NCBI RefSeq assembly: GCF_018332715.1
Contig: NZ_BOQP01000008.1
Location: 372,001 to 436,000, forward strand
DNA: 64,000 nucleotides
Source of the DNA: Winogradskya consettensis
GTDB taxonomy: Bacteria > Actinomycetota > Actinomycetes > Mycobacteriales > Micromonosporaceae
Direction: 5' to 3'
How positions within the stretch are numbered: position 1 is the first letter of the stretch; every line of letters starts with the position of its first letter. The translations under genes were made by a program, and so were the position numbers. Shown here in pieces: positions 1 to 64,000 of this stretch. The notes beneath the pieces are model-generated. The model saw only the letters and a program-made list of their open reading frames with translations, was not told the DNA's origin and made no database searches.

Positions 1-114
1 GCGGCGGTCCGGTCCGTCGAGGTCAGGATGCTGGCCGGCATGACCGGCCCCGAGCAGTCAGAAGCATTCCGGCTCCTGCAGAGCATGATCCGATCCCTGC
101 GCGACACCGCCTGA
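1..114 (+). CDS. C-terminal end of a MarR-family regulator (partial)
   Basis: The window opens inside a coding region whose last 37 residues are readable and end in TGA at 112-114. The stretch LAGMTGPEQSEAFRLL followed by MIRSLRDT matches the closing amphipathic dimerisation helices common in MarR regulators (the 'T..E...F..LL..M.RSL' pattern). The DNA-binding domain lies off the window, so neither the ligand nor the target can be named. It converges on the subtilisin gene, with a strong hairpin between the two. The family call rests on a short tail only. Confidence 0.55.
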   Translation, partial: AAVRSVEVRMLAGMTGPEQSEAFRLLQSMIRSLRDTA

Positions 115-128
115 CCGCGACGCCGGTC

Positions 129-158
129 CAGAGCGACGCCGGACAGAGCGACGCCGGA
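129..158. repeat. Two-copy 15-bp tandem repeat
   Basis: CAGAGCGACGCCGGA occurs twice head to tail (129-143 and 144-158), with a partial third unit (GCGACGCCGG) just upstream. It lies just after the MarR stop codon and before a terminator hairpin. It is probably a slippage product with no coding role. Confidence 0.7.
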
Positions 159-166
159 CAGGGAAA

Positions 167-195
167 GGCCCGGGACCGCGTGGTGGTCCCGGGCC
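167..195. terminator. Hairpin between convergent genes
   Basis: GGCCCGGGACC (167-177) and GGTCCCGGGCC (185-195) form a perfect 11-bp stem with a 7-base loop. It sits between the ends of the MarR gene (+) and the subtilisin gene (-), so it can end transcription from both sides. There is no T-run, as is common in high-GC actinobacteria. Confidence 0.7.
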
Positions 196-219
196 GGTGT
201 TCGTTGTGCGGGGTAAGGG

Positions 220-1563
220 TCAGAGCGGCGTGCCGGGGAGCAGGTGCACCGCGGTGCCCAGCTCCGGAACACCCGGGCGGCCGGTGACCAGCTGGTCGAA
301 GGCTGCCTTCGGGGTCAGGGTGGCGTTCTCGCCGCAGAGGGCCGCGACCGCCGCGCTGATCTGGGGTGCGGTGAACGAGGTGCCGCTCCAGGTGGCCCAC
401 GGGTCCTGGCCGAAGGTGACGTCGTCGCCGATGTGGTCCTCCGGCGGGAGTTTGCCCTCGACGAAGGTGGAGACGATGCCGACGCCGACCGTGGAGCAGT
501 GGACCCAGGAGCCGTGGTTGGAGAAGTTGGCCGGGGTGAGGTCGCTGTTGAGCGCGCCGACGGCCTTGACGCCCGGGAACGCCGCCGGGTAGAGCGGCAG
601 GTCCTTGCCGTCGTTGCCGGCGCTCGCCACGATCAGGACCTGCGGGTGCTCCGCGGCGATGTGGGCGACCGCCTCCTGCATGGCCAGCGGCGGGACGCCG
701 TCGACGGCGGGGGCGCCGAAGGAGGCGTTGATGATGAGGCGTCCGCCGTTGGCGTCCTCCGCGGCTTTGATCATCATGTCGGCCGCGGCCTCGTCGGTGC
801 CGAGGCCGTCGGTGCTGGTGAAGCGGTAGACCACGACCTCGCAGTCGGGGGCGATCTGGCGCACGATGCCGGCCGCGAACGTGCCGTGGCCGGCGAACCA
901 GTCGATGCGGTCGAGCGGGGCGAGGACGTTGACCGGGTCGGTGCCCTCGCGGACGACGCCGGTGTCCCAGCCGTCGCTGCGGGCCTCCGCGGTGATGCCC
1001 GTGTCGATCACCGCGACCCGCACCGGGGCCCCCGCGCCCTGGGCGGCGAACGGTGCCGGGGCGACGGTGCTGCCCGGGTACGAATTCCCCTTGATCACGT
1101 AGCCGAGCGGGACGATCGAGTTGACGTTCGCCATGATTTTCTTCTCGTCGCGCAGGCGCTTGGCGTCGGCGCGCAGCTCGGTGACGTTCTTGCGGCCCTC
1201 GCTGCGCAGGACGCGGGTGCGCCGGCGGGGGCTGCGGTCGGCCCGGTCGGCCGGCGCATATCCGGGGAGCAGTCCGTCGAGCTCATCGGGCCCGGCGTCG
1301 ACGACGAGCTCGTTGGCCACGGCGAGGACCGCGCGGGTGCCGCTGCGTGGCACGAAGTGCAGGAACGGCGTGGCGTGGTCGGCCGGGGCGGCGAGCTGGC
1401 GCCGCTGGATCCGCTCGACGAAGACCTCCTGGGCGACCCGGGCGTCGTCGTCGGCGTTGGGCGTCGTCAGCGAGGTCACCTGCTTGCGGACGGCTTCCTT
1501 GTCGTGCGCGAGCTGTTCGGCTGTACGCCGGTCCGGCAGTGGCCAGCGGGACGCAACGGTCAT
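220..1563 (-). CDS. Subtilisin-like serine protease (peptidase S8), no signal peptide
   Basis: A 447-residue serine endopeptidase. The S8 triad is complete: Asp187 in VIDTGI, His226 in GHGTFAAG, Ser396 in SGTSFTAP, with the oxyanion Asn317 in ASAGND. The N-terminal ~175 residues are charged, carry a basic stretch (RSPRRRTRVL) and have no hydrophobic signal, so the enzyme looks cytoplasmic, unlike secreted subtilisins or mycosins. The ATG at 1563 is preceded by GGGAGAAG. It is divergent from the TPR-CHAT gene across about 100 bp, so the two proteases probably share a control region. A stand-alone housekeeping protease remains possible; the substrate is unknown. Confidence 0.92.
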   Translation of the reverse strand: MTVASRWPLPDRRTAEQLAHDKEAVRKQVTSLTTPNADDDARVAQEVFVERIQRRQLAAPADHATPFLHFVPRSGTRAVLAVANELVVDAGPDELDGLLPGYAPADRADRSPRRRTRVLRSEGRKNVTELRADAKRLRDEKKIMANVNSIVPLGYVIKGNSYPGSTVAPAPFAAQGAGAPVRVAVIDTGITAEARSDGWDTGVVREGTDPVNVLAPLDRIDWFAGHGTFAAGIVRQIAPDCEVVVYRFTSTDGLGTDEAAADMMIKAAEDANGGRLIINASFGAPAVDGVPPLAMQEAVAHIAAEHPQVLIVASAGNDGKDLPLYPAAFPGVKAVGALNSDLTPANFSNHGSWVHCSTVGVGIVSTFVEGKLPPEDHIGDDVTFGQDPWATWSGTSFTAPQISAAVAALCGENATLTPKAAFDQLVTGRPGVPELGTAVHLLPGTPL

Positions 1564-1665
1564 GGATTCTTCTCCCTTGTCGTCGGTAGTCTGACGGCGG
1601 CTTTATCCCTCACGTCATCCGGGGCGGTGGACCATGGGGGCCGGCGGAACGGAAGACGGTCGGTT

Positions 1666-4278
1666 GTGGATCTGAGTTCTGTAGTGGATCTGAGTGAACG
1701 GGCTGACGCCGCCTACAACAGAGTCGTGCTCGATCCGGTCAGATACGCCGGAGAGGCAGAAGAACTCGTGGCGTCCGCCACCTCGGCCGGTGACAGCGAG
1801 GCTCTGGTGGTGAGCCTGCGTGCCCTGGCCTGGGTGCGGCACGTCAATCTCGACAACGAGGGCGCCCGGAAACTTCTGAGCCGAGGGGTACGCCTCGCCG
1901 CTCACTGCGGCCTCGACCGGCGCCTCGGCGACCTGCTGATGACCCGCTCGATGGCGCTGCAGGAGCTGGGCCGCTACGAGGCGGCCGCCCGTGACCTGCA
2001 CCGCGCGGAACCCCTCGTGGATCACGCGGAGCTACCCGACCTGCGGTTCCAGCTCGCCGTCCTCGATCACAACCGGGGCCGCATCCAGGCCGCCGCCGAC
2101 GCGTACGAGCAGCTGCTGCAGGATCCGGCCTGCCCGCCGTTCGTCTGGGTGAAGGCGGCCAACAACCTGGCCAACGTGCAGACGCTGCTGGGCCGCCCGC
2201 AGGAGGCGCTCGGCTACCTGGAGCGCGCCGCCGAGCTGGCCGCGGGCCTGGGCACCCGGCTGCCGGCCGTGATCGCGAACGGGCGGGCCTGGTCGAGCTA
2301 CCACGCCGGCCGGCTCGCCGAGAGCGTGCGCCTGTTCGAGGAGGCCGGGCGGCTGCACGCGGCGGCGGGGCTGCCGCTGGGCGAGCACCACGTGGAGTAC
2401 GCCGACGTGCTGCGCGATCTGCGGTTGCTCGACGAGGCGATGGCCGCGGCACGCTCCGCGAGTGTCGAGTTCGAACGCCACGGCGCCCGGCTGATGGCCG
2501 CCGAGGCCCGGTTGCGATGTGCCCGGCTCGCGCTGGAGCTGGGTGACCCGGCGACCGCCCTGGCCGACGCGCAGACCGCGGCCCGCGACTTCCGCCGTCA
2601 GCGCCGCCCCGCCTGGGCCGCCCGGGCGCGCGTGGCGGAGGCGGAGGCGCAGGCCGCCCTGGAGGGTGACTCGACGCCGGTGCTGCACAGGCTGCGGCGG
2701 GCCGCGGCCACGCTGCAACGGCTCGGCCTGCGCGAGGAGGCCGCGTACGCGCACCTGGCCGCCGGTCGCGCCGCCATCGCCCTGAACCGCCCGGACTTCG
2801 CGCGGCGCGAGCTCTCCGCGGTCGGTGACCTCGCGGACGGCCAGTCCCTGCTGGTACGCCTGCGCGGGCACCTCGCCCGGGCCCTGCTCGCGGACGCCGA
2901 GGATTCCGGCGACGTGCTGCGGGACTGCGTACGGGGCCTGCGTGAACTGGCCCGGCACCGCGCCGCCCTCCCGTCGCTGGAACTGCGGGTCCTCGCCTCC
3001 GGGCACGGTGCCGAGCTGGGCGAGCTGGGCCTGCGCACCCTGCTGCCGAACGGCTCGGCCGGCCGGATCTTCGAGTGGCTCGAACGCACCCGCGCCGCCG
3101 CCCTGCTGCGCGTGCACCCCCCGGCGACCGGCGTCGACGAGGACGTCGTCGCGCTGCGCAGCGTCGAGCAGGAGCTCCGCGACGCCCGGCTGGCCCGCGG
3201 CGAGGAACCGGCCGGGTTGCTGGCCCGGCAGAGCGCGCTGGAGGCCCGCATCCGGCGCCGCTCCTGGACCGGGGACGAGGGTGTCGGCGGTGAGGCCGCC
3301 TCCCCGACGAGCCTGGCCGGGTTGCGGCGCGCCCTGGACGGTCAATGGCTCATCGAGTACGCCGTGATCGGCGACCGGGCACTGGCGGTCGTGGTCGAAC
3401 CCCGCCGGACCCGCGTCGTCGAGCTCGGCCCGGTGGCTCCGATGAACCAGGAGGTCGCCGCGGCGGAGTTCGGGCTGCGCCGGCTGCTCAGCGGCACCCG
3501 GTTCGGGGCCGCGGCCCGTGCGGCGACCCAGGAGGCGATCGACGCGCTGGCCCGGCTGCTGGTCGCCCCGGCCGGCGTACCCGCCGATGTCCCGCTCGTC
3601 GTGGTGCCGTCGACGCACCTGCTCGGCGTACCGTGGTCGGCTCTGCATCCGGCCCCCGTGTCGGTGTCGCCTTCCGCGGGTCTCTGGGCACACGCTCGCC
3701 GGATCCTGCCGGCCGGGGGAGCGCGCGGGGTGGCCGTCATCGGCGGCCCCGACCTGGACGGCGCGGGAGCCGAGGTCAAGGCGGTCGCCGCCGAGCACGA
3801 CCGGGCCCGCGCCCTGCTCCCGCCGCAGAGCACGGCCGCCGCGACGGTCGCCCTGGTGAAGGACGTGGAGCTGGCCCACTTCGCGTGCCACGGCCGGTTC
3901 CGCTCCGACAGCCCGCTGTTCTCCGCGCTGCAGCTCGCCGACGGCCCGCTCACGCTCTACGAGATGCTCGCGCACGGGATGGCCCCGCGCCGGCTGGTGC
4001 TGGCCTCCTGCCACTCCGGGGCGCAGCAGCCGTACGGCGGTAACGAGGTCCTCGGCTTCGCCAGCGCCATGATGTCGCACGGCAGCACCGGCATCGCCGC
4101 CGCCGACGTACCGATCCCCGACGGCGCCAGCACGGGCGCCATGACCGTCCTGCATCAGCGCCTCGCCCGCGGCGACACCATGCCGCAGGCCGTCCGGCAC
4201 GCCCGCGCCGCGCTGGCCGAGGGCGGCGCGGAGGAGTACGTCGCGTGGTACGGGCTCACGGCGTACGGTCCGGGTTAG
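1666..4278 (+). CDS. TPR-repeat protein with C-terminal CHAT (caspase-like) protease domain
   Basis: About 870 residues. The first ~550 are helical TPR-type repeats (YRYEAA-, YEQLL- and YLERAAEL-like segments). The last ~300 form a CHAT domain, the caspase-HetF-associated cysteine protease. The catalytic pair is intact: His742 in FACHGRF and Cys782 in LASCHSG, followed by the family's GGNEVLGF segment. The open frame continues upstream antisense to the subtilisin, so the start must be chosen: GTG 1666 has GGAAG 10 bases upstream, and GTG 1684 is an alternative. CHAT proteins take part in bacterial conflict and regulated-proteolysis systems (Csx29 of type III-E CRISPR is a TPR-CHAT protease). 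Pairing with the divergent S8 protease suggests a cascade, but that is inference. Confidence 0.9.
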   Translation: MDLSSVVDLSERADAAYNRVVLDPVRYAGEAEELVASATSAGDSEALVVSLRALAWVRHVNLDNEGARKLLSRGVRLAAHCGLDRRLGDLLMTRSMALQELGRYEAAARDLHRAEPLVDHAELPDLRFQLAVLDHNRGRIQAAADAYEQLLQDPACPPFVWVKAANNLANVQTLLGRPQEALGYLERAAELAAGLGTRLPAVIANGRAWSSYHAGRLAESVRLFEEAGRLHAAAGLPLGEHHVEYADVLRDLRLLDEAMAAARSASVEFERHGARLMAAEARLRCARLALELGDPATALADAQTAARDFRRQRRPAWAARARVAEAEAQAALEGDSTPVLHRLRRAAATLQRLGLREEAAYAHLAAGRAAIALNRPDFARRELSAVGDLADGQSLLVRLRGHLARALLADAEDSGDVLRDCVRGLRELARHRAALPSLELRVLASGHGAELGELGLRTLLPNGSAGRIFEWLERTRAAALLRVHPPATGVDEDVVALRSVEQELRDARLARGEEPAGLLARQSALEARIRRRSWTGDEGVGGEAASPTSLAGLRRALDGQWLIEYAVIGDRALAVVVEPRRTRVVELGPVAPMNQEVAAAEFGLRRLLSGTRFGAAARAATQEAIDALARLLVAPAGVPADVPLVVVPSTHLLGVPWSALHPAPVSVSPSAGLWAHARRILPAGGARGVAVIGGPDLDGAGAEVKAVAAEHDRARALLPPQSTAAATVALVKDVELAHFACHGRFRSDSPLFSALQLADGPLTLYEMLAHGMAPRRLVLASCHSGAQQPYGGNEVLGFASAMMSHGSTGIAAADVPIPDGASTGAMTVLHQRLARGDTMPQAVRHARAALAEGGAEEYVAWYGLTAYGPG

Positions 4279-4298
4279 GAATTTTCTTGGTTGTCGCG

Positions 4299-4754
4299 GT
4301 GTCTGTTCCTGACGTGACTTCTGACATCGTCGCGTGCGCCTCGTGCGGGCAGCGCAACCGCGTGCGGGCGACCGCCGCCGGTAAACCCGTCTGCGGCAAG
4401 TGCCGGGCGGCCCTGCCGTGGATCGTCGACGCGGGCGACGACACGTTCGCCGAGGTGGCCGAGCAGTCCTCGACGCCCGTCCTGGTCGACTTCTGGGCAC
4501 CGTGGTGCGGGCCGTGCCGCGCGGTCGGCCCGGCACTCGAACAGGTGGCCCGGGACCTCGCCGGACAGGTCAAGCTCGTCAAGGTCAACGTGGACCACGC
4601 CCCCCGGTTGTCGCAGCGCTTCGCCGTGCAGGCCGTGCCGACCCTGATGCTGATCAGGGACGGCCACGTCGCCGCCCGCCAGGTCGGCGCAGCACCGGCC
4701 GCGATGCTGCGCCGCTGGGTCGAGCAGGGCCTCGCCGCACCCACGGTCCACTAA
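4299..4754 (+). CDS. trxC: Zinc-ribbon thioredoxin (thioredoxin-2 type)
   Basis: A cytoplasmic disulfide reductase. The N-terminal zinc ribbon CASCGQ...CGKC is followed by a thioredoxin fold with the redox motif FWAPWCGPC, the cis-proline segment AVPTLMLI and a terminal amphipathic helix. This layout (about 150 residues with two CxxC pairs before the active site) is that of TrxC rather than TrxA. It lies 20 bp after the TPR-CHAT stop and is probably co-transcribed with it. The start is uncertain: GTG 4299, GTG 4314 and TTG 4287 (which has AGGA 6 bases upstream) are all in frame before the first CxxC. Confidence 0.88.
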   Translation: MSVPDVTSDIVACASCGQRNRVRATAAGKPVCGKCRAALPWIVDAGDDTFAEVAEQSSTPVLVDFWAPWCGPCRAVGPALEQVARDLAGQVKLVKVNVDHAPRLSQRFAVQAVPTLMLIRDGHVAARQVGAAPAAMLRRWVEQGLAAPTVH

Positions 4755-4761
4755 CCGTTAA

Positions 4762-4778
4762 CCTATTATCCTAATAGG
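4762..4778. promoter_or_regulatory. Palindromic operator over a -10 element
   Basis: CCTATTA-TCC-TAATAGG is a perfect 7-bp inverted repeat with a 3-base spacer in an AT-rich island. TATTAT (4764-4769) resembles a -10 hexamer, and transcription from it would begin just before the next gene. A repressor bound here would block that promoter. The regulator is not identifiable. Confidence 0.6.
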
Positions 4779-4801
4779 AAATGACCAGGTATCCTGAATC
4801 C

Positions 4802-5365
4802 ATGACCGTCACCTCGGCCCACCCCAAACCGGCTACCGACGCAGCGTTCCGCCGGCAGCTGGAACGCGACGCCGTCTGGGAACGCATGATCTCCCCGGGC
4901 GCCCGGGTGCCGGACCTGCCGCTCCTCGAGGCGGACCTGGGCCCGATCTTCCTGCACCGCCTGCTCGACACCGGCCCCGTCGTCCTGATCTTCTTCGGTC
5001 ACGCCGGCTCCCCGGGCAGTGCCGAGGCGCTCGCTGCGTACGACCGGGATCTGCGAGGCCTGGACGCCCACCTGGTCGCCGTCAGCCCGCAGCGCCCGGA
5101 ACGCCTCGCCGAGCTCAAGCACCGCCTCGACCTGACGGGCCTGCTGGTCGCCGCGGACCCCCGGCACACCCTGATCGACGCGTTCAACCTCGGCTACAGC
5201 AGTCCCGAATCAGCCCCGGCCCTCGCGACCGGCCGCTCCACCCTGCCGTACCCGGCCGTCGTGGTGGTCGACCGCACGGCCACGGTCCGCTTCACCGACG
5301 TCAGCGCCGACCCCTCCGCCCGCATCGGCGCCGCCGCCATCATCGAGGCGGTCTCCGCCCTCTGA
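4802..5365 (+). CDS. Peroxiredoxin/AhpC-fold protein lacking the peroxidatic cysteine
   Basis: 187 residues with the redoxin (AhpC/TSA) layout: a GARVPDLPLLEADLGP lead-in, a VVLIFFGH strand, a LVAVSPQRPERLAE segment and a YPAVVVVDRTATVRF strand pair. Where redoxins of this type have FFRGGWCPYC, this protein has FFGHAGSPGSAEA, and it contains no cysteine at all, so it cannot be a thiol peroxidase. It may bind or sense a ligand, or be a decayed paralogue. ATG 4802 is chosen; ATG 4781 lies 3 bp past the palindrome and would add 7 residues. Its position behind a thioredoxin gene is the usual setting for an active redoxin, which makes the loss odd. Confidence 0.8.
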   Translation: MTVTSAHPKPATDAAFRRQLERDAVWERMISPGARVPDLPLLEADLGPIFLHRLLDTGPVVLIFFGHAGSPGSAEALAAYDRDLRGLDAHLVAVSPQRPERLAELKHRLDLTGLLVAADPRHTLIDAFNLGYSSPESAPALATGRSTLPYPAVVVVDRTATVRFTDVSADPSARIGAAAIIEAVSAL

Positions 5366-5384
5366 GGACGATCGGCCGGAGGGG

Positions 5385-6281
5385 TCAGCCGTCGAGGAAG
5401 CCCTCCAGGATCCGGGTGAACTGCGCCGGCTGCTCCTCGGCCACGTAATGGCCGCAATCGTCGAGGACCACCCCGGTGACGTCGTCGGCCGCCAGCCGCA
5501 TCGTGCCGGCGGCCGACGCACCGGTGTAGAGCGCGCCGCCGACGGCGAGCACCGGTAGCGTCAGCCGGGTCTTCATGCGCTGCTCGTTCTGCGCGATCGT
5601 CTCGTCCAGCGCCCGGTAGTAGGCGAAGCTCGCCCGCAGCCCGCGGGGATCCGCGACGATCGCATCGACGTAGACGTCGACGGCGTACGCGGGGATCGCC
5701 TCCGGGGTGGCGGCCTTCTGGGTGAACTGGTAGCCGAAGAACAGCCGCTCCCGTCCCCGGACGAGGTCCTCGCCGAGGTGGTCGGCGAGCCGGTTGAAGC
5801 CGAAGTGCCAGAACCGCTGGCTGACCGCGGCCGGGCTGAAGAACTCTGGGGTCGGCGTGACGCCGGGGATGATGGCGTCGACGACGGCGAGCTTGCCCAC
5901 CCGCTCCGGGTGATCGGCGGCGAGGGCGTACCCGGTCCACATGCCGATGTCGTGACCGACCACGTCGAACCGGTCGTGCCCGAGTGCGGCCATCAGCGCG
6001 ACCAGATCAGCGGCCAGCGTGCCGGCGTCGTAACCGTCGTCGGGCTTGTCGGAGAGCCCGGCCCCACGCGAGTCGACGGCCACGACGGTGTGCTCGCGGG
6101 CGAGCGCGGGCATGACCTCCCGCCAGGCGTACCAGGTCTGCGGCCATCCGCCGATCAGCAGCACCGGCGGGCCGTCCCCGCCGGTCACCGCGTGCAGCCG
6201 CAGCCCGTCCACCTCCACGATCCGGCTGGTGAACACGTCGGTGAACCCCTCGGGCAACCGCAACGAACTCAGATATGTCAT
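5385..6281 (-). CDS. Alpha/beta hydrolase, epoxide hydrolase/haloalkane dehalogenase type
   Basis: About 298 residues. The nucleophile elbow is GHDIGMW, with Asp rather than Ser, as in epoxide hydrolases and dehalogenases. The oxyanion segment is GGWPQTWYAW and the catalytic His lies in DDCGHYVAEEQP. The order strand-HGxP-DxRGxGxS (DSRGAGLS)-nucleophile-cap-His is typical. ATG 6281 is chosen because it lies downstream of a plausible minus-strand -10; ATG 6299 is an alternative. It is divergent from a TetR gene over a shared palindrome, so it is probably that regulator's target. The substrate is unknown. Confidence 0.88.
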   Translation of the reverse strand: MTYLSSLRLPEGFTDVFTSRIVEVDGLRLHAVTGGDGPPVLLIGGWPQTWYAWREVMPALAREHTVVAVDSRGAGLSDKPDDGYDAGTLAADLVALMAALGHDRFDVVGHDIGMWTGYALAADHPERVGKLAVVDAIIPGVTPTPEFFSPAAVSQRFWHFGFNRLADHLGEDLVRGRERLFFGYQFTQKAATPEAIPAYAVDVYVDAIVADPRGLRASFAYYRALDETIAQNEQRMKTRLTLPVLAVGGALYTGASAAGTMRLAADDVTGVVLDDCGHYVAEEQPAQFTRILEGFLDG

Positions 6282-6289
6282 GCCGGCGA

Positions 6290-6330
6290 CGATACCCATC
6301 TTTGAACGATCAGTACAAGATGTGTAGGCT
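6290..6330. promoter_or_regulatory. Divergent promoters built on one TetR-type palindrome
   Basis: TTGAAC and GTACAA (6302-6318) form the imperfect palindrome TTGwAC-N5-GTwCAA. The left half is also a -35 (TTGAAC) followed 17 bp later by TAGGCT (6325-6330) for the TetR gene. The right half read on the minus strand is TTGTAC, followed 17 bp later by GTATCG for the hydrolase. One bound dimer would cover both -35 elements. The plus-strand start would fall at about the TetR ATG (6338), giving a leaderless message. Confidence 0.7.
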
Positions 6331-6337
6331 GACGAGC

Positions 6338-6913
6338 ATGGCGGGCCGCAAGCAATTCGACGTGGACGAGGCGCTACGACGCGCGATGCACGTGTTCTGG
6401 CGCTGGGGCTACTCGGAAGCCTCGATCGACCGCCTCACCGAGGGCACGGGCCTGGGCCGCGGCTCGCTCTACGGCACGTTCGGCGACAAGAGCACCCTCT
6501 TCCGCAAAAGCCTCGAACGGTACGCCCAGACCTACCACCCGCTGTACTACCAGGCCCTCACCGCCCCCCACCCGGACCCGGGCGCCGTCATATCCGACTA
6601 CCTCCAGGTCACCCTGAACCGCATCGCCGACCCCACGGTCCCGGACGGCTGCCTGCTCACGGTCTCGGCAACGCAGTTCCCCGCCCTCGACGCGGAGGGT
6701 CAGACCATGGTCCGGACCATGATCGACGGCTTACGGGCGATGCTGACGCAGGCGTTCCTCGCGGCGGGTGCCGATGAGCAGCGGGCGGCAGAGCTCGCGC
6801 TGTGCACCCTGGCAACAAACAAATCCCTCGCGGTGCTGAGCCGCGCCGGCTTCTCCGCCGAGGATCTGGCAACCGTCGCCGCAGCCGCCGCCCGCATCCC
6901 CGGTAGGCCCTGA
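6338..6913 (+). CDS. TetR-family transcriptional regulator
   Basis: 191 residues. The N-terminal helix-turn-helix is clear (FWRWGYSEASIDRLTEGTGLGRGSLYGTFGDKSTLFRKSL). The C-terminal ligand domain carries PDGCLLTVSATQF, like regulators of the AcrR/NemR-type branch that have a conserved Cys near this site. It is divergent from the alpha/beta hydrolase with a 17-bp palindrome between them, so it probably represses itself and the hydrolase. The ATG follows the -10 TAGGCT by only seven bases, so translation is probably leaderless. The inducer cannot be told from sequence. Confidence 0.93.
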   Translation: MAGRKQFDVDEALRRAMHVFWRWGYSEASIDRLTEGTGLGRGSLYGTFGDKSTLFRKSLERYAQTYHPLYYQALTAPHPDPGAVISDYLQVTLNRIADPTVPDGCLLTVSATQFPALDAEGQTMVRTMIDGLRAMLTQAFLAAGADEQRAAELALCTLATNKSLAVLSRAGFSAEDLATVAAAAARIPGRP

Positions 6914-6940
6914 CCGCCTCGTGGGGACGGGTGATCAGGG

Positions 6941-7420
6941 GTGCTTCATGATGTCGGGGTGAGCAACCTGACTATCCGGCCTTTGACCATCCGGGCCCGG
7001 CGGTCCGAGGACCTCGAGCTGTGTGTGCAAGCGTTGCGTGAGGTGCGCCTCGCGAGCGGTTATCCGATGAAGTGGCCGTCGGATCCCGTGGGGTGGCTGG
7101 ACCATCCGCGGCTGGACCAGGCCTGGGTCGCCTATAGCTCACCCGGTGTGATCGACGGGCATGTCGCTGTGCAGAACGGCCGGGAGGTCACCCGGTTGTT
7201 CGTGGCGCCCGCGGCCCGGCGGATGAAGGTTGCCAGCGCGTTGCTGGACCACGTGAGTGTGTGGTCCGGCGGCCGGCTGATCCTCGACGTCGTCGACCGG
7301 CCGGACTCGTCCGCGGTCGCGTTCTACGAGGCCACCGGCTGGCGGTACACGCACATGACGACCGCCGGCTGGAACGGTCCGCGTGGGGAAACCGTCCGGC
7401 TGCGACACTACGTCCGATAG
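6941..7420 (+). CDS. GNAT-family N-acetyltransferase
   Basis: About 159 residues. The acetyl-CoA site is seen as VTRLFVAPAARRMKVASALL (the LxVxPxxRxxGxGxxLL motif with Gly replaced by Met-Lys) and the closing strand-helix is LDVVDRPDSSAVAFYEATGWR. The substrate is unknown. GTG 6941 or GTG 6959 is the start; neither has a strong ribosome site. Its 3' end lies 5 bp from the end of the convergent MFS gene. Confidence 0.85.
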   Translation: MLHDVGVSNLTIRPLTIRARRSEDLELCVQALREVRLASGYPMKWPSDPVGWLDHPRLDQAWVAYSSPGVIDGHVAVQNGREVTRLFVAPAARRMKVASALLDHVSVWSGGRLILDVVDRPDSSAVAFYEATGWRYTHMTTAGWNGPRGETVRLRHYVR

Positions 7421-7425
7421 TCGTC

Positions 7426-8829
7426 TCACGGGCGGGCTTGGCGGGGGAGCAGGAAGGTCAGCGCGGCCAGGGCGACGGTGATGCCGAGTCCTGCCTGGAG
7501 GCTGCGTTCGAAGCCGGCGAGGTAGCCCGGCGCGGCGAAGAAGACCGTGCCGATGGCGGCGATGCCGGTCGCTGAGCCCAGCTGCTGCAGCGTGTTGAGG
7601 ACGCCGGAGCCCGAGCCCACCTCGTCCTCGGTGAGGGCGGCGAGGACGAAGTCGAACAGCGGGGCGATCACGAGCCCGATGCCGAGGCCCCATACGAGCA
7701 GCGGCAGGGCGAGGTCCCAGCTGGTGACGGTCAGCTGCGTACGGGAGAGCACGACCAGCGTCAGGATCAGGCCCGCGGCCTGCAGGGCGTTGCCGAGCTG
7801 GAGGGTGTTGCGGCCGATCCGGGGGGCGAGGACCGCCGCTCCGATGATGGCGCCCACCGATGAGCCCAGGGCGAACGGGGTGGCGGTGAGGCCGGCGTGG
7901 ATCGCGGAGAAGCCCCGGCCGAGCTGGAGGAACAGGGTCAGCGCGAGGCCTACGCCGAAGGTGGCGCCGAAGAAGGCCAGGGTGATCAGTACGCCGCCCG
8001 AGAATCCGCGGTGGGAGAAGACCGACGGCTGGACCAGGGGGTCGCGGCCGGTGCGCAGGCGCAGCCGGGTCCAGAGGACGAGGGCGCCGAGGGTGGCCAG
8101 GCCTCCCGCGATCAGGGCGTAGGTCCAGGCGGGCCAGCCCGCTTCCCGGCCCTGGATCAGGGGGTACGCGATGAGCAGGGCCGCCGCGCCGACCAGCAGG
8201 GTCCCGGTGATGTCGAGGCGTGGGGCGGACTCGGCTCGGGACTGCGGGAAGATGCGGGTGGCGCCGACCGCGGCGAGGATGCCGATCGGCAGGTTGATCA
8301 GGAAGATCATGCGCCAGCCGGTGCCGAAGAGGTCGGCGTCGACGAGGACGCCGCCGAGGACCGGGCCGAGGACGGCGGCGAGGCCGACCACGGGGCCGAA
8401 GATCGAGAAGGCCCTGCCCTGATCGCCGGGGCTGAACGCCTCCTGGAGCAGCCCGAGCCCCTGGGGGATCAGGAGTGCGGCGGCGACACCCTGCAGCAGC
8501 CGGCCCGTGATCAGGGTCGGGGTGTCGGGGGCGAGTGCGCACAGCGCTGAGCAGGCGACAAACGCCCAGGCGCCGACGGCGAACAGGGTGCGGCGGCCGA
8601 AACGGTCACCGAGGCGGGCCCCGGCGATGAGGAACGCGGCGAGGGTGAGGGCGTAGCCGCCGGTGATCCATTGCAGGGCCGCGGAGCCGGCGTGCAGGTC
8701 GCGGGCGATGCTCGGCGCGGCCACGTTGACGATGGTGCTGTCGAGCAGGTCCATGATCTCCGCGCACAGGATCAGGGCGAGGATCAGCCACGCTCGGGGG
8801 TGGGTCTGACGTGCGGTGTCGACGGACAC
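7426..8829 (-). CDS. MFS multidrug efflux transporter, DHA2 (EmrB/QacA) type
   Basis: 467 residues, a proton-driven drug exporter with about 14 membrane segments. DHA2 features are MDLLDSTIVNVAAPSI in helix 1 (motif D1), LGDRFGRRTLFAVGA (motif A) and LLQGVAAALLIPQGLG with the motif C region around VVGLAAVLGPVLGGVLVD. The chosen GTG at 8829 is preceded by AGGAGG at ideal spacing; the frame stays open 17 codons further but has no ribosome site. A 36-bp perfect palindrome lies directly upstream and the PadR gene precedes it on the same strand. PadR regulators often control efflux pumps, so this pump is its likely target. Confidence 0.93.
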   Translation of the reverse strand: MSVDTARQTHPRAWLILALILCAEIMDLLDSTIVNVAAPSIARDLHAGSAALQWITGGYALTLAAFLIAGARLGDRFGRRTLFAVGAWAFVACSALCALAPDTPTLITGRLLQGVAAALLIPQGLGLLQEAFSPGDQGRAFSIFGPVVGLAAVLGPVLGGVLVDADLFGTGWRMIFLINLPIGILAAVGATRIFPQSRAESAPRLDITGTLLVGAAALLIAYPLIQGREAGWPAWTYALIAGGLATLGALVLWTRLRLRTGRDPLVQPSVFSHRGFSGGVLITLAFFGATFGVGLALTLFLQLGRGFSAIHAGLTATPFALGSSVGAIIGAAVLAPRIGRNTLQLGNALQAAGLILTLVVLSRTQLTVTSWDLALPLLVWGLGIGLVIAPLFDFVLAALTEDEVGSGSGVLNTLQQLGSATGIAAIGTVFFAAPGYLAGFERSLQAGLGITVALAALTFLLPRQARP

Positions 8830-8846
8830 GGAGCCTCCTGGTGACG

Positions 8847-8890
8847 TTTTGTTCAAGGGTGAATATTCACCCTTGAACAAAAATCGTCAA
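8847..8890 (-). promoter_or_regulatory. 36-bp perfect palindrome inside the efflux promoter
   Basis: The half site TTTTGTTCAAGGGTGAAT (8847-8864) is followed directly by its exact reverse complement (8865-8882). On the minus strand TTGACG (8890-8885) is a good -35, and 17 bp later AATATT (8867-8862) is the -10, so the palindrome fills the core promoter of the MFS gene. A dimer-of-dimers repressor is the natural reading. It could also form a strong hairpin in RNA, but there is no T-run in terminator position. Confidence 0.85.
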
Positions 8891-8920
8891 CAGGGAATGA
8901 CGTCGATCACGGGAGAGGGT

Positions 8921-9511
8921 CTACTCGCCGGCGAAGGTGTAACTGCCGGAACGGATACGCTCCAGGAGGGTGCGGGTGAACGTGAGCTCGCCGTCGAGAC
9001 GACCCGCGGCCAGCTTGACGAACTCGACCGAGTGCGGCGGCTTGGTGACGCTGTCCAGGACGGTCTGCTTCTCGTCGAACTCGAACTGCCGCAGCTGGCT
9101 CTCCAGCCGGGAGACCCGCTCCTCGATGGCGGCCGTCACCTCGTCGCGCGTCAGGGCGACCAGGAAACAGAGCGCTGCCATGAAGGGCGCCGTACGGTAC
9201 GGGCTGACCTCCCACAACGCGCTGCGCAGCAGGCTCGTGAACGCCGACTCGCCCTCGTCGGTGAGGCGGAATTTGGTGCTGTCCTTGTGACCCCGCCCGC
9301 TCGTCGCGACCTTGTCGGTGACCTCGGCGACGAACCCGTCCTTGACCAGCGCGCGCAGCGCCCCGTAGATCGAGCCGGGGTTCACGCTGGCCCACTCCTG
9401 CACGCCCCAGCTGGTCAGCTCGCGCATGATGGCGTACCCCGTCGCCGGTTGTTCCTGACGGGTGGCGCCCAGCACGAGGAGCCGGGTCGGGTCGACACTC
9501 ATGAAGGACAT
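8921..9511 (-). CDS. PadR-family transcriptional regulator
   Basis: About 196 residues. The winged helix is typical of PadR (GYAIMRELTSWG, NPGSIYGALRALVKDGFVAEV, KFRLTDEGESAF), followed by the long C-terminal dimerisation helices (EERVSRLESQLRQFEFDEKQ). ATG 9511 or 9502 could be the start. The MFS pump follows downstream on the same strand after a 36-bp palindrome, so this protein is the best candidate to bind it. PadR proteins usually repress efflux genes and are released by the drug itself. Confidence 0.92.
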   Translation of the reverse strand: MSFMSVDPTRLLVLGATRQEQPATGYAIMRELTSWGVQEWASVNPGSIYGALRALVKDGFVAEVTDKVATSGRGHKDSTKFRLTDEGESAFTSLLRSALWEVSPYRTAPFMAALCFLVALTRDEVTAAIEERVSRLESQLRQFEFDEKQTVLDSVTKPPHSVEFVKLAAGRLDGELTFTRTLLERIRSGSYTFAGE

Positions 9512-9546
9512 CGTGTCATGGCCGCCGCGCCGCGAACGGTTGCCGG

Positions 9547-10551
9547 TCAGCGCAGCAGGACGGCGATCAGGTCTGTGCCCAGGGCCGCCGTCGCGGTGAG
9601 GTCGAGGCGGTGGCTGGTGTAGCGGCCGGTGCGGGTGCTGTGGAGCAGGCCTGCCGCGCGCAGGGTGGCCAGGTGGCGGGAGACCTCGGGGGCGGTGAGG
9701 CGCAGGGCCTCGGCGAGTTCGGTGGTCGTCCGGGGTGCGCGGGCGAGGCTCCGGCAGAGCTGGAGGCGTACGGGATGGGCGAACGCGTCGAGCCGGCGCC
9801 GGACCAGGCCCGGGGCGGCGGCCGGCGCCGGGGTGATCGGGTACTGCACCACGGGCTGCCAGCTGGGGGCGTACACGGCGAGCAGGTGAGGGTGACCGAA
9901 GACGGTCGGGACGAACGTCAGGCCGTGCGCCGCGGTGGTGCTGTCGTTCTGGAGTTTGTCCAGGGTGATCCGGGTGCCGTGCAGGGCCAGGGCCGGCGAC
10001 ATCGCGGCGAGGGCGGCGCTCAGGCCGTGCCGGGCGTGCAGGTCGGACTTGTGCCGGGCGTCGGCGGCGAGCGTGGTGCGGATGCCCTGCCAGGCCGCGT
10101 CGAAGAACTCGGTGGCGCAGTCCTCGAGGATGCGCCGGACGTGGGCGCGGGCACCGGACGGGTCGCTGAGCAGGCGGGCGGCGAACGCGGCCTGGCGCGG
10201 GCCCCGGGCCGCCATGAGCTCGACGAGCCGGTCGGGCGCGGGTGCCCCGAACGACAGGCGGGACGAGCCGCACGTCGTGACCAGCGCGGACGCGACGTAC
10301 ACCCCGTCGGGTAGTTGATCGATGCGGTCGAGCTCCGCCTCGAGGGTGGGCCGGGGGTCGGCCGGTAACAGGAAGTCGGCCCGCGACGAGCGCCACAGGA
10401 ACTCGGCGTCCAGCAGGCGGTCGGCGAACGCCGCGCTCACCCGGGTCTGCGGCGCGCGGACGTGCAGCATCGCGGCGAGCTCGGCCAGCGGGGACGGCGC
10501 GATCGTGAGCCGTTGCGGTGCCAGCCCGGTGATGTCGATCGTCAACGCCAT
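9547..10551 (-). CDS. ArsR-type winged-helix regulator with long N-terminal domain (DUF5937-like)
   Basis: About 334 residues. The C-terminal ~90 residues are an ArsR winged helix (RRLDAFAHPVRLQLCRSLARAPRTTTELAEALRLTAPEVSRHLATLRAAGLL). The N-terminal ~240 residues begin LTIDITGLAPQRLTIAPSPLAELAA, typical of a large actinobacterial family of unknown ligand. ATG 10551 is chosen; ATG 10560 is an alternative. It is divergent from the MFS gene at 10653 and probably controls it; the roughly 100 bp between them shows no obvious palindrome. It lies 35 bp upstream of the PadR gene on the same strand. Confidence 0.85.
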   Translation of the reverse strand: MALTIDITGLAPQRLTIAPSPLAELAAMLHVRAPQTRVSAAFADRLLDAEFLWRSSRADFLLPADPRPTLEAELDRIDQLPDGVYVASALVTTCGSSRLSFGAPAPDRLVELMAARGPRQAAFAARLLSDPSGARAHVRRILEDCATEFFDAAWQGIRTTLAADARHKSDLHARHGLSAALAAMSPALALHGTRITLDKLQNDSTTAAHGLTFVPTVFGHPHLLAVYAPSWQPVVQYPITPAPAAAPGLVRRRLDAFAHPVRLQLCRSLARAPRTTTELAEALRLTAPEVSRHLATLRAAGLLHSTRTGRYTSHRLDLTATAALGTDLIAVLLR

Positions 10552-10652
10552 GTGCCGCATTGTCGCGCGCCCGGCTGTGCGCGGGCGAGCCGGTTGACGA
10601 AGATCCGCAACTGGCGCGGCGTACGCGGCAAGCGGGGGTCAGGGTTGCCGCC

Positions 10653-11786
10653 ATGTCACTGCGTCGTTACTCGGCCGCGCTGCTCGTCGACGCCCTGGGC
10701 GCCGGTCTGCTGCGGCCGTTCCTGCTGCTCTACGGTCTCACCGTCGTCCATCTCAGCACCGCCGGGACCGGGCTGGCGCTCTCCGCGGGCCTGCTGCTCG
10801 GCCTGATCGCCGTCCCGCTGACCGGGCGCTGGATCGACTCCGGTGCCCGCGGATGGCCGGTCGCCGCGACGATGCTGATCCGCGCGGCCGGGATCGGGCT
10901 GCTGCTCCAGGCGTCCGGCCCGGTCGTGTTCGGCCTGGCCGCGCTGCTGCTCGGCGCGGGCGGTCAGGTCTTCCCGGCGGCGCACGCGGCGCTGGTCAGC
11001 TCGCTCGTGGACGGTCCCGCCGACCGGGCGCTCGCGGGTGCCCGCGCGTTGCGTAACGCCGGGCTCGGGGCGGGCGCGCTGATCGCCGCGGTCGCGGTCA
11101 CCGGTGGCCCCGACGCGTTGCGGCTGCTCGCCGCGATCAATGCTGCTGGCTATCTGGTCGCGGCGGGCCTGGTGCTCTCGCTGCCGCAGCGCGGAATTCC
11201 CCGGCTCGTGCGGCCCGAGCCGGTCGAAGGGCCGGCCCTGGGACCACTGTTGATCGCCAATCTTGCGTACGCGTTGTGCTTCGGTGTTCTCGAAGTCGCC
11301 CTCCCCGCCCTGCTCGTCACCCGGATGCACGCCGCGCCGGCCTGGTCCGCGGCGGTGTTCGCGGGCAACACTGTGCTGGTGGTCGCGATCCAGACGCTCG
11401 TGGTGGTACGCCTCGCGGGGCACCCCCGGCGGCGGGTGCTGGCGGCTTCCGGGGTGGTGCTCGCGTGCTCGTACCTGGGATTCTGGGCCGCGGGGGAGTC
11501 CGGCGCGCTGGGGCCGGTGCTGGTGGCGGCGGTCGCGGTGCCGTACACGATCGGCGAGATCCTGTATGCGGGCAGCGGCACGGCTCTGGTCGCCGCCGCC
11601 GCGCCGGCGCATCTGCTGGGGCGGGCGTTGTCGCGCTGGCAGTTGTCGACCGGGCTGGCGTCGGCCGCGGCGCCTGCGGTGCTCACCTCGTTGCTCGCCG
11701 CCGGGCCGGCCGCGCTGTGGGGCGTGCTCACCGCGGGCACCCTCGGCGCGGCGGTCGCGGTCCGCCGCTGGGCCCCGGCAGTCTGA
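10653..11786 (+). CDS. MFS transporter (12-helix type)
   Basis: 377 residues with about 12 predicted membrane helices and a central loop. The motif A region GRWIDSGARGWPVAATML follows helix 2, and RALRNAGLGAGALIAAVAVTGG resembles the helix 5 motif. The substrate is unknown. It is divergent from the ArsR-type gene, which is the usual arrangement for a regulator and its exporter. The cytoplasmic loop between helices 6 and 7 contains LVRPEPVEGPALG, which looks like the translation of a REP-type DNA repeat that inserted without breaking the frame. Confidence 0.88.
   Translation: MSLRRYSAALLVDALGAGLLRPFLLLYGLTVVHLSTAGTGLALSAGLLLGLIAVPLTGRWIDSGARGWPVAATMLIRAAGIGLLLQASGPVVFGLAALLLGAGGQVFPAAHAALVSSLVDGPADRALAGARALRNAGLGAGALIAAVAVTGGPDALRLLAAINAAGYLVAAGLVLSLPQRGIPRLVRPEPVEGPALGPLLIANLAYALCFGVLEVALPALLVTRMHAAPAWSAAVFAGNTVLVVAIQTLVVVRLAGHPRRRVLAASGVVLACSYLGFWAAGESGALGPVLVAAVAVPYTIGEILYAGSGTALVAAAAPAHLLGRALSRWQLSTGLASAAAPAVLTSLLAAGPAALWGVLTAGTLGAAVAVRRWAPAV
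11201..11236. repeat. REP-like palindromic sequence inside the MFS gene
   Basis: GGCTCG-tgcggcc-CGAGCC forms a hairpin and is followed by CGGTCGAAGGGCCGG. The encoded peptides (LVRPEPVEG on +, PFDRLGPHEPG on -) closely resemble those made by REP elements read through in other genomes. It falls in the loop between membrane helices 6 and 7, where an in-frame insertion is tolerable. Confidence 0.5.
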
Positions 11787-12074
11787 GCCGCTGGTCTGAA
11801 GCTCGCCGGCCCCGTCGGTGGCGGGGACACCGTCCGGGAACTGGCCGCGCGGTGTCGTCACATTCCGTCACCTCAGCCAGAACCTATGTGACAATTGCGG
11901 CTGCCCGGTCCAGGCCGGTCACCGGCATCTGAGCATCCGCCGGGTGGGCCGAATACAGAGCGACCGGCGGGTGTCCCAGCGTTGTGGTTGCGGGGCTCGG
12001 TGACCGCGCCGACGATGCCGTAGCCGCCGACGCCGGCCGCGCTTTCGTCGGCCGGCGGCTGCTGGTCGGTTGGG
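11787..12074. other. Intergenic region without a supported gene
   Basis: This is the gap between the convergent MFS and sigma-factor genes. I see no ribosome site followed by a convincing coding frame. A plus-strand 61-codon frame (11818-12003) carries a few Cys residues (LCDNCGC, CGCG) but no family resemblance. GTCACATTCCGTCACC... and other weak repeats are present, but no clear terminator. Confidence 0.5.
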
Positions 12075-13229
12075 TCAAGCCTCGCCCGGGTGGAGCCGGG
12101 TGTTGAGGCGGGCGGCCTGGCGGGTGAGGTGGTCGCGTTCGGCGAGGTTGGGGGACTTGCGGGCGGCGTCGGCGTACAGCCGGGCCGCGGTCGCCGGGTC
12201 GCCGTCGCGTTCGTGCAGCCACGCGGCCACGGCGGTGTGCCGGGGCAAAGACTCGTCCAGCCCGGCGAGTGCCGCCAGGCCGGCGCGCGGGCCGTCCGCC
12301 TCGCCGACGGCGACCGCGCGGTTGAGCCGCACGATCGGGTTGTCGGTGAGCCGCGCGAGTTCGTCGTACCACTCGACGATCTGCACCCAGTCTGTCTCGG
12401 CGGCGGTGGGTGCGTCGGCGTGCAGGGCCGCGATGGCGGCCTGGGCCTGGAATTCGCCGAGCCGGTCCCGCGCGAGGGCCGCCTGCAGGATCTCGACGCC
12501 CTCGGCGATCGCCGTGGTGTCCCACCTGCTGCGGTCCTGCTCGGCGAGCGGCACCAGGCTGCCGTCCGGGGCTGTCCGGGCGGCGCGCCGGGCATTGTGC
12601 AGCAGCATCAGGGCGAGCAGGCCCGCGACCTCGGGGTGGTCGATCGCCGCCGCGAGCTGCCGGGTGAGCCGGACCGCCTCGGCAGCCAGGTCGACATCGC
12701 CGGAGTAGCCCTCGTTGAACACCAGGTAGAGCACCCGCAGCACGGTGGCGACATCGCCGGGCTGGTCGAACCGTACGCCGCTCACCGTGCGCTTGGCCCG
12801 GCTGATCCGCTGCGCCATGGAGGCCTCGGGCACGAGGTACGCCCCGGCGATCTGCCGCGTGGTGAGCCCGCCGACGGCGCGCAGCGTGAGCGCGACCGCG
12901 GAAGACGGGGTCAGCGACGGGTGGGCGCACAGGAAGTACAGCTGGAGCGTGTCGTCGACCCCGGAGGCGGGCCCGGGCTGCGGCTCCTCCTCGACGACGT
13001 CCTCGCGGCGGCGGCGGGCGGCATCCGCCCGGGCGATGTCGAGGAACCGGCGCCAGGCGACGGTGACCAGCCAGCCCTTCGGGTCCCGCGGCGGATCATC
13101 GGGCCAGCTGCGGACCGCTTCGATCAGCGCCTCCTGCACGGCGTCCTCGGCCGCCGCGAAGTCAGCTCCGCGGCGGACGAGGACGGCGAGAACCTCCGGG
13201 GTCAGCGTCCGGAGCAGGACCTCGTTCAC
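12075..13229 (-). CDS. ECF RNA polymerase sigma factor, ECF42 group (with C-terminal extension)
   Basis: 384 residues. Region 2 (AAAEDAVQEALIEAVRSWP, PKGWLVTVAWRRFLDIARAD) and region 4 (LTLRAVGGLTTRQIAGAYLVPEASMAQRISRAKR) are in the first ~180. The rest is the TPR-like extension of this group (VLYLVFNEGYSGDVDL, RLNRAVAVGEADGPRAGL). The GTG start overlaps the stop of the YCII gene (GTGA), so the two are translationally coupled. ECF42 sigmas lack an anti-sigma factor and are found next to a DGPF/YCII protein, as here. The C-terminal extension is needed for activity in the studied cases. Confidence 0.95.
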   Translation of the reverse strand: MNEVLLRTLTPEVLAVLVRRGADFAAAEDAVQEALIEAVRSWPDDPPRDPKGWLVTVAWRRFLDIARADAARRRREDVVEEEPQPGPASGVDDTLQLYFLCAHPSLTPSSAVALTLRAVGGLTTRQIAGAYLVPEASMAQRISRAKRTVSGVRFDQPGDVATVLRVLYLVFNEGYSGDVDLAAEAVRLTRQLAAAIDHPEVAGLLALMLLHNARRAARTAPDGSLVPLAEQDRSRWDTTAIAEGVEILQAALARDRLGEFQAQAAIAALHADAPTAAETDWVQIVEWYDELARLTDNPIVRLNRAVAVGEADGPRAGLAALAGLDESLPRHTAVAAWLHERDGDPATAARLYADAARKSPNLAERDHLTRQAARLNTRLHPGEA

Positions 13230-13633
13230 TCCGTGATGGTGGGAGGCCCGGTCAGGAACGGGCGCACCTCGAGCCACTCGTGGATCGGCCGGCCACCGGC
13301 CCCGGGAGCGGCCGACAGCTCCCCGGCGAGCTCGATCGCCCGCTTCTCGCTGTCGACGTCGATGATCATCCAGCCCGCGATCAGGTCCTTCGTCTCGGCG
13401 AACGGCCCGTCGGTGACCGGCGGCCGGTCCTCACCGTCGTAGCGCACCCACATCCCGGTGGGAGCGAGGGCCTGCCCGTCGACCCACTCACCGGTCTTCT
13501 CCAGCTGAGCCGAGAAATCCCACATGTACTGCATGTGCGCCGAGACCTCCTCCGGCGTCCACTTGTCCATGGGCACGTCGTTGACCGGGGTCTTCGCGCC
13601 GCGGTAGTGCTTGAGCAGCAGATACTTGGCCAT
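13226..13633 (-). CDS. YCII/DGPF-domain protein, ECF42 partner
   Basis: 135 residues with the YCII-related fold and the signature DGPFAETKDLIAGWMIIDVDS that gives the DGPF domain its name. The N terminus MAKYLLLKHY is typical, and ATG 13633 follows GAGGAG at good spacing. Its end overlaps the sigma gene start by four bases. In known ECF42 regulons the DGPF genes are both neighbours and targets of the sigma factor. The biochemical function is unknown; the fold resembles small dimeric ferredoxin-like enzymes. Confidence 0.93.
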   Translation of the reverse strand: MAKYLLLKHYRGAKTPVNDVPMDKWTPEEVSAHMQYMWDFSAQLEKTGEWVDGQALAPTGMWVRYDGEDRPPVTDGPFAETKDLIAGWMIIDVDSEKRAIELAGELSAAPGAGGRPIHEWLEVRPFLTGPPTITE

Positions 13634-13685
13634 CGTGGTTCTCCTCGGTGCGACTGCGACCCATTGTGGCCGCGTTCGCACCGGG

Positions 13686-13712
13686 GACGGAGCCCGACAC
13701 GGCTTCTCGACA
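13686..13712 (-). promoter_or_regulatory. Probable ECF42-dependent promoter
   Basis: On the minus strand TGTCGA (13712-13707) is followed after exactly 17 bp by CGTC (13689-13686). This fits the reported ECF42 consensus as I recall it (TGTCGA at -35, CGA/TC at -10). It lies 53-79 bp upstream of the YCII start, so the YCII-sigma operon would be autoregulated. Confidence 0.7.
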
Positions 13713-13729
13713 TCCCGGCCCGGAAAACT

Positions 13730-14635
13730 TCACAAACTTTTGGACACGGCTTCGCGTACGGCCGGAGCCACCTCGACCGCCCACCGCCCCAGGGTGACCG
13801 CGTCAGCAGTGCCCCCGACGGGCGTGAACAGCGTGAAACCCGCCGCGCCGTGCTCCAGCACCGCCCCGGTCAGCTCCTCGACCCACTGCGCCACCGAGCC
13901 CCCGAGCCACTTCCCGGTGTCCCGGTCGCGGGTGACGCCGAGGGGGAGGTCGGTGATCATGCCCTGCAGGTTGTAGATCGTCCGGATGTCGCGCGGGTCG
14001 CGTCCCGCTGCGGTCGCGGCGGCGTCGATGACCGGGCGTGAGCTGCGGAACCGGTCGCTGAGCCAGTCCGCGCCGTGCCCCGGGATCCAGCCGTCGGCGA
14101 CCCGCCCGGTGACCGCCAGGGACTTCGCGCCGACCGAGCCCGTCCACACCGGAGGAGCGGCCACCGGCGCCGGCTCGATCCCGTCGACGCGGTAGTGCAC
14201 GCCGTGGTGGGTTACCGGTCGGCCGGTCGCGCTCAGTTCGCGTACCAGGATGATCGCCTCCTCGAAGGCCTCCACCGCGGCACCGGGAGAGAGCCGCGGC
14301 ACCCCCATCGCGGTGATCCGGTCCCAGATCCCGCCCGCACCGGCACCGAGAATGACCCGCCCGCCCGACAGCGCGGACAGCGAGGTGATCGTGCGGGCCA
14401 GCATCGCCGGCGGCCGCAACGGCACATTGGTGACATTGGCGAGACCCGAGATCCGCCGGGTCCGCCCCAGAACGAAACCGATCATCGCGTACGCGTCCAG
14501 CCGCCCGCCCAGATAGGGATGGTCGGAGATCGAGAAGTGATCGAGCCCATCGGCATCCGCCTGCTCGACGCTGCGCAGAATCCCGGGCACCTCGGCGATC
14601 TCATGCTGCGTCCCGAACCCGAAAACAACGCTCAT
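13730..14635 (-). CDS. LLM-class F420-dependent oxidoreductase
   Basis: 301 residues, a luciferase-like TIM-barrel oxidoreductase. Family marks are the N-terminal VVFGFGTQ strand, SISDHPYLGGRLDAYAMIGFVLGRT, RPPAMLARTITSLSALSGGRVILGAGAGG and VWTGSVGAKSLAVTGRVADGWIPG. These are the features of F420-using members rather than FMN monooxygenases. ATG 14635 follows GGGAGGGG. A MarR gene lies just upstream on the same strand, and two TTCG-N5-CGAA sites separate the two, so MarR-controlled expression is likely. The substrate is unknown. Confidence 0.92.
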   Translation of the reverse strand: MSVVFGFGTQHEIAEVPGILRSVEQADADGLDHFSISDHPYLGGRLDAYAMIGFVLGRTRRISGLANVTNVPLRPPAMLARTITSLSALSGGRVILGAGAGGIWDRITAMGVPRLSPGAAVEAFEEAIILVRELSATGRPVTHHGVHYRVDGIEPAPVAAPPVWTGSVGAKSLAVTGRVADGWIPGHGADWLSDRFRSSRPVIDAAATAAGRDPRDIRTIYNLQGMITDLPLGVTRDRDTGKWLGGSVAQWVEELTGAVLEHGAAGFTLFTPVGGTADAVTLGRWAVEVAPAVREAVSKSL

Positions 14636-14658
14636 GGTGTTCCCCTCCCGCAGGTAAG

Positions 14659-14693
14659 TTCGCACCACGAACTTTATTAGTTCGTACTGCGAA
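14659..14693. promoter_or_regulatory. Twin MarR-type operators
   Basis: TTCGCACCACGAA (14659-14671) and TTCGTACTGCGAA (14681-14693) both fit TTCG-N5-CGAA, with centres 22 bp apart (two helix turns). The second overlaps the last codons of the MarR gene. They lie just upstream of the LLM oxidoreductase and probably bind the MarR protein. Confidence 0.72.
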
Positions 14694-15153
14694 CCGTAAA
14701 GTCCCCCGGCTCCGCAAAAACCATCGGCACCTCGTTCTCCTGAACCACCCGCCCCAGCAACGCACCCAGCGCTTCCCGCTCACCGGCATCCAGCCCGTTG
14801 GCGAGCTCGTCGATCCGCCGGCAGGTCTCGGGATAGAACACGTCAACGAGCTCCCGCCCTCCGGCGGTCAGCCCGACGTGGACGCCACGGGTGTCCTTCG
14901 GATTCGGCAGCCGCTCGACCAGGCCGTTCCGCTCGGTACGGTCGACGAGCCCGGTAAGACTCGACTTCGCCAACCCGAGCATCGCGTTCAACTCACCCAT
15001 GCCGTACGGCTGCACCATCAGCACGCAGAGCAACTGCCCCTGCTGCGAGGTGATCCCATGCTCCCGCGCCGACCTCTCATACACCGCATTCACCAGGAAC
15101 GCCGCCCGAACCAGCCCGGTCACCACCCCGACCGACCCACCCTGCTCACCCAT
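14677..15153 (-). CDS. MarR-family transcriptional regulator
   Basis: 158 residues with the MarR winged helix: SQQGQLLCVLMVQPYGMGELNAMLGLAKSSLTGLVDRTERNGLVERLPNPKDTRGVHVGLTAGG. This includes the wing motif D.R...V.LT..G. Long N- and C-terminal helices form the dimer. Its stop lies inside an operator-like site for the downstream LLM oxidoreductase gene, so it probably represses that gene and may be relieved by a small aromatic or oxidant. The ligand is unknown. Confidence 0.93.
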   Translation of the reverse strand: MGEQGGSVGVVTGLVRAAFLVNAVYERSAREHGITSQQGQLLCVLMVQPYGMGELNAMLGLAKSSLTGLVDRTERNGLVERLPNPKDTRGVHVGLTAGGRELVDVFYPETCRRIDELANGLDAGEREALGALLGRVVQENEVPMVFAEPGDFTVRSTN

Positions 15154-15193
15154 TCCCGCAGCGTACTGCGCCTCGCTCTGCCCGCATCGTCCC

Positions 15194-15301
15194 TCAGAGC
15201 AGGCGGTCGTCCATGACCGGGCCTTCCGGCCCCGGGGTGAGCGCCGGAGCGGAAGTCAGCGCGTAGACGAGTTCACGCGAGTCGATGGGAGTGGTCGTCA
15301 T
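15194..15301 (-). CDS. 35-residue micro-ORF coupled to the S1-domain gene
   Basis: The ATG at 15301 overlaps the stop codon of the S1-domain gene as ATGA, the classic sign of translational coupling. It encodes 35 residues beginning MTTTPIDSRELVYAL and ending GPVMDDRLL, with no membrane segment or known motif. It is too short for usual gene finders. It may be a real small protein partner of the S1 protein or a chance frame. The overlap and the absence of other use for the DNA favour a gene. Confidence 0.5.
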   Translation of the reverse strand: MTTTPIDSRELVYALTSAPALTPGPEGPVMDDRLL

Positions 15302-16017
15302 GCCTCCGGGTGATCATCCACCGGCAGCTCCACCCTGATCCTGCGGCGGCGCAGGTCGACCTCGGCGATCGTCACCGTGAGCTCGGTGCCGATCGGGTAG
15401 GGGTCGGTTCCGCGGAGCATGGCGTGGACCTGCGGGGCGAGGCGGATGAAGGAGCCGAACGGGACGACCTTGGTGACAGGGGCGGTGAGGGTTTCGCCGA
15501 CGCGGGTGGCGTACGGGAGGAAGGGGTCCGGTTGCAGGGCCTTGAGGGACACGGAGACCTGGGCGCGGCGGGTGTCGATGTCGAGGATCTTGCCGGTGAC
15601 GCGCCGGCCCGGCTCGACGACCTCGGTGGTGCTGCTGATGTGGGACCAGGTGAGTTCGGGGACCTGGATGAAGCCGGTCTCGCTTTCTGCGGGCTCGCCG
15701 TCCAGAGCGAGGAAGACGCCGAAGTTGCGGACGCTGGTCACCGTGCCGCTGATGATCTGGCCGCGGCGCAGGCTCAGGAGGAAGGCGCGTACGGCGGGGT
15801 TCGCGCAGGCCCGGGCCGAGAGCATGATCGGGTCGAGGCTGATTGTCTCTGCTTCGAAGGTCTGACCGATGGTGGCTGTTCCGGCCGCGTCGAACATTTC
15901 GCTGTGCGGGATGCGGCCCGCGGGGCCGGGGCCGGGGCCGGGGCCGTCGAGTTGTACGAGGATGTTGCGGGGTTCGAAGCCGGTCACCGTGACCGTTACG
16001 GTTTCGCCGATGCGCAC
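15298..16017 (-). CDS. S1-domain RNA-binding protein
   Basis: 239 residues holding about three OB/S1-type domains. The best is central: GQIISGTVTSVRNFGVFLALDG...TGFIQVPELTW...VEPGRRVTGKILDIDTRRAQVSVSLKAL. A partial one precedes it, and a third follows (GETLTAPVTKVVPFGSFIRLAPQVHAML...LTVTIAEVDLRRRRIRVEL). It resembles ribosomal protein S1 or a translation-associated regulator in miniature. A stretch of alternating Pro-Gly (GPGPGPGPAG) lies near residue 30. The start is GTG 16017 or TTG 16026. A 35-residue ORF is coupled to its end. Confidence 0.88.
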   Translation of the reverse strand: MRIGETVTVTVTGFEPRNILVQLDGPGPGPGPAGRIPHSEMFDAAGTATIGQTFEAETISLDPIMLSARACANPAVRAFLLSLRRGQIISGTVTSVRNFGVFLALDGEPAESETGFIQVPELTWSHISSTTEVVEPGRRVTGKILDIDTRRAQVSVSLKALQPDPFLPYATRVGETLTAPVTKVVPFGSFIRLAPQVHAMLRGTDPYPIGTELTVTIAEVDLRRRRIRVELPVDDHPEA

Positions 16018-16177
16018 GGCTGTCAATCTAGTGTCCTGACAACGCCGTCGAAGCGGCCCGGCGGAGACTGCGAGAGCAGGGGCGGTGTTGCCTCGCCCTC
16101 ACGGTTGCCGGGCAGCAGGTACTGATCGAACCGTCGACCCGGGCAGATGCCAGTCAGGTGCCGTGGCCGGTCGGCAC

Positions 16178-17005
16178 TCAGGCGAAGGCGTCCAGGAGCG
16201 TGCTGATCTGCAACCGCAACGCAGGCGAGTGCGCGCCGGCGACAATGACGGAGACCACGTCTCCGCCGGCTGCCAGGCGGACGTCGAGCGTCTCGAAGAT
16301 TCCGTCCATGGTGTACGAGTGCCAGCTGTCCTTGTCTTCCTCCTTGCTGTTGTCCATTGCCGAGGCCACCACCTCGCGGGCTGTGCCGATGGGGCGGTGC
16401 AAGGCGTACTCGGAGAGCAGGTCGAGGAAGGCGCCCAGGTGCGGTAGCTGGATTCGCCCGTCTATCTCGGTACCTTCCGGCCCCGGTAGCCCCGCCTCCT
16501 CTTCGGCGTCGTCGCGCGGCTGTAGGCCACCACTGACGGCGTGCTTGTCGTTGAATCCGAGACGCACGTCGGCCCAGAGGTCCAGATTGCGGATCGAGCG
16601 AGCGGGATCGTAGGCCGCGGTGGGCAACTGCGGGATGTGTTTCCGGCCCGTCTCGTCGAGGCGGTAAGGGACATCGAACGCGGACTGCCAGTGCTCGACG
16701 GCCGATGCGAACCGCTGTTCCGCCGCGGGACCGCTGAGGTCCAGATACCGGCCGATGTCCTCCCAGGAACTGCCGCGTTCCCGTTCGTAGATCACCGCAC
16801 TGGTGATGAGCCGATCCGCATGGCTGGCCATCGCCGCCGCCTCACTGACACGGCCGCCGGCGCCGGAGAACTCGTCGTAGCGGGTGACCGCCAGCCCCGC
16901 CGCAGCATTGGACAGACCGCTGGCCCGGTCGGAGAGCACCAGACGGGCAAGAGCCCGGCGCGAGAACTGGGAGCGGTCATCGTCGTACGGCGTTCTGGCG
17001 ATCAT
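16178..17005 (-). CDS. Unknown actinobacterial protein with a putative HTH segment
   Basis: About 275 residues and no family I can name. Residues ~75-110 (ITSAVIYERERGSSWEDIGRYLDLSGPAAEQRFASAVEHW) look like a region-4-like helix-turn-helix ('W.DIG..L..S..A...RF') used in DNA binding. The C-terminal half has HLGAFLDLLSEYALH and then SYTMDGIFETLDVRLAAGGDVVSVIVAG, an acidic mixed alpha/beta region. Start ATG 17005 or 17023; no strong ribosome site. It is divergent from the truncated haemoglobin. Confidence 0.65.
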   Translation of the reverse strand: MIARTPYDDDRSQFSRRALARLVLSDRASGLSNAAAGLAVTRYDEFSGAGGRVSEAAAMASHADRLITSAVIYERERGSSWEDIGRYLDLSGPAAEQRFASAVEHWQSAFDVPYRLDETGRKHIPQLPTAAYDPARSIRNLDLWADVRLGFNDKHAVSGGLQPRDDAEEEAGLPGPEGTEIDGRIQLPHLGAFLDLLSEYALHRPIGTAREVVASAMDNSKEEDKDSWHSYTMDGIFETLDVRLAAGGDVVSVIVAGAHSPALRLQISTLLDAFA

Positions 17006-17106
17006 CGACGGAGCGTTGCACATCGACGCCGCGTTGACGATATTGCCGGCACCGAACCTGCGCGGCGGTGCTGGGATCAGGCTGTTGTCAGGGGGATGCT
17101 GAGGCG

Positions 17107-17550
17107 ATGAACAGTGTCTACGAGGCCGCTGGCGGTGGCGAGGGCATGGTGCGGCTGGCGCGGGCGTGGCATGAGCGGGTGATGGCTGACGAGATGGTCA
17201 GTCATGCGTTCATGCACGGGTTTCGGGAGGATCATGCTGAGCGGTTGGCGGCGTACTGGGGTGAGGCGCTCGGGGGACCGGCCGGCTACACCGCTACGTA
17301 CGGCGACGAGAGTCAGGTGGTCCGGTTGCACAGTGGCAACGGGTTGCATGACGAGATGAATGTGCGGGCGATCGCGTGTTTCGACGTAGCTCTTGATGAT
17401 GTGGGCCTGGAAGATCCGGTCCGTGGGGTGCTGCATGACTACTTCGCATGGGCGACGGCGAACAGCATGTACCAGTTCCACGATGATGCCGGGGAGGTGC
17501 CGGAAGGCCTGGTCATGACGCGGTGGTCGTGGGAGGGGCGGGTGGGGTGA
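17107..17550 (+). CDS. Truncated haemoglobin (group II-like)
   Basis: 147 residues with the 2-on-2 globin layout: VYEAAGGGEGMVRLARAWHERVMADEMVSHAF (helices A-B with the 'F..ADE...HAF' turn) and HAERLAAYWGEALGGPAGYT (helix E with the GG/PxxY segment), followed by VVRLHSGNGLHDEMNVRAIACFDVALDD. The heme-binding His is probably that of LHSGNG or LHDEM. The ATG follows GGGGGATGCTGAGG. It may bind or detoxify O2 or NO. Its 3' end is 55 bp before a tRNA gene. Confidence 0.82.
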   Translation: MNSVYEAAGGGEGMVRLARAWHERVMADEMVSHAFMHGFREDHAERLAAYWGEALGGPAGYTATYGDESQVVRLHSGNGLHDEMNVRAIACFDVALDDVGLEDPVRGVLHDYFAWATANSMYQFHDDAGEVPEGLVMTRWSWEGRVG

Positions 17551-17605
17551 GACCCCCGATTTTGTTGCTGGTGGGGTGGTCCCGTAAAGTTCTCTTCAGC
17601 AGCAG

Positions 17606-17681
17606 GCGGACGTAGCGCAGCTGGTAGCGCATCACCTTGCCAAGGTGAGGGTCGCGAGTTCGAATCTCGTCGTCCGCTCCA
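17606..17681 (+). tRNA. tRNA-Gly (GCC)
   Basis: A full cloverleaf: acceptor GCGGACG/CGTCCGC, D arm GCGC...GCGC, anticodon arm TCACC-TTGCCAA-GGTGA with anticodon GCC, T arm GCGAG-TTCGAAT-CTCGT, discriminator T and encoded CCA. TAAAGT (17585-17590) about 16 bp upstream is a likely -10. Confidence 0.98.
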
Positions 17682-17685
17682 TGCA

Positions 17686-17718
17686 ATCCCCCGAGGCGTA
17701 AGCCTCGGGGGATTTTTT
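17686..17718 (+). terminator. Intrinsic terminator of tRNA-Gly
   Basis: ATCCCCCGAGGC (17686-17697), a GTAA loop and GCCTCGGGGGAT (17702-17713) form a 12-bp stem that runs straight into six T residues. This is a textbook rho-independent terminator, unusual here for having a real T-run. Confidence 0.95.
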
Positions 17719-17845
17719 GTGCCTACAGGGCGGCAACGACGTGACGCACCGCAACCAATCGGCAACCAAGACCGTCCCGGACAGCAACCCGGCGGGCCGA
17801 AATTAGGTGTCAGCGAGGCCAGTCAGCACCAGAAAGGCTCCCCAG

Positions 17846-17944
17846 ATGCGCTTCAGAATCGGCTCCACCATCGCCGTCTTCGCCGCCGTGATCGGCCTCG
17901 CGGGCAGCGTCGCCGGCCCGATCTACGCGGCCTTCGCCGCCTAG
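17846..17944 (+). CDS. 32-residue hydrophobic micro-protein
   Basis: ATG 17846, with AAAGG 10 bases upstream, opens a 32-codon frame ending in TAG. It begins MRFRIGSTIAVFAAVIGLAG and continues SVAGPIYAAFAA: a short basic head and one hydrophobic helix with small residues. This fits a small membrane peptide or a signal peptide. The frame is followed by a 15-bp hairpin, so the unit tRNA terminator-ORF-terminator looks self-contained. There is no known family. Confidence 0.55.
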   Translation: MRFRIGSTIAVFAAVIGLAGSVAGPIYAAFAA

Positions 17945-17975
17945 GTCACCAACAACTCCACAAGCAGGGTCCCTT

Positions 17976-18009
17976 CCGTGCCCGGACGCGCTCCCGCGTC
18001 CGGGCACGG
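17976..18009 (+). terminator. 15-bp hairpin after the micro-ORF
   Basis: CCGTGCCCGGACGCG (17976-17990), a CTCC loop and CGCGTCCGGGCACGG (17995-18009) form a perfect 15-bp stem without a T-run. It separates the 32-residue ORF from the helicase gene. Confidence 0.8.
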
Positions 18010-18085
18010 TGCTGCCCGGGGTGAACGGCGAAGAACACCAGTGCGGCGAAGAGAAAAGACAGCCGGGCCATAGACTCGACCCATC

Positions 18086-20575
18086 ATGAATCTGACCGAA
18101 CGCCTGCCCGGCACCCCCGAACCCGACGCCGTCTTCGACGCCTTCCAGACCTGGGTCGCCGAGCAGGGCCTGACGCTGTACCCGCATCAGGAGGAGGCGC
18201 TCATCGAGATCGCCACCGGGGCGAACGTCATCCTGAGCACCCCGACGGGCTCCGGGAAGAGCCTGGTGGCGACCGGCGCGCACTTCGCCGCGCTGGCCGA
18301 CAAGCGGACGACCTTCTACACGGCGCCGATCAAGGCGCTGGTGTCGGAGAAGTTCTTCGCCCTCTGCGCGATCTTCGGCGCGCACAACGTGGGCATGCTG
18401 ACCGGTGACGCGAACGTGAACGGTGACGCGCCGATCATCTGCTGCACCGCGGAGATCCTGGCGAACCTGGCGCTGCGCGAGGGCGCGGACGCGGATGTCG
18501 GCCAGGTAGTGATGGACGAGTTCCATTTCTACAGCGAGCCGGACCGCGGCTGGGCGTGGCAGGTGCCGCTGATCGAGTTGCCGCAGGCCCAGTTCATCCT
18601 GATGTCGGCGACGCTCGGCGACACCACCCGCTTCGTCGACGATCTCCAACGGCGCACGGGCCGCCCCACCGCGGTGGTCACGAACGCTGAGCGGCCGGTC
18701 CCGCTGCTCTTCTCGTACGCGAAGACGCCGCTGCACGAGACGATCGAGGAGCTCCTGACCACCCACCAGGCGCCCGTCTACATCGTCCATTTCACGCAGG
18801 CGTCGGCGCTGGAGCGCGCCCAGGCCCTGATGAGCATCAACATGGCGACCCGCGCCGAGAAGGACGCGATCGCGGCGGCCCTGGGCAACTTCCGGTTCAC
18901 GGCCGGCTTCGGCAAGACGTTGTCGCGGCTGATCCGGCACGGCATCGGCGTCCACCACGCCGGCATGCTGCCCAAATACCGGCGCCTGGTGGAGACGCTC
19001 GCGCAGGCCGGGCTGCTCAAGGTCATCTGTGGCACGGACACGCTCGGCGTCGGCATCAACGTCCCGATCCGCACGGTGCTGTTCACGGGCCTGTCCAAGT
19101 ACGACGGGGTGCGCACCCGGCTGCTCAAGGCTCGCGAGTTCCACCAGATCGCCGGGCGGGCGGGCCGCGCCGGCTACGACACGCTGGGCACGGTCATCGT
19201 GCAGGCCCCCGAGCACGTGATCGACAACGAGAAAGCCCTCGCCAAGGCCGGTGACGATCCCAAGAAGCGCCGCAAGGTGGTACGCAAGAAGCCGCCGGAG
19301 GGCTCCATCGGCTGGGGTGAGCCGACGTTCGAGCGCCTCGTCGCCGCCGAACCGGAACAGCTGACGTCGTCGTTCCAGGTGTCGCACGCGATGCTGCTCA
19401 ACGTCATCGCCCGCGGCGGGAACCCGTTCGAGTCGATGCGGCACCTGCTGACCGACAACCACGAGGAGCCGGCCGCCCAGCGCAAGCACATCCGCCGCGC
19501 GCTGGCGATCGCCCGCGCGTTGCTCGCCGGTGGGGTCATCGAGAAGGCCGACGGCACGTACAAGCTCGTCAAGGATCTGCAGCTCGACTTCGCGCTCAAC
19601 CAGGCGCTGTCACCGTTCGCGCTGGCGAGCCTGGAGCTGCTCGGCAAGGAGTCCCCGGACTACCCGCTCGACGTCGTGTCGATCATCGAGGCGACCCTCG
19701 AGGACCCGCGGCAGGTGCTGTCCGCCCAGCAGTTCAAGGCCAAGGGCGAGGCCGTCAACGCGATGAAGTCCGAGGGCATCGAGTACGACCAGCGCATGGA
19801 GCTGCTCGAACAGGTCACGTACCCGAAGCCGCTCGTGGAGTTGCTCGACGCCGCCTACGAGACCTACCGCCGCGGTCACCCGTGGGTCGCCGACTACGAG
19901 CTGAAGCCCAAGTCGGTGGTCCGCGACATGTACGAACGCGCGATGACGTTCACGGAGTACGTCTCGTTCTACGGGCTGTCCCGCTCCGAGGGCCTGGTCC
20001 TGCGCTACCTCGCCGACGCGTTCCGGGCGCTGCGCCAGACCGTCCCCGAGGACGCGCGGACAGAAGAGCTGACGGACCTGATCGAGTGGCTGGGCGAGCT
20101 GGTCCGCCAGGTCGACTCGAGCCTGCTCGACGAGTGGGAGCGGCTGCGGAACCCGGGCGCCGAGGTCGTCGAGATCTCCCCGCTCGACGACCGTCCGCCG
20201 GCGGTCACGCGCAACCTGCGGGCGTTCCGCGTACTCGTCCGCAATGCTCTTTTCCGCCGGGTGGAGCTCTTCGCCCTGCGCCGCCCGGACGAGCTCGCCG
20301 ACCTCGACGCCGCGGAGTCCGGCTGGACCTCGGAGCGCTGGATCGAAGCCCTCGAGGAGTACTACGCCGAGTATCCCGTGGTCGGCACCGGCCCGGCGGC
20401 GCGCGGCCCGGCGTTCCTGCACATCGAGCAGGGCCCCCGCCAATGGAAGGTCCGCCAGGTCTTCGAGGACCCGGAGGGCGACCACGACTGGGGCATCGAG
20501 GCCGAGGTCGACCTGGAGGCCAGCGACGAGGCCGGCGCCGCCGTGATCCGCATCGTCGCCGTCGGCCCGCACTGA
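18086..20575 (+). CDS. DEAD/DEAH-box helicase, Ski2-like, with C-terminal DUF3516
   Basis: 829 residues. Superfamily 2 helicase motifs appear in order: PHQEEAL (Q-like), Walker A TPTGSGKS at ~52-59, motif Ia TAPIKALVSEK, motif II DEFH at ~143, motif III LMSATLGD, then GVHHAGMLPKYR, GTDTLGVGINVPIRTV and motif VI HQIAGRAGRAG. The basic patch KKRRKVVRKK follows the helicase core. The rest (from ~TFERLVAAEPEQL) is the DUF3516 region common in actinobacteria. Ski2-like enzymes unwind RNA, so a role in RNA turnover is likely. It ends in a 17-bp hairpin. Confidence 0.95.
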   Translation: MNLTERLPGTPEPDAVFDAFQTWVAEQGLTLYPHQEEALIEIATGANVILSTPTGSGKSLVATGAHFAALADKRTTFYTAPIKALVSEKFFALCAIFGAHNVGMLTGDANVNGDAPIICCTAEILANLALREGADADVGQVVMDEFHFYSEPDRGWAWQVPLIELPQAQFILMSATLGDTTRFVDDLQRRTGRPTAVVTNAERPVPLLFSYAKTPLHETIEELLTTHQAPVYIVHFTQASALERAQALMSINMATRAEKDAIAAALGNFRFTAGFGKTLSRLIRHGIGVHHAGMLPKYRRLVETLAQAGLLKVICGTDTLGVGINVPIRTVLFTGLSKYDGVRTRLLKAREFHQIAGRAGRAGYDTLGTVIVQAPEHVIDNEKALAKAGDDPKKRRKVVRKKPPEGSIGWGEPTFERLVAAEPEQLTSSFQVSHAMLLNVIARGGNPFESMRHLLTDNHEEPAAQRKHIRRALAIARALLAGGVIEKADGTYKLVKDLQLDFALNQALSPFALASLELLGKESPDYPLDVVSIIEATLEDPRQVLSAQQFKAKGEAVNAMKSEGIEYDQRMELLEQVTYPKPLVELLDAAYETYRRGHPWVADYELKPKSVVRDMYERAMTFTEYVSFYGLSRSEGLVLRYLADAFRALRQTVPEDARTEELTDLIEWLGELVRQVDSSLLDEWERLRNPGAEVVEISPLDDRPPAVTRNLRAFRVLVRNALFRRVELFALRRPDELADLDAAESGWTSERWIEALEEYYAEYPVVGTGPAARGPAFLHIEQGPRQWKVRQVFEDPEGDHDWGIEAEVDLEASDEAGAAVIRIVAVGPH

Positions 20576-20582
20576 TACCCGA

Positions 20583-20622
20583 CGCTCAGAGGTCCGTGGA
20601 CGCTGCCACGGACCTCTGAGCG
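20583..20622 (+). terminator. 17-bp stem terminator of the helicase gene
   Basis: CGCTCAGAGGTCCGTGG (20583-20599) pairs perfectly with CCACGGACCTCTGAGCG (20606-20622) around a 6-base loop, 8 bp after the helicase stop. There is no T-run. The ~160 bp that follow up to the next start carry no supported gene. Confidence 0.88.
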
Positions 20623-20783
20623 AGGACGTCGTCGAGGCGGGCCGCCATCTTCGCCGGGTCGCCGGCCGGTCCGCCGAAGCCCTCGCCCTGCTCGTGCTCG
20701 CGGATATCGCCGCCGGGTAGCTGGTCTCGCCGGCGCGGCCCGGGATGTGATCGGCTTTTCCATGGGTACGCGATGATGGTGGC

Positions 20784-23700
20784 GTGCGGATCACGACGCT
20801 CGGCCCCCTGGCGGTGGACGGCCGCCCGGTGCGGGGCGAGCGGCTCGCCGCGGTGATCCGTGAGCTTGTCGACGCCCGCGGCCGTGCGGTGTCCGTCGGC
20901 GCGCTGGCCGGCGCGGTCTGGCAGGACACCCCGCCGGACGACACTCTGGGTGCGGTGCAGGCTCTGATCGGACGGGTACGCCGCCTGGGCATCCGGGTCC
21001 TCGCAGTGCCGGGCGGTTACCGCGCCCCGGCCGACGGGCTGGAGGTCGACGCCGTCAGGGCCCGTGAGCTCGTGGATCGGGGCAGGACAGCGCTGGCTTC
21101 GGGTGATGGGGTTCTCGCGCGGGATCGTGCTGAACAGGCGCGGGCGTACTTCCCGGAGGTGCCCGCTGCTGCCGGCGGCCGGCTCTTCGGTGACGTGGTG
21201 ACCCTGCGGGCGGAGGCGGCGCTGGCCTGCGGCGGGCCGTTCGAGGAGGCGGATCTGCGGCGGCTGGTCGCGGGGGTTCCGCCGGACGAGCCGGCTGCGG
21301 CGCTGCTGGTGCGGGTGCTCGCCGCGCAGGGTCGCGACGCCGAGGCTCTCGAGCTGGTCGAACAGGTGCGCGGCGAGCTTGCCGACAGGTACGGGGCCGG
21401 CCCGTCGCCGGTGCTCGCCGAGGCGCACCTGGCTCTGCTGCGCGGGCAGCTGGCCGCCGCGCGTCCGCAGCGGACCGGGGGTCTGCCCGCATCGTGGCGG
21501 CGGGCGGTCACGCCGCTGGTGGGGCGGGACGAGGATCTCGCCGAGGTCAGCAGGGCGCTGCTGGAGGCTCCCCTGGTGAGCGTCGTCGCCACCGGCGGGG
21601 CGGGGAAGACCCGGCTGGCGGCGGAGATCGCCCGGTCCGCCGACGCTTCCCGGCGGGTACGCGTGGTCGAGCTGGCAGGAGTGCGCTCATCGGCCGAGGT
21701 CCTCCCCGCAGTACTGACAGCCCTGGCCGGAGCGGGCTTGGGTGGAGCGGGTCTGGGTGATGGCGTCGTGGGGGTGCGGGGCGGTGGCCGGGTCGTCAGT
21801 GCCGAGGAGCGGTTGCGGGTGGTCGGTGCGGAGCTCGACGGGCTGATCGTGCTGGACAACTGCGAGCACGTTCTGGACGCTGCGGCGACGGTGGTGGCTG
21901 AGCTGCTGGCTGTCGTGCCGCCCGATGTCAGTGTGCTTGTCACCAGCCGGGCGCCGCTGGGACTGGTCGGCGAGGTGGTGCACCGGTTGCCGGCGCTGAC
22001 CGATGAGGAGGCGGTGGATCTGCTCGGAGCTCGCGTGCGGGCCGGGGGAGTGACGCCCGCCTGGGGCCGGGACCGGGCGATCGCGCTCTGTCATCGGCTG
22101 GACAATCTGCCGCTCGGCCTCGAGCTGGCTGCCGCGCGGTTGCGACACATGCCGATCGATGACGTCCTGGCCGGGCTCGGTGACCGGTTCGGGCTGCTCG
22201 ACGACGCGCTGCGCGGGCTTCCCGAACGCCATGCCGGGTTGTGGGCGATGGTCGACTGGAGCCGTGACCTGCTCGGGCCCGCCGAGCAGACGCTGCTGGA
22301 ACGCCTGTCGGTCATCCCGGCACCGTTCACCGCGGACCTCGCCGCCGCCGTGGCCGGTGGTGATGTCCGCCGGGGGCTGGCGGTTCTGGTGGAGCATTCG
22401 CTGCTCCTGCTGGAGGACGACCGCTACCGGATGCTCGAAACGGTCCGCGAGTACGCCGGTGCGCGCCTCGACGCGGGACCCGGGCGCGAGGCGGCCATGG
22501 ATGGGCTGGTCGAGTGGGCCCGGCGCCGGGCGGTGACGCTGGCCGCGGGGTTCATCGGGCCGGGGCAGGTCGAGGCGTTGCGGGGGTGTGCGGAGGATCA
22601 GGACATCCTGGTCGCGGCGCTGCACCGGGCGCACGAGCGGGACGATGAACCGGCCGCCGTGGACGTCGCGGTGGCGTTGTTCGCGTTGTGGACGGTTCGG
22701 GGGCAGCATCCCGAGGCGAGTTCGTGGGCGCGGGTGCTGCTGCGGGTCGATGATCCGGCGGGGCGGCTGCGGTCGGCGATCCTGCGCGGGCGGGCGAGCG
22801 GGCGCCCCCTGCCGGACGCCGACCGGCTGGCGTGGCTGTGTGTGCTGATGGGGGTCAACGCGGGGAGCACCGGTCCGCTGCGGCTGACCGTGCTGGTGCG
22901 GCGGGCCCTGCGGATCCTGTTCGCGGAGCGGGGCGGGGAGGTCTCGCCGCGGCATGTCGCGCTGGCGGGGGCGCTGCCCGGGCTGGAGCAGGCGGATCCG
23001 GACACGAGCCTGGCGGACGCGGCGGCGCTGGTCGCGCACTCCGACCCGTACGTGCAGGGTATGGGGTATTTCATGCGGGCTGTTCTGCTGGAGAACGGGG
23101 ACGCGGAGCTGGCCTACCGGCGGTTCGAGGCCGTCGGGGACCACTGGGGGATGGGGATGGCCGCCCATGCCGCGGGGCATGCGAGCGGTGCCGGTCCGCG
23201 TACCGATGAATGGCTTCGACGCAGTGAGCGGCACATGCAGCTGGTCGGTGCGGCGCAGGATGCCCGGGCCGCGCGGGTGTTGCTCGACACGCAGCTGGCC
23301 CTCGCCGGTGATGCGGAGGCGGAGGAGAGGCTGCTGGAGGCCGGCAGTGCCCAGGCTCACCTCGGGCTGGCGCAGCTGGCGTTCCAGCGCGGCGACCACG
23401 ACGGCGCACTGGCCCACGCCGATGTTCTGCTCGAGGACGCCGAGTTCCGGGTCGCGGCCGCCGTCATCTGCCTGTGGATCGCCGAGGAGTCCCGGGCCGT
23501 CGACGCGTTGCGGCTGTCCCGCGCCGAGGTGGTCTCCGCGCACGACCGGGAGCTGCTCGGCGCGTGGGCCATGGGCGGCGCCGAGCTGGCCGCGTTCCGG
23601 GGCGACGCCGCGACCGCGGGTGAGCTGTGGGCGATGGGGACGCGGGTCGGCACGAACGTGAGCCGGTTCTTCCCGCAGGGGCACGAACGGCTCACCGCGA

Positions 23701-23825
23701 TGCTGGGTGACCGGCGCGAGGCGCTGCTCGCCGAGGCCGCCGCGCTGACGGGGACGGTCGTCCACAGCAGGATCAACGCCCGCATGGACGAGCTGTTGTC
23801 AGTCCTCGAACGCCGCCACGTATGA
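20784..23825 (+). CDS. SARP/AfsR-type regulator with BTAD and NB-ARC ATPase
   Basis: 1013 residues. The N-terminal ~90 are an OmpR-like winged helix (ITTLGPLAVDGRPVRGERLAAVIRELVDARGRAVSV). A bacterial transcriptional activation domain (BTAD) follows to ~220 (AEALELVEQVRGELADRYGAGPSPVLAEAHLALL). The NB-ARC STAND ATPase has Walker A TGGAGKTRLAAE near 270, LDGLIVLDNCEHVLD (Walker B) and LPLGLELAAARLR (GLPL-like). The C terminus is TPR-like. Such proteins activate secondary-metabolism genes, but none of the neighbours is an obvious target. Start is GTG 20784. The 3' end overlaps the convergent LysR gene by 27 bp. Confidence 0.92.
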   Translation: MRITTLGPLAVDGRPVRGERLAAVIRELVDARGRAVSVGALAGAVWQDTPPDDTLGAVQALIGRVRRLGIRVLAVPGGYRAPADGLEVDAVRARELVDRGRTALASGDGVLARDRAEQARAYFPEVPAAAGGRLFGDVVTLRAEAALACGGPFEEADLRRLVAGVPPDEPAAALLVRVLAAQGRDAEALELVEQVRGELADRYGAGPSPVLAEAHLALLRGQLAAARPQRTGGLPASWRRAVTPLVGRDEDLAEVSRALLEAPLVSVVATGGAGKTRLAAEIARSADASRRVRVVELAGVRSSAEVLPAVLTALAGAGLGGAGLGDGVVGVRGGGRVVSAEERLRVVGAELDGLIVLDNCEHVLDAAATVVAELLAVVPPDVSVLVTSRAPLGLVGEVVHRLPALTDEEAVDLLGARVRAGGVTPAWGRDRAIALCHRLDNLPLGLELAAARLRHMPIDDVLAGLGDRFGLLDDALRGLPERHAGLWAMVDWSRDLLGPAEQTLLERLSVIPAPFTADLAAAVAGGDVRRGLAVLVEHSLLLLEDDRYRMLETVREYAGARLDAGPGREAAMDGLVEWARRRAVTLAAGFIGPGQVEALRGCAEDQDILVAALHRAHERDDEPAAVDVAVALFALWTVRGQHPEASSWARVLLRVDDPAGRLRSAILRGRASGRPLPDADRLAWLCVLMGVNAGSTGPLRLTVLVRRALRILFAERGGEVSPRHVALAGALPGLEQADPDTSLADAAALVAHSDPYVQGMGYFMRAVLLENGDAELAYRRFEAVGDHWGMGMAAHAAGHASGAGPRTDEWLRRSERHMQLVGAAQDARAARVLLDTQLALAGDAEAEERLLEAGSAQAHLGLAQLAFQRGDHDGALAHADVLLEDAEFRVAAAVICLWIAEESRAVDALRLSRAEVVSAHDRELLGAWAMGGAELAAFRGDAATAGELWAMGTRVGTNVSRFFPQGHERLTAMLGDRREALLAEAAALTGTVVHSRINARMDELLSVLERRHV

Positions 23826-24647
23826 CGCCACGCACGTCTCCGGCGTCGCGAGGGAGGTCACGATGTGGCCGTCGATGCTCGCCGGTGGGTCGAGCGGGAT
23901 CTGCAGGAGGCGGTCGGTGCGGGAAGCGTCGAGCTGCTCGGCCGGGACCAGCGTCCACGCGTCCGGGTCCTGGCTGACCTCGAACAGCACGTGGAGCAGG
24001 TCACCGGCCGGCGGGCGCGGCGGAGCCACGGGCAGGACGGCGAGGATCGCGTCGTGCAGCGGCGGGTCGGTGGCGGGCGCGGGGAGGCGCAGCCCGTGCG
24101 GGTCGAGGTCGTGCAGGCTGACCGTGGGTTTCCCGGCCAGGGGGTGACCGGGGGAGAGCACCACGTGCAGCGGCTCGGACCAGGCCCGCACCACCCGCGC
24201 CGCCGTCGAGGTGACCGCGCCACGGACCAGCGCCAGATCCAGCCCGCCGTCGCGGACGGCGTCGATGCGGGCGGTCACGGGAAGGTCGATCAGGGTCGGG
24301 TCGGCGGGGCGGTCGCTGTCGCGCAGCCGTTCCAGCGCCCGGGCGACGCGGGGCGTGACGCAGGTCGCGAGCCCGATCCGGAGCGTCGCGGCGCGTTCCC
24401 CTGCGACCACGCGCACCCGGGCCGCCGCTGCCAGGGTCTCCCTCGCCGCGGCGAGCACGCGCTCACCCGCGGGCGTGACCCGTACCCGGCGTGACGTGCG
24501 GTCGAGCAGGCGCACGCCCAGCTCACGCTCGAGCCGGGCGATCTGCTGGCTCACGGCGGGCTGCACGATGTTCAGCCGCTCCGCCGCACGGCCGAAGTGC
24601 AGCTCCTCGGCGACGGTCACGAAGTACTGCAGCGCTCTGAGTTCCAC
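23799..24647 (-). CDS. LysR-family transcriptional regulator
   Basis: 282 residues with the LysR helix-turn-helix at the N terminus (MELRALQYFVTVAEELHFGRAAERLNIVQPAVSQQIARLERELGVRLLDRTSRRVRVTPAG) and a two-lobed periplasmic-binding-like effector domain. It is divergent from an Fno-like oxidoreductase, and a perfect 15-bp palindrome of LysR-box size (T-N11-A) lies between them. It probably controls that gene. The effector is unknown. Confidence 0.95.
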   Translation of the reverse strand: MELRALQYFVTVAEELHFGRAAERLNIVQPAVSQQIARLERELGVRLLDRTSRRVRVTPAGERVLAAARETLAAAARVRVVAGERAATLRIGLATCVTPRVARALERLRDSDRPADPTLIDLPVTARIDAVRDGGLDLALVRGAVTSTAARVVRAWSEPLHVVLSPGHPLAGKPTVSLHDLDPHGLRLPAPATDPPLHDAILAVLPVAPPRPPAGDLLHVLFEVSQDPDAWTLVPAEQLDASRTDRLLQIPLDPPASIDGHIVTSLATPETCVASYVAAFED

Positions 24648-24658
24648 TGTTCGGATCT

Positions 24659-24673
24659 ATCACATCATGTGAT
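24659..24673. promoter_or_regulatory. LysR-box palindrome
   Basis: ATCACAT-C-ATGTGAT is a perfect 7-1-7 palindrome 12 bp from the LysR start and 58 bp from the divergent gene, and contains the T-N11-A core of LysR recognition boxes. It probably carries autoregulation and activation of the neighbour. Confidence 0.78.
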
Positions 24674-24730
24674 CGCTGCCGAAGCATTCTGCTCATTGTT
24701 GGCGCAGGTCACTGCCGCTGAGATGGATCC

Positions 24731-25471
24731 ATGAGCACATCAACCCTCGCCATCATCGGCACCGGCATGGTCGGCGCCGGCGTGGCCCGTCGCGCTGTCG
24801 CCGCCGGCCTCGACGTCATCCTGAGCAACTCCCGCGGGCCGGAGACCCTGACCGGCCTGGTCACCGAGCTCGGTGATCAGGCACGCGCGGCCACGCCCGC
24901 TGAGGCGGCACGGGCAGCGGATCTGGTCGTGGCCGCCGTACCCCTCACGGCTCTGGAGAGGTTGCCCCGCGCGGAGCTGACGGGAAGGACGGTGATCGAC
25001 CCGATGAACTACGCGGTGTATCCCGGGGCGCGGGTCGCGGAGCTCGACAGCAACGAGCTCACGTCCAGCGAGCTCGTGCAGCGGCACCTGGCCGGGGCCC
25101 GGGTGGTGAAGGCGTTCCACAACATCGGCCCGAAGCAGCTGCTGGAGCTGTTCCGCCCCGCCGGCGCCCCGGACCGGACGGCGCTGCCGCTGTCCGGCGA
25201 CGACGCGGCCGCGAAGAAGGAGGTCACGGAGCTGCTGGACGTGCTCGGCTTCGACGCCGTGGACCTCGGCACGCTGGCGGAGAGCTGGCGCAGTGAACCC
25301 AACACGCCGCTGTACGCGCTGCCGTACGTCGGTGAGCCGCCGGCCGGGCTGGCGGTGCTGGATCTCGTGGCGTGGTTCCAGGGGGCTCCGGGCGTACCCG
25401 TGTCAGCGGTTCGCGTCGGTGAGCTGGCCGCCGCCGCGGTGCGCGGGCGGGCCGGTTTCCAGATGCAGTGA
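24731..25471 (+). CDS. NADPH-dependent F420 reductase-like NAD(P)-binding protein
   Basis: 246 residues. The N-terminal Rossmann motif is LAIIGTGMVGAGVARRAVAAG, followed by a typical Fno/COG2085 segment, DVILSNSRGPETLTGLV, where SNSRGP contacts the NADP phosphate. DPMNYAVYPG and RVVKAFHNIGPKQL match the family's later motifs. Fno proteins move hydride between NADPH and coenzyme F420, though many COG2085 members are untested. It is divergent from the LysR gene. Its last 69 bp overlap the convergent acyltransferase gene. Confidence 0.87.
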   Translation: MSTSTLAIIGTGMVGAGVARRAVAAGLDVILSNSRGPETLTGLVTELGDQARAATPAEAARAADLVVAAVPLTALERLPRAELTGRTVIDPMNYAVYPGARVAELDSNELTSSELVQRHLAGARVVKAFHNIGPKQLLELFRPAGAPDRTALPLSGDDAAAKKEVTELLDVLGFDAVDLGTLAESWRSEPNTPLYALPYVGEPPAGLAVLDLVAWFQGAPGVPVSAVRVGELAAAAVRGRAGFQMQ

Positions 25472-26563
25472 ACCGCTGTTTCTCTGGGCGGGCACGGTGG
25501 GCAGGTTCAGGCCCGACGTCAGGGCGCGGCGCAGGCGGGGGCCGAACGGACGCTCGACGAAGCGGTACACGAGCCATGCCGGGACCAGCATGATCAGCAC
25601 GGTCGCGGCGACGAGTACGGCCAGGTGGACCGGGAGGTGCTCCTGGCCGTGCCGGATCAGGATGTAGCCGATCCGCTGATGCAGCAGATAATAGGGAAAC
25701 GTCAATGCCCCGGCGACCGTCAGCCACCGCCACGTGATCCGGTCGGTCTTTCCGAGCGCGATCAGCAGCAGAATCGCGTACCCGAGGGTGATGAGCAGGA
25801 CCGCGGGCCAGAGCGGGACGTGCCAGCCGGGTTTGATCTGCACCCGGCTCGACAGGCTGTGCACATTCATCAGCCACGAGAAACCGACGATCCCCCACAG
25901 CAGCGGATTGGCGCCGAAACGGTGCATCAGATACATCGCGATGCCCGCCACGAAGCACGGCGCGAACTGCGGGACGGTCACCATCGTGAAGACCGTGCTG
26001 TTCACGGTGGTCGAGACGGCCGCGGCCACCATCCACACCCCACAGAAGATCACCGTACGCCGATAGCTGACCCCCTTCGCCACCACGAGCCCGAACAACA
26101 GGTAGAACCGCAGCTCCACCCACAGCGTCCAGTACACGTTGTCGACGTCCGGCACGTGCATCGGATACTGCAGCATCGTGAAGTTGACGGCGATGTCACT
26201 GAGCGAGAAATGGTCGTTGACGGGCACGTACCCGCCGAGCGGAAAAATGCTCGTCACCGCGAGGGTGATGACGATGCAGATCCAATAAGCGGGATACAGC
26301 CGTGACGCCCGCGACGCGAAGAAATGCCCGAGGCTGCGCCCCCAGCTGCTCATGCAGATCGCGAACCCGCTGATCATGAAGAACAGCTCCACACCGAGGA
26401 ACCCGTAGACGGTCACCCGGCTCGCCTGCGGCAGGTAGTACGCCGGCGTGTGCACGCCGTCCACGGCCCAGAACGTCGTGTAGTGAAAGACGGCGACGGA
26501 CAGCGCGGCCACCAGCCGCAGCCCGTCCAGCGCGGCAAGGCGAGGCTTCCGATCGGTGGTCAC
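25403..26563 (-). CDS. Acyltransferase 3 family membrane protein (OafA/YrhL type)
   Basis: 386 residues with about ten membrane helices. The N terminus carries the family pattern RLAALDGLRLVAALSVAVFHY, with the catalytic His in helix 1, followed by GFLGVELFFMISGFAI and RASRLYPAYWICIVIT (the R/K-x-RLYP signature). These enzymes add acyl groups to surface sugars or secondary metabolites. Start is GTG 26563. A 53-residue ORF lies 43 bp upstream on the same strand. The C-terminal tail, beyond VERPFGPRLRRAL, overlaps the Fno-like gene and is disordered. Confidence 0.92.
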   Translation of the reverse strand: MTTDRKPRLAALDGLRLVAALSVAVFHYTTFWAVDGVHTPAYYLPQASRVTVYGFLGVELFFMISGFAICMSSWGRSLGHFFASRASRLYPAYWICIVITLAVTSIFPLGGYVPVNDHFSLSDIAVNFTMLQYPMHVPDVDNVYWTLWVELRFYLLFGLVVAKGVSYRRTVIFCGVWMVAAAVSTTVNSTVFTMVTVPQFAPCFVAGIAMYLMHRFGANPLLWGIVGFSWLMNVHSLSSRVQIKPGWHVPLWPAVLLITLGYAILLLIALGKTDRITWRWLTVAGALTFPYYLLHQRIGYILIRHGQEHLPVHLAVLVAATVLIMLVPAWLVYRFVERPFGPRLRRALTSGLNLPTVPAQRNSGSLHLETGPPAHRGGGQLTDANR

Positions 26564-26606
26564 GGCGACCCATTCTCCCGCCCGCCGCCGATCCCCGCAC
26601 CCCCGG

Positions 26607-26768
26607 CTACGCGTTCCTGTCGAACAGCTCCAGCAACGGCCGGATCACCTCCTCCCGCCGCTCGTCGTCAGCGGTGACCATCGCAGCCCGCAACTGTGCG
26701 TGCCCCGCACAGAACTGCGCCGGGTCGACCTCCCCGTCGATCTGACTGATCAGCCCCGAGGCCGCCAT
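26607..26768 (-). CDS. 53-residue hypothetical protein
   Basis: ATG 26768 is preceded by GGGAGG at a spacing of five, a strong ribosome site. The product starts MAASGLISQIDGEVDPAQF and ends RREEVIRPLLELFDRNA: acidic, helical, with one Cys (FCAGHAQL). The frame extends upstream to 26861 but without a ribosome site. I recognise no family. It is probably transcribed with the acyltransferase that follows it. Confidence 0.5.
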   Translation of the reverse strand: MAASGLISQIDGEVDPAQFCAGHAQLRAAMVTADDERREEVIRPLLELFDRNA

Positions 26769-27070
26769 GGAGACCTCCCAGACCCCGGTTATCGCCAGCT
26801 CGACGAGCAGCCCCAGAATGCTGGCGCACCGCTTCCAGGACCACGGAGTCGCGCTCCTCATCCGCCGGGTCCCCTATGGTCAGAAACCCCGGACCGCACG
26901 CCGTCGGAGTCGCACCCGGCGAGGACGACGCTCATCCTCAGGCTCGGTCGCGCGCGAAACCGCACTCCTGGATCACGCGAATCGAGCCGGCGTTGTGAGC
27001 GGCGACTTGACCAAAGCCCGCCGCCGAGATCCCCGCCGCTCTGCCATCTACCGCCGGCTCAGGACTCCAG

Positions 27071-27249
27071 ATGTTGCGCTGAACACCGGAATCCGACAAC
27101 TTGATGCGGTGTCGCTCGTCAAGTCTCGGCAATCGTGTCTGACGGCCGACCATATTGTTTCGTCGCCGGACGCGATTGGCCCGCGCTTGACACCCGATGC
27201 TGCAGGAGATTGCGTCCAGGCGGGTTTCAGCGCAACTTCGTGCCCCGTG
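27071..27249 (+). repeat. Structured repeat, copy A (candidate ncRNA or hairpin element)
   Basis: A 164-bp core (27073-27236) is an imperfect inverted repeat centred near 27154. Nested helices are GTTGCGCTGA/TCAGCGCAAC at the ends, TGCGGTGT (27105-27112)/ATGCTGCA (27197-27204), GTCAAG (27118-27123)/CTTGAC (27186-27191), ATCGTGTCTG (27132-27141)/CGGACGCGAT (27167-27176) and an apical CGAC/GTCG. It aligns without gaps (118 of 164 identical) to copy B on the minus strand at 39946-40109, and both are followed by TTCGTGCCCCGTG. Pairing is kept where bases differ. No protein is convincing in it. The region 26862-27070 beside it has no supported gene. Confidence 0.75.
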
Positions 27250-27259
27250 CCAGCGCCGC

Positions 27260-28138
27260 TCAGGGTTGGGCGGTGGAGGGCTCGGTCATGCCGGCTGTCT
27301 TCGGGGCGCAGGCGAGCCACACCCGGCCCGCCTCGGTCAGCCGCAGGGCGACCGTCCCGGCGCCCGGATGATCAAGAGAAACAGAGCCGATCATGTCGTA
27401 CGCGGTATGCGCCGCCCCCGTCGCGACGATGCCCCACACCACACCGGCGCGCAATGCGTGCAACAGCGCCGCGTCCGTGTGAGGTTCGAGGTGCACCCGT
27501 GCCTCGGCCAGCGTCGTGCTGTCCGGTGCCGCGGCGATCACCCGGACGAGGTTGTTGAGGACGGCGGCGGCGTCGGGTGGGACGTCGGCGGTGGAATACG
27601 TGAGCCCGTGGATCGAGGGCAGAGCGAATCGCTGGTGCAGCACCTGGGTCGTCGCCGTCCAGGCCATGCTGGTGCCGTCGGTGAACGCGAGGCGGCTCTG
27701 GTGATCGTTGACGTCGTAACGAGCGATGCACATCCGGAACTCGTTGCGTGGGTGCGGCTCCGGCTGCTCCGGTGTGCCCCGGGCCGTCCTCTGGTTCTTC
27801 GTGACGACCCAGTTGCCGGGCCGGATGCCGCGGATCAGGCCCGCGCCCGGGCTGGTGCTGGTGAGTCTGCGCAGCTTGCGGTGCAGCCGTTCGAGGGCGA
27901 TGCCGCCGCGGAGCCGGTGGATCAGCGCGGTGAGCGGACGCCACCACAGCGCGAGCATCGCCAGGCAGGTCAGCAGGCCCAGGTAACGCAGCGTCCCGTT
28001 GACCTCGTTGAGGGCCGCGGCGAGCAGGGCGTTGGGCACGAACAGCGCGGCGAACGCGAGCAGACCGCTGAATCCCCGCCGCTGCACCACGCCGGTAGGG
28101 GTCCAGGACACAATGCGCACGGAACCGAGCCGGCTCAT
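27260..28138 (-). CDS. Hypothetical membrane-anchored protein
   Basis: 292 residues. Two hydrophobic segments near the N terminus (GLLAFAALFVPNALLAAAL and YLGLLTCLAMLALWW) are followed by a basic stretch (LERLHRKLRRL) and a long soluble domain (TKNQRTARG..., RMCIARYDVNDHQSRLAF, HALRAGVVWGIVATGAAHTAYDMIGSV). The soluble part probably faces the cytoplasm. I recognise no catalytic motif or family. The ATG at 28138 is clear. It begins 11 bp after the structured repeat on the opposite strand. Confidence 0.65.
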   Translation of the reverse strand: MSRLGSVRIVSWTPTGVVQRRGFSGLLAFAALFVPNALLAAALNEVNGTLRYLGLLTCLAMLALWWRPLTALIHRLRGGIALERLHRKLRRLTSTSPGAGLIRGIRPGNWVVTKNQRTARGTPEQPEPHPRNEFRMCIARYDVNDHQSRLAFTDGTSMAWTATTQVLHQRFALPSIHGLTYSTADVPPDAAAVLNNLVRVIAAAPDSTTLAEARVHLEPHTDAALLHALRAGVVWGIVATGAAHTAYDMIGSVSLDHPGAGTVALRLTEAGRVWLACAPKTAGMTEPSTAQP

Positions 28139-28176
28139 CGCTGAATTCTATGGCCCCTCCCGCCCCTGATCGCCGG

Positions 28177-28530
28177 TCAGATCATGGACACCCCGGCGTG
28201 GTGGCAGGCGGTCCGCCGGCGGTTGTCGCCGGTCAGCGCGGGGTCACGGTCCTCGCAGAGCTTCCGGTCCGGGCCGGACAGCCCGGCGTAGAGGGGGCAC
28301 CCTGCCGGGCGGCTGCCGGCGCTGAGTGGGTCACCGATGAGCAGAATCCGCTCCCGGTCGCGTTCCACTGCCAGGTCCGGGACCCGGAGCAGTGCCTTTG
28401 TGTACGGGTGCCGGGGCGTGCCGAACACAGCCTCGGCGTCCCCGATCTCGACGATCCGCCAGAGGTACATGGCGCTGGCTAGGTCGGCGATGGCGGGGCG
28501 CTGGCCTTCGGAGAGCTCGTACTGGAAGCG
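28177..28530 (-). pseudogene. Remnant of an oligopeptide ABC transporter ATPase (OppF/DppF)
   Basis: The minus strand reads QRFQYELSEGQRPAI, a damaged ABC signature (normally ELSGGQRQR), joined directly to ADLASAMYLWRIVEIGDAEAVFGTPRHPYTKALL, the well-known C-terminal region of OppF/DppF ATPases. It ends with a degraded version of the Cys-rich oligopeptide tail. The Walker B region between them is missing, so an internal deletion of roughly 60 codons has removed catalysis. The N-terminal half with Walker A is absent. This is a dead gene fragment. Confidence 0.8.
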
Positions 28531-28536
28531 CTGGGC

Positions 28537-28808
28537 GTGCGCGGGACCTCGGGGATCCGCTCCCCGGCCATCGACACCCTGATCACCCGGGCCGCCGCCG
28601 AAACCGACCACGCCGAACAGCTCACCGAGTTCAACCAGATCGACGCCCAGCGCTGGCAGGAAGCACACTCCCGCACCCTCTTCCAGACCCCCAGATCCTC
28701 ACGGTCCGCGACACCCTGGCCAACTTCGGCGCCGACGGCCTGCGAGCCGGCCGCCAGTACACCGAGGTTGGCTACCTGAAGCAACCCCGTCAGCAGCGGC
28801 CGGGGTGA
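28537..28808 (+). pseudogene. Frameshifted C-terminus of a peptide-binding protein (SBP family 5)
   Basis: The plus strand encodes AIDTLITRAAAETDHAEQ, LTEFNQIDAQRWQEAHS and RTLFQTP in one frame, then QILTVRDTLANFGADGL and QYTEVGYLK in another. Together these are the C-terminal end of a DppA/OppA-type substrate-binding protein. The frame breaks in the C-run at about 28690-28695, consistent with loss of one base. No N-terminal part or signal peptide is present. It abuts the OppF remnant on the other strand, so a whole peptide transporter locus was lost or rearranged here. Confidence 0.8.
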
Positions 28809-29153
28809 CCGCCCCGGCCGTTGCTGATCGGATCCGGGACAAGTCATTCCTGCGCGAGCGCGAACCACCGCCCGGGATCCACTTCCCGAAATACACCGAC
28901 CTCAGCCAGCTCACCCCTTCTCGAGGCAACTCCCGAGCCGCCCGGACGGCAGTGAGAAGGCCGGCCACGTCTGCAATCGGCGCCAGGTCGTGGAACAGGC
29001 GTCCCCGGGTCTCCCGCAGGGCGTCAGCGAAATCGCCGAACCCGCAGCACGGCAGCATCCTCGTAGATCACACAACCGAGTATGCGAGGGCAACGGATCA
29101 TCGCCGGATGCCGGCGGGATGCCTGCGGCTCCCGCCGGCGAGGTCGGGGCAGG
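28809..29153. other. Region without a supported gene
   Basis: Frames here are short and lack ribosome sites. A minus-strand stretch reads GDFADALRETRGRLFHDLAPIADVAGLLTAVRAA, which has protein-like composition and may be another gene fragment, but I cannot assign it. It continues the graveyard of the peptide transporter remnants. Confidence 0.5.
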
Positions 29154-29633
29154 TCAGGCGGCGAGGGCCGTGTCGGCTGTGGTGAGGGTGGTGGTGCGGT
29201 GGAGGGCCGGGTGGCGGGCTTCCCAGGCGGCGCGGACGGCGCGGGGGAGGTTCAGGTCGGGCCAGAGGCGGAGCAGGGTGGGGCCGTGGAGGTGGTCGCG
29301 GAGTTCGGTGATGCGGACTGCTTCGCGCAGGACGTTCTCGTACATCCAGAGCAGCATGGTGTGCTGGCTCAGGTCGAAGGCGCGTTGGGGGTTCCACCAG
29401 AGGCGCAGGGGGAGCTCGACCAGGCCGCTCGTGGGGCCGGTCAACTCGGCGAGGGTGCCGGCGACGAGCACGGCGCGGCCGGGTCGGGCCAGGTAGGGCC
29501 GGGTCGCACGGGGCCGGGCCGGACCCGACTGGCCCGCGTGCAGCTGGCCCGCGTGCGGTCGGGTGTCATGGGGCTGGGCCAGACGCGCGGCCGGGGCGTC
29601 GAGCTCCGGGTTGTCAAGCTCGCTGGTGAACAC
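29154..29633 (-). CDS. Conserved actinobacterial protein of unknown function
   Basis: About 159 residues. The C-terminal ~105 (VLVAGTLAELTGPTSGLVELPLRLWWNPQRAFDLSQ, then YENVLREAVRITELRDHLHGPTLLRLWPDLNLPRAVRAAWEARHPAL) have the steady composition of a family I have seen among actinobacterial hypotheticals, without a function. The N-terminal part is low-complexity (GQLHAGQSGPARPRATR) and the DNA there has GC-rich repeats such as two copies of TGGCCCGCGTGC. Start GTG 29633 is a guess; the frame is open to 29675. The two nucleotidyltransferase genes lie upstream on the same strand. Confidence 0.6.
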   Translation of the reverse strand: MFTSELDNPELDAPAARLAQPHDTRPHAGQLHAGQSGPARPRATRPYLARPGRAVLVAGTLAELTGPTSGLVELPLRLWWNPQRAFDLSQHTMLLWMYENVLREAVRITELRDHLHGPTLLRLWPDLNLPRAVRAAWEARHPALHRTTTLTTADTALAA

Positions 29634-29672
29634 GGGTCTCAGAGTAACCGCCCGATCGCGCTGACTAAATAA

Positions 29673-29700
29673 CACCTAGGTTCCTAGGATGGTTTACGGG
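29673..29700. promoter_or_regulatory. Shared 28-bp motif, copy 1
   Basis: This site and 44729-44756 match at 22 of 28 positions and share TCCTAGGATGGyTTA. Here CCTAGG occurs twice (29675-29680 and 29683-29688). TAGGAT (29685-29690) has CTGACT 18 bp upstream and could be a plus-strand -10. The gene that could use it on the minus strand is the hypothetical at 29154. Confidence 0.6.
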
Positions 29701-29794
29701 CAGTGCGCCGGGTCGCACCAGGACAGAAGGACGGCTTCGCCGACGACACACGAACAGAATTCGGCTCAGATTTCCCGGCGGGCGGGGCGTTGGG

Positions 29795-30541
29795 TCAGAC
29801 GGTGGTCAGGCGGGTGGTGACCACGAGGTTGTGCAGGGCGGTGACGGCAGCCGGGTCGGGGTGGGCCGGGAGGGGGGAGCTGTCGCGGGCGGCTTCGAGC
29901 TCGGTGCGCAGGCGGGTGACGTCCTCAAGGAATTGCGGGCGCAGGGTGGCGGGGAAGCCTGAGTGTTCGGCGGTGAGTTTCAGGGCGATGAGGTCTGCGA
30001 CGTACGGCGGGGTGTCGAAGGTGCGGAGGTCTGACTGGACCGTGCCTGTTCGCATGAGGTGGAGGCCGGTGTGCAGGACGCGGAGGGTGTAGAGCGCCGG
30101 TTTGATCTCGTTGGTGGTGTCGAGGAGGCGGAGCTGGGTGGCGGCGAAGCCCAGGTAGTGGTGGGCGTGGTGGCGGGTGATGAGGCCGGGGGAGAGGTCG
30201 ATCAGGGCTCGGTGGGTGTCCGAGGTGTGGATGACCAGGGGTGAGAGCAGCTGTTCGAGGACGTAGCCGTTGCGGCTGTTCAGGAGGCGGGCGAATTTGA
30301 GCAGGTCGTGGCTGACCACGTCGAGTTCGACGCCGTCGCGCCAGGTGTCGGACTGCAGGGTTTCGGGGCCGGTGTGCAGGCCGAGGACCTCGGTGGCGCT
30401 CAGGAGGTGGGTGGCGCGCAGGTCGAGGTCGGAGTCGTGGGAGGCGAAGCCGTAGAGGTGGGCGCCGCTGACCGTGACGAAGATGGTGGGGTAGGCGAGC
30501 TGGACGGCGGTGGAGGCCCAGGTGGGGACGGTCGCGGTCAC
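29795..30541 (-). CDS. Predicted nucleotidyltransferase (COG3541 type), second of a pair
   Basis: 248 residues. The nucleotidyltransferase-fold motif is VSGAHLYGFASHDSDLDLRATHLL: the GS-like turn is SGA, then SDLD with the two metal-binding Asp residues. The later segment (YLGFAATQLRLLDTTNEIKPALYTLRVLHTGLHLMRTG) matches the helical C-terminal domain of this family. The GTG start overlaps the stop of the upstream paralogue (GTGA), so the two are coupled. The substrate is unknown; related proteins are found with phage defence and RNA repair genes, which is only suggestive. Confidence 0.85.
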   Translation of the reverse strand: MTATVPTWASTAVQLAYPTIFVTVSGAHLYGFASHDSDLDLRATHLLSATEVLGLHTGPETLQSDTWRDGVELDVVSHDLLKFARLLNSRNGYVLEQLLSPLVIHTSDTHRALIDLSPGLITRHHAHHYLGFAATQLRLLDTTNEIKPALYTLRVLHTGLHLMRTGTVQSDLRTFDTPPYVADLIALKLTAEHSGFPATLRPQFLEDVTRLRTELEAARDSSPLPAHPDPAAVTALHNLVVTTRLTTV

Positions 30542-31209
30542 GTCAGGTTCCTTTCGCGTACGCCGTGGAGCAGCTCGTTGACGCTGGTGCGGTCGGGTTC
30601 GGCGGGCAGGGTGGTGGTGCGGTGGGCCTCGTCGAGGTCGGCGAAGAGGTCGTCGGACCACGAGACCACGGACGGCCAGTCGGTTCCACCGGTTTTGACG
30701 GCGAGGAGGCGGTCGCGGTGTGCGCGGACGTCGAGCAGGACGTCGCCGGTGCGCAGGACGTGGGCGCCGGCCATGAGGAGGCGGAGCATGTGCATGGCTT
30801 GTTTGCCGTTGGTCTCGCCGGTGTGCTCGCGGCGGGCGGCGACGCGTTTGAGCTGGTCGCGGGCGTACGCGCCGTAGGTGTGGGCGAGGTGGCGGGAGAG
30901 GAAGGCTGTGCGTACGCGGAGCAGGGCTTGACCGTCGGTGGTGATCTGCTCGGTGAGGGGTGACCAGAGCACTTCGAGGACGGTGGGGTTGGCCTGCAGG
31001 GCGAGGGTGCAGAAGCGTTCGATCTCCCAGGTGAACTGTTCGTCCCGGGGGCCGTCGAGGTGGGTCGGTGGTTTGTCGAGCTGCCAGAAGTCGCGGGTGG
31101 GTGCGGCGTACACGCCCCGGCGGTCGTGGTCGGATGCGGGGCCTTCGAGGCCGTACGCACGTGAGCCGACCACGACCGCCAGGATCGTGTGAGCGGGAAA
31201 GTCGGGCAC
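30538..31209 (-). CDS. Predicted nucleotidyltransferase (COG3541 type), first of a pair
   Basis: 223 residues with the motif VVGSRAYGLEGPASDHDRRGVYAAP: GSRAYG is the GS turn, and DHD supplies the metal-binding residues. The sequence DFWQLDKPPTHLDGPRDEQFTWEIERFCTLALQANPTVLEVLW is typical of YcgL-like proteins. It overlaps the next gene by 4 bp. The two are only distantly alike, so a heterodimer is possible. It is 12 bp upstream-facing from the aldo/keto reductase end on the same strand. Confidence 0.87.
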   Translation of the reverse strand: MPDFPAHTILAVVVGSRAYGLEGPASDHDRRGVYAAPTRDFWQLDKPPTHLDGPRDEQFTWEIERFCTLALQANPTVLEVLWSPLTEQITTDGQALLRVRTAFLSRHLAHTYGAYARDQLKRVAARREHTGETNGKQAMHMLRLLMAGAHVLRTGDVLLDVRAHRDRLLAVKTGGTDWPSVVSWSDDLFADLDEAHRTTTLPAEPDRTSVNELLHGVRERNLT

Positions 31210-31220
31210 AGCGCGAGTTG

Positions 31221-32216
31221 TCAGAGAGCGGCGACGGTGGCGTCGATCTCGGAGAGCTCACTCTCGGACAGGCGCAGGGTTTCCAGGGCGAGGACGTTGT
31301 TCTCGAGCTGGGTGACGCTGCTGGCGCCGATGATGAGGCTGGTCATGCGGGGGTCGCGCAGGGCCCAGGCGAGCGACATCTGGGCGAGACTCTGGCCGCG
31401 GCGCTTGGCGAGGTCGTTGAGGGAGTGCAGGGCTTCGAGGGTCTTCGGGTCGAGGGCGTCCTCGTTGAGGAAGCGGCTGGTGCGGATGCGGGAGTCGTCG
31501 GGGATGCCGTTGAGGTAGCGGTCGGTGAGCAGGCCCTGCTTCAGGGGGCTGAACGCGATGCAGCCGGCGCCGGCTGCTTCGAGGGTGTCGAGCAGGGCGT
31601 CCTCCTCGGTCCAGCGGTCGAGGATCGAGTAGGACGGCTGGTGGATGAGCAGCGGGGTGCCGAGGTCCTTGAGGACCTGGGCGGCCTGGGAGGTCTGGGC
31701 GCTGCTGTAGTTGCTGAGGCCGACGTAGAGGGCCTTGCCGCTGCGGACGATGGCGTCGAGGGCGCCCATCGTCTCCTCGATCGGGGTGTCCGGGTCGGGG
31801 CGGTGGTGGTAGAAGATGTCGACGTAGTCGAGGCCGAGGCGGGCGAGGGACTGGTCGAGCGAGGAGATCAGGTACTTGCGGGAGCCGTGGTCGCCGTACG
31901 GTCCGGGCCACATGTCGTAGCCGGCCTTGCTGGAGATGACGAGTTCGTCGCGGTAGGCCTTGAGGTCGGTGGCGAGCAGCCGGCCGAAGTTGGTCTCGGC
32001 GCTGCCGTAGGGCGGGCCGTAGTTGTTGGCCAGGTCGAAGTGGGTGATGCCCAGGTCGAACGCGCGGCGCACGATGGCGCGCTGGGTGTCGAAGGGCTTG
32101 TTGTCGCCGAAGTTGTGCCAGAGGCCGAGGCTGAGGGCGGGGAGGTTCAGGCCGCTCTTGCCCGCTCGGCGGTACGTCATGGTGTCGTAGCGGTTCTCTG
32201 CCGCGGAGTAGGTCAC
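31221..32216 (-). CDS. Aldo/keto reductase, YghZ (L-glyceraldehyde-3-phosphate reductase) type
   Basis: 331 residues. The tetrad is visible: Asp and Tyr in FDLANNYGPPYGSAE, Lys in VISSKAGYDMWPG, His in IFYHHRPD. NRYDTMTYRRAGKSGLNLPALSLGLWHNFG at the N terminus matches E. coli YghZ closely, which fixes the GTG 32216 start. NADPH-dependent reduction of small aldehydes such as methylglyoxal is the family role. It runs away from gcvP; the riboswitch region separates them. Confidence 0.93.
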   Translation of the reverse strand: MTYSAAENRYDTMTYRRAGKSGLNLPALSLGLWHNFGDNKPFDTQRAIVRRAFDLGITHFDLANNYGPPYGSAETNFGRLLATDLKAYRDELVISSKAGYDMWPGPYGDHGSRKYLISSLDQSLARLGLDYVDIFYHHRPDPDTPIEETMGALDAIVRSGKALYVGLSNYSSAQTSQAAQVLKDLGTPLLIHQPSYSILDRWTEEDALLDTLEAAGAGCIAFSPLKQGLLTDRYLNGIPDDSRIRTSRFLNEDALDPKTLEALHSLNDLAKRRGQSLAQMSLAWALRDPRMTSLIIGASSVTQLENNVLALETLRLSESELSEIDATVAAL

Positions 32217-32275
32217 ACACCACAGCCTAGGGACATGCTGAGGAAACATGATCACTGGTAGGTTTTCCGGTAGCC

Positions 32276-32420
32276 GAACAGCCGCGCGGGAGAGATCGCC
32301 AGTTCGTATGGCGGCGCCGAAGGGGCAAATCCTCCCCGGAACCTCTCAGGCAAAAGGACCGCGCTGGCAGGCGACTCTGAAATCCCTTCCTGGGGTGACA
32401 GAGGGGGAGGTTGCCTTGTC
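32276..32420 (+). promoter_or_regulatory. Glycine riboswitch before gcvP
   Basis: The aptamer is closed by GCGCGG (32284-32289) and CCGCGC (32359-32364) and contains the family core: GGGAGAGA, GCGCCGAAGGGGCAAA, CCTCTCAGGCAAAAGGACC. The following GGCAGGCGACTCTGAAATC looks like the ghost half of a single-aptamer glycine switch. CTCTG (32375-32379)/CAGAG (32399-32403), with inner ATCCC/GGGGT, makes an expression-platform hairpin. Glycine would turn on the decarboxylase that consumes it. Confidence 0.95.
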
Positions 32421-32440
32421 GACCTTTCCCGGGAGCCGCC

Positions 32441-35251
32441 ATGACGTTCGCTAATCGCCACATCGGTGCTGATGGGGATGCCCAGGCCCAGATGTTGAAG
32501 GCCATCGGGCAGGCTTCGCTCGAGACGCTGATGGATGCCGCGATCCCTGAGGTGATCCGCTGGCACGAGCGGCTCGAGCTGCCCGAGGCGGCCTCCGAGG
32601 AGGAGGCGATCGCGGAGCTGCGGGAGATCGCGGGTCGCAACACGGTCGCGACGTCGATGATCGGTCTGGGCTATTACGGCACGTTCACGCCTGCGGTGAT
32701 CCGGCGGAACGTGCTGGAGAATCCGTCCTGGTACACGGCTTATACGCCGTATCAGCCGGAGATCAGCCAGGGCCGGCTCGAGGCGTTGCTGAACTTCCAG
32801 ACGATGGTGACGGACCTCACGGGTCTGACGACGGCGAACGCGTCGATGCTGGACGAGGGCACGGCGGTCGCGGAGGCGATGACGCTCGCGCGGCGGTCGT
32901 CGAAGAGCAAGAGCCCGGTGTACGTCGTGGACGCGGACACGTTGCCGCAGACGTTGAGTGTGCTGCGGACCCGGGCGGAGCCGCTGGGTATCGAGTTGAC
33001 GCTGGTCGACCTGGACGGTGACGTGGAGTTGCCGGCGGAGTTCTTCGGGTTGCACGTGCAGTATCCGGGTGCGTCGGGTGCGGTGCGGGATCATGCGGCG
33101 CTGGTGGAGGCGGCTCACGCGGTGGGTGCGCTGGTGACGGTGGCTGCTGATCTGCTGGCGTTGACGTTGCTGCGGACGCCGGGGGAGATCGGGGCGGACA
33201 TCGCGGCGGGGACGACGCAGCGGTTCGGTGTGCCGCTCGGGTTCGGTGGCCCGCACGCGGGTTATCTGGCGGTGCGGGCCGGGCTGGAGCGGTCGCTGCC
33301 GGGTCGTCTGGTGGGTGTGTCGAAGGACGCGGACGGCGCGCCGGCCTATCGGCTGGCGTTGCAGACGCGGGAGCAGCACATCCGCCGGGAGAAGGCGACG
33401 TCGAACATCTGCACGGCGCAGGTGCTGCTCGCGGTGATGGCGAGCATGTACGCCGTTTATCATGGTCCGGCGGGGTTGCGGGCGATCGCGCAGCGGGCGC
33501 ACAACATGGCGCGGGCGGTGCAGACGGGGCTGGCGTCGGCGGGTGTCGAGGTGACGAACACGGCGTTCTTCGACACGGTGACGGCGGTGGTGCCGGGCCG
33601 GGCTGCGGAGATCGTGGCGGCTGCCGAGGCGAGCGGGATCAACCTGCGGCTGGTGGATGCGGACCGGGTGTCGATCGCGGCGGACGAGACGACGACGCCG
33701 GCGCACGTGTCGGCGGTGCTGGCGGCGTTCGGGGCGGCTGACGCGCCGGAGGTTGTCGACGGGATCCCGCGTGAGCTGCTGCGCGCGACGGATTACCTGA
33801 CGCACCCGGTGTTCCATTCGCATCACTCGGAGACGGCGATGCTGCGGTACCTGCGCAAGCTGTCGGACCGGGACTATGCCCTGGACCGGGGGATGATCCC
33901 GCTGGGGTCGTGCACGATGAAGCTGAACGCGACGACGGAGATGGAGCCGGTGTCGTGGGCGGAGTTCGCGAACATCCACCCGTACGCTCCGGCGTCGCAG
34001 ACCCAGGGTTATGAGGCCCTGGTGTCGCAGTTGGAGGGGTGGCTGGCGCAGGTCACCGGGTATGACGCGGTGAGTGTGCAGCCGAACGCCGGGTCGCAGG
34101 GGGAGCTGGCGGGTCTGCTGGCGATCCGTGGCTATCACCGGGCGAACGGTGACACGCATCGCGAGGTGTGCCTGATCCCGTCGAGTGCGCACGGTACGAA
34201 TGCCGCGAGTGCGGTGATGGCGGGTATGCGGGTCGTCGTGGTGGCATGTGACGACATGGGCAACGTCGACCTGGCGGATCTGGACGCGAAGATCGAGAAG
34301 CACCGGGACGCCCTGGCGGCGATCATGGTGACGTATCCGTCGACGCACGGGGTGTACGAGAAGGGCATCGCGGACCTGTGTGGCAAGGTCCACGACGCGG
34401 GTGGTCAGGTGTACGTCGACGGGGCGAACCTGAACGCGCTGGTCGGGTATGCCAAGCCGGGCAAGTTCGGGGCGGACGTGTCGCACCTGAACCTGCACAA
34501 GACGTTCTGCATCCCGCACGGTGGCGGCGGTCCGGGTGTCGGGCCGGTCGCGGTCCGGGCGCACCTGGCGGCGTTCCTGCCGGGTGACCCTTTGTCGCAG
34601 GCCGCGGATACGCACGCGGTGTCGGCGGCGGCGCACGGGTCGGCGGGGATTCTGCCGATCTCGTGGGCGTACCTGCGGATGATGGGCCCGGACGGCCTGG
34701 CGGCGGCGACTGCCGCGGCGGTGCTGACGGCGAACTACGTGGCGGCGCGGCTGCGGGACCACTTCCCGGTGCTGTACGCGGGTAACGAGGGTCTGGTCGC
34801 GCACGAGTGCATCCTGGATCTGCGGCCGATCACGAAGGCGACGGGCGTGAGCGTGGACGACGTGGCGAAGCGGCTGATCGACTACGGGTTCCACGCGCCG
34901 ACGATGTCGTTCCCGGTGGCGGGCACCCTGATGGTGGAGCCGACCGAGAGCGAGGACCTCGCCGAGCTGGAAAGGTTCTGTGACGCGATGATCGCGATCA
35001 AGGGTGAGATCGACCGGGTCGCTGCGGGTGACTGGCCGGCGGACGACAACCCGCTGCACCACGCCCCGCACACGGCGTCGGCGGTGACGGCGGACGAGTG
35101 GGACCACGCGTACCCGCGGTCGCTCGCCGGTTTCCCGGCGGGTGTGGACCGGACGTCGAAGTACTGGCCGCCGGTGCGGCGCATCGACGGTGCGTACGGT
35201 GACCGGAACCTGGTCTGCTCGTGCCCGTCGCCGGAGGCGTTCGAGGACTGA
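32441..35251 (+). CDS. gcvP: Glycine dehydrogenase (decarboxylating), P protein of the cleavage system
   Basis: 936 residues, the single-chain (fused alpha and beta) form. It decarboxylates glycine with PLP and passes the aminomethyl group to GcvH. Family landmarks are [21 protein letters not shown] at the start, [50 protein letters not shown], and PLP-Lys at ~687 in [15 protein letters not shown]. The end is SPEAFED. ATG 32441 follows GGGAG and lies downstream of a glycine riboswitch. The partner genes gcvT, gcvH and lpd are not in this window. Confidence 0.98.
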
Positions 35252-35271
35252 GCCGCGGCGAAGGCCGCGGT

Positions 35272-35303
35272 GAGGGCCGGCCGGTTCGCGCCGGCCGGCC
35301 CTC
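35272..35303 (+). terminator. Hairpin after gcvP
   Basis: GAGGGCCGGCCGG (35272-35284), loop TTCGCG, CCGGCCGGCCCTC (35291-35303): a perfect 13-bp stem 20 bp after the gcvP stop. Confidence 0.85.
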
Positions 35304-35782
35304 GCACGGTTGTCGTGGTGGGCGCAGGGCTCGGCTGCTTCGGCGGAGCCGGGCGTTCGCCGCCTGGTGTCAGGGGCGTCGCTCTCGGCTTCGTCGCCGG
35401 GATGCCGGGACTAGCTGTGCCTTACAGGTGTGACGGTGTCGCTGTGCCGGTCCGGGCTCGGGCCGGGTGGGCTCGGGCCGGGGCGGGCTCGGGCGGCGTA
35501 TGCGGGCCGTCGGCTGGGGGCCGCCGGCCTGAGCCGCCCGTTGCGCTGCCGGTCTCGCCGGCCGCTGCGAGCGCTGGCTTGCTGCGATGCGGGCACCGGC
35601 TCGCTGGAGGCACCGGCTCGCTGGGAGCATTGGGCCCGTTGTGAGCATCGGGCCTGCTGCGGGGCTCATGGCGCCGGGTGGTTGGCTGAGCCCGGTGAGC
35701 GGGTCCGTGCGGGTCTGTGCGATTGTGGCTGCTCCGGTGACCCTGGTCGGGCCGCTCGGAGGATGCCGGGTCGGCTGGTGGG
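35304..35782. other. Gene-free, low-complexity GC-rich stretch
   Basis: This ~480 bp holds many imperfect repeats of GGGCTCGGGCCGGG, GGCACCGGCTCGCTGG and similar units. It has no ribosome site followed by a believable frame. The DNA favours one strand for G over C (GGGCC, GGTGG), which gives long but empty open frames. I see no gene in it. Confidence 0.6.
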
Positions 35783-35983
35783 TCAGGCGGCGAGGGCGTG
35801 GCGGGCCGGGCCGCGGTGCGGCTCGATGACGCTGCAGTCGGGCAGCAGCTCGCCGGTGTCCTCGAAGACGATGACTCCGTTGCAGAGCAGGCTCCATCCC
35901 TGTTCAGGGAAGGTGGCCACGATACGGGCCGCTTCGCGGTCCATGGCCTCGGCGTTAGGGCAGGTGTTTTGGTGCTGGCACAT
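35783..35983 (-). CDS. DUF5999 family small protein
   Basis: 66 residues, starting MCQHQNTCPNAEAMDREAARIV and continuing ATFPEQGWSLLCNGVIVFEDTG, ELLPDCSVIEP. This is the well-conserved actinobacterial family whose members share the MC.HQ..CP..... start and the PEQGWSLLCNGV core. The Cys pair at residues 2 and 8 may bind metal. The function is unknown. It is divergent from the PabB-like gene over about 120 bp. Confidence 0.9.
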   Translation of the reverse strand: MCQHQNTCPNAEAMDREAARIVATFPEQGWSLLCNGVIVFEDTGELLPDCSVIEPHRGPARHALAA

Positions 35984-36104
35984 CGGGGGATCTCCGGTAA
36001 GGGGTTGTGTTGTGCTTCACATCAACGGGGCCGAACACTACTCCTTCCGAACGATTTCGGCTGGCGCGGGTGATGGGGCTCCGTTGACAGAATCCACTGT
36101 TCAG

Positions 36105-37349
36105 ATGTTCCACGGTGGGCGCCGATACGACCACTTTCCGACACCCGCGCAAACAGGTCCACCGGGTTCTCCGGCCTCCTGCCTGCACCGTCACCGTCCG
36201 TCATCCAGGTTCGAGTGGTACCTGTCCGACGGTGGTGACCCCGCAGAGCTTGTGACAGCCTGGCTCGCGGGCAACGGACTGCCGGTGCGAAACCTCATCC
36301 GTTCGGCCATCCCATTCCACCCGATCGATGAAGACACGGTCTGCGGATCTGCACTCTACGTGTCTGCGGCCGCCGGTTCGGTGATGGCCGGTGGGATGCC
36401 CGGCGCGGTCACCCCCGTCCCGGGAATCCCGGACGTGGCTGCGGTTCTCTACGTCCACCACGACCAGGGTACCCACTCTGGGAGCGGTTCCACCCCGACG
36501 CCCAGCGCTCACCCTGAGTCAGCTCCGCCGCCGTGGGAGCTCGGTTCGTGGGTGCCCAGCTGGACCCGTCAGGAACATGCCAATGCTGTCGGCGCGGTCC
36601 GCGCCGCGATCGCGCGGGGCGACGTCTATCAGGTCAACGTCGTCGGTCACGCCAGCGCGCCGTACACCGGGGATCCGGTCGCGGCCCTACAGCGGGTGAC
36701 CAGAATCCCCGGCGCCCGGTACGGCGGGATGATGGCGGGCGACAATTGGCATATCGCGACGGCGTCCCCGGAAACCCTTGTCGAGATCCGCGCCGGGCGG
36801 GTGATCACCCGCCCGATCAAAGGGACCCGCCCGGCGACCGTGAAAGGGCGCGCGGAACTGCTCGCGTCCGACAAGGAACGCGCCGAACACGTGATGATCG
36901 TCGACCTGTCCCGCAACGACCTGGCCCGGCTGCCGGGTGTCGGTCCGGTCCGCGTCGACGAGCTTTTCGGCGTACGCGAATGGTCCGGTCTCTGGCAGGC
37001 CGAGTCGCAGGTGTCCGCGCCGATCACCGGCACCCTGGACCTGTCCGCGTTGCTGCGGGCCCTGTGCCCGGGCGGCTCGGTGACGGGCGCACCCAAACTC
37101 GCAGCACTGAACGAGATCGCACACCTGGAACCGGTCGGCCGCGGCGTCAGCATGGGCGCCCTCGGCTGGGTCGGCACCGACCACGTCGACCTCGGCCTGA
37201 CCATCCGCACGGTCGCCGCGACCGAGGGCCGGCTGCACCTGTGGGCCGGCGGTGGCATCACCATCGACAGTGACCCCTGGGCCGAGGTCGACGAAGCCGC
37301 CGCCAAAGCCGGCCCGTTGCGCGCGATCCTGGCCGGGCCGGGCGTCTGA
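36105..37349 (+). CDS. pabB: Chorismate-binding enzyme, PabB-like (aminodeoxychorismate synthase component I)
   Basis: About 414 residues. The chorismate-binding core is clear: AIARGDVYQVNVVGHASAPY, RYGGMMAGDNWHIATASPETLVEI, RPIKGTRPATVKGRAELLASDKERAEHVMIVDLSRNDLARLPGVG, LLRALCPGGSVTGAPKLAALNEIA and WAGGGITIDSDPWAEVDE. PIKGTRP is the aminodeoxychorismate synthase-type motif. It converts chorismate for p-aminobenzoate and folate. ATG 36105 gives an N-terminal extension of ~35 odd residues, so the true start may be internal. A small inverted repeat CCGAA-CGAT-TTCGG lies at 36047-36060. It is followed by def and a methyltransferase. Confidence 0.88.
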   Translation: MFHGGRRYDHFPTPAQTGPPGSPASCLHRHRPSSRFEWYLSDGGDPAELVTAWLAGNGLPVRNLIRSAIPFHPIDEDTVCGSALYVSAAAGSVMAGGMPGAVTPVPGIPDVAAVLYVHHDQGTHSGSGSTPTPSAHPESAPPPWELGSWVPSWTRQEHANAVGAVRAAIARGDVYQVNVVGHASAPYTGDPVAALQRVTRIPGARYGGMMAGDNWHIATASPETLVEIRAGRVITRPIKGTRPATVKGRAELLASDKERAEHVMIVDLSRNDLARLPGVGPVRVDELFGVREWSGLWQAESQVSAPITGTLDLSALLRALCPGGSVTGAPKLAALNEIAHLEPVGRGVSMGALGWVGTDHVDLGLTIRTVAATEGRLHLWAGGGITIDSDPWAEVDEAAAKAGPLRAILAGPGV

Positions 37350-37373
37350 TCGCGGGCCGGTAGATTTGAGGGC

Positions 37374-37868
37374 ATGACTGTGCGCCCCATCCGCCTGTAC
37401 GGAGACCCCGTCCTGCGTACCCCGTCCGACGCGGTGACCGATTTCGACGCCGCCGTGCGGGAGCTCGTCGCCGACCTGGAGGACACCGTGCGGGTGCCCG
37501 GCCGGGCCGGGGTCGCCGCCCCGCAGATCGGCGTGGGCGTGCGCGCCTTCTCCTACAACGTCGACGGCGTGGTCGGGCACCTGATCAACCCGGTCCTCAG
37601 CGACTTCGACGGTGAGCAGGACGACGAGGAGGGCTGCCTGTCGCTGCCCGACCTGGGCTTCGCGACACCCCGCGCGATGTCCGTCACCGCGTCCGGCTTC
37701 GACCAGGACGGCAAACCGGTGACGATCCACGGGACGGGGCTGCTCGCCCGTGCGCTGCAGCACGAGACCGACCACCTCGACGGCCGCCTCTACATCGACA
37801 CCCTCACCGGTGACACCCGGCGCCAGGCCCTGCGTGAGCTGCGCCGGCTGCCCCGTGCGAGCGCGTGA
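37374..37868 (+). CDS. def: Peptide deformylase
   Basis: 164 residues. All three metal motifs are present: motif 1 GVAAPQIGVG, motif 2 EGCLSLPDL (Cys metal ligand), motif 3 QHETDHLDG (two His ligands and the catalytic Glu). It removes formyl from new N-terminal Met on ribosome-bound chains. This is probably a second, accessory deformylase, since it is not in the usual fmt-def context. The next gene starts inside its stop (GTGA). Confidence 0.96.
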   Translation: MTVRPIRLYGDPVLRTPSDAVTDFDAAVRELVADLEDTVRVPGRAGVAAPQIGVGVRAFSYNVDGVVGHLINPVLSDFDGEQDDEEGCLSLPDLGFATPRAMSVTASGFDQDGKPVTIHGTGLLARALQHETDHLDGRLYIDTLTGDTRRQALRELRRLPRASA

Positions 37869-38509
37869 CCGTCCCCGACACGACGAGGCTGGCCCGGGAG
37901 TCGCTGGCCGCGGGTGACCCGACGGGCTGGTTCGAGCAGCTGTACGCGCAAGCCGGCGCGGACATCCCCTGGGACGTCCCCCGGCCCAGCCGCTACCTCA
38001 CCGCCTGGGCCGAGGACAACGCGGTGACCGGCCGGGGCCGCAGCGCCCTGGTCGTCGGGTGCGGGCTGGGCCGCGACGCCGAGTTCCTGGGCGGGCTCGG
38101 CTTCGCGGTGACCGCTTTCGACATCTCCGAGACGGCGGTACGCACCGCACGTGACCGCCACCCCGGATCGCCGGTCTACTACGTGGTCGCCGACCTGCTC
38201 GCGCCGCCCACCCGCTGGCGGGACGCGTTCGACCTGGTGGTGGAGAGCAACAACGTCCAGGCCCTGCCCCGCCCCACGCGCGACCGGGCGATCGCGAACG
38301 TCGCCCCGCTGGTCGCCCCGGGCGGCACCCTGCTCGTCCTGGCCGCCGCGGCGGTGGACGCGCGCCGCGAAGGACCGCCGTGGCCGCTCGAGCGTGACGA
38401 GATCGAAGCGTTCGGCACCGGCCTGACCACCGTCGGCATCGAGCACCTCACCGACAACCCCGGCGAGACCCTCCGTGCCCGGTGGTGCGCGGAGTTCCGC
38501 AAACAGTAA
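37865..38509 (+). CDS. SAM-dependent methyltransferase (class I)
   Basis: 214 residues. Motif I is SALVVGCGLGRDAEFLGGLGF, the acidic end of strand 2 is VTAFDISETAV, and motif IV is FDLVVESNNVQAL. The N-terminal QLYAQAGADIPWDVPRPSRYL matches a thiopurine methyltransferase-like small-molecule family. The GTG start overlaps the deformylase stop by four bases, so the two are coupled. The substrate is unknown. Confidence 0.9.
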   Translation: MTVPDTTRLARESLAAGDPTGWFEQLYAQAGADIPWDVPRPSRYLTAWAEDNAVTGRGRSALVVGCGLGRDAEFLGGLGFAVTAFDISETAVRTARDRHPGSPVYYVVADLLAPPTRWRDAFDLVVESNNVQALPRPTRDRAIANVAPLVAPGGTLLVLAAAAVDARREGPPWPLERDEIEAFGTGLTTVGIEHLTDNPGETLRARWCAEFRKQ

Positions 38510-38511
38510 CT

Positions 38512-38547
38512 ATGATCGTCGTTGTGTTCTCCCCGTGTAAGTCCTAG
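38512..38547 (+). CDS. Leader peptide of the MFS gene (uORF)
   Basis: ATG 38512 to TAG 38547 encodes MIVVVFSPCKS; the in-frame GTG 38524 gives MFSPCKS. TATGAT (38511-38516) looks like a -10, so transcription would start at about 38523 and the GTG form would be translated leaderless. It ends one base before CTGTCG, the first arm of the folding leader, and could act as a drug-sensing peptide. Confidence 0.5.
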   Translation: MIVVVFSPCKS

Positions 38548-38646
38548 CTGTCGAGCTGCGACACGCGGGTGGAGTCTGCCCTTTTCCGGGAGTCCTCCGC
38601 GTGTCTGTCGAGCCCCTGACAGAGCACTCAGCGACAGGACTTCCTC
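38548..38646 (+). promoter_or_regulatory. Folding leader (attenuator) upstream of the MFS exporter
   Basis: CTGTCG occurs at 38548-38553 and again at 38605-38610; the complement CGACAG (38632-38637) overlaps the ribosome site AGGA (38636-38639) of the MFS GTG start. GACACGCGG (38560-38568) and CCGCGTGTC (38597-38605) make a 9-bp helix that competes with the second CTGTCG. CTGTC (38605-38609) can also pair with GACAG (38618-38622). Two mutually exclusive folds, only one hiding the ribosome site, are the hallmark of ribosome-mediated attenuation. Confidence 0.6.
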
Positions 38647-39894
38647 GTGGACAACTCCCTCCCGGCGCCCCTGTGGCGCCGGCGCAACTTTCAGCTGCTG
38701 ATCGGCGGGCGGCTGGTCTCGCAGGTCGGTGACCAGCTTCAGTTCCTCGCCCTGCCCCTGCTCGTCGTGGCCCTCACCGGGTCCGCCACCCAGGCCGGCG
38801 TCCTGCTCGGCCTGCAGACCGTCCTCTACCTGGGCTTCGGGCTGGTCGCCGGTGCGCTGGCCGACCGCTGGGACCGCCGAACCACCATGATCTGGTGCGA
38901 GGTCGGCCGTGCCGCGCTGACCGCCTCCATCCCCGTCGCCGCGGCGTGCGGCGCGCTCGGCATGCCGCAGCTGTACGCCGTCGCGGTCCTCACCGGTGCC
39001 CTCAGCACCCTGTTCGGCGCGGCTAACAGCGCGGTGCTACCGAACATCGTCACCAACGACGAGCTGCCCCGCGCGCTGGGAACGATCGGCGTGCTGTCCA
39101 ACACCCTGCGCATTGCCGGCGCCTCGGTGGCCGGCGTCGCCTACGCCGTGGGGCGGACGTTCCCGTTCGCGGTCAACGCCGCCTCGTTCCTGGTCTCGGC
39201 CGTCGCCCTGCGCGGCATCCGCGCCAACTTCCACCAAGAACGGGCCGACCTCCAGCAGGAACGGGCCGCGACCGGCGTGTCGCCGCGGGCTCTTGTGGCC
39301 GAGATCGGTCAGGGGCTGGGCTGGCTGTGGCGTACCCCGATGATCCGGACCCTCGCCCTGATCGATGCGGCGGACAGCCTGCGCTACGGCGCGGGCTACC
39401 TGCTGATCATCGTGCTGGCCCAGCGCCTGGACGCGAACCCCGCCCAGGTCGGGCTCGTGTTCACCGGCGCGGCGGTCGGGGCGCTGCTCGGCAGCGTGCT
39501 GGCACCGGTCCTCACCCGCCGGTATCGGCTGGGGAGGCTGTCGATCGCGATGCTGTGGGTCGAGGCGCTGGCGTTCCCGTTCTACGCGGTCGCGCCGGTG
39601 TGGTGGCTGCTGCTGGTCGTGGCGTTCGCGGAGTCGGTGGTGTCGCCGATCTACAACGTGGCCCTGGACTCCTACCGGCTCGCGGTCACCCCGGACGCGC
39701 TGCGGGGCAGGGTCACCAGCGCGATCGACACGCTGACCACCGGCGGCGCGGCGATCGGGACGATGGCGGGTGGTGCGTTGATCGCGCTGCTCGGTGCGCC
39801 AGCGCTGACCTATGTCCTGGCCGGCTGGCTCGTGCTGCTGGCTCTCACGGCGACCCTGAGCAGAACAGTCCGCAGGGCCGGAGCAACGACGTGA
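38647..39894 (+). CDS. MFS exporter (MFS_3 / macrolide-siderophore efflux type)
   Basis: 415 residues with about 12 membrane segments. WRRRNFQLLIGGRLVSQVGDQLQFLALPLLVVALTGS is the typical start of the MFS_3 group (MefA and EntS-like). GALADRWDRRTTMIWCE is motif A. ILGTIGVLSNTLRIAG-like and YRLAVTPDALRGRVTSAIDTLTTGGAAIG segments follow. Start GTG 38647, with AGGAC 7 bases upstream. The leader suggests induction by a translation inhibitor. The nearby siderophore operon is on the other strand, past two gene remnants, so export of that siderophore is possible too. Confidence 0.9.
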   Translation: MDNSLPAPLWRRRNFQLLIGGRLVSQVGDQLQFLALPLLVVALTGSATQAGVLLGLQTVLYLGFGLVAGALADRWDRRTTMIWCEVGRAALTASIPVAAACGALGMPQLYAVAVLTGALSTLFGAANSAVLPNIVTNDELPRALGTIGVLSNTLRIAGASVAGVAYAVGRTFPFAVNAASFLVSAVALRGIRANFHQERADLQQERAATGVSPRALVAEIGQGLGWLWRTPMIRTLALIDAADSLRYGAGYLLIIVLAQRLDANPAQVGLVFTGAAVGALLGSVLAPVLTRRYRLGRLSIAMLWVEALAFPFYAVAPVWWLLLVVAFAESVVSPIYNVALDSYRLAVTPDALRGRVTSAIDTLTTGGAAIGTMAGGALIALLGAPALTYVLAGWLVLLALTATLSRTVRRAGATT

Positions 39895-39932
39895 TGTTCG
39901 GAGTCTTTGACTCGTTTACAGGGGGACCTGGC

Positions 39933-40111
39933 CACGGGGCACGAAGTTGCGCCGGAACCGGCTGTGCCGCAACCTTCTGCGGCGTCAGATGTCAAGCCTG
40001 GACCAATCACGTCTGGCCAGGAAACACATGTTCTTCCCGTCAGACGTGATCGGCCGGATTTGACGAGCAACACCGCAGAAAGTTCTCGCATCCCGCTGTC
40101 CAGTGCAACAT
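39933..40111 (-). repeat. Structured repeat, copy B (candidate ncRNA or hairpin element)
   Basis: Inverted counterpart of the element at 27073-27236. The 164-bp core (39946-40109) folds about 40027. Helices (plus-strand coordinates) are GTTGCGCCGGA/TCCAGTGCAAC ends, TTCTGCGGCGT (39975-39985)/ACACCGCAGAA (40070-40080), GTCAA (39991-39995)/TTGAC (40060-40064), ATCACGTCTG (40006-40015)/CAGACGTGAT (40041-40050), and apical GGAA/TTCC. It sits just after the MFS stop and next to gene remnants, as copy A does. Orientation (-) is set by alignment to copy A and by the G-U pairs. Confidence 0.75.
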
Positions 40112-40157
40112 TCAGCCTCGCGGCATGGACTGCAAAGTGGCGGCCTTCGTGACACCG

Positions 40158-40337
40158 ACCAGCCGGGCGGCCCGCGGCCTGGTTCGTCGTCACGCAGGGC
40201 CGCAGCTCGCGCTCGTAGGCGGCGAACCCGGCCCGGTGGTCGCCGGCGCACCGGGCCAGCTCGCGGGCGAGGACGCGGGCGCCGATCAGCGCCTGCGACG
40301 CGCCCAGGCCGAACGCTCGCCGGAGGTCCGCGAACAC
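40158..40337 (-). pseudogene. Remnant of an FAD-dependent monooxygenase C-terminus
   Basis: The minus strand reads FADLRRAFGLGASQALIGARVLARELA, then GDHRAGFAAYERELRPCVTTNQAAG, which matches the C-terminal end of flavin monooxygenases (the 'G.G...AL..A..LA..LA...GD...A...YE..LRP....NQ' region). Nothing of the FAD Rossmann domain precedes it. It is a fragment. Confidence 0.7.
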
Positions 40338-40493
40338 CTAGCCACGGCGCAGCGCCGGGGCCGCGCGGGACTCGGCGGTTCCGTGCCCCTGGCGTTGCTG
40401 AACGGACTGAGGCTGCAGTGGCTCGTCGATCCCGGGCAAGCGCCGTCCGTCGAGGACGTCGAGGACGAGCTGGACCGGTCTAGACGACGATGA
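40330..40493 (+). pseudogene. Remnant of a TetR-family regulator C-terminus
   Basis: The plus strand reads SVPLALLNGLRLQWLVDPGQAPSVEDVEDELDR to a TGA at 40491-40493. This is the typical C-terminal helix of TetR regulators ('AL.NGL.LQWL.DP......ED...ELDR'), but no DNA-binding part is present. With the FAD monooxygenase fragment on the other strand it probably represents a former regulator/enzyme pair. It overlaps the end of the decarboxylase gene by 14 bp. Confidence 0.65.
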
Positions 40494-41628
40494 ACTGCGG
40501 GGCGGGGTGGCGCAGGAAGTCGTGGTGGGAGATGTCCCAGCCGTAGGCGCCGGTGCGGGCGAACAGCAGCACGTCGCCGATCCGCAGGCGGTCCACGGGC
40601 TGGTCCCGGGCGAGGACGTCACGCGGGGTGCACAACTCGCCCACCGCGTCCACACGCACGTCCGACACTGCAGGACGGTCCCAGGGGTACGGCCACAGCT
40701 CCCGCGCCACGACCGTGAACGGATGGCTGTAACCCCACGCGGCGGGGAGCCGGAAGTGGTGCGTGCCGCCGCGCAGCACCGCGAACCACGTGCCGTGCGT
40801 ACGTTTCAGATCGATGACCTCGGCGGCGTACCAGCCCGCGTCGGCGGCGAGGATCCGGCCCGGTTCCACGATCAGCGTCACCCCGGGCGGCACGGTGACC
40901 CCGGTCGACAGCGCGTCCAGGTCGATCGTCGCGTCGCTGAGGTAGTCGATGCCCAGGCCCCCGCCGGCGTTGACGATCTCCAGGTCGACGCCGTGGCGCG
41001 CCGCGGCCGTCACCGACCACGCGAGACAGTCGGCGAGAAACCGCGCGTGCGCCGGGCCGTCGGGGTTGTTCGACACGGCGTGCAGGTGGAACCCCGCGAT
41101 GCGGACGTTGTCGTGGGGCAGGGCGAAGAACTCCGCGAGCGCTGCCTCGTCGACACCGAACGGGGTCGCCGTGCCCGTCATCGCGTGGGTGCCGCCGACG
41201 GACGCGGTCGCGCGGTTCACGCGTACACACGCTGTCACCACAACCCCCGCGGCCGCGGCCAGCCGATCGAGCCTGCGCAGCTCCTGGCCGCTCTCGATGT
41301 TGATCTGCGCGCCCGCCGTGATCGCCGCGGCCAGCTCGGCGTCGGTCTTCGCCGGGCCGCCGAACACGATCTGCCGGGCGCCGGCACCCACGGCCAGCTG
41401 CAACTCACCCCCGGACGCGACCTCCAGGCCGTCACACACCGAAGCGAGGGTGTGTACGACGTCCGGGTGCCCGTTCGCCTTGACCGCGTACAGCAGCGTC
41501 GTCCCGGCCGGTAACGCCGCCCGCACCCGCGCGGCCCGGTCCCGCAACGCCTGTAGGTCATAGACGTACGCGCAGACCGGCGACGGCAGGCCGGCGAGCG
41601 CGGCGGCGACGTTCTCAGGCGCGGGCAT
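40480..41628 (-). CDS. Type III PLP-dependent decarboxylase of siderophore synthesis (PvsE/SbnH-like)
   Basis: 382 residues, alanine racemase fold. PLP-Lys50 lies in LLYAVKANGHPD; GGGLGIDY and EPGR match the phosphate-binding and later motifs, and the catalytic Cys lies in GELCTPRDVLARD. It resembles diaminopimelate/ornithine decarboxylases and the SbnH and PvsE enzymes, which decarboxylate a citryl-amino acid intermediate. It overlaps the upstream IucA/IucC gene by 14 bp, so it is the last gene of a three-gene operon. The exact substrate is unknown. Confidence 0.88.
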   Translation of the reverse strand: MPAPENVAAALAGLPSPVCAYVYDLQALRDRAARVRAALPAGTTLLYAVKANGHPDVVHTLASVCDGLEVASGGELQLAVGAGARQIVFGGPAKTDAELAAAITAGAQINIESGQELRRLDRLAAAAGVVVTACVRVNRATASVGGTHAMTGTATPFGVDEAALAEFFALPHDNVRIAGFHLHAVSNNPDGPAHARFLADCLAWSVTAAARHGVDLEIVNAGGGLGIDYLSDATIDLDALSTGVTVPPGVTLIVEPGRILAADAGWYAAEVIDLKRTHGTWFAVLRGGTHHFRLPAAWGYSHPFTVVARELWPYPWDRPAVSDVRVDAVGELCTPRDVLARDQPVDRLRIGDVLLFARTGAYGWDISHHDFLRHPAPQFIVV

Positions 41629-43231
41629 GCAGGGGATTCTCCACGGGCAGGTACTCGTCGCCGCCCCCGGCCAGCCGCATCCTGACCAGCGCCTTGTGCG
41701 GGACCAGCGGCGCGGTGAACGCCGCATGATCGGCGCGGGCGACCGCACCGGGCACGTCGTACACCTCGTCGACGACCGCGCGCACGATCCGCCACGCCGC
41801 GTCCTCGGCCAGGCCGTGGGACTCGCCGAGCCGGATGACGAGCTCCCCGAGGTGTGCCTGGAACCCGGTGTAGCCGATCTTCGCGCGCAGCACGTCCTCG
41901 TCGTCGGTGCCGACCACCGATCCCGGCCACAGCTCCAGGGCGCCGGCCGCGGCACCGAGGCGTCCCGGGTGCAGCCGCAGCCCCGCGAAGTCCCGCAGCG
42001 CCAGCCGGTGCGGGACACCACCGAGGAACGTCGGCAGGCAGTTCTGCAGGTGCGCCTCGAACGCCACCCCGCGCATCGTGAGCCGCAGCAACGGCGGCAG
42101 GACCAGCCGGGCGTACGCGTCCAGGAAAGCCCCCGCCGCCGCCGTGCCGTTGATGCGTCCCGTGCCCGCGGCGAACTCCGCGACCAGTTTCGCGGCCACG
42201 AACGGCAAAGCCCCACCCGGCACCGCGTGTTCCCCCGGGAGCAGCCGGCCGGTCAGCCCGTCGCGCAGGATCGCGGCCATGTCGCGCCCCGAACCCGCCG
42301 GGACGGCCGCGCCCGCCGTCTCGGCCATCAGCAGCAGCCGGTCCATCCCCGGATCGCCGGCGACCAGGCGGTGCAGCAGTGCCGACACGGCCGGGCCGTT
42401 ACGGGTGCTGGCCACCGAGATGCTGCGCCGCGTCGAGGTCACCTGGATGTCGAGGGACACCTTCACGTAGCGGCGGCTGCCGTCCGCGGCGGCGGGCAGC
42501 AGCAGGGTCCGCAGCGCCGCCGTCGGCACCGCGTCGAGTTCCGCGTCGAGGATCCGCACGTCACCCGCGTCGATCAGGTCCCGGTAGCGGGTGCGCAGCA
42601 CGGCGTCGCGCTGCCACGCGTGCACGGGCTGCAGGCGGAATCCGGGCGCCACCTCGGGCAGCTGCGGGTAGGCCTCCCGCAGGGCAGCGCCGACGTCGTC
42701 ACCCAGGTGCGTGTCGTCGCGCACGGCGAGGAACCCGAGGCGGGTGTGCCCGGCCTCCAGGTCGTGGGCGAGCACGTCGGAGGTGTCCCAGCCCAGCCGC
42801 GTACGCCCGCAGGGGTGCAGGTTGTGCCCGGCCACCGCGAGCCGTTCCCCGGCAACGGCCTGCGCGTCCGGATCGGCGGCGGCTTTTTGCGGGGGCCGGG
42901 CCATGGCGATGGCGAGGTTGACGACAGCGTTGCGCAGCTCGGCGGCGAGCCCGGCGGCCCCGGGCAGCCCCGGCGGTATGAGCTCCGCCGGGTCGTCCGC
43001 GCCGGAATGGGCGTACTCCACGCGATGGAACGCGTGGAAGTGGTCCCCGGGCGCGGCGTCGACGAGTCGTTCCCGGACCAGAGCCCCCCGCAACCTGCGC
43101 CCCACCACGTCGGCGGCCTCCGGCAGTGCCGCCTCGTACGCCGCGGCCAGCCCCGGTGCGTGCACAGCCAGCGCCGCACCCGCATGGGCAGCGGACACAG
43201 CCAGCCTGCCGGTAGTCACGCTGCGCGTCAT
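41615..43231 (-). CDS. NRPS-independent siderophore synthetase (IucA/IucC family), second
   Basis: 538 residues. Family landmarks are GHNLHPCGRTRLGWDTSDVLAHDLEAGH (the 'HP..K.R.G' ATP site), QPVHAWQRDAVL, KVSLDIQVTSTRRSIS, NGPAVSALLHRLV, TMRGVAFEAHLQNCLPTFLGGVPHRLALRDFAG and DEVYDVPGAVARADHAAF. These enzymes use ATP to join citrate or a related acid to an amine or alcohol. The ATG at 43231 overlaps the upstream synthetase stop by four bases. The sequence resembles PvsD/SbnF-type synthetases, though the type cannot be settled by reading. Confidence 0.9.
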   Translation of the reverse strand: MTRSVTTGRLAVSAAHAGAALAVHAPGLAAAYEAALPEAADVVGRRLRGALVRERLVDAAPGDHFHAFHRVEYAHSGADDPAELIPPGLPGAAGLAAELRNAVVNLAIAMARPPQKAAADPDAQAVAGERLAVAGHNLHPCGRTRLGWDTSDVLAHDLEAGHTRLGFLAVRDDTHLGDDVGAALREAYPQLPEVAPGFRLQPVHAWQRDAVLRTRYRDLIDAGDVRILDAELDAVPTAALRTLLLPAAADGSRRYVKVSLDIQVTSTRRSISVASTRNGPAVSALLHRLVAGDPGMDRLLLMAETAGAAVPAGSGRDMAAILRDGLTGRLLPGEHAVPGGALPFVAAKLVAEFAAGTGRINGTAAAGAFLDAYARLVLPPLLRLTMRGVAFEAHLQNCLPTFLGGVPHRLALRDFAGLRLHPGRLGAAAGALELWPGSVVGTDDEDVLRAKIGYTGFQAHLGELVIRLGESHGLAEDAAWRIVRAVVDEVYDVPGAVARADHAAFTAPLVPHKALVRMRLAGGGDEYLPVENPLHARA

Positions 43232-44697
43232 GAGGCTCCCATCGGATTGTCCACGTACGCCCACACGTCGTCGAGAGGATCGGCGGCGAGCCGCATCGCC
43301 GTGGTGGCCTTGACCGGCAGTGGTTCGGTGAGCAGCGCCGCGGCGTCGGGGGTGCCTGCGGCGGCGATCGCGTGGGCGGTCGTGGCCCACAGCTTCGCCG
43401 GGTCGGCGCCGCCGCGTTGAAGGACGGCGATGAGCTGACCGGTGACCGTGCCGAGCACCGCGGCGGCGAGCTTCGTGCGCAGCACCACCGGGTCGTCGCT
43501 GGGCAGGTCACCCTCCAGCGGCGGGGCTTCGACACCGGCGGCGGCCAGGCGGCGGGGGCTGACCCGTACCCCGCCGAAGTCGCGGTAGACGATCCGGACG
43601 GGGCGCCTGCCGGCAAGCACGACCAGGGTGTTCTGGCCGTGGGCCTCCAGCGCGACGCCCCGGTCCAGGACGGCCAGCAGCGGAGGGAGCAGCAGGTGGG
43701 TGAGGTCGTGCCACCACGCGTACGGGTCGGTGGCGGCGTGGTGCAGCAGGGGCCGGCCGTCGTACGGGTCGGGGGCGGCCAGCGCGGCGAGGGGCACGAT
43801 CGTCTCGCCGGGTCGCAGCCGGGGGGCTTCGCGGCGCAGGTGGGCCAGGTGCCGGTCGGGGTGCCCGTCGACGATCACCGCCCCGGCGCCGGTCTCGGCG
43901 AGGATCTCCAGCGGCAGACCGGCGGTGAGGGTGCGCAGCAGCGCGGACAGCCGGGGGCCGTTGTGCACGGCGGCCGGTGACACGGTCCGCACGGCGGAGG
44001 TCATCTGGATGTCCACGGCGGTCTTGACGTGCCCGGCGCCGGTGTCGACGGTGCGCAGCGACATCAGCGGGCTCACCGGGCCGGTCTCGCCGTCGGGCCG
44101 CAGCCACGGGTGGGTGTCGCGGAGCCGGTCGGCCTGCCACGGGTGGGCGAGCAGCACCGGGGGCCCGCCGCCGTACCAGCGGTCCGCGGGGACGCGGAGC
44201 TTGCGCAGGCGCAGGGTGGGCCGGTGCTCCGGGGCGTAGCGCAGGACGTCGGCGACGGTCAGGCCGGTGCGGGTGCGGCAGCAGGGGTGCAGCGGGTGGC
44301 CGTCCGGCACGAGCTGTTCGAGGGTGGCCAGGTCCGGGGAGGTGTCCAGCAGCGGCCGGTCGCCGGGCGGGGGCGGGTCGGCGTAGGCGAGGGCGAGGTT
44401 CTCCACGGAGTTGGCGATCTCGTCGCGGAACCCCCGCGCCCAGCCGAGCCGGGTCACCAGCTCCGCGGGATCGGTGGTGCCCGACACGGTGAGGCCGGGT
44501 TCCGGCACGGCGAAGGGCAGTGCGGCCCGCGCCGGATACTCGAGGGTCACGCCGAGCGGTTCGCGTTCGACGGCCCCGAGCAGCCGGGACATGATCTCCG
44601 CGCGGGCCCGGGGCAGGGCCCGGTCGTAGGCGCCGGTGAGGTCCGGGCGCAGGGTCGTCAGCTCGGCGCGGGTCCGGGCGCCGTCGGCGGTGGGCAC
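43228..44697 (-). CDS. NRPS-independent siderophore synthetase (IucA/IucC family), first
   Basis: 489 residues with DGHPLHPCCRTRTGLTVADVLRYAPEHRP (ATP-site motif), LLAHPWQADRLRDTHPWL, KTAVDIQMTSAVRTVSPAAVHNGPRLSALLRTL and RGVALEAHGQNTLVVLAGRRPVRIVYRDFGG. Start is GTG 44697. It is the first gene of the operon and faces the 28-bp shared motif at 44729-44756. Together with the second synthetase and the decarboxylase it makes a carboxylate siderophore; an uptake system is not seen in this window. Confidence 0.9.
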   Translation of the reverse strand: MPTADGARTRAELTTLRPDLTGAYDRALPRARAEIMSRLLGAVEREPLGVTLEYPARAALPFAVPEPGLTVSGTTDPAELVTRLGWARGFRDEIANSVENLALAYADPPPPGDRPLLDTSPDLATLEQLVPDGHPLHPCCRTRTGLTVADVLRYAPEHRPTLRLRKLRVPADRWYGGGPPVLLAHPWQADRLRDTHPWLRPDGETGPVSPLMSLRTVDTGAGHVKTAVDIQMTSAVRTVSPAAVHNGPRLSALLRTLTAGLPLEILAETGAGAVIVDGHPDRHLAHLRREAPRLRPGETIVPLAALAAPDPYDGRPLLHHAATDPYAWWHDLTHLLLPPLLAVLDRGVALEAHGQNTLVVLAGRRPVRIVYRDFGGVRVSPRRLAAAGVEAPPLEGDLPSDDPVVLRTKLAAAVLGTVTGQLIAVLQRGGADPAKLWATTAHAIAAAGTPDAAALLTEPLPVKATTAMRLAADPLDDVWAYVDNPMGAS

Positions 44698-44728
44698 GCG
44701 CTCATTGTCCGTCCTGGAACACCCCTCT

Positions 44729-44756
44729 CCCCTAACGTCCTAGGATGGCTTAGGGG
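44729..44756. promoter_or_regulatory. Shared 28-bp motif, copy 2, upstream of the siderophore operon
   Basis: CCCCTAA (44729-44735) and TTAGGGG (44750-44756) are perfect inverted arms around the palindrome TCCTAGGA (44738-44745). TCCTAGGATGGyTTA is shared with 29673-29700. Its CCTAA/TTAGG arms resemble half sites of DtxR/IdeR iron boxes, but the spacing is not the standard 19-bp box. It is 32 bp upstream of the first siderophore gene, a good place for an iron repressor. Confidence 0.6.
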
Positions 44757-44846
44757 GTGTGCTGCGCACACCACGATCAACTACAAAAAGGAATTCGACG
44801 ACCCCCACCATTTGCTTTTGGGCAGGTCAGAGGGCTGCGAAAAGGG

Positions 44847-44869
44847 GTCGGCAGCCAACCGCTGCCGAC
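44847..44869 (-). terminator. Terminator of the epimerase gene
   Basis: GTCGGCAGC and GCTGCCGAC (9 bp) enclose CAACC. Read on the minus strand the hairpin is followed by CCCCTTTT, so it ends transcripts of the epimerase gene at 44899. Confidence 0.75.
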
Positions 44870-44898
44870 TCCTCGCCCGATGATCTCCGTGGCGGATG

Positions 44899-45861
44899 TC
44901 ACGACACGACAGTGGACTCCTTCTCCGGGCTCAGGCCGAGCGCGGGCCGGTCCGGGCGCCGCGGGGGCGTACCGCCCAGGGTCTGCATCCAGGCCCACGT
45001 GTCGGCGACGGTCTCCCGGATCGGGCGTGGCTTCAGGCCGGCGGCGAGGGCCTTGCTGACGTCGCCCTGATGCAGGAAGCCGTAGTCGGCGCTGCTGGGG
45101 GCGAGCCAGATCGGCAGTTCGATCCACGCCTCGATGCCGGCGTCGAGGATCGTCTTCTCGTCGGTCCAGCGCAGGTCGGCGTGCCCGCCGGTGAGCTCGT
45201 TGCCGAGGTCGAGCAGTTCTCCCATGGTGGTGTGCCCGGGTGGGCTGACCACGTTGTACGCCCCGGTGCCGGTGGTGTCGAGGACGAAGTCGGCGAGGTC
45301 GCGGACGTCGATGAGTTGCAGGGGCAGGTCGTGCGGGCCGGGGGCGAGGGTGGGGCCGCCGCGTTCGAGGCGGGTGAGCCACCAGGGCAGCCGGCCGACG
45401 TCCTCGTGGGGGCCCAGGACCAGGCCGGCGCGGGCGTGCAGGACGGGGCCGGTGAAGTGTTCGTCGACGGCGAGTTCGGCGCCGCGTTTGTGGTGGGCGT
45501 AGTCGTCGCCGTCGCCGGTGACGGTGGGGGCGTCTTCGGTGGCGCCGGGGCCGGTGCCGTCGGCGTAGACGCTGCGGCTGGAGATGTAGGTGTAGCGCCC
45601 GGCGTGGCCGTTGAGTGCTGTGGCGGCGTCGCGGACGGCGCCGGGGGCGGCGGACCAGGTGTCGATGACGTGGTCCCAGGTGCCGCCGGCGAGTGCGGTG
45701 AGGCCGTCGGGGGTGGTGCGGTCCCCGACGAGGGCGGTGACGCCTGGCGGTGGCCGGCGGTTGCCGCGGTTGAGCACGGTGATGTCGTGGCCGCGGGTGC
45801 GGGCGGCGTCGATGAGTGCGTGTCCGGCGAAGCCGGTGCCGCCGAGGATGAGCAGTCGCAT
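44899..45861 (-). CDS. NAD(P)-dependent epimerase/dehydratase (extended SDR)
   Basis: 320 residues. The Rossmann motif is MRLLILGGTGFAGHALIDAA; the active-site region is YTYISSRSVYADG (Ser and Tyr), with Lys in the following YAHHKRGAEL (YxxxK). LQLIDVRDLADFVLDT matches the nucleotide-sugar epimerase family. Many such proteins act on nucleotide sugars or are reductases; the substrate is unknown. ATG 45861 is clear. A terminator follows at 44847. Confidence 0.9.
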   Translation of the reverse strand: MRLLILGGTGFAGHALIDAARTRGHDITVLNRGNRRPPPGVTALVGDRTTPDGLTALAGGTWDHVIDTWSAAPGAVRDAATALNGHAGRYTYISSRSVYADGTGPGATEDAPTVTGDGDDYAHHKRGAELAVDEHFTGPVLHARAGLVLGPHEDVGRLPWWLTRLERGGPTLAPGPHDLPLQLIDVRDLADFVLDTTGTGAYNVVSPPGHTTMGELLDLGNELTGGHADLRWTDEKTILDAGIEAWIELPIWLAPSSADYGFLHQGDVSKALAAGLKPRPIRETVADTWAWMQTLGGTPPRRPDRPALGLSPEKESTVVS

Positions 45862-45920
45862 TGCCCGACCCTGCCCGGTGCGGGCGGGTGGGGGAAGGTG
45901 TTTTTGCTGTCGGCAGAGCG

Positions 45921-45980
45921 GTGGTGTGCCCGGACGTGGTGTGCCCAGAGGTGGTGTGCCCAGAGGTGGTGTGCCCGGTG
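45921..45980. repeat. Four-copy 15-bp tandem repeat
   Basis: Units GTGGTGTGCCCGGAC, GTGGTGTGCCCAGAG (twice) and GTGGTGTGCCCGGTG run head to tail. Since 15 is a multiple of 3, open frames across it repeat five residues. It lies in the ~320-bp gap between divergent genes and holds no supported gene; a repeat-number polymorphism or protein-binding array is possible. Confidence 0.9.
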
Positions 45981-46184
45981 CGGACGTCCCGGTCGGGTGG
46001 CCAGAGGCGTCCCCGGACCGCACCGGGCACTGCGCTCAAGTGTGGAGGTCGGTGGGTGGGTTCGGCAGCGGCGTTGGTGCCCAGGTGTCGAGCCGATCAT
46101 CCGATGGCACCCGTTACGGATGTCATGGGGTGAGGGTGACGTGTCACCCCTGCACCGGGGGGCGGGGGCGGCGAGGCTGGTGGC

Positions 46185-47090
46185 ATGACGGAGCGGATGG
46201 CTGTGGAGCTCGACGGTGTGGTGAAGCGGTTCGGGGCGGTGACGGCCGTGGACGGGGTGAGTCTGGCGATCCGGCCGGGGGAGGTGGTGGCGTTGCTGGG
46301 GCCGAACGGGGCGGGCAAGACGAGCACGGTGGACATGGTGCTGGGGTTGTCGGAGCCGTCGGTGGGGTCGGTGCGGGTGTATGGGCGTGCGCCGCGGGAG
46401 GCGGTGGCGCTGGGGCTGGTGTCGGCGGTGATGCAGTCGGGTGGGTTGTTGAAGGACTACACGGTCGGGGAGACGGTGCGGTTGACGGCGGTGTTGTTCG
46501 GGCGGCCGCGGGAGCGGGTGGAGGCGGTGCTGGAGCGGGCGGGGATCGCGGATATCCGGGATCGCCTGGTGGGGAAGTGTTCGGGGGGTCAGCAGCAGCG
46601 GTTGCGGTTCGCGATGGCGTTGTTGCCGGATCCGGAGTTGCTGATCCTGGATGAGCCGACGACGGGGATGGATGTGTCGGGTCGCCATGATTTCTGGTCG
46701 GCGATCCGGGAGGACGCGCGGTCGGGGCGGACGGTGATCTTCGCGACGCATTACCTGGAGGAGGCGGATGCGTATGCGGATCGGGTGGTGTTCGTGCGGC
46801 GGGGGCGGGTGGTGGCGGACGGTACGGCGGCGGAGGTGAAGGCGCTGGCGTCCGGGCGTACGGTGCGGGCGACTTTGCCGGGTGCCGGGGAGCAGGAGGC
46901 GGTGTTGCGGGCGATGGCGGGGGTGGATTCGGTGGAGGTCCGGGGGGATTCGGTGCTGGTGCATGCGTCGGACACCGATGAGGTGGCGCGGTATCTGCTG
47001 ACGCGGACGGCGGCGCGTGATCTGGAGATCGTGGCGCGGAACCTGGAGCAGGCTTTCATTGCGTTGACGAGTGACGAGGTGGCGGCATGA
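46185..47090 (+). CDS. ABC transporter ATP-binding protein (drug/antibiotic exporter type)
   Basis: 301 residues. Walker A GPNGAGKTST, Q-loop VMQSGGLL, signature KCSGGQQQRLRFAMALL, Walker B LLILDEPTTGMD and switch His in ATHYLEEADAYADR are all present. The C-terminal domain is that of DrrA-like exporters. It overlaps the permease gene by four bases (ATGA), and the four genes through 49541 appear to form one operon: ABC exporter plus two-component system. Export of a toxic peptide, lipid or drug is typical. Confidence 0.95.
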   Translation: MTERMAVELDGVVKRFGAVTAVDGVSLAIRPGEVVALLGPNGAGKTSTVDMVLGLSEPSVGSVRVYGRAPREAVALGLVSAVMQSGGLLKDYTVGETVRLTAVLFGRPRERVEAVLERAGIADIRDRLVGKCSGGQQQRLRFAMALLPDPELLILDEPTTGMDVSGRHDFWSAIREDARSGRTVIFATHYLEEADAYADRVVFVRRGRVVADGTAAEVKALASGRTVRATLPGAGEQEAVLRAMAGVDSVEVRGDSVLVHASDTDEVARYLLTRTAARDLEIVARNLEQAFIALTSDEVAA

Positions 47091-47866
47091 CGGCGGTGGT
47101 GGAGCGGTCGTTGCCGCGGTTCGGCGGGTTTTCGCTGGGGATGATCGGGCTGGAGTTGCGGCGGATGGTCCGTAACCGGCGGACGGTGGTGTTCACGGTG
47201 GTGATGCCGCCGGTGTTCTATCTGTTGTTCGGTAGTAGTGCGTCGTATCGCTCGGAGCGTCTCGACGGTGGTGGGAACGTGGCCGGGTATGTGCTGGTGA
47301 GCATGGCGGTTTATGGGGCGATGCTGGCGACGACGTCGGGTGGGGCGATGGTGTCGGTGGAGCGGGCGGCGGGGTGGTCGCGGCAGTTGCGGTTGACGCC
47401 GTTGCTGCCGGGGGCGTACATCGCGGTGAAGCTGGTCCTGGCGATGATCATCGGGGCGGTGTCGGTGGTGGTGGCGCTCGTGGTGGGTGCGTTCACGGGT
47501 GCGGAGTTGCCGGCGGCGGCGTGGGTGGAGTGCGGGTTGCTGGCGTGGGTGTGTGCGCTGGTGTTCGCGGCGTTCGGGTTGTTCATGGGGTATCTGCTGC
47601 CCAGTGAGAACGTGTTGCAGATCTTGGGGCCGGTTCTGGCGGTGTTGTCGTTCGCGGGTGGGTTGTTCGTGCCGGTGGATCAGCTGGGGTCGACGTTCGC
47701 GCGGATCGCGGCGTTCACGCCGGTGTACGGGGTGGGGCAGATCGCGCGGTATCCGTTGACGCATGAGGGGAATTTATGGCTGGCGGCGTTGAGCGTGGTG
47801 GTGTGGACGGCGGTGTTCTCGGTGGGGGCGATGTGGCGGTTCCGCAGGGACACGGCGCGGGTCTGA
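47087..47866 (+). CDS. ABC-2 type permease
   Basis: 259 residues with six membrane helices: VVFTVVMPPVFYLLFGSS, GYVLVSMAVYGAMLATTSGG, AYIAVKLVLAMIIGAVSVVVALVVG, ECGLLAWVCALVFAAFGLFMGYLL, ILGPVLAVLSFAGGLFVPVDQLG and LWLAALSVVVWTAVFSVG. The LRLTPLLPGAYIAVKL loop is typical of the DrrB/ABC-2 family. It overlaps both neighbours and is the membrane partner of the upstream ATPase. Confidence 0.93.
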   Translation: MTAVVERSLPRFGGFSLGMIGLELRRMVRNRRTVVFTVVMPPVFYLLFGSSASYRSERLDGGGNVAGYVLVSMAVYGAMLATTSGGAMVSVERAAGWSRQLRLTPLLPGAYIAVKLVLAMIIGAVSVVVALVVGAFTGAELPAAAWVECGLLAWVCALVFAAFGLFMGYLLPSENVLQILGPVLAVLSFAGGLFVPVDQLGSTFARIAAFTPVYGVGQIARYPLTHEGNLWLAALSVVVWTAVFSVGAMWRFRRDTARV

Positions 47867-48933
47867 CGCCTGGGCGGCCCCGGTTCGTGTGGGTGTTCGC
47901 CGCGGTCTGGCTGTTCTATCTCGGTGAGAACTTGTCGGCGTTGCGGGCGCAGTCCGGGTGGGTCCGGGATGTGGGTCTGGTGGCGCTTGCCGGTTTCGCG
48001 GTGTTGTACGTGTTCCTGGTGGCGCGTGGCCGGGCGGTGAGTGGGCGGTTGCCGCTGGTGTGGCTGTTGCTGATGGCGATGCTGGGTCTGGCGGCGTTGC
48101 AGGTGCCGGGTGCGGGGTTTCATGCGTTGACGTGTGCGGTGTATGTGGGTGCGCTGGCGATGACGGTGCTGCCGGTGTGGCAGGCGGTGCCGTTCTGCGG
48201 GGTGCTGGTGGTGTCGGCGGAGTTGCTGGCGTGGCTGGTGCCGGGGTGGGAGGACAACGGGTACGGCTTGGCGGTGTTGCTGGGGTCGGCGGCGACGTTC
48301 GGGTTGCGGCTGGCGGGGGAGCGGCAGTTCCGGTTGCGGGCGGCGCAGCAGGAGTTGTCGGTGATGGCGGTGCAGAACGAGCGGGCGCGGATCGCGGCGG
48401 ATCTGCACGACATTCTGGGGCATTCGCTGACGGTGGTGACGGTGAAGGCGGAGCTGGCGCAGCGGTTGCTGGATATCGATGTGGAGAAGGCGCGTAAGGA
48501 GTTGCAGGATCTGGAGGCTCTGGCGCGGGATGCGTTGTCGGATGTGCGGGCGACGGCGATGGGGATGCGGGGGATCTCGTTGCCGGGGGAGATCGCGGCG
48601 GCGCGGGAGGCGTTGAAGGCGGCGCATGTGGTGGCGGATCTGCCGGGGGCGGCGGATGAGGTGCCGTCGCGGGTGCGGGAGTTGTTCGCGTGGACGATCC
48701 GGGAGGCGGTGACGAATGTGGTGCGGCACAGCGGGGCGGGCCGGTGTGAGGTGCGGTTGACGTCGTCGAGTGTGGAGATCGTGGATGACGGGCCGGGTGC
48801 GGGGGTGCCGGCGTCCGATGGGCAGGGGTTGCTGGGGTTGCAGCGGCGTGCGCGGGAGGCGGGTGCGGTGTTGTCGGTGGGGCGTCGTGCGGATGGGCCG
48901 GGGTTCCGGGTGCGGGTGGAGGTGGTGTCGTGA
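47833..48933 (+). CDS. Sensor histidine kinase (NarL/DesK type)
   Basis: About 366 residues. Four or five membrane helices in the first ~170 residues are followed by the HisKA_3 phosphoacceptor region NERARIAADLHDILGHSLTVVTVKAELAQRLLDID (His in LHDILGH), and the ATPase domain has REAVTNVVRHSGAGRC (N box), VDDGPGAG (G1) and GQGLLGLQRRA (G2). The start is uncertain because it overlaps the permease gene: GTG 47833 and GTG 47887 are candidates. It probably senses the exporter's substrate or envelope state. Confidence 0.92.
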   Translation: MAVPQGHGAGLTPGRPRFVWVFAAVWLFYLGENLSALRAQSGWVRDVGLVALAGFAVLYVFLVARGRAVSGRLPLVWLLLMAMLGLAALQVPGAGFHALTCAVYVGALAMTVLPVWQAVPFCGVLVVSAELLAWLVPGWEDNGYGLAVLLGSAATFGLRLAGERQFRLRAAQQELSVMAVQNERARIAADLHDILGHSLTVVTVKAELAQRLLDIDVEKARKELQDLEALARDALSDVRATAMGMRGISLPGEIAAAREALKAAHVVADLPGAADEVPSRVRELFAWTIREAVTNVVRHSGAGRCEVRLTSSSVEIVDDGPGAGVPASDGQGLLGLQRRAREAGAVLSVGRRADGPGFRVRVEVVS

Positions 48934-49541
48934 TCCGTCTGTTGCTGGCCGATGATCAGGCTCTGGTGCGCGGTGCGATGGCGGCGTTGCTGGACATGGA
49001 ACTCGATCTCGAGGTGGTTGCCGAGGTCGGGCGGGGTGACGAGGTTGTCGCGGCGGTGGTCGATCACGGGGTGGATGTGGCGTTGCTGGATGTGCAGATG
49101 CCGGGTCTGGACGGGATCGCGGCGGCGCGGGAGCTGCACAGGCGGGTGCCGGGGTGCCGGGTGCTGATGGTGACGACGTTCGGGCGGGCGGGGTATCTGC
49201 GGCAGGCGATGGCGGCGGGGGCGAGTGGGTTCATCGTGAAGGACACCCCGGCGCGGCAGTTGGCGGATGCCGTGCGCCGTGTTCATGAGGGGTTGCGGGT
49301 GGTGGATCCTGCTCTTGCCGCGCAGTCCCTGGCGCAGGGGGATTCGCCGTTGACGGAGCGGGAGACGGATGTGTTGCGGGCGGCGTCGGACGGCGGGACG
49401 GTCGCGGATGTGGCGCGGGAGTTGCGGCTGTCGGAGGGGACGGTGCGTAACCATCTGTCGTCGGCGATGGGGAAGACGGGTGCGCGTACGCGTGCTGAGG
49501 CGGTGCGGTTGGCCCGGGAGAGTGGCTGGTTGCCTGTGTAG
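48930..49541 (+). CDS. Response regulator, NarL/LuxR family
   Basis: 203 residues. The receiver domain has the acidic pocket ADDQALVRGAMAALLD, phospho-Asp in VDVALLDVQMPGLDG and Lys in FIVKDTPARQLADAV. The LuxR helix-turn-helix is SPLTERETDVLRAASDGGTVADVARELRLSEGTVRNHLSSAMGKTG. The GTG start overlaps the kinase stop by four bases. It is probably the transcriptional activator of this exporter operon. Confidence 0.96.
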   Translation: MIRLLLADDQALVRGAMAALLDMELDLEVVAEVGRGDEVVAAVVDHGVDVALLDVQMPGLDGIAAARELHRRVPGCRVLMVTTFGRAGYLRQAMAAGASGFIVKDTPARQLADAVRRVHEGLRVVDPALAAQSLAQGDSPLTERETDVLRAASDGGTVADVARELRLSEGTVRNHLSSAMGKTGARTRAEAVRLARESGWLPV

Positions 49542-49568
49542 GTGCTGTGCGGACTTTAGGGTTTTTCC

Positions 49569-49604
49569 GGTGCAACCTTGCTGCACCCGTTCGGAACCGG
49601 GTTC
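49569..49604. promoter_or_regulatory. Hairpin and palindrome before the sigma-factor gene
   Basis: GGTGCA (49569-49574)/TGCACC (49582-49587) with a 7-base loop is followed by the 11-bp palindrome GAACC-G-GGTTC (49594-49604). They lie between the response-regulator stop and the sigma gene, whose ribosome site is GAGGGGGAACC. The first may end the upstream operon; the second has operator shape. Confidence 0.5.
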
Positions 49605-49681
49605 TGCACTCGGCGGATTGAAAAGTTCCCCCTGTCAGCCGGTGAGCCGTCACCGGGAGACGGATCCGAGGGGGAACCACG

Positions 49682-50542
49682 ATGTCCGCTGCGATTGTTA
49701 CGCCGCTGTCCGCCCGCGAGCTCGATGTCCTGGTCCGGGAGAACATGCCGCTGGTCGGTCACCTGGTCCGGGAGATGCTGTTCAAGGTGCCGGCGCATGT
49801 GCATCGTGATGATCTGGCGTCGGCGGGGTATGCGGCGCTGGTGACGGCGGCGCAGGCGTTCGACGTGTCGCGGGGTGTGCCGTTCGGCCGGTTCGCGGTG
49901 CAGCGGGTGCGGGGTGCGTTGCTGGACGAGTTGCGGGGTCAGGACTGGGCGAGCCGGTCGGTGCGGGCCCGGGCGCGGCGTGCGGATGTGGCGCGGCAGG
50001 AGTTGACGGCGAGGCTGGGTCGTACGCCGGCGCCGCAGGAGCTCGCGGAGTTGCTGGGTGTGGGTGTGGCGGAGCTGTCGTCGGTGGATGACGATGTGCA
50101 GCGGGCGGCGGTGTTGTCGTTGCAGGGGTTCACGGCGGGTGCCGCGGAGGACCTGGTGACGGAGGCGTCGCTGAACCCGGAGGAGATGTTGCTGCACCGG
50201 GAGCGGATCGGGTATCTGCACGACGCGGTGTCGCTGTTGCCGGAGCGGTTGCGGTTCGTGGTGGAGGCGTCGTTCTTGCAGGAGCGGCCCCTGGCGGATG
50301 TCGCGGCGGAGCTGGGGGTGTCGGAGTCGCGGGTGTCGCAGTTGCGCACGGAGGCTTTGGCGTTGTTGAGGGACGGGTTGTCGCGGCACATGGAGCAGCA
50401 GGTGACGGCGTCGGCGAAGGGTGATGGTGTGGTGGCGCGGCGGCGTGCGGCGTATGCGGCGCAGATCGCGGCGCGCAGCACGATGTCGACGCGGTTGCGG
50501 GTCACGGATGTGCAGGGCGTCAGTGCCGTGTATGCGGCCTAG
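49682..50542 (+). CDS. RNA polymerase sigma factor, FliA/WhiG type
   Basis: 286 residues. Region 2 has LVGHLVREMLFKVPAHVHRDDLASAGYAALVTAAQAFDVSRGVPFGRFAVQRVRGALLDELRGQDWASRSVRARARR, with the FliA-type RGALLDELR-x-DW-xSRSVR motif. Region 3 has LGRTPAPQELAELLGVGVAEL, and region 4 has LLPERLRFVVEASFLQERPLADVAAELGVSESRVSQLRTEAL. Such factors direct motility or sporulation genes in actinobacteria (Actinoplanes zoospores are flagellated). The gene is not near visible flagellar genes. Its stop overlaps a convergent TetR gene by four bases. Confidence 0.9.
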   Translation: MSAAIVTPLSARELDVLVRENMPLVGHLVREMLFKVPAHVHRDDLASAGYAALVTAAQAFDVSRGVPFGRFAVQRVRGALLDELRGQDWASRSVRARARRADVARQELTARLGRTPAPQELAELLGVGVAELSSVDDDVQRAAVLSLQGFTAGAAEDLVTEASLNPEEMLLHRERIGYLHDAVSLLPERLRFVVEASFLQERPLADVAAELGVSESRVSQLRTEALALLRDGLSRHMEQQVTASAKGDGVVARRRAAYAAQIAARSTMSTRLRVTDVQGVSAVYAA

Positions 50543-51216
50543 GTCAGGCGGTCCAGCCATTCCCTCAGCAGGGTTGTTTCGGCGGGGGTGAAGTCCGGCA
50601 GGTCGGGCAGGGCGGCGCGCAGGGTGACGGCTGCGGCGGCGGGCCCGGATGCTGTGGCGGGGGTGTCGGTGAGGATGCCGGCGCAGACCGCGTCCCAGGC
50701 GAGATCGGCCAGGGCGGGGTCCGGGTCGTCGAGCATGGTGAGGACGACTCCGGTGCCGGCGGCGCGGATCAGGGCGACAGCGCGGGCTTCGGGTACGCGT
50801 AGACGACCGGCCCGGGCGACGCGTTGCACCCGGCGGCGCAGGATGTCGCCGCCGGCTTCGGCGGTGGCTCGGCCCGCGGGGGTGGGGGTGCTGGTGTGCA
50901 TGAGGCGGAACAGGGCGGGGTTGGCGAGCCCGAATCCGATGTGCAGGTCCCAGCCGGCGCGGAGTTCGTCGACGGGGTCGCCGCCGGTGTCGATGGGTGG
51001 TTTCTGGGCGAGGTAGCTCGCGAAGCCGTGTTCGGCGACGGCGTCGAGCAGGCCGTCCTTGTCGCCGAAGAGCCGGTAGATCGAGGGTGCCTGGACGCCG
51101 GCGGCGAGGGCGACGGAGCGGGTGGTGACCGCGTCGGGGCCCTGGGTGGCGAGCAGGGTGGCGGCGACGTCGACGAGGCGTGCGCGTACGTGGTCCCGGG
51201 TTGGCTGCTCCTTCAC
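50539..51216 (-). CDS. TetR-family transcriptional regulator
   Basis: 225 residues. The helix-turn-helix is ATLLATQGPDAVTTRSVALAAGVQAPSIYRLFGDKDGLLDAVAEHGF. The C-terminal half has the Trp-containing helix of the AcrR branch (DELRAGWDLHIGFGLANPALFRLMH). It is divergent from an NmrA-like oxidoreductase with the 20-bp inverted repeat GATAGC-N8-GCTATC between them, so it is probably the repressor of that gene. It converges with the sigma-factor gene. Confidence 0.92.
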   Translation of the reverse strand: MKEQPTRDHVRARLVDVAATLLATQGPDAVTTRSVALAAGVQAPSIYRLFGDKDGLLDAVAEHGFASYLAQKPPIDTGGDPVDELRAGWDLHIGFGLANPALFRLMHTSTPTPAGRATAEAGGDILRRRVQRVARAGRLRVPEARAVALIRAAGTGVVLTMLDDPDPALADLAWDAVCAGILTDTPATASGPAAAAVTLRAALPDLPDFTPAETTLLREWLDRLT

Positions 51217-51225
51217 GTTTCCGAT

Positions 51226-51245
51226 GATAGCGGATTCTTGCTATC
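51226..51245. promoter_or_regulatory. TetR operator candidate
   Basis: GATAGC (51226-51231) and GCTATC (51240-51245) form an inverted repeat with an 8-base spacer, 10 bp upstream of the TetR start and ~59 bp upstream of the NmrA-like gene. TTAGCG/CGCTGA lies further downstream. Confidence 0.68.
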
Positions 51246-51303
51246 GCCGTGATTCCAGTGTTAGCGTGATTGGCGAAACGCTGATATCACCTGGAGTGTC
51301 ACC

Positions 51304-52143
51304 ATGATCGTCATCACCGGAGCGACCGGTGCCCTCAACGGCGCCACCGTCGACCACCTGCTCACCCTCGTCCCCGCCGCGCAGATCGCCGTCGTGGCCC
51401 GCGACGTCACGAAAGCCCAGCGCTTCGCGGATCTCGGCGTCGAGGTCCGCCACGGCGACTACGCCGACCCCGCCGGTCTGCCCGCCGCGTTCGAGGGCGC
51501 CGACCAGCTGCTGCTCGTCTCCTCCAGCGACCCCAAAGCCGACGCGGTCGCCCTGCACGGCGCCGCGATCGACGCGGCCGTCGCGGCGAAGGCCGGCCGG
51601 ATCCTCTACACCAGCCACCAGAACGCCCTGCTCGACACCGCGTTCAAGCCGGGCCGCGACCACGGCGGGACCGAGCAGCTCCTCCAGCGGTCCGGGATCG
51701 CGTGGACGTCGCTGCGCAACGGCTTCTACGCGCACAGCCTCGCCTGGATGACCGGCCCGTGGCGCGAGACCGGTGTCATCGCCGTCCCCGGTGACGGCCC
51801 CGTGTCCTGGACCGCCCGCGACGACTCCGCGCAGGCCGCCGCCGTGATCCTCGCGGCGGGCACCGGCTTCGACGGTCCCGTCACGATCACCGCGAACGCC
51901 GCACCGACGTTCGCCGAGCTCGCCGCCACCGCGTCCGAGTTGGCCGGCCGCAGCGTCGTTGTGGAGCTGCTCGACGACGACGCGTGGCTCGCCGCGCAGG
52001 TCGCCCGGGGCACCCCGGAGTTCATGGCCCGGTTCCTGCTCGGCTTCTACCAGGCCGCCCGGCGCGGCGACTTCGCCGGCGTCGACCCGCTGCTCGCCAC
52101 CCTGCTGGGCCGCGAACCCCAGCCCGCGACTAGTTTCCTGTGA
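51304..52143 (+). CDS. NmrA-like NAD(P)-binding oxidoreductase
   Basis: 279 residues of the atypical SDR (NmrA/QOR2) family. Glycine-rich motif MIVITGATGALNGATVDHLL; VVARDVTKAQRFADLGVEVRHGDYADPAGLPAAFEGADQLLLVSSS is the typical second half of the Rossmann domain. LRNGFYAHSLAWM follows. It resembles E. coli QorB (NADPH-quinone reductase). The TetR regulator lies divergently upstream. Its stop overlaps the convergent ferredoxin gene by 14 bp. Confidence 0.9.
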   Translation: MIVITGATGALNGATVDHLLTLVPAAQIAVVARDVTKAQRFADLGVEVRHGDYADPAGLPAAFEGADQLLLVSSSDPKADAVALHGAAIDAAVAAKAGRILYTSHQNALLDTAFKPGRDHGGTEQLLQRSGIAWTSLRNGFYAHSLAWMTGPWRETGVIAVPGDGPVSWTARDDSAQAAAVILAAGTGFDGPVTITANAAPTFAELAATASELAGRSVVVELLDDDAWLAAQVARGTPEFMARFLLGFYQAARRGDFAGVDPLLATLLGREPQPATSFL

Positions 52144-52321
52144 CCCGCAGGGCCCCGGACGGGCACAGCAGCACCGCCCGCTGCGTCAGTGCGGGGTCCG
52201 GGTCGGACTCGTCGATCAGGACCACGAGACCCTCGTCGTCCTGATCGAACAGGTCCGGCGCGGTCAGCACACACATCCCCGCCCCGACACACACGTCCCG
52301 GTCCGCGGCGACCCCGCTCAC
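52130..52321 (-). CDS. Ferredoxin, [3Fe-4S]-type, partner of the P450
   Basis: 63 residues with the cluster ligands in DVCVGAGMCV (C-x5-C) and LLCPSGAL; the spacing without the fourth Cys is that of the 3Fe-4S ferredoxins that feed actinobacterial P450s. It is too short for usual gene calling. The GTG start overlaps the P450 stop by four bases (GTGA), so the two are coupled. No ferredoxin reductase is nearby. Confidence 0.9.
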   Translation of the reverse strand: MSGVAADRDVCVGAGMCVLTAPDLFDQDDEGLVVLIDESDPDPALTQRAVLLCPSGALRVTGN

Positions 52322-53541
52322 CACGTCACCGGCAGTTCGGACAGCCCGTACACGATGGAGTTGTCGCGTTTCGGCAGGTCCGCGGGGTCGGCGGCCAGGC
52401 GCAACCCGGGCAGCCGGGCCGCGAGCCCGGTCAGCGCGATCCGCAGCTCGGCGCGGGCCAGGGGCTGCCCGATGCACTGGTGCACCCCGAACCCGAACGC
52501 GAGATGCTGATGCGCCTCCCGGTACGGGTCGAACTCCTCCGCGTCGTCGAACACGTCCGCGTCCCGGTTCGCCAGCGACAACAGGGCGGTGACCGGTTCC
52601 CCGGCCCGGATCCGGCGCCCACCGACCTCGACGTCGCGGATCGCCTGCCGGGGCAGGCCCTGCCGCACGATCGTCAGATACCGCAGCAACTCCTCCACCA
52701 CCGCGTCGGCCTGCGCGGGGTCGCCGCGCAGCCGCTCCCACACGTGGGGGTGCTGCAGCAGCAACAGGACACTGAGGCCGATCATGTTCGCGGTGGTCTC
52801 GTGCCCGGCGATCAGCAGCAGCAACGCCATCCCGATCAGCTCACCGACCTCGAGCTCCCCGGGCCGCACCCGCTCGGTGATCAGCCGGCCGAGCAGGTCG
52901 TCGCCCGGCGTCGCCCCGGCACGTTTGTCCTCGATGAGCCGCCCCAGATACGAGCGCAGCCCCGCGACCGCGTCCCGCACGGCCAGGGGGTCGGCGCTGC
53001 GGTCGAGCAGGACCACGCTGCGCTGCTGGAAGAACGCATGATCGGCGTACGGCACCCCGAGCAGGTGGCAGATCACCAGCGACGGGACCGGCAGGGCGAA
53101 CCCGGCCACCAGGTCCGCGGGGCGCTGCCCGGCCTGGAACGCGGTCAGGGCGTCGTCGACGACCTGACCGATCAGCGGTTCGATCCGCCGAATGTTTTTG
53201 ATCATGAACTCGGCGGTCAGCATCCGGCGCAGCCGCAGATGCTCCTCCCCGTCCATCCGGATGAAACCGCCACGCCGGCCCTCCGCGGACTGTGGCGGCG
53301 ACTGCCGCAGCAGCGGGAACCCGGGCCGGGCCGCGTCGGCGCTGAACGCGTCCGAGCGCAGCATCTGCTTCACATCGCGATGCCGGGTGACCAGCCACGT
53401 CCACCCGCCGGTCGGCAACTTCACCCGCGTCACGGGCCCGTCGAGCCGGCGCAGATCAGCCCCGGTCACCGGCGTGAACGGGTCGTCGCCCGGGCTGAGG
53501 AACGGGAACAGCGGCAGCCGGTCGGTCAGCACCTCACCCAC
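52318..53541 (-). CDS. Cytochrome P450
   Basis: 407 residues. I-helix motif AGHETTANM, ExxR as EELLR, PxRxxR-like region GLPRQAIRDVEVGG, and the heme-Cys loop FGFGVHQCIGQPLARAEL are all intact. It belongs with actinobacterial CYP105/CYP107-like enzymes that hydroxylate secondary metabolites or xenobiotics. Start GTG 53541 follows GGGGAGGG. The ferredoxin gene is coupled downstream. The substrate is unknown, and no biosynthetic cluster surrounds it. Confidence 0.95.
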   Translation of the reverse strand: MGEVLTDRLPLFPFLSPGDDPFTPVTGADLRRLDGPVTRVKLPTGGWTWLVTRHRDVKQMLRSDAFSADAARPGFPLLRQSPPQSAEGRRGGFIRMDGEEHLRLRRMLTAEFMIKNIRRIEPLIGQVVDDALTAFQAGQRPADLVAGFALPVPSLVICHLLGVPYADHAFFQQRSVVLLDRSADPLAVRDAVAGLRSYLGRLIEDKRAGATPGDDLLGRLITERVRPGELEVGELIGMALLLLIAGHETTANMIGLSVLLLLQHPHVWERLRGDPAQADAVVEELLRYLTIVRQGLPRQAIRDVEVGGRRIRAGEPVTALLSLANRDADVFDDAEEFDPYREAHQHLAFGFGVHQCIGQPLARAELRIALTGLAARLPGLRLAADPADLPKRDNSIVYGLSELPVTW

Positions 53542-53639
53542 GGAACCCTCCCCAACTAGTCAACGCACCGTGCTGGCTTGCACGCGCTACGTTAACGCCG
53601 GAGTGGGTGATAAAACAACGAACATCAATGAATGCGACA

Positions 53640-53658
53640 CCCTCGCCGACGGCGAGGG
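53640..53658 (-). terminator. Hairpin after uppP
   Basis: CCCTCGCC-GAC-GGCGAGGG is an 8-bp stem 18 bp beyond the uppP stop on the minus strand, in the 135-bp gap before the P450 gene. No T-run. Confidence 0.6.
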
Positions 53659-53676
53659 CGTCGATCAGCGCCCGGG

Positions 53677-54522
53677 TTACTTCGCGTCGATCGCCCCGGT
53701 GGCGAGCAGGACCAGCAGCAGCGAACCCAGGACCAGGCGGTAGCCGATGAAGACCGAGTACGAGTGCTTCGCGACGAACTTCAGCAGCCACGACACGGCG
53801 AACCAGCCGACGATGAACGACACGATCGTGGCGGTGATCGTGGCGGTCCAGCCGACGCCGCCGTTGGCGGACGAGATGCCGTCGTAGTTCTCGTAGGTCT
53901 GCAGGATGGTCGCGCCGAACAGGGCGGGGATGCTCAGGAAGAACGACAGCTTCGTCACCGTCACCCGGTCGAGGTCACGCAGCAGGCCCGCGGTCATCGT
54001 CGATCCGGAGCGGGACACGCCCGGGATCACGGCGAGACACTGCACGACGCCGATGATCAGGGTGTCCTTCCACGTGACGTCCTCGGCGTGGCGGACCTCC
54101 GTGGCGGCGTGGTCGGCGAACCACATCACGAAGCTGTAGATGATCAAGGCGCCGGCGACGAACCACAACGAGCGCAGAGTCGTCTCGATCGCGTCCTGGA
54201 ACAGCAGCCCGGCGATACCGATGGGGATGGAACCGAGGATGACGGCCCAGCCGAACCGGTAGTCGGCGTTCGAGCGCTGCGCGGAGCTGAACACGCCCTT
54301 GACCCACGCCCCGATGATCCTGATGATGTCGGTCCGCAGGAAGATCAGCGTCGCGAACACGGCACCCGACTGGATGATCGCCGTGAACGCGGTGATGTCC
54401 GGCGCGTCGATCTGATAGCCGAGCAGTTTCTCCACGATGGTCAGGTGACCGGTACTGGAGATGGGCAGGAATTCGGTGAAACCTTCCACCGCACCCAGCA
54501 GCACCGCTTCGAGAATGTTCAA
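53677..54522 (-). CDS. uppP: Undecaprenyl-diphosphatase
   Basis: 281 residues with eight or so membrane helices. EGFTEFLPISSTGHL carries the catalytic Glu/Ser-rich motif and PGVSRSGSTM is the second active-site motif. It recycles the lipid carrier of peptidoglycan synthesis and confers some bacitracin tolerance when abundant. The family call is certain. The next gene on the same strand is the P450 after a terminator, and a tyrosine recombinase lies just upstream. Confidence 0.98.
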   Translation of the reverse strand: MNILEAVLLGAVEGFTEFLPISSTGHLTIVEKLLGYQIDAPDITAFTAIIQSGAVFATLIFLRTDIIRIIGAWVKGVFSSAQRSNADYRFGWAVILGSIPIGIAGLLFQDAIETTLRSLWFVAGALIIYSFVMWFADHAATEVRHAEDVTWKDTLIIGVVQCLAVIPGVSRSGSTMTAGLLRDLDRVTVTKLSFFLSIPALFGATILQTYENYDGISSANGGVGWTATITATIVSFIVGWFAVSWLLKFVAKHSYSVFIGYRLVLGSLLLVLLATGAIDAK

Positions 54523-54570
54523 CCCAACCTCATCCGTGATCGACGACGGCGTCGAGAATAGGGGGTGCGA

Positions 54571-55545
54571 TCACGAGGCGTTGCGGCGGGCACGGGCCGC
54601 CGCGAGCGTGTACGACGGATCACGGTCGAGGTTGTGCCGGTCCCGGTCGTAGCGGCGCGTCGTCCGCGGATCGGCGTGACCCATGGCATCCTGGACGTCT
54701 TCGAGCGGGACACCTTCCGCGCGGGCGGTCGTCGCGAACGAGTGCCGCAGCGAGTGCGGGGACAGTTTCGCCCAGCTCGCGATCCCCGCCTCCTTCGCCA
54801 GCCGCCGCACCAGCCGGAACACCGCGTGCCGGTCGATGCGGGTCCCACCCGAGGTCACCAGCAACGCCCCGTCGAGCCGGTCCACGGGAGTCCCCTCGGC
54901 CGCGGCGCGCTCCCGCAGGTACGCATCCAGGGTCTGCGCCGCCGCCGGGGTCAGCGCCCGCCGCCGCGGCCGGCCGCCCTTGCCGATGAACCGCAGGCTG
55001 CGGTGACCCCGCTCGTAACCCAGGTCGGCGACGTCCAGACCGCAGACCTCCCCGACGCGTAACCCCAGATCCGCGAGCAACGTCAGGACCGCCCGGTGCC
55101 GGGCCGCCGACGGGCCCGTGTCCGCGTCCGCGGCGGCGAGCAGCGCGTCGACCTCCTCCGGGGCCAGCCCGATCGTCCCCGAATGGTCACGGGACACGTA
55201 CGGGCGGTCCGCGCCGGCGACCGGGTTGTGATCCACCGCACGCAATTTCGTCAAAAAGTCATACCAGCTCGACAACCCGGACAGTTTCCGCGCCACCGAC
55301 GCCGGCGCCAGGTCCGAGGCCTCGAGTCCCCGCGCGTACGCGTTGACGTCCAGGAACGACGCCCGCAACGGATCCAGCTCCCGAGCCGCGCACCACGCGA
55401 GCCAGCCACCCACGTCGCGGCGGTACGCGGCCCGGGTGTGCTGCGACAACCGCCGGTTCGCCAGCCACGCCTCGGTGACCTGCTCGGCGCTGCCCGCGGT
55501 GTCGACAGTGCCCGGATGTGGCTGGCGGGGAACCAGTGACGTCAT
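54571..55545 (-). CDS. Tyrosine recombinase (XerC/XerD-like)
   Basis: 324 residues. The N-terminal SAM-like core-binding domain is TEAWLANRRLSQHTRAAYRRDVGGWLAWCAARELDPLRA. The catalytic domain has Arg in LGLRVGEVCGLDVADL, His-x-x-Arg in SPHSLRHSFAT, His in GHADPRTT and Tyr in RRYDRD. RFIGKGGRPRRRAL holds the Lys. The length and layout fit XerC/XerD rather than a phage integrase, but no phage or element is seen next to it. It may be an orphan integrase or a third Xer protein. Confidence 0.9.
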   Translation of the reverse strand: MTSLVPRQPHPGTVDTAGSAEQVTEAWLANRRLSQHTRAAYRRDVGGWLAWCAARELDPLRASFLDVNAYARGLEASDLAPASVARKLSGLSSWYDFLTKLRAVDHNPVAGADRPYVSRDHSGTIGLAPEEVDALLAAADADTGPSAARHRAVLTLLADLGLRVGEVCGLDVADLGYERGHRSLRFIGKGGRPRRRALTPAAAQTLDAYLRERAAAEGTPVDRLDGALLVTSGGTRIDRHAVFRLVRRLAKEAGIASWAKLSPHSLRHSFATTARAEGVPLEDVQDAMGHADPRTTRRYDRDRHNLDRDPSYTLAAARARRNAS

Positions 55546-55557
55546 GACGACATGATT

Positions 55558-57108
<1,551 letters not shown>

Positions 57109-57298
57109 AGGAGCCTCCGCGTGCGGCAGATACCAGAACTGACACGGCGACCCGGACGCACTCACCCGAGAGGGCGGCGTCACACGGGTCGGGTCGGTAT
57201 CACACGGAAGAAATAGCTCCTCGGTTCGGCTGACCTCCACCTTGCCGCGTGCTCCGCCGGGCCGCAACCGGATTAACCCGTGCGATCATGGCGGCGTT

Positions 57299-58051
57299 AT
57301 GGAGACGTCGTGGCGGGTGCCGTGGTTGTGGCGGGCGTTGCTGCTGCTCTCCCGGGTCCTGGTCCCCATGATGTGCCGGCTGAGAGTCACCGGGGCCGTC
57401 CCCGCGGGGTTACGGCGCGGGCCGCTGATCCTCGCCGCGAACCACGTCGGCCCGGTCGACCCGATCGTCATGGCGGCCGCCTGCCACCGCGCCGGGCTGG
57501 CACCGCGGTTCATGGCCACCGGTGGACTGTTCGACGCGCCGATCGCCGGGGCCGCGTTACGTGCCAGCGGGCACCTGCGCGTCGACCGCAACACCGACCG
57601 CGTCGCCGACGCGCTGCCCGCGGCCGCGGCGGCGCTGCGGGCCGGGTCGGTGGTGCTGGTGTACCCGGAGGGCCGCATCGGCCTGGACCCGTGGATGTGG
57701 CCCGAACGCGGCAAGACCGGTGTCGCCCGGATGGCGGCCCTGTCCGGCGCCCCCGTCCTGGCCGTCGCGCAATGGGGCACCCACGAGGTCCTGCCATACA
57801 CCACCCCGGCCCGCCTGATCCGTTCGATCCTGAGCACCCTGGTGCGCCGCCCGGTCGTCCACGTCCACTTCGGTGACCTAGTCGACCTGTCCGGGCTGAC
57901 CGGCTCACCCGGCGCCCGGGCCATGCGCGCCACCGACCGCATCATCCAGGCCCTCACCGACACCCTCGCTCCGCTACGCCCTACCGAACCCCGCCTGCCG
58001 CACCACGTCGACCCGACCCGCCCCGTCGACCTGTCCCGCACCCGCCGCTGA
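57299..58051 (+). CDS. 1-acylglycerol-3-phosphate acyltransferase (PlsC-like)
   Basis: 250 residues. The acyltransferase motif is LAANHVGPVDPIVMAAA (the NHxxxxD-like block with His and Asp), followed by FMATGGLFDAPIAGAALRASGHLRVDR and the substrate-binding block VLVYPEGRIG. A hydrophobic N-terminal helix anchors it to the membrane. It probably acylates lysophosphatidate or a sugar-lipid. It is divergent from the ABC-F gene; the 190-bp gap holds direct repeats but no assigned site. Confidence 0.9.
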   Translation: METSWRVPWLWRALLLLSRVLVPMMCRLRVTGAVPAGLRRGPLILAANHVGPVDPIVMAAACHRAGLAPRFMATGGLFDAPIAGAALRASGHLRVDRNTDRVADALPAAAAALRAGSVVLVYPEGRIGLDPWMWPERGKTGVARMAALSGAPVLAVAQWGTHEVLPYTTPARLIRSILSTLVRRPVVHVHFGDLVDLSGLTGSPGARAMRATDRIIQALTDTLAPLRPTEPRLPHHVDPTRPVDLSRTRR

Positions 58052-58084
58052 ACCCAGCCTCAGCTCCAACCGGGCGGGCGGGCC

Positions 58085-58987
58085 TCAGGTGATCAGGACG
58101 ATCTTGCCGCGGGCGTGGCGGGTCTCGCTCAGCTCATGCGCGGCGGCTGCCTGTTCCAGGGGGAATCGCGCCGCGACGATCAGCTGCAGGCGGCCCTGAG
58201 CGGCCAGGTCCACGGCGATACCGAGGCTGTGTACGGCGAGAGCGTCGACACCGCCGTGGGACAGGTGCACACCATGGCCGGCAGCACCGAGGTCGGCGAT
58301 CGTGACCACCTTCGCGGGGTCCCCGGCGATGGCGATCAGGTCGGGCAGGGACCCACCCGCGCAGTCGACCACGGCGTCGGCGCCACCCAGGGCCTGGACC
58401 CGGTCGGGCAGGCCCGGCCCGTAGAGGACGGGTTCCGCGCCGAGCGAGCGCAGCAGGTCATGATTGGCGGCACTGGCCGTACCGATCACCCGGGCACCAC
58501 GAGCGACCGCGAGCTGGACCGTGACCGTGCCCACCCCACCGGCCGCGCCCTGCACCAGCACCGTCTGACCGGCCTCGACGGCGAGCAGGTCCAGGACGCG
58601 GACACCGGTCTCGACGCTGCCGGCGGCACCCCCGGCCTGCGCCCAGCTCCACCCGGGCGGTTTCGGCGCCCACGCCTGCAGGACCGTGAAGTCGGCGTTC
58701 GCACCCCGGGCCGTCGTCCACCCGAACACCTCGTCGCCGGGCTCGACGCCACTCACCCCGGGACCGACCTCGTCGACGACCCCGGCCGCGTCGAACCCGG
58801 ACCGGAACGGGAACTGCACCGGCATCGTGTCCCGCATCCGGCCGGAGCGGATCAGGGTCTCCCCGGCGGAGAACCCGGACGCGCGGACCGCGATCCGGAT
58901 CGTGCCCGGCCCGGCATGGGGTTCGCTGACCTCGGCGACGTGGACGACGCCCGGGGGACCGTACTCAACGAACTGGACAGCTCTCAT
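58085..58987 (-). CDS. Zinc-free MDR oxidoreductase, quinone-reductase type
   Basis: 300 residues. The N-terminal GroES-like domain (MRAVQFVEYGPPGVVHVAEVSEPHAGPGTIRIAVRASGFSAGETLIRSG) is followed by the NADPH-binding Rossmann domain with VLVQGAAGGVGTVTVQLAVARGARVIGTAS. No zinc ligands are seen, as in quinone oxidoreductases. The function is reduction of quinones or enals using NADPH; the substrate is unknown. Confidence 0.93.
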   Translation of the reverse strand: MRAVQFVEYGPPGVVHVAEVSEPHAGPGTIRIAVRASGFSAGETLIRSGRMRDTMPVQFPFRSGFDAAGVVDEVGPGVSGVEPGDEVFGWTTARGANADFTVLQAWAPKPPGWSWAQAGGAAGSVETGVRVLDLLAVEAGQTVLVQGAAGGVGTVTVQLAVARGARVIGTASAANHDLLRSLGAEPVLYGPGLPDRVQALGGADAVVDCAGGSLPDLIAIAGDPAKVVTIADLGAAGHGVHLSHGGVDALAVHSLGIAVDLAAQGRLQLIVAARFPLEQAAAAHELSETRHARGKIVLIT

Positions 58988-59036
58988 CCCCGGACCGTAA
59001 CCAGGCGGCGGCCCTGATCGGGGTGAAGTGAGAGCG

Positions 59037-59606
59037 TCAGGGCCGAAGGTGACCCGGATCCGCCGCCCTCGCGGCCTTGTCGATCATCGCCCGGTGCGCG
59101 TCGCGGGCGGCCTGGTCGATCGGGTGATCGTCCCAGTCCGCCACGCCGGTACGCCCGTCGAGGTGCTCGCGGAGGATGTCGGCGTGCCCGGCGTGCCGGT
59201 TCGTGTCGTTGAGGACGTGCACGATCACACCGAACAGTGTCACGTCCGGGCGCGGCCACCACGGCACGTGACCGGGGGTGTCCAGGGGCAGCTCGGTGAT
59301 CGTCGCGTCGGCGTGCTCCCCCGCGCGACGGTAGAAGCCGACGATCTGCTCGCGGGTCTCGTCCGGGGCCACCCACAGGTCACTGCCGTCGGCGTCCTGC
59401 CACCGGGGCAGCGGCTGCGGGAACGGCCGGGCGAAGATCTCCCCGAGGTAGCGCGCCTCCCACGTCGCGAGGTGTTTGACCAGGCCGAGCAGGTTCGTCC
59501 CGGTGGCGGTCAACGGCCGGCGGATGTCGTACTCGGACAGGCCGTCGAGTTTCCACACCAGGGAGCGGCGGGTGGCGCGAAGCTCGTCGAGCAGGTAGTC
59601 CTTCAT
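59037..59606 (-). CDS. DinB/DUF664 family protein (putative metal-dependent thiol transferase)
   Basis: 189 residues with a four-helix bundle: LLDELRATRRSLVWKLDGLSEYDI, LLGLVKHLATWEARYLGEIF, ETREQIVGFYRRAGEHADATI and VHVLNDTNRHAGHADILREHLDG. The metal His residues are those of KHLATWE and RHAGHADILRE. Many DinB proteins in actinobacteria act as mycothiol-dependent S-transferases. The ATG follows AGGAGG. It is the third gene of a coupled operon with two LuxR-type regulators. Confidence 0.88.
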   Translation of the reverse strand: MKDYLLDELRATRRSLVWKLDGLSEYDIRRPLTATGTNLLGLVKHLATWEARYLGEIFARPFPQPLPRWQDADGSDLWVAPDETREQIVGFYRRAGEHADATITELPLDTPGHVPWWPRPDVTLFGVIVHVLNDTNRHAGHADILREHLDGRTGVADWDDHPIDQAARDAHRAMIDKAARAADPGHLRP

Positions 59607-59610
59607 CCGG

Positions 59611-60168
59611 TCAGCCTCCTGTGCCGCGCTGACGCAGGTACGCCAGGACGGCCTCGCGGGTGGTGCGGACCCCGAACAACGCCCGGGCCTCCGCGATGCG
59701 CCTGTTCGCGGTGCGCAGTGACAGGAATTCGGCGGCTGCTGCGGCGGCGATCGTGTCACCGGCGGCGAGCCGGTCGAGCAGGGCCTGCTGCTCCGGAACC
59801 AGCGGCACGACCCCGGTGCCGTTGTCGTCGGCTGCCGCGGGGGCCGGGGTGCCGGGCCCGGCACCGAGCTGGACCGTGCCGAGGCGGCTGAGATCGTCGA
59901 CCAGGGCGCGGCCCATCGGGCTGTCGGTGTCGCAGACCGCGACGACGCCGGCGCCGCGGGCCGCGGCCAGGACCGCGAGTTGCAGGGTGTCGGGGTCGCT
60001 GATCCTGCCGTGCAGGACGAGTCGTTCCGTGCTGACGTCGAACGCGGCGTCGGTCAGGGCGAAGCCTTCCTGCACGGACCAGCCGTCGCGGGACAGGCGG
60101 CGGACCACGGTGTCGGCGTCCGCGGTGGACGTCACGACGTGGCGGGGCGCGTCGGGTTGTCGGGTCAC
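59611..60168 (-). CDS. Small LuxR-type HTH regulator
   Basis: 185 residues. The C-terminal ~65 (LVPEQQALLDRLAAGDTIAAAAAAEFLSLRTANRRIAEARALFGVRTTREAVLAYL) is a LuxR-like helix-turn-helix with conserved spacing ('L..GDTIAAAA..L..S.RT..RRIA.A...FGV.TR.EAV'). The N-terminal part has no known receiver motif but reads like a small regulatory domain (LAVLAAARGAGVVAVCDTDSPMGRALVDDLSRLG). The start overlaps the upstream LuxR-ATPase stop by four bases (ATGA). Confidence 0.82.
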   Translation of the reverse strand: MTRQPDAPRHVVTSTADADTVVRRLSRDGWSVQEGFALTDAAFDVSTERLVLHGRISDPDTLQLAVLAAARGAGVVAVCDTDSPMGRALVDDLSRLGTVQLGAGPGTPAPAAADDNGTGVVPLVPEQQALLDRLAAGDTIAAAAAAEFLSLRTANRRIAEARALFGVRTTREAVLAYLRQRGTGG

Positions 60169-62738
60169 CGGCCATCCTCACGGTCGGGTTGCGCGCGGTG
60201 CCGGGCGGCAGGTTCGGGTTCCAGCTGGGTGAGGGCCAGAGCGGCGGCTTCGGTACGGGTACGGGCACCAAGTTTGCGCATCCCTGCCCGGATGTGGGTG
60301 TCGACGGTCTCGGTGGAGATCCCGAGCTGGCCCGCGATCCGGCGGGTCGGTTCCCCGGCGGCGACCAGGCGCAGCACGTCGATCTCGCGGCGGGTGAGCC
60401 GGGACCCGGAGCGGGGGCTGCGGCTGTCGCGTTGCACGTGATGGCGGCGCAGCCCGCGCCGGGCCCGTCCGGCGAGGACGACCAGGCCGGCGTCGTCGGC
60501 GAGTTTCTCGGCCTCGAGCAGCGCCCCGACGGCCTGTTGCGGGTCGGGTTCCAGCAGCCCGGCGGCGAGCAGGCAGCGGATCTGTTCCCGCAGCACGACC
60601 CCGGACCAGCCGGCGGCCGCCGCGGGGAAACCGGTCCCGCTCGCCCACGCGGTCAGGGTGTTCTGCGCGGCCGCGGGGAGCCCGGTCACGGGGGCCGCGG
60701 CGGTGGTGGGGCTGCCGGCGTCGAACGCCGCCCACAGCAGGGTGATCTCCCGCAGCCCGCCGAGCAGCCCCGCCGGGCCGGCGGCGGGAGGCTGGGTCGC
60801 GCGGTCGGGTTGCCCGTCGAGCCAGGCCGCTTCCCGTGCCACCCAGGCGGTGGCGGGGTGCACGTCGGGCCCGGCGAGGCGCCCACGGGCGGCCGCGAGC
60901 AGTCCGGTGTCGGCCTCGACCAGGGCTGTCGCGGCGACGGCGTAGCCGCGGGCGTCGGCGGGCAACGACCGGTCGGCGAGATCACCGGCGCGGCGGACCA
61001 CCGCGTCCGCGACGTCCTCGACGGCCACGTCGCCGGCCTCGCTGGGTGGGATCGGGCCGCCGACGGCGTTCTCCTGCGGGCCTGCCGCGGGGGCGCCGGA
61101 CGGACGAGTGCCGTCCTGCGCGGCGGGCGGGCGGGTGCCGTGCAGGACGTCGGCCCAGTCGGCGACGGCCAGGAACCGGGTCTGCCAGCTGTACGCGACG
61201 GCGTTACCGGCGGCCGCACCGGCGTGCCGGGCGAACGTGGCCGCTTCGGTCAGCCGGGCGTCGGCTATCAGGTATTCGACGAGCAGCCATGCACTCCACC
61301 GCCCGGTCAGCGGGTCAGCACCGTCCGCCCCTGCCGCGGCGAGGGCGCGGTCCCAGCCGGGGACGCGGTGCGCGGCCCGCACCGCGGCCAGGGCGGCGGC
61401 GACGCCGGGCGGGGGAGTCGGATAACGGGCGGCGATCTTCTCCGCGGTGTCCAGGGCGGCACCCGGATCAGCGGCAAGACCGGCGAGCAGCAGGATCCGG
61501 TCCCGGGCGGCGAGCACGGCGGGCGCGGCGGCATCGGGCACCGGGCGTACCGCGTCACGGGCCGCTCCGGGCTCCCCGGCCTGCAGCAACGCCTCGCCGC
61601 GCAGCACGTCGGCCTCCACCCCGAGCGGCCCGGTGGTGCTGAGGACCCGGGCCGCGGCGTGCGGCCGGCCCGCGGACAGCAACGCGTCGGCGGCGGCGAT
61701 CCGGACCCGCGGATCGGGGCTGACCCCGGGCAGGTCACAGGCGAACAGCAGCAGATCACCACGGTCCGCACCGGTCGTACGATCAGCGGCGGTCAGGGCC
61801 TTGCGGTAGGCACCCTGCGCGTCACCGGCCGCGGCGAGGTGCCGGGCGGCTTCCGCGTCAGGGGTCAGCGTCGCCAGGGCCCGGTGCAGCTCGACGCGGG
61901 CGTCGGCGTCGAGCAGCCCGGCGGCGGTCTCGGCGAAGTACGCGGAGACCGGCACGACCCCGTCGCCCTCGTCGGCGATCAGCCCGGCCTGCGCCAGGTC
62001 GGCGGCGCCGGGGCCGAGCAGCGCCGCGGGGGCGGGCCGGCCGAGCAGCCCGAGCGCGGCCAGCGCCGTGCGGGCGGGCCGCGGCAGGTCGGCCAGGGCC
62101 GTCGCGATCGCATACGCCACCTGGTCGATGTCGGAGCCCGGGGTGCCGCGTCCACTGCCGGCCTGCCGGGCCAGAGTGACCACCGCGAGCGGATTACCGC
62201 CCGCCCGGGCGGCGACCGTGGTGACGGCGTGGTCGTCGAGCTGCGGTGCGGTGCGCCGGACCAGGTCGACGGCCTCGTCGGCGGTGAGGGCCTGCACGTC
62301 GAGCCACGCCGTCGCCGCCGCGCGCAGGTCGGTGATCGTGGCGGCGGGCAGCCGGTGCGGGGTCCGGAGTGCGGCCACGACCCGCACGTGGGCGGCGAGA
62401 TACGGCAGCGCCGCCAGGGTCGCCGGGTCGGCGTACTGCAGGTCGTCGAGGACGAGCAGCCCGCCACGGACCCGTGACCGGACGGCCTCGGCGAGCAGCG
62501 GCACGTCGTGGGCGGGCAGCCGCGCCTTCACAGCCCGCGACAGTGCCAGGGCGGGGGTGGCGGCGAGCATGGCGAGGCCACCGCCGGTGAACACCGGCCC
62601 GGGTGCGGTGCCGGCGATGCGGCGCAGCAGGGTGGAGCGGCCGGTGCCCGGGGCGCCGGTGAGCACGACGAGTCCCGGTCGGCGCAGGTGGGCGGCTGCC
62701 AGCCCGGCCAGGTCCCGTTGTGACACGCACGCCCCCAT
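60165..62738 (-). CDS. LuxR-family regulator with N-terminal AAA/STAND ATPase (LAL type)
   Basis: 857 residues. Walker A is TGAPGTGRSTLLRRIAG, Walker B is GGLLVLDDLQYADPATL, and AVTTVAARAGGNPLAVVTLARQ is the later STAND segment. The middle is TPR-like. The C-terminal LuxR helix-turn-helix is SRLTRREIDVLRLVAAGEPTRRIAGQLGISTETVDTHIRAGMRKLGARTRTEAAALAL. LAL regulators (like MalT and PikD) activate large metabolic or antibiotic operons on an inducer. Start ATG 62738 or GTG 62726. It is coupled to a small LuxR-like gene and a DinB gene. Confidence 0.93.
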   Translation of the reverse strand: MGACVSQRDLAGLAAAHLRRPGLVVLTGAPGTGRSTLLRRIAGTAPGPVFTGGGLAMLAATPALALSRAVKARLPAHDVPLLAEAVRSRVRGGLLVLDDLQYADPATLAALPYLAAHVRVVAALRTPHRLPAATITDLRAAATAWLDVQALTADEAVDLVRRTAPQLDDHAVTTVAARAGGNPLAVVTLARQAGSGRGTPGSDIDQVAYAIATALADLPRPARTALAALGLLGRPAPAALLGPGAADLAQAGLIADEGDGVVPVSAYFAETAAGLLDADARVELHRALATLTPDAEAARHLAAAGDAQGAYRKALTAADRTTGADRGDLLLFACDLPGVSPDPRVRIAAADALLSAGRPHAAARVLSTTGPLGVEADVLRGEALLQAGEPGAARDAVRPVPDAAAPAVLAARDRILLLAGLAADPGAALDTAEKIAARYPTPPPGVAAALAAVRAAHRVPGWDRALAAAGADGADPLTGRWSAWLLVEYLIADARLTEAATFARHAGAAAGNAVAYSWQTRFLAVADWADVLHGTRPPAAQDGTRPSGAPAAGPQENAVGGPIPPSEAGDVAVEDVADAVVRRAGDLADRSLPADARGYAVAATALVEADTGLLAAARGRLAGPDVHPATAWVAREAAWLDGQPDRATQPPAAGPAGLLGGLREITLLWAAFDAGSPTTAAAPVTGLPAAAQNTLTAWASGTGFPAAAAGWSGVVLREQIRCLLAAGLLEPDPQQAVGALLEAEKLADDAGLVVLAGRARRGLRRHHVQRDSRSPRSGSRLTRREIDVLRLVAAGEPTRRIAGQLGISTETVDTHIRAGMRKLGARTRTEAAALALTQLEPEPAARHRAQPDREDGR

Positions 62739-62866
62739 TCCGCCGCAGCCCCCCGGAGCGGCATTGCCTTGGCACGAACCAGGGAGTCGCTCGCGATCCC
62801 CGGTCCGTAGTCTTTGTGCTGCGGCAGGCGACCCGGCCCTGCCCGTGCACGGGAGGGCTGACCGCC

Positions 62867-62947
62867 TTGTCTTCGACCACCATGTCGCCGTCGACGGCCG
62901 CAGTGCTGACATTCTCGCCGAATGTGTGCTCGGCTGACGAGTCGTGA
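62867..62947 (+). CDS. 26-residue micro-ORF coupled to the GTPase gene
   Basis: TTG 62867 has GGGAGGG nine bases upstream, and its stop TGA (62945-62947) overlaps the start of the next gene (ATG 62947). The product begins MSSTTMSPSTAAVLTFSP and ends VCSADES. There is no known motif. It may be a leader peptide that couples translation of the GTPase, or a real micro-protein. ATG 62882 is an alternative start. Confidence 0.45.
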   Translation: MSSTTMSPSTAAVLTFSPNVCSADES

Positions 62948-64000
62948 TGGTGGGTCCCCTCACCACCCGGGTCGCGACCCTGTGTGACGACGTCGTCGCG
63001 GGTGTCGGTCCTGAGGCCGGTGAACAGGTGCGATACGTGCGCGAGCGGCTCGGCGAACCCCTGCGCGTCGCGATCGCGGGGCGGTTGAAAGCCGGAAAGT
63101 CGACACTCGTCAACGCCTTGATAGGCCGCCGGGTGGCCCCCACAGCGGCCGGTGAGTGCACCCGCGTCGTCACCAGGTTCCGCTACGGGACCGCCGACCG
63201 GGTCGACGCGGTGCTGCGCGACGGGACCCGGCGCAGCCTCCCGCTCGACGACGACGGGATGATCCCGCAACGCCTGGGAGTGTCAGCCGGACGGGTCGCG
63301 TACCTCGATGTCACCCTGACGAGTGCGAAACTGCGGGACCTGACCGTCGTCGACACCCCCGGCCTGGCGTCGTCCGACACGCAGGTGTCCGCGCGGGCCG
63401 CGGCACAGCTGGGGGAGGCCGCGACCGCGCCGTTCGACGGTGACATCGACGAGGACTCCTCGCAGGAGGTCGCCGCCGCGGAAGCCGTCGTGTACGTGTT
63501 CACCCAGGCCGTCCGCGCCGACGACGTCCGCGCGCTGGAGGCGTTCCGGGCCGCGTCGGCGCGGCTCGCGTCGAGCCCGATCAACGCGCTCGGCGTGTTC
63601 GGCAAGGTCGACACGCTCGTCGGTGGTGCCGGTGACCCGTGGCCGGTTGCCGGGCCCCTCGCGGAGCAGCAGGCGACCCTGCTGGCGCGTACGGTGTCCG
63701 AGGTGATCCCCGTCGCGGGCCTGCTCGCCGAGACCGGTGAGTCCGGCCGCCTGACCAGCGCCGACTGCGCCGCCCTGCAACGGCTGTCCACGCTGCCGGC
63801 CGGTGAGCTGCAGGTGCTGCTCGCCTCCGTCGACCTGTTCCGCACCCGGCCCGCCCCGGTCAGCGCCGAGCACCGCGAACGGCTGCTGGGCCTGCTCGAC
63901 CTGTACGGCATCGGGTTCTCCCTCGCCCAGCTGGCCGCCGACCCGCAGCTGGGCACCGGCGAGCTCGTGCGCCGCCTGGTGGCGGCGTCGGGGTTCCCTC
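62947..64000 (+). CDS. Dynamin-like GTPase (partial, runs off the window)
   Basis: 351 residues are visible and the frame is open at the window end. The G1 motif is VAIAGRLKAGKSTLVNALIGRR (AGRLKAGKST), G2 is in APTAAGECT, G3 is LTVVDTPGLAS, and G4-like is GVFGKVDTLVG. This is the arrangement of bacterial dynamin-like proteins (as in IniA/IniC of mycobacteria). The ATG at 62947 shares a base with the stop of the preceding 26-residue ORF (TGATG). These proteins reshape or repair membranes and are induced by envelope stress in mycobacteria. Confidence 0.9.
   Translation, partial: MVGPLTTRVATLCDDVVAGVGPEAGEQVRYVRERLGEPLRVAIAGRLKAGKSTLVNALIGRRVAPTAAGECTRVVTRFRYGTADRVDAVLRDGTRRSLPLDDDGMIPQRLGVSAGRVAYLDVTLTSAKLRDLTVVDTPGLASSDTQVSARAAAQLGEAATAPFDGDIDEDSSQEVAAAEAVVYVFTQAVRADDVRALEAFRAASARLASSPINALGVFGKVDTLVGGAGDPWPVAGPLAEQQATLLARTVSEVIPVAGLLAETGESGRLTSADCAALQRLSTLPAGELQVLLASVDLFRTRPAPVSAEHRERLLGLLDLYGIGFSLAQLAADPQLGTGELVRRLVAASGFP

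Follow-up and report, generated by a model that had tools for sequence, protein, structure and literature searches.

Two hairpin-forming repeats in a 64,000-nucleotide stretch of Winogradskya consettensis DNA (the window, which lies on contig C8 of the 10.6-Mb genome G000) are old and decaying members of a family of small IS630-type MITEs that has spread in one lineage of soil actinomycetes. In the best explanation, to which we assign a probability of about 0.87, both repeats are decayed non-autonomous elements in which IS termini of the IS630/Tc1-mariner type surround a hairpin of about 165 bp that is of other origin.

Results

The two copies, A and B, lie in opposite orientation in the window, together with the following adjoining features.

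27030–27070, + strand: degenerate IS630-type right-end remnant (..CTCAGGACTCCAG), a weak match with 3 mismatches in 15
27073–27236, + strand: copy A, MITE hairpin core (palindromic cargo), placed by fold, A/B alignment and genome matches
27237–27265, + strand: copy A, conserved tail TTCGTGCCCCGTG and truncated IS630-type right-end remnant
39891–39931, − strand: copy B, degenerate IS630-type right end (CCAGGTCC..GAGTCAAAGACTCCGAACATCAC)
39946–40109, − strand: copy B, MITE hairpin core, placed by fold, A/B alignment and genome matches
40112–40133, − strand: copy B, remnant of a module 5' of the hairpin (GCAGTCCATGCCGCGAGGCTGA) that is common to other copies

A first-pass annotation had described 118 identities over 164 ungapped positions, one long hairpin fold in each copy and a common downstream sequence. 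All of this holds: 118 of the 164 columns are invariant without gaps, A and B each run on into TTCGTGCCCCGTG, and with their flanks they fold at −86.1 kcal/mol (copy A; z −2.8, with 2 of 200 dinucleotide shuffles equally good) and −111.9 kcal/mol (copy B; z −8.0, 0 of 200). The remnant at 27030–27070 adjoins copy A on its upstream side, occurs in the orthologue from Winogradskya humida too and is apparently the relic of a different element copy. That orthologue (L167) is identical to copy A at 150 of 167 positions. The right-end call for copy B rests partly on a better-kept tail (L015) that resembles the IS right end. None of the Rfam covariance models reached its gathering score on the two hairpins, and the only Rfam matches within the window were a tRNA gene (17606–17678, +) and a glycine riboswitch aptamer (32277–32371, +), the latter upstream of a long + strand ORF.

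Collecting the genomic copies, as the annotation had proposed, revealed that A and B are not a lone pair but two members of a dispersed family. Copy A matches 36 stretches in G000, fragments included and A and B themselves among them; the W. humida genome G025 has 41 matching stretches, a few of which represent the two strands of one place. G025 is strain NBRC 14915 or near-identical to it, given that L043, a stretch from W. humida, finds a 100% match in G025:C29. Only these two genomes matched among 67 of the genus, and the remaining 352 of 354 Micromonosporaceae genomes (44 genera) had none. Copy counts were taken from the G000 and G025 searches only, because the genus and family searches scored few candidates per genome (at most 12 and at most 2, respectively). 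A single exact degenerate core pattern, run over 84,980 species genomes that may omit the window's own, was found in W. humida NBRC 14915 alone, at 8 loci. Searches of plasmid, phage and viral collections gave zero matches.

When the flanks of the copies are compared, the hairpin proves to sit inside a larger unit. Better-preserved copies start with CTAG[T/C]GTCCTGAGTC and finish with GACTCAGGAC[A/G]CTAG, which are inverted repeats. Both ends were found within 4 mismatches at 5 of 14 loci screened, with element lengths of 262, 307, 372, 388 and 423 bp; CTAG stands at both ends in two of these copies and at one end in the other three. Two left-end types, type-1 and type-2, occur around one hairpin, and many copies, A and B included, have lost one or both ends or retain them in degraded form. 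The family has the make-up of a MITE, with many dispersed short copies and terminal inverted repeats (TIRs), and the element showed no ORF for a transposase. The CTAG at the element ends suggests duplication of TA; the search for an empty site gave none that was clean, and G025 is rearranged at L010 and L016.

Other repeats were observed beside the element. Several hairpin copies (L003, L005, L006, L007, L013, L022 and L048) have short tandem repeats immediately upstream (units of ~6–15 bp, judged by eye and without a general intergenic control). A second, younger palindromic repeat of ~160 bp (ends GGCGCATCTGAGGGATCACG / CGTGATCCCTCAGATGCGCC) occurs at L002 and L055 (G000:C3, ~60.6–60.8 kb), where it sits at the CTAG of a MITE left end, with CTAG on both sides, and the G025 orthologue is empty. 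A stretch resembling it adjoins the MITE right end at L008.

The ends of the element lead to an IS. The 14-mer TAGTGTCCTGAGTC, present in 14 of 66 genus genomes, bounds an IS of 1.13–1.14 kb in the six copies examined (two in G041 and one each in G016, G045, G039 and G048), with the inverted repeat opposite at 0–2 mismatches. In the first G041 copy a single ORF of 365 aa matches NCBIfam transpos_IS630 (E 1.3e-81) and Pfam DDE_3. Our element shares its TIR with this IS630 element, which is 1.14 kb long and occurs in related genomes. Past the terminal 15 bp the resemblance continues: scores are 52–58 for the type-2 left end with each of the six IS copies (null maxima 24–29) and 28–44 for the element tail with three of the six (null maxima 23–26); the type-1 left end is marginal, at 23 against a null maximum of 22 in one of the six. 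Where the alignments are best, the transposase 3' end of the IS is the counterpart of the type-2 left end and of the tail alike, and the opposite IS end is that of the type-1 left end. Derivation of the hairpin itself from the IS was rejected, its scores against the IS being at null level. Since the ends resemble the IS beyond the TIR and the hairpin does not, the family is, on sequence grounds, an IS630-derived MITE carrying a hairpin of putatively foreign origin.

Neither carrier genome showed a close IS630 partner that is intact. Among the eight genomes searched, the best transposase relative in G000 is 41% identical and has one stop, and that in G025 is intact at 47%, with TIRs that are off by 2 and 3 of 14 positions. 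Six DDE_3 loci in G000 were discarded as partners: none has the TIR within 3 mismatches, and three have one single-sided match with 4 mismatches in 15, which was taken as chance. Mobilization would have been in trans, by an IS630-family transposase that placed the element in CTAG sites and duplicated the TA. This movement probably took place in the common ancestor of both species; by now the element is presumably largely immobile.

Shared positions in the two species give the insertions a minimum age. Flanks are shared (at least 600 aligned bases) in 22 G000/G025 locus pairs, which cover 18 of 30 G000 loci compared after duplicate G025 places were merged, a tandem array being one of the 18. 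In a FastTree tree of 51 of the 52 hairpin rows (L075 was left out as misaligned), 10 of the 15 interspecies pairs tested are sisters. Shared flanks together with sister placement make at least 10 insertions older than the split from W. humida, and the copies have since diverged through substitutions and deletions. At L021/L168 and L008/L165, a hairpin stands at the same locus in both species in opposite orientation relative to the shared flanks; these hairpins are 76–79% alike and non-sisters in the tree, suggesting that the site was used repeatedly or that two copies were formerly present.

The tandem array (L028:1180–2130; G000:C8, ~525.5–526.5 kb) consists of four diverged hairpin units and a partial one at a spacing of ~239 bp, and no IS ends are evident there. 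Its G025 orthologue, L133, matches the last unit only, and a search of the genus with the array matched G000 and G025 alone (2 of 67). TRF reported nothing at its threshold at this locus, though the units are shown by blast.

Insertion sites are biased towards gene 3' ends. Using our own, unvalidated codon-usage gene caller, we placed 24 near-complete copies and called a gene on either side of 23, which are flanked by convergent genes in 15 cases, by co-directional genes in 8 and by divergent genes in none. The convergent fraction exceeds that of the gaps in the window (4 of 37, p 2.5e-5) and that of 13 CTAG sites (3 convergent, p 0.035). CTAG is itself scarce, with 15 occurrences in the window against 56 expected; 10 are between called genes and 3 at stop codons, together the 13 sites used in the comparison, and 2 are inside genes. 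A location at gene 3' ends would follow from the rarity of CTAG and its position mostly outside genes, combined with selection against promoter disruption. A scan of copy A found no terminator-like stem with a T run.

The annotation had also read changes on both sides of a pair as evidence of selection on the fold, as in a structured RNA or a hairpin mobile element. Such double changes do occur, but they are no commoner than in column shuffles. The set of 28 copies, with 70 consensus pairs, has 82.9% of its cells paired against 82.7% in column shuffles (118 of 500 shuffles reached that level), and double changes in 13 pairs against 13.9; the set of 51 copies gave 86.1% paired cells against 86.0%, and double changes in 10 pairs against 10.2. 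The palindrome is real, given that sliding the pair partners drops pairing to 35–42%. RNAalifold yielded only 20 pairs and 0 compensatory changes on the 28 copies, and a consensus fold replaced it for pair counting. Single changes from Watson–Crick consensus pairs gave G.U and A.C in 29:29 distinct events, and across 13 orthologous pairs a map not taken from an RNA fold gave 43:37 (p 0.58). Maps from RNA folds lean towards G.U (43:29 and 30:20 among orthologue changes), which we discount because such maps favour G.U by construction. With pairing and double changes at shuffle level and no clear wobble excess, selection on the fold is unsupported. The mobile half of the earlier proposal stands, on dispersed copies, TIRs and IS630-like ends, and the half that invoked selection on the fold is not supported. 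The copies share the fold through descent from one palindromic ancestor, and it looks inherited, not actively maintained.

Stem sites do evolve somewhat slowly, and weak constraint on the stems is possible. We compared 17 G000/G025 pairs and kept 13 for rate counts, leaving out L008/L165 and L021/L168 as non-sisters and L003/L042 and L027/L070 for indels; the 10 sister pairs formed a further set. In the 13 pairs, Watson–Crick sites diverged at 107 of 1429 positions against 58 of 491 unpaired ones (p 0.005), and also more slowly than fourfold sites (p 0.0004). In the 10 sister pairs the contrast between paired (77/1099, 0.070) and unpaired sites (35/378, 0.093) is not significant (p 0.18), and the whole hairpin (130/1657) is slower than fourfold sites (p 0.001). 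Overall, orthologous hairpins diverged at 194 of 2167 sites (0.090) against 496 of 4668 fourfold sites (0.106) drawn from stop-free, GC3-rich flanking segments; hairpin divergence is 74–85% of the fourfold rate. Real copies also fold better than simulated copies with randomly placed substitutions, both in 24 copies (mean z −1.56, Stouffer −7.65) and in a simulation of the same type on the 13 orthologous pairs (mean z −1.83). Neither simulation is trusted: the former takes no account of subfamilies or of rates that vary from site to site, and the latter is biased, some of the differences being reversals of decay on the other branch. Of the 24 dispersed copies, 21 have the stronger fold on the + strand, and the − strand is favoured in three of four array units. 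The + strand bias may stem from the shared ancestor (consensus 10 G.U against 4 A.C, p 0.18).

Discussion

The slower Watson–Crick sites, the better folding of real copies than of simulated ones, the + strand preference and the G.U lean on RNA-fold maps are what one would cite for a structured RNA, or a regulatory element acting at the RNA level, whose fold is selected at each locus. We regard this as the most improbable of the readings considered, given the zero covariation beyond shuffles in 28 or 51 copies, the balanced wobble counts on other maps, the loss of significance in the sister pairs, the bias of both simulations and a strand preference that ancestry may explain. A role at the DNA or transcript end, in which copies were domesticated as bidirectional terminators or 3'-end barriers between convergent genes, would suit hairpins this long and stable and their predominance between convergent genes. 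It is nevertheless improbable: copy A lacks a terminator-like stem and T run, the hairpins diverge at 74–85% of the fourfold rate, and the same bias of the pneumococcal elements RUP, BOX and SPRITE and of IS is read as insertion tolerance in the excerpt of PMC3049150 used here. At similarly long odds, palindromes riding on IS630 ends may have been favoured during amplification and may now serve as read-through barriers between convergent genes in the two species, their stems being under weak purifying selection.

Somewhat less unlikely, though still doubtful, is that the hairpin was a separate mobile foldback unit, later captured by IS630 ends or inserted into them. The lack of any match between hairpin and IS, the array, whose four or more units have no evident IS ends, and the two left-end types around one hairpin all point that way. 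However, copies that lack one IS end look truncated, several of them keeping part of the right end, and neither a separate transposase nor a defined hairpin-only boundary turned up in the comparisons made here. Some of the same observations count against the preferred explanation, a decayed MITE with IS630-type termini, which does not account for the origin of the hairpin or for an array lacking evident IS ends; so do the missing close partner in G000 and G025, the rearranged candidates for an empty site and the weak match of the type-1 left end beyond its TIR.

The element belongs to a known class, MITEs with IS630-family ends, and looks akin in kind to RUP/IS630-Spn1, and the family itself looks new: among the matches listed in the open-licence literature, judged by title and the start of the abstract, none gives an account of it. 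RUP, the repeat unit of pneumococcus, is proposed to be mobilized by IS630-Spn1 (excerpt of PMC2229807). By its description, not its sequence, RUP is likewise short and tightly folded, with TIRs that resemble an IS630-family IS, enrichment between convergent genes and a TA-containing target, as with the CTAG at our element's ends (excerpts of PMC2229807 and PMC3049150). The two differ in that RUP measures 107 bp with a 9-bp TIR and has ~108 highly similar copies in Streptococcus pneumoniae, the species that also holds IS630-Spn1 (same excerpt of PMC2229807), whereas our element spans 262–423 bp, has longer IS-like ends and a separate ~165-bp hairpin cargo, and consists of old, diverged copies with no close cognate IS seen in either carrier. 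Correia/NEMIS elements of Neisseria are also dispersed MITEs with TIRs and TA at their termini, and their transcripts form stem-loops; they differ in their sizes of 107/155 bp, a 24-bp TIR and proposed RNase III processing (PMC2229807, in the part available). For the IS630 family (Tc1/mariner), including ISY100, insertion at and duplication of TA are the rule, and CTAG preference figures in the title of a paper cited there (PMC2170065, in part). Compared with these IS, our element has no visible transposase ORF, and its IS partner is assigned to IS630 by NCBIfam.

The family renders no far-reaching question testable. Its lesson for any two copies of a palindromic repeat is that a few 'compensatory changes' between them are the chance expectation from shared descent, and it ties CTAG-bounded insertion to gene 3' ends in a CTAG-poor genome. 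Through its orthologues in two species it is a datable fossil family, in which the decay of a hairpin can be measured against synonymous sites.
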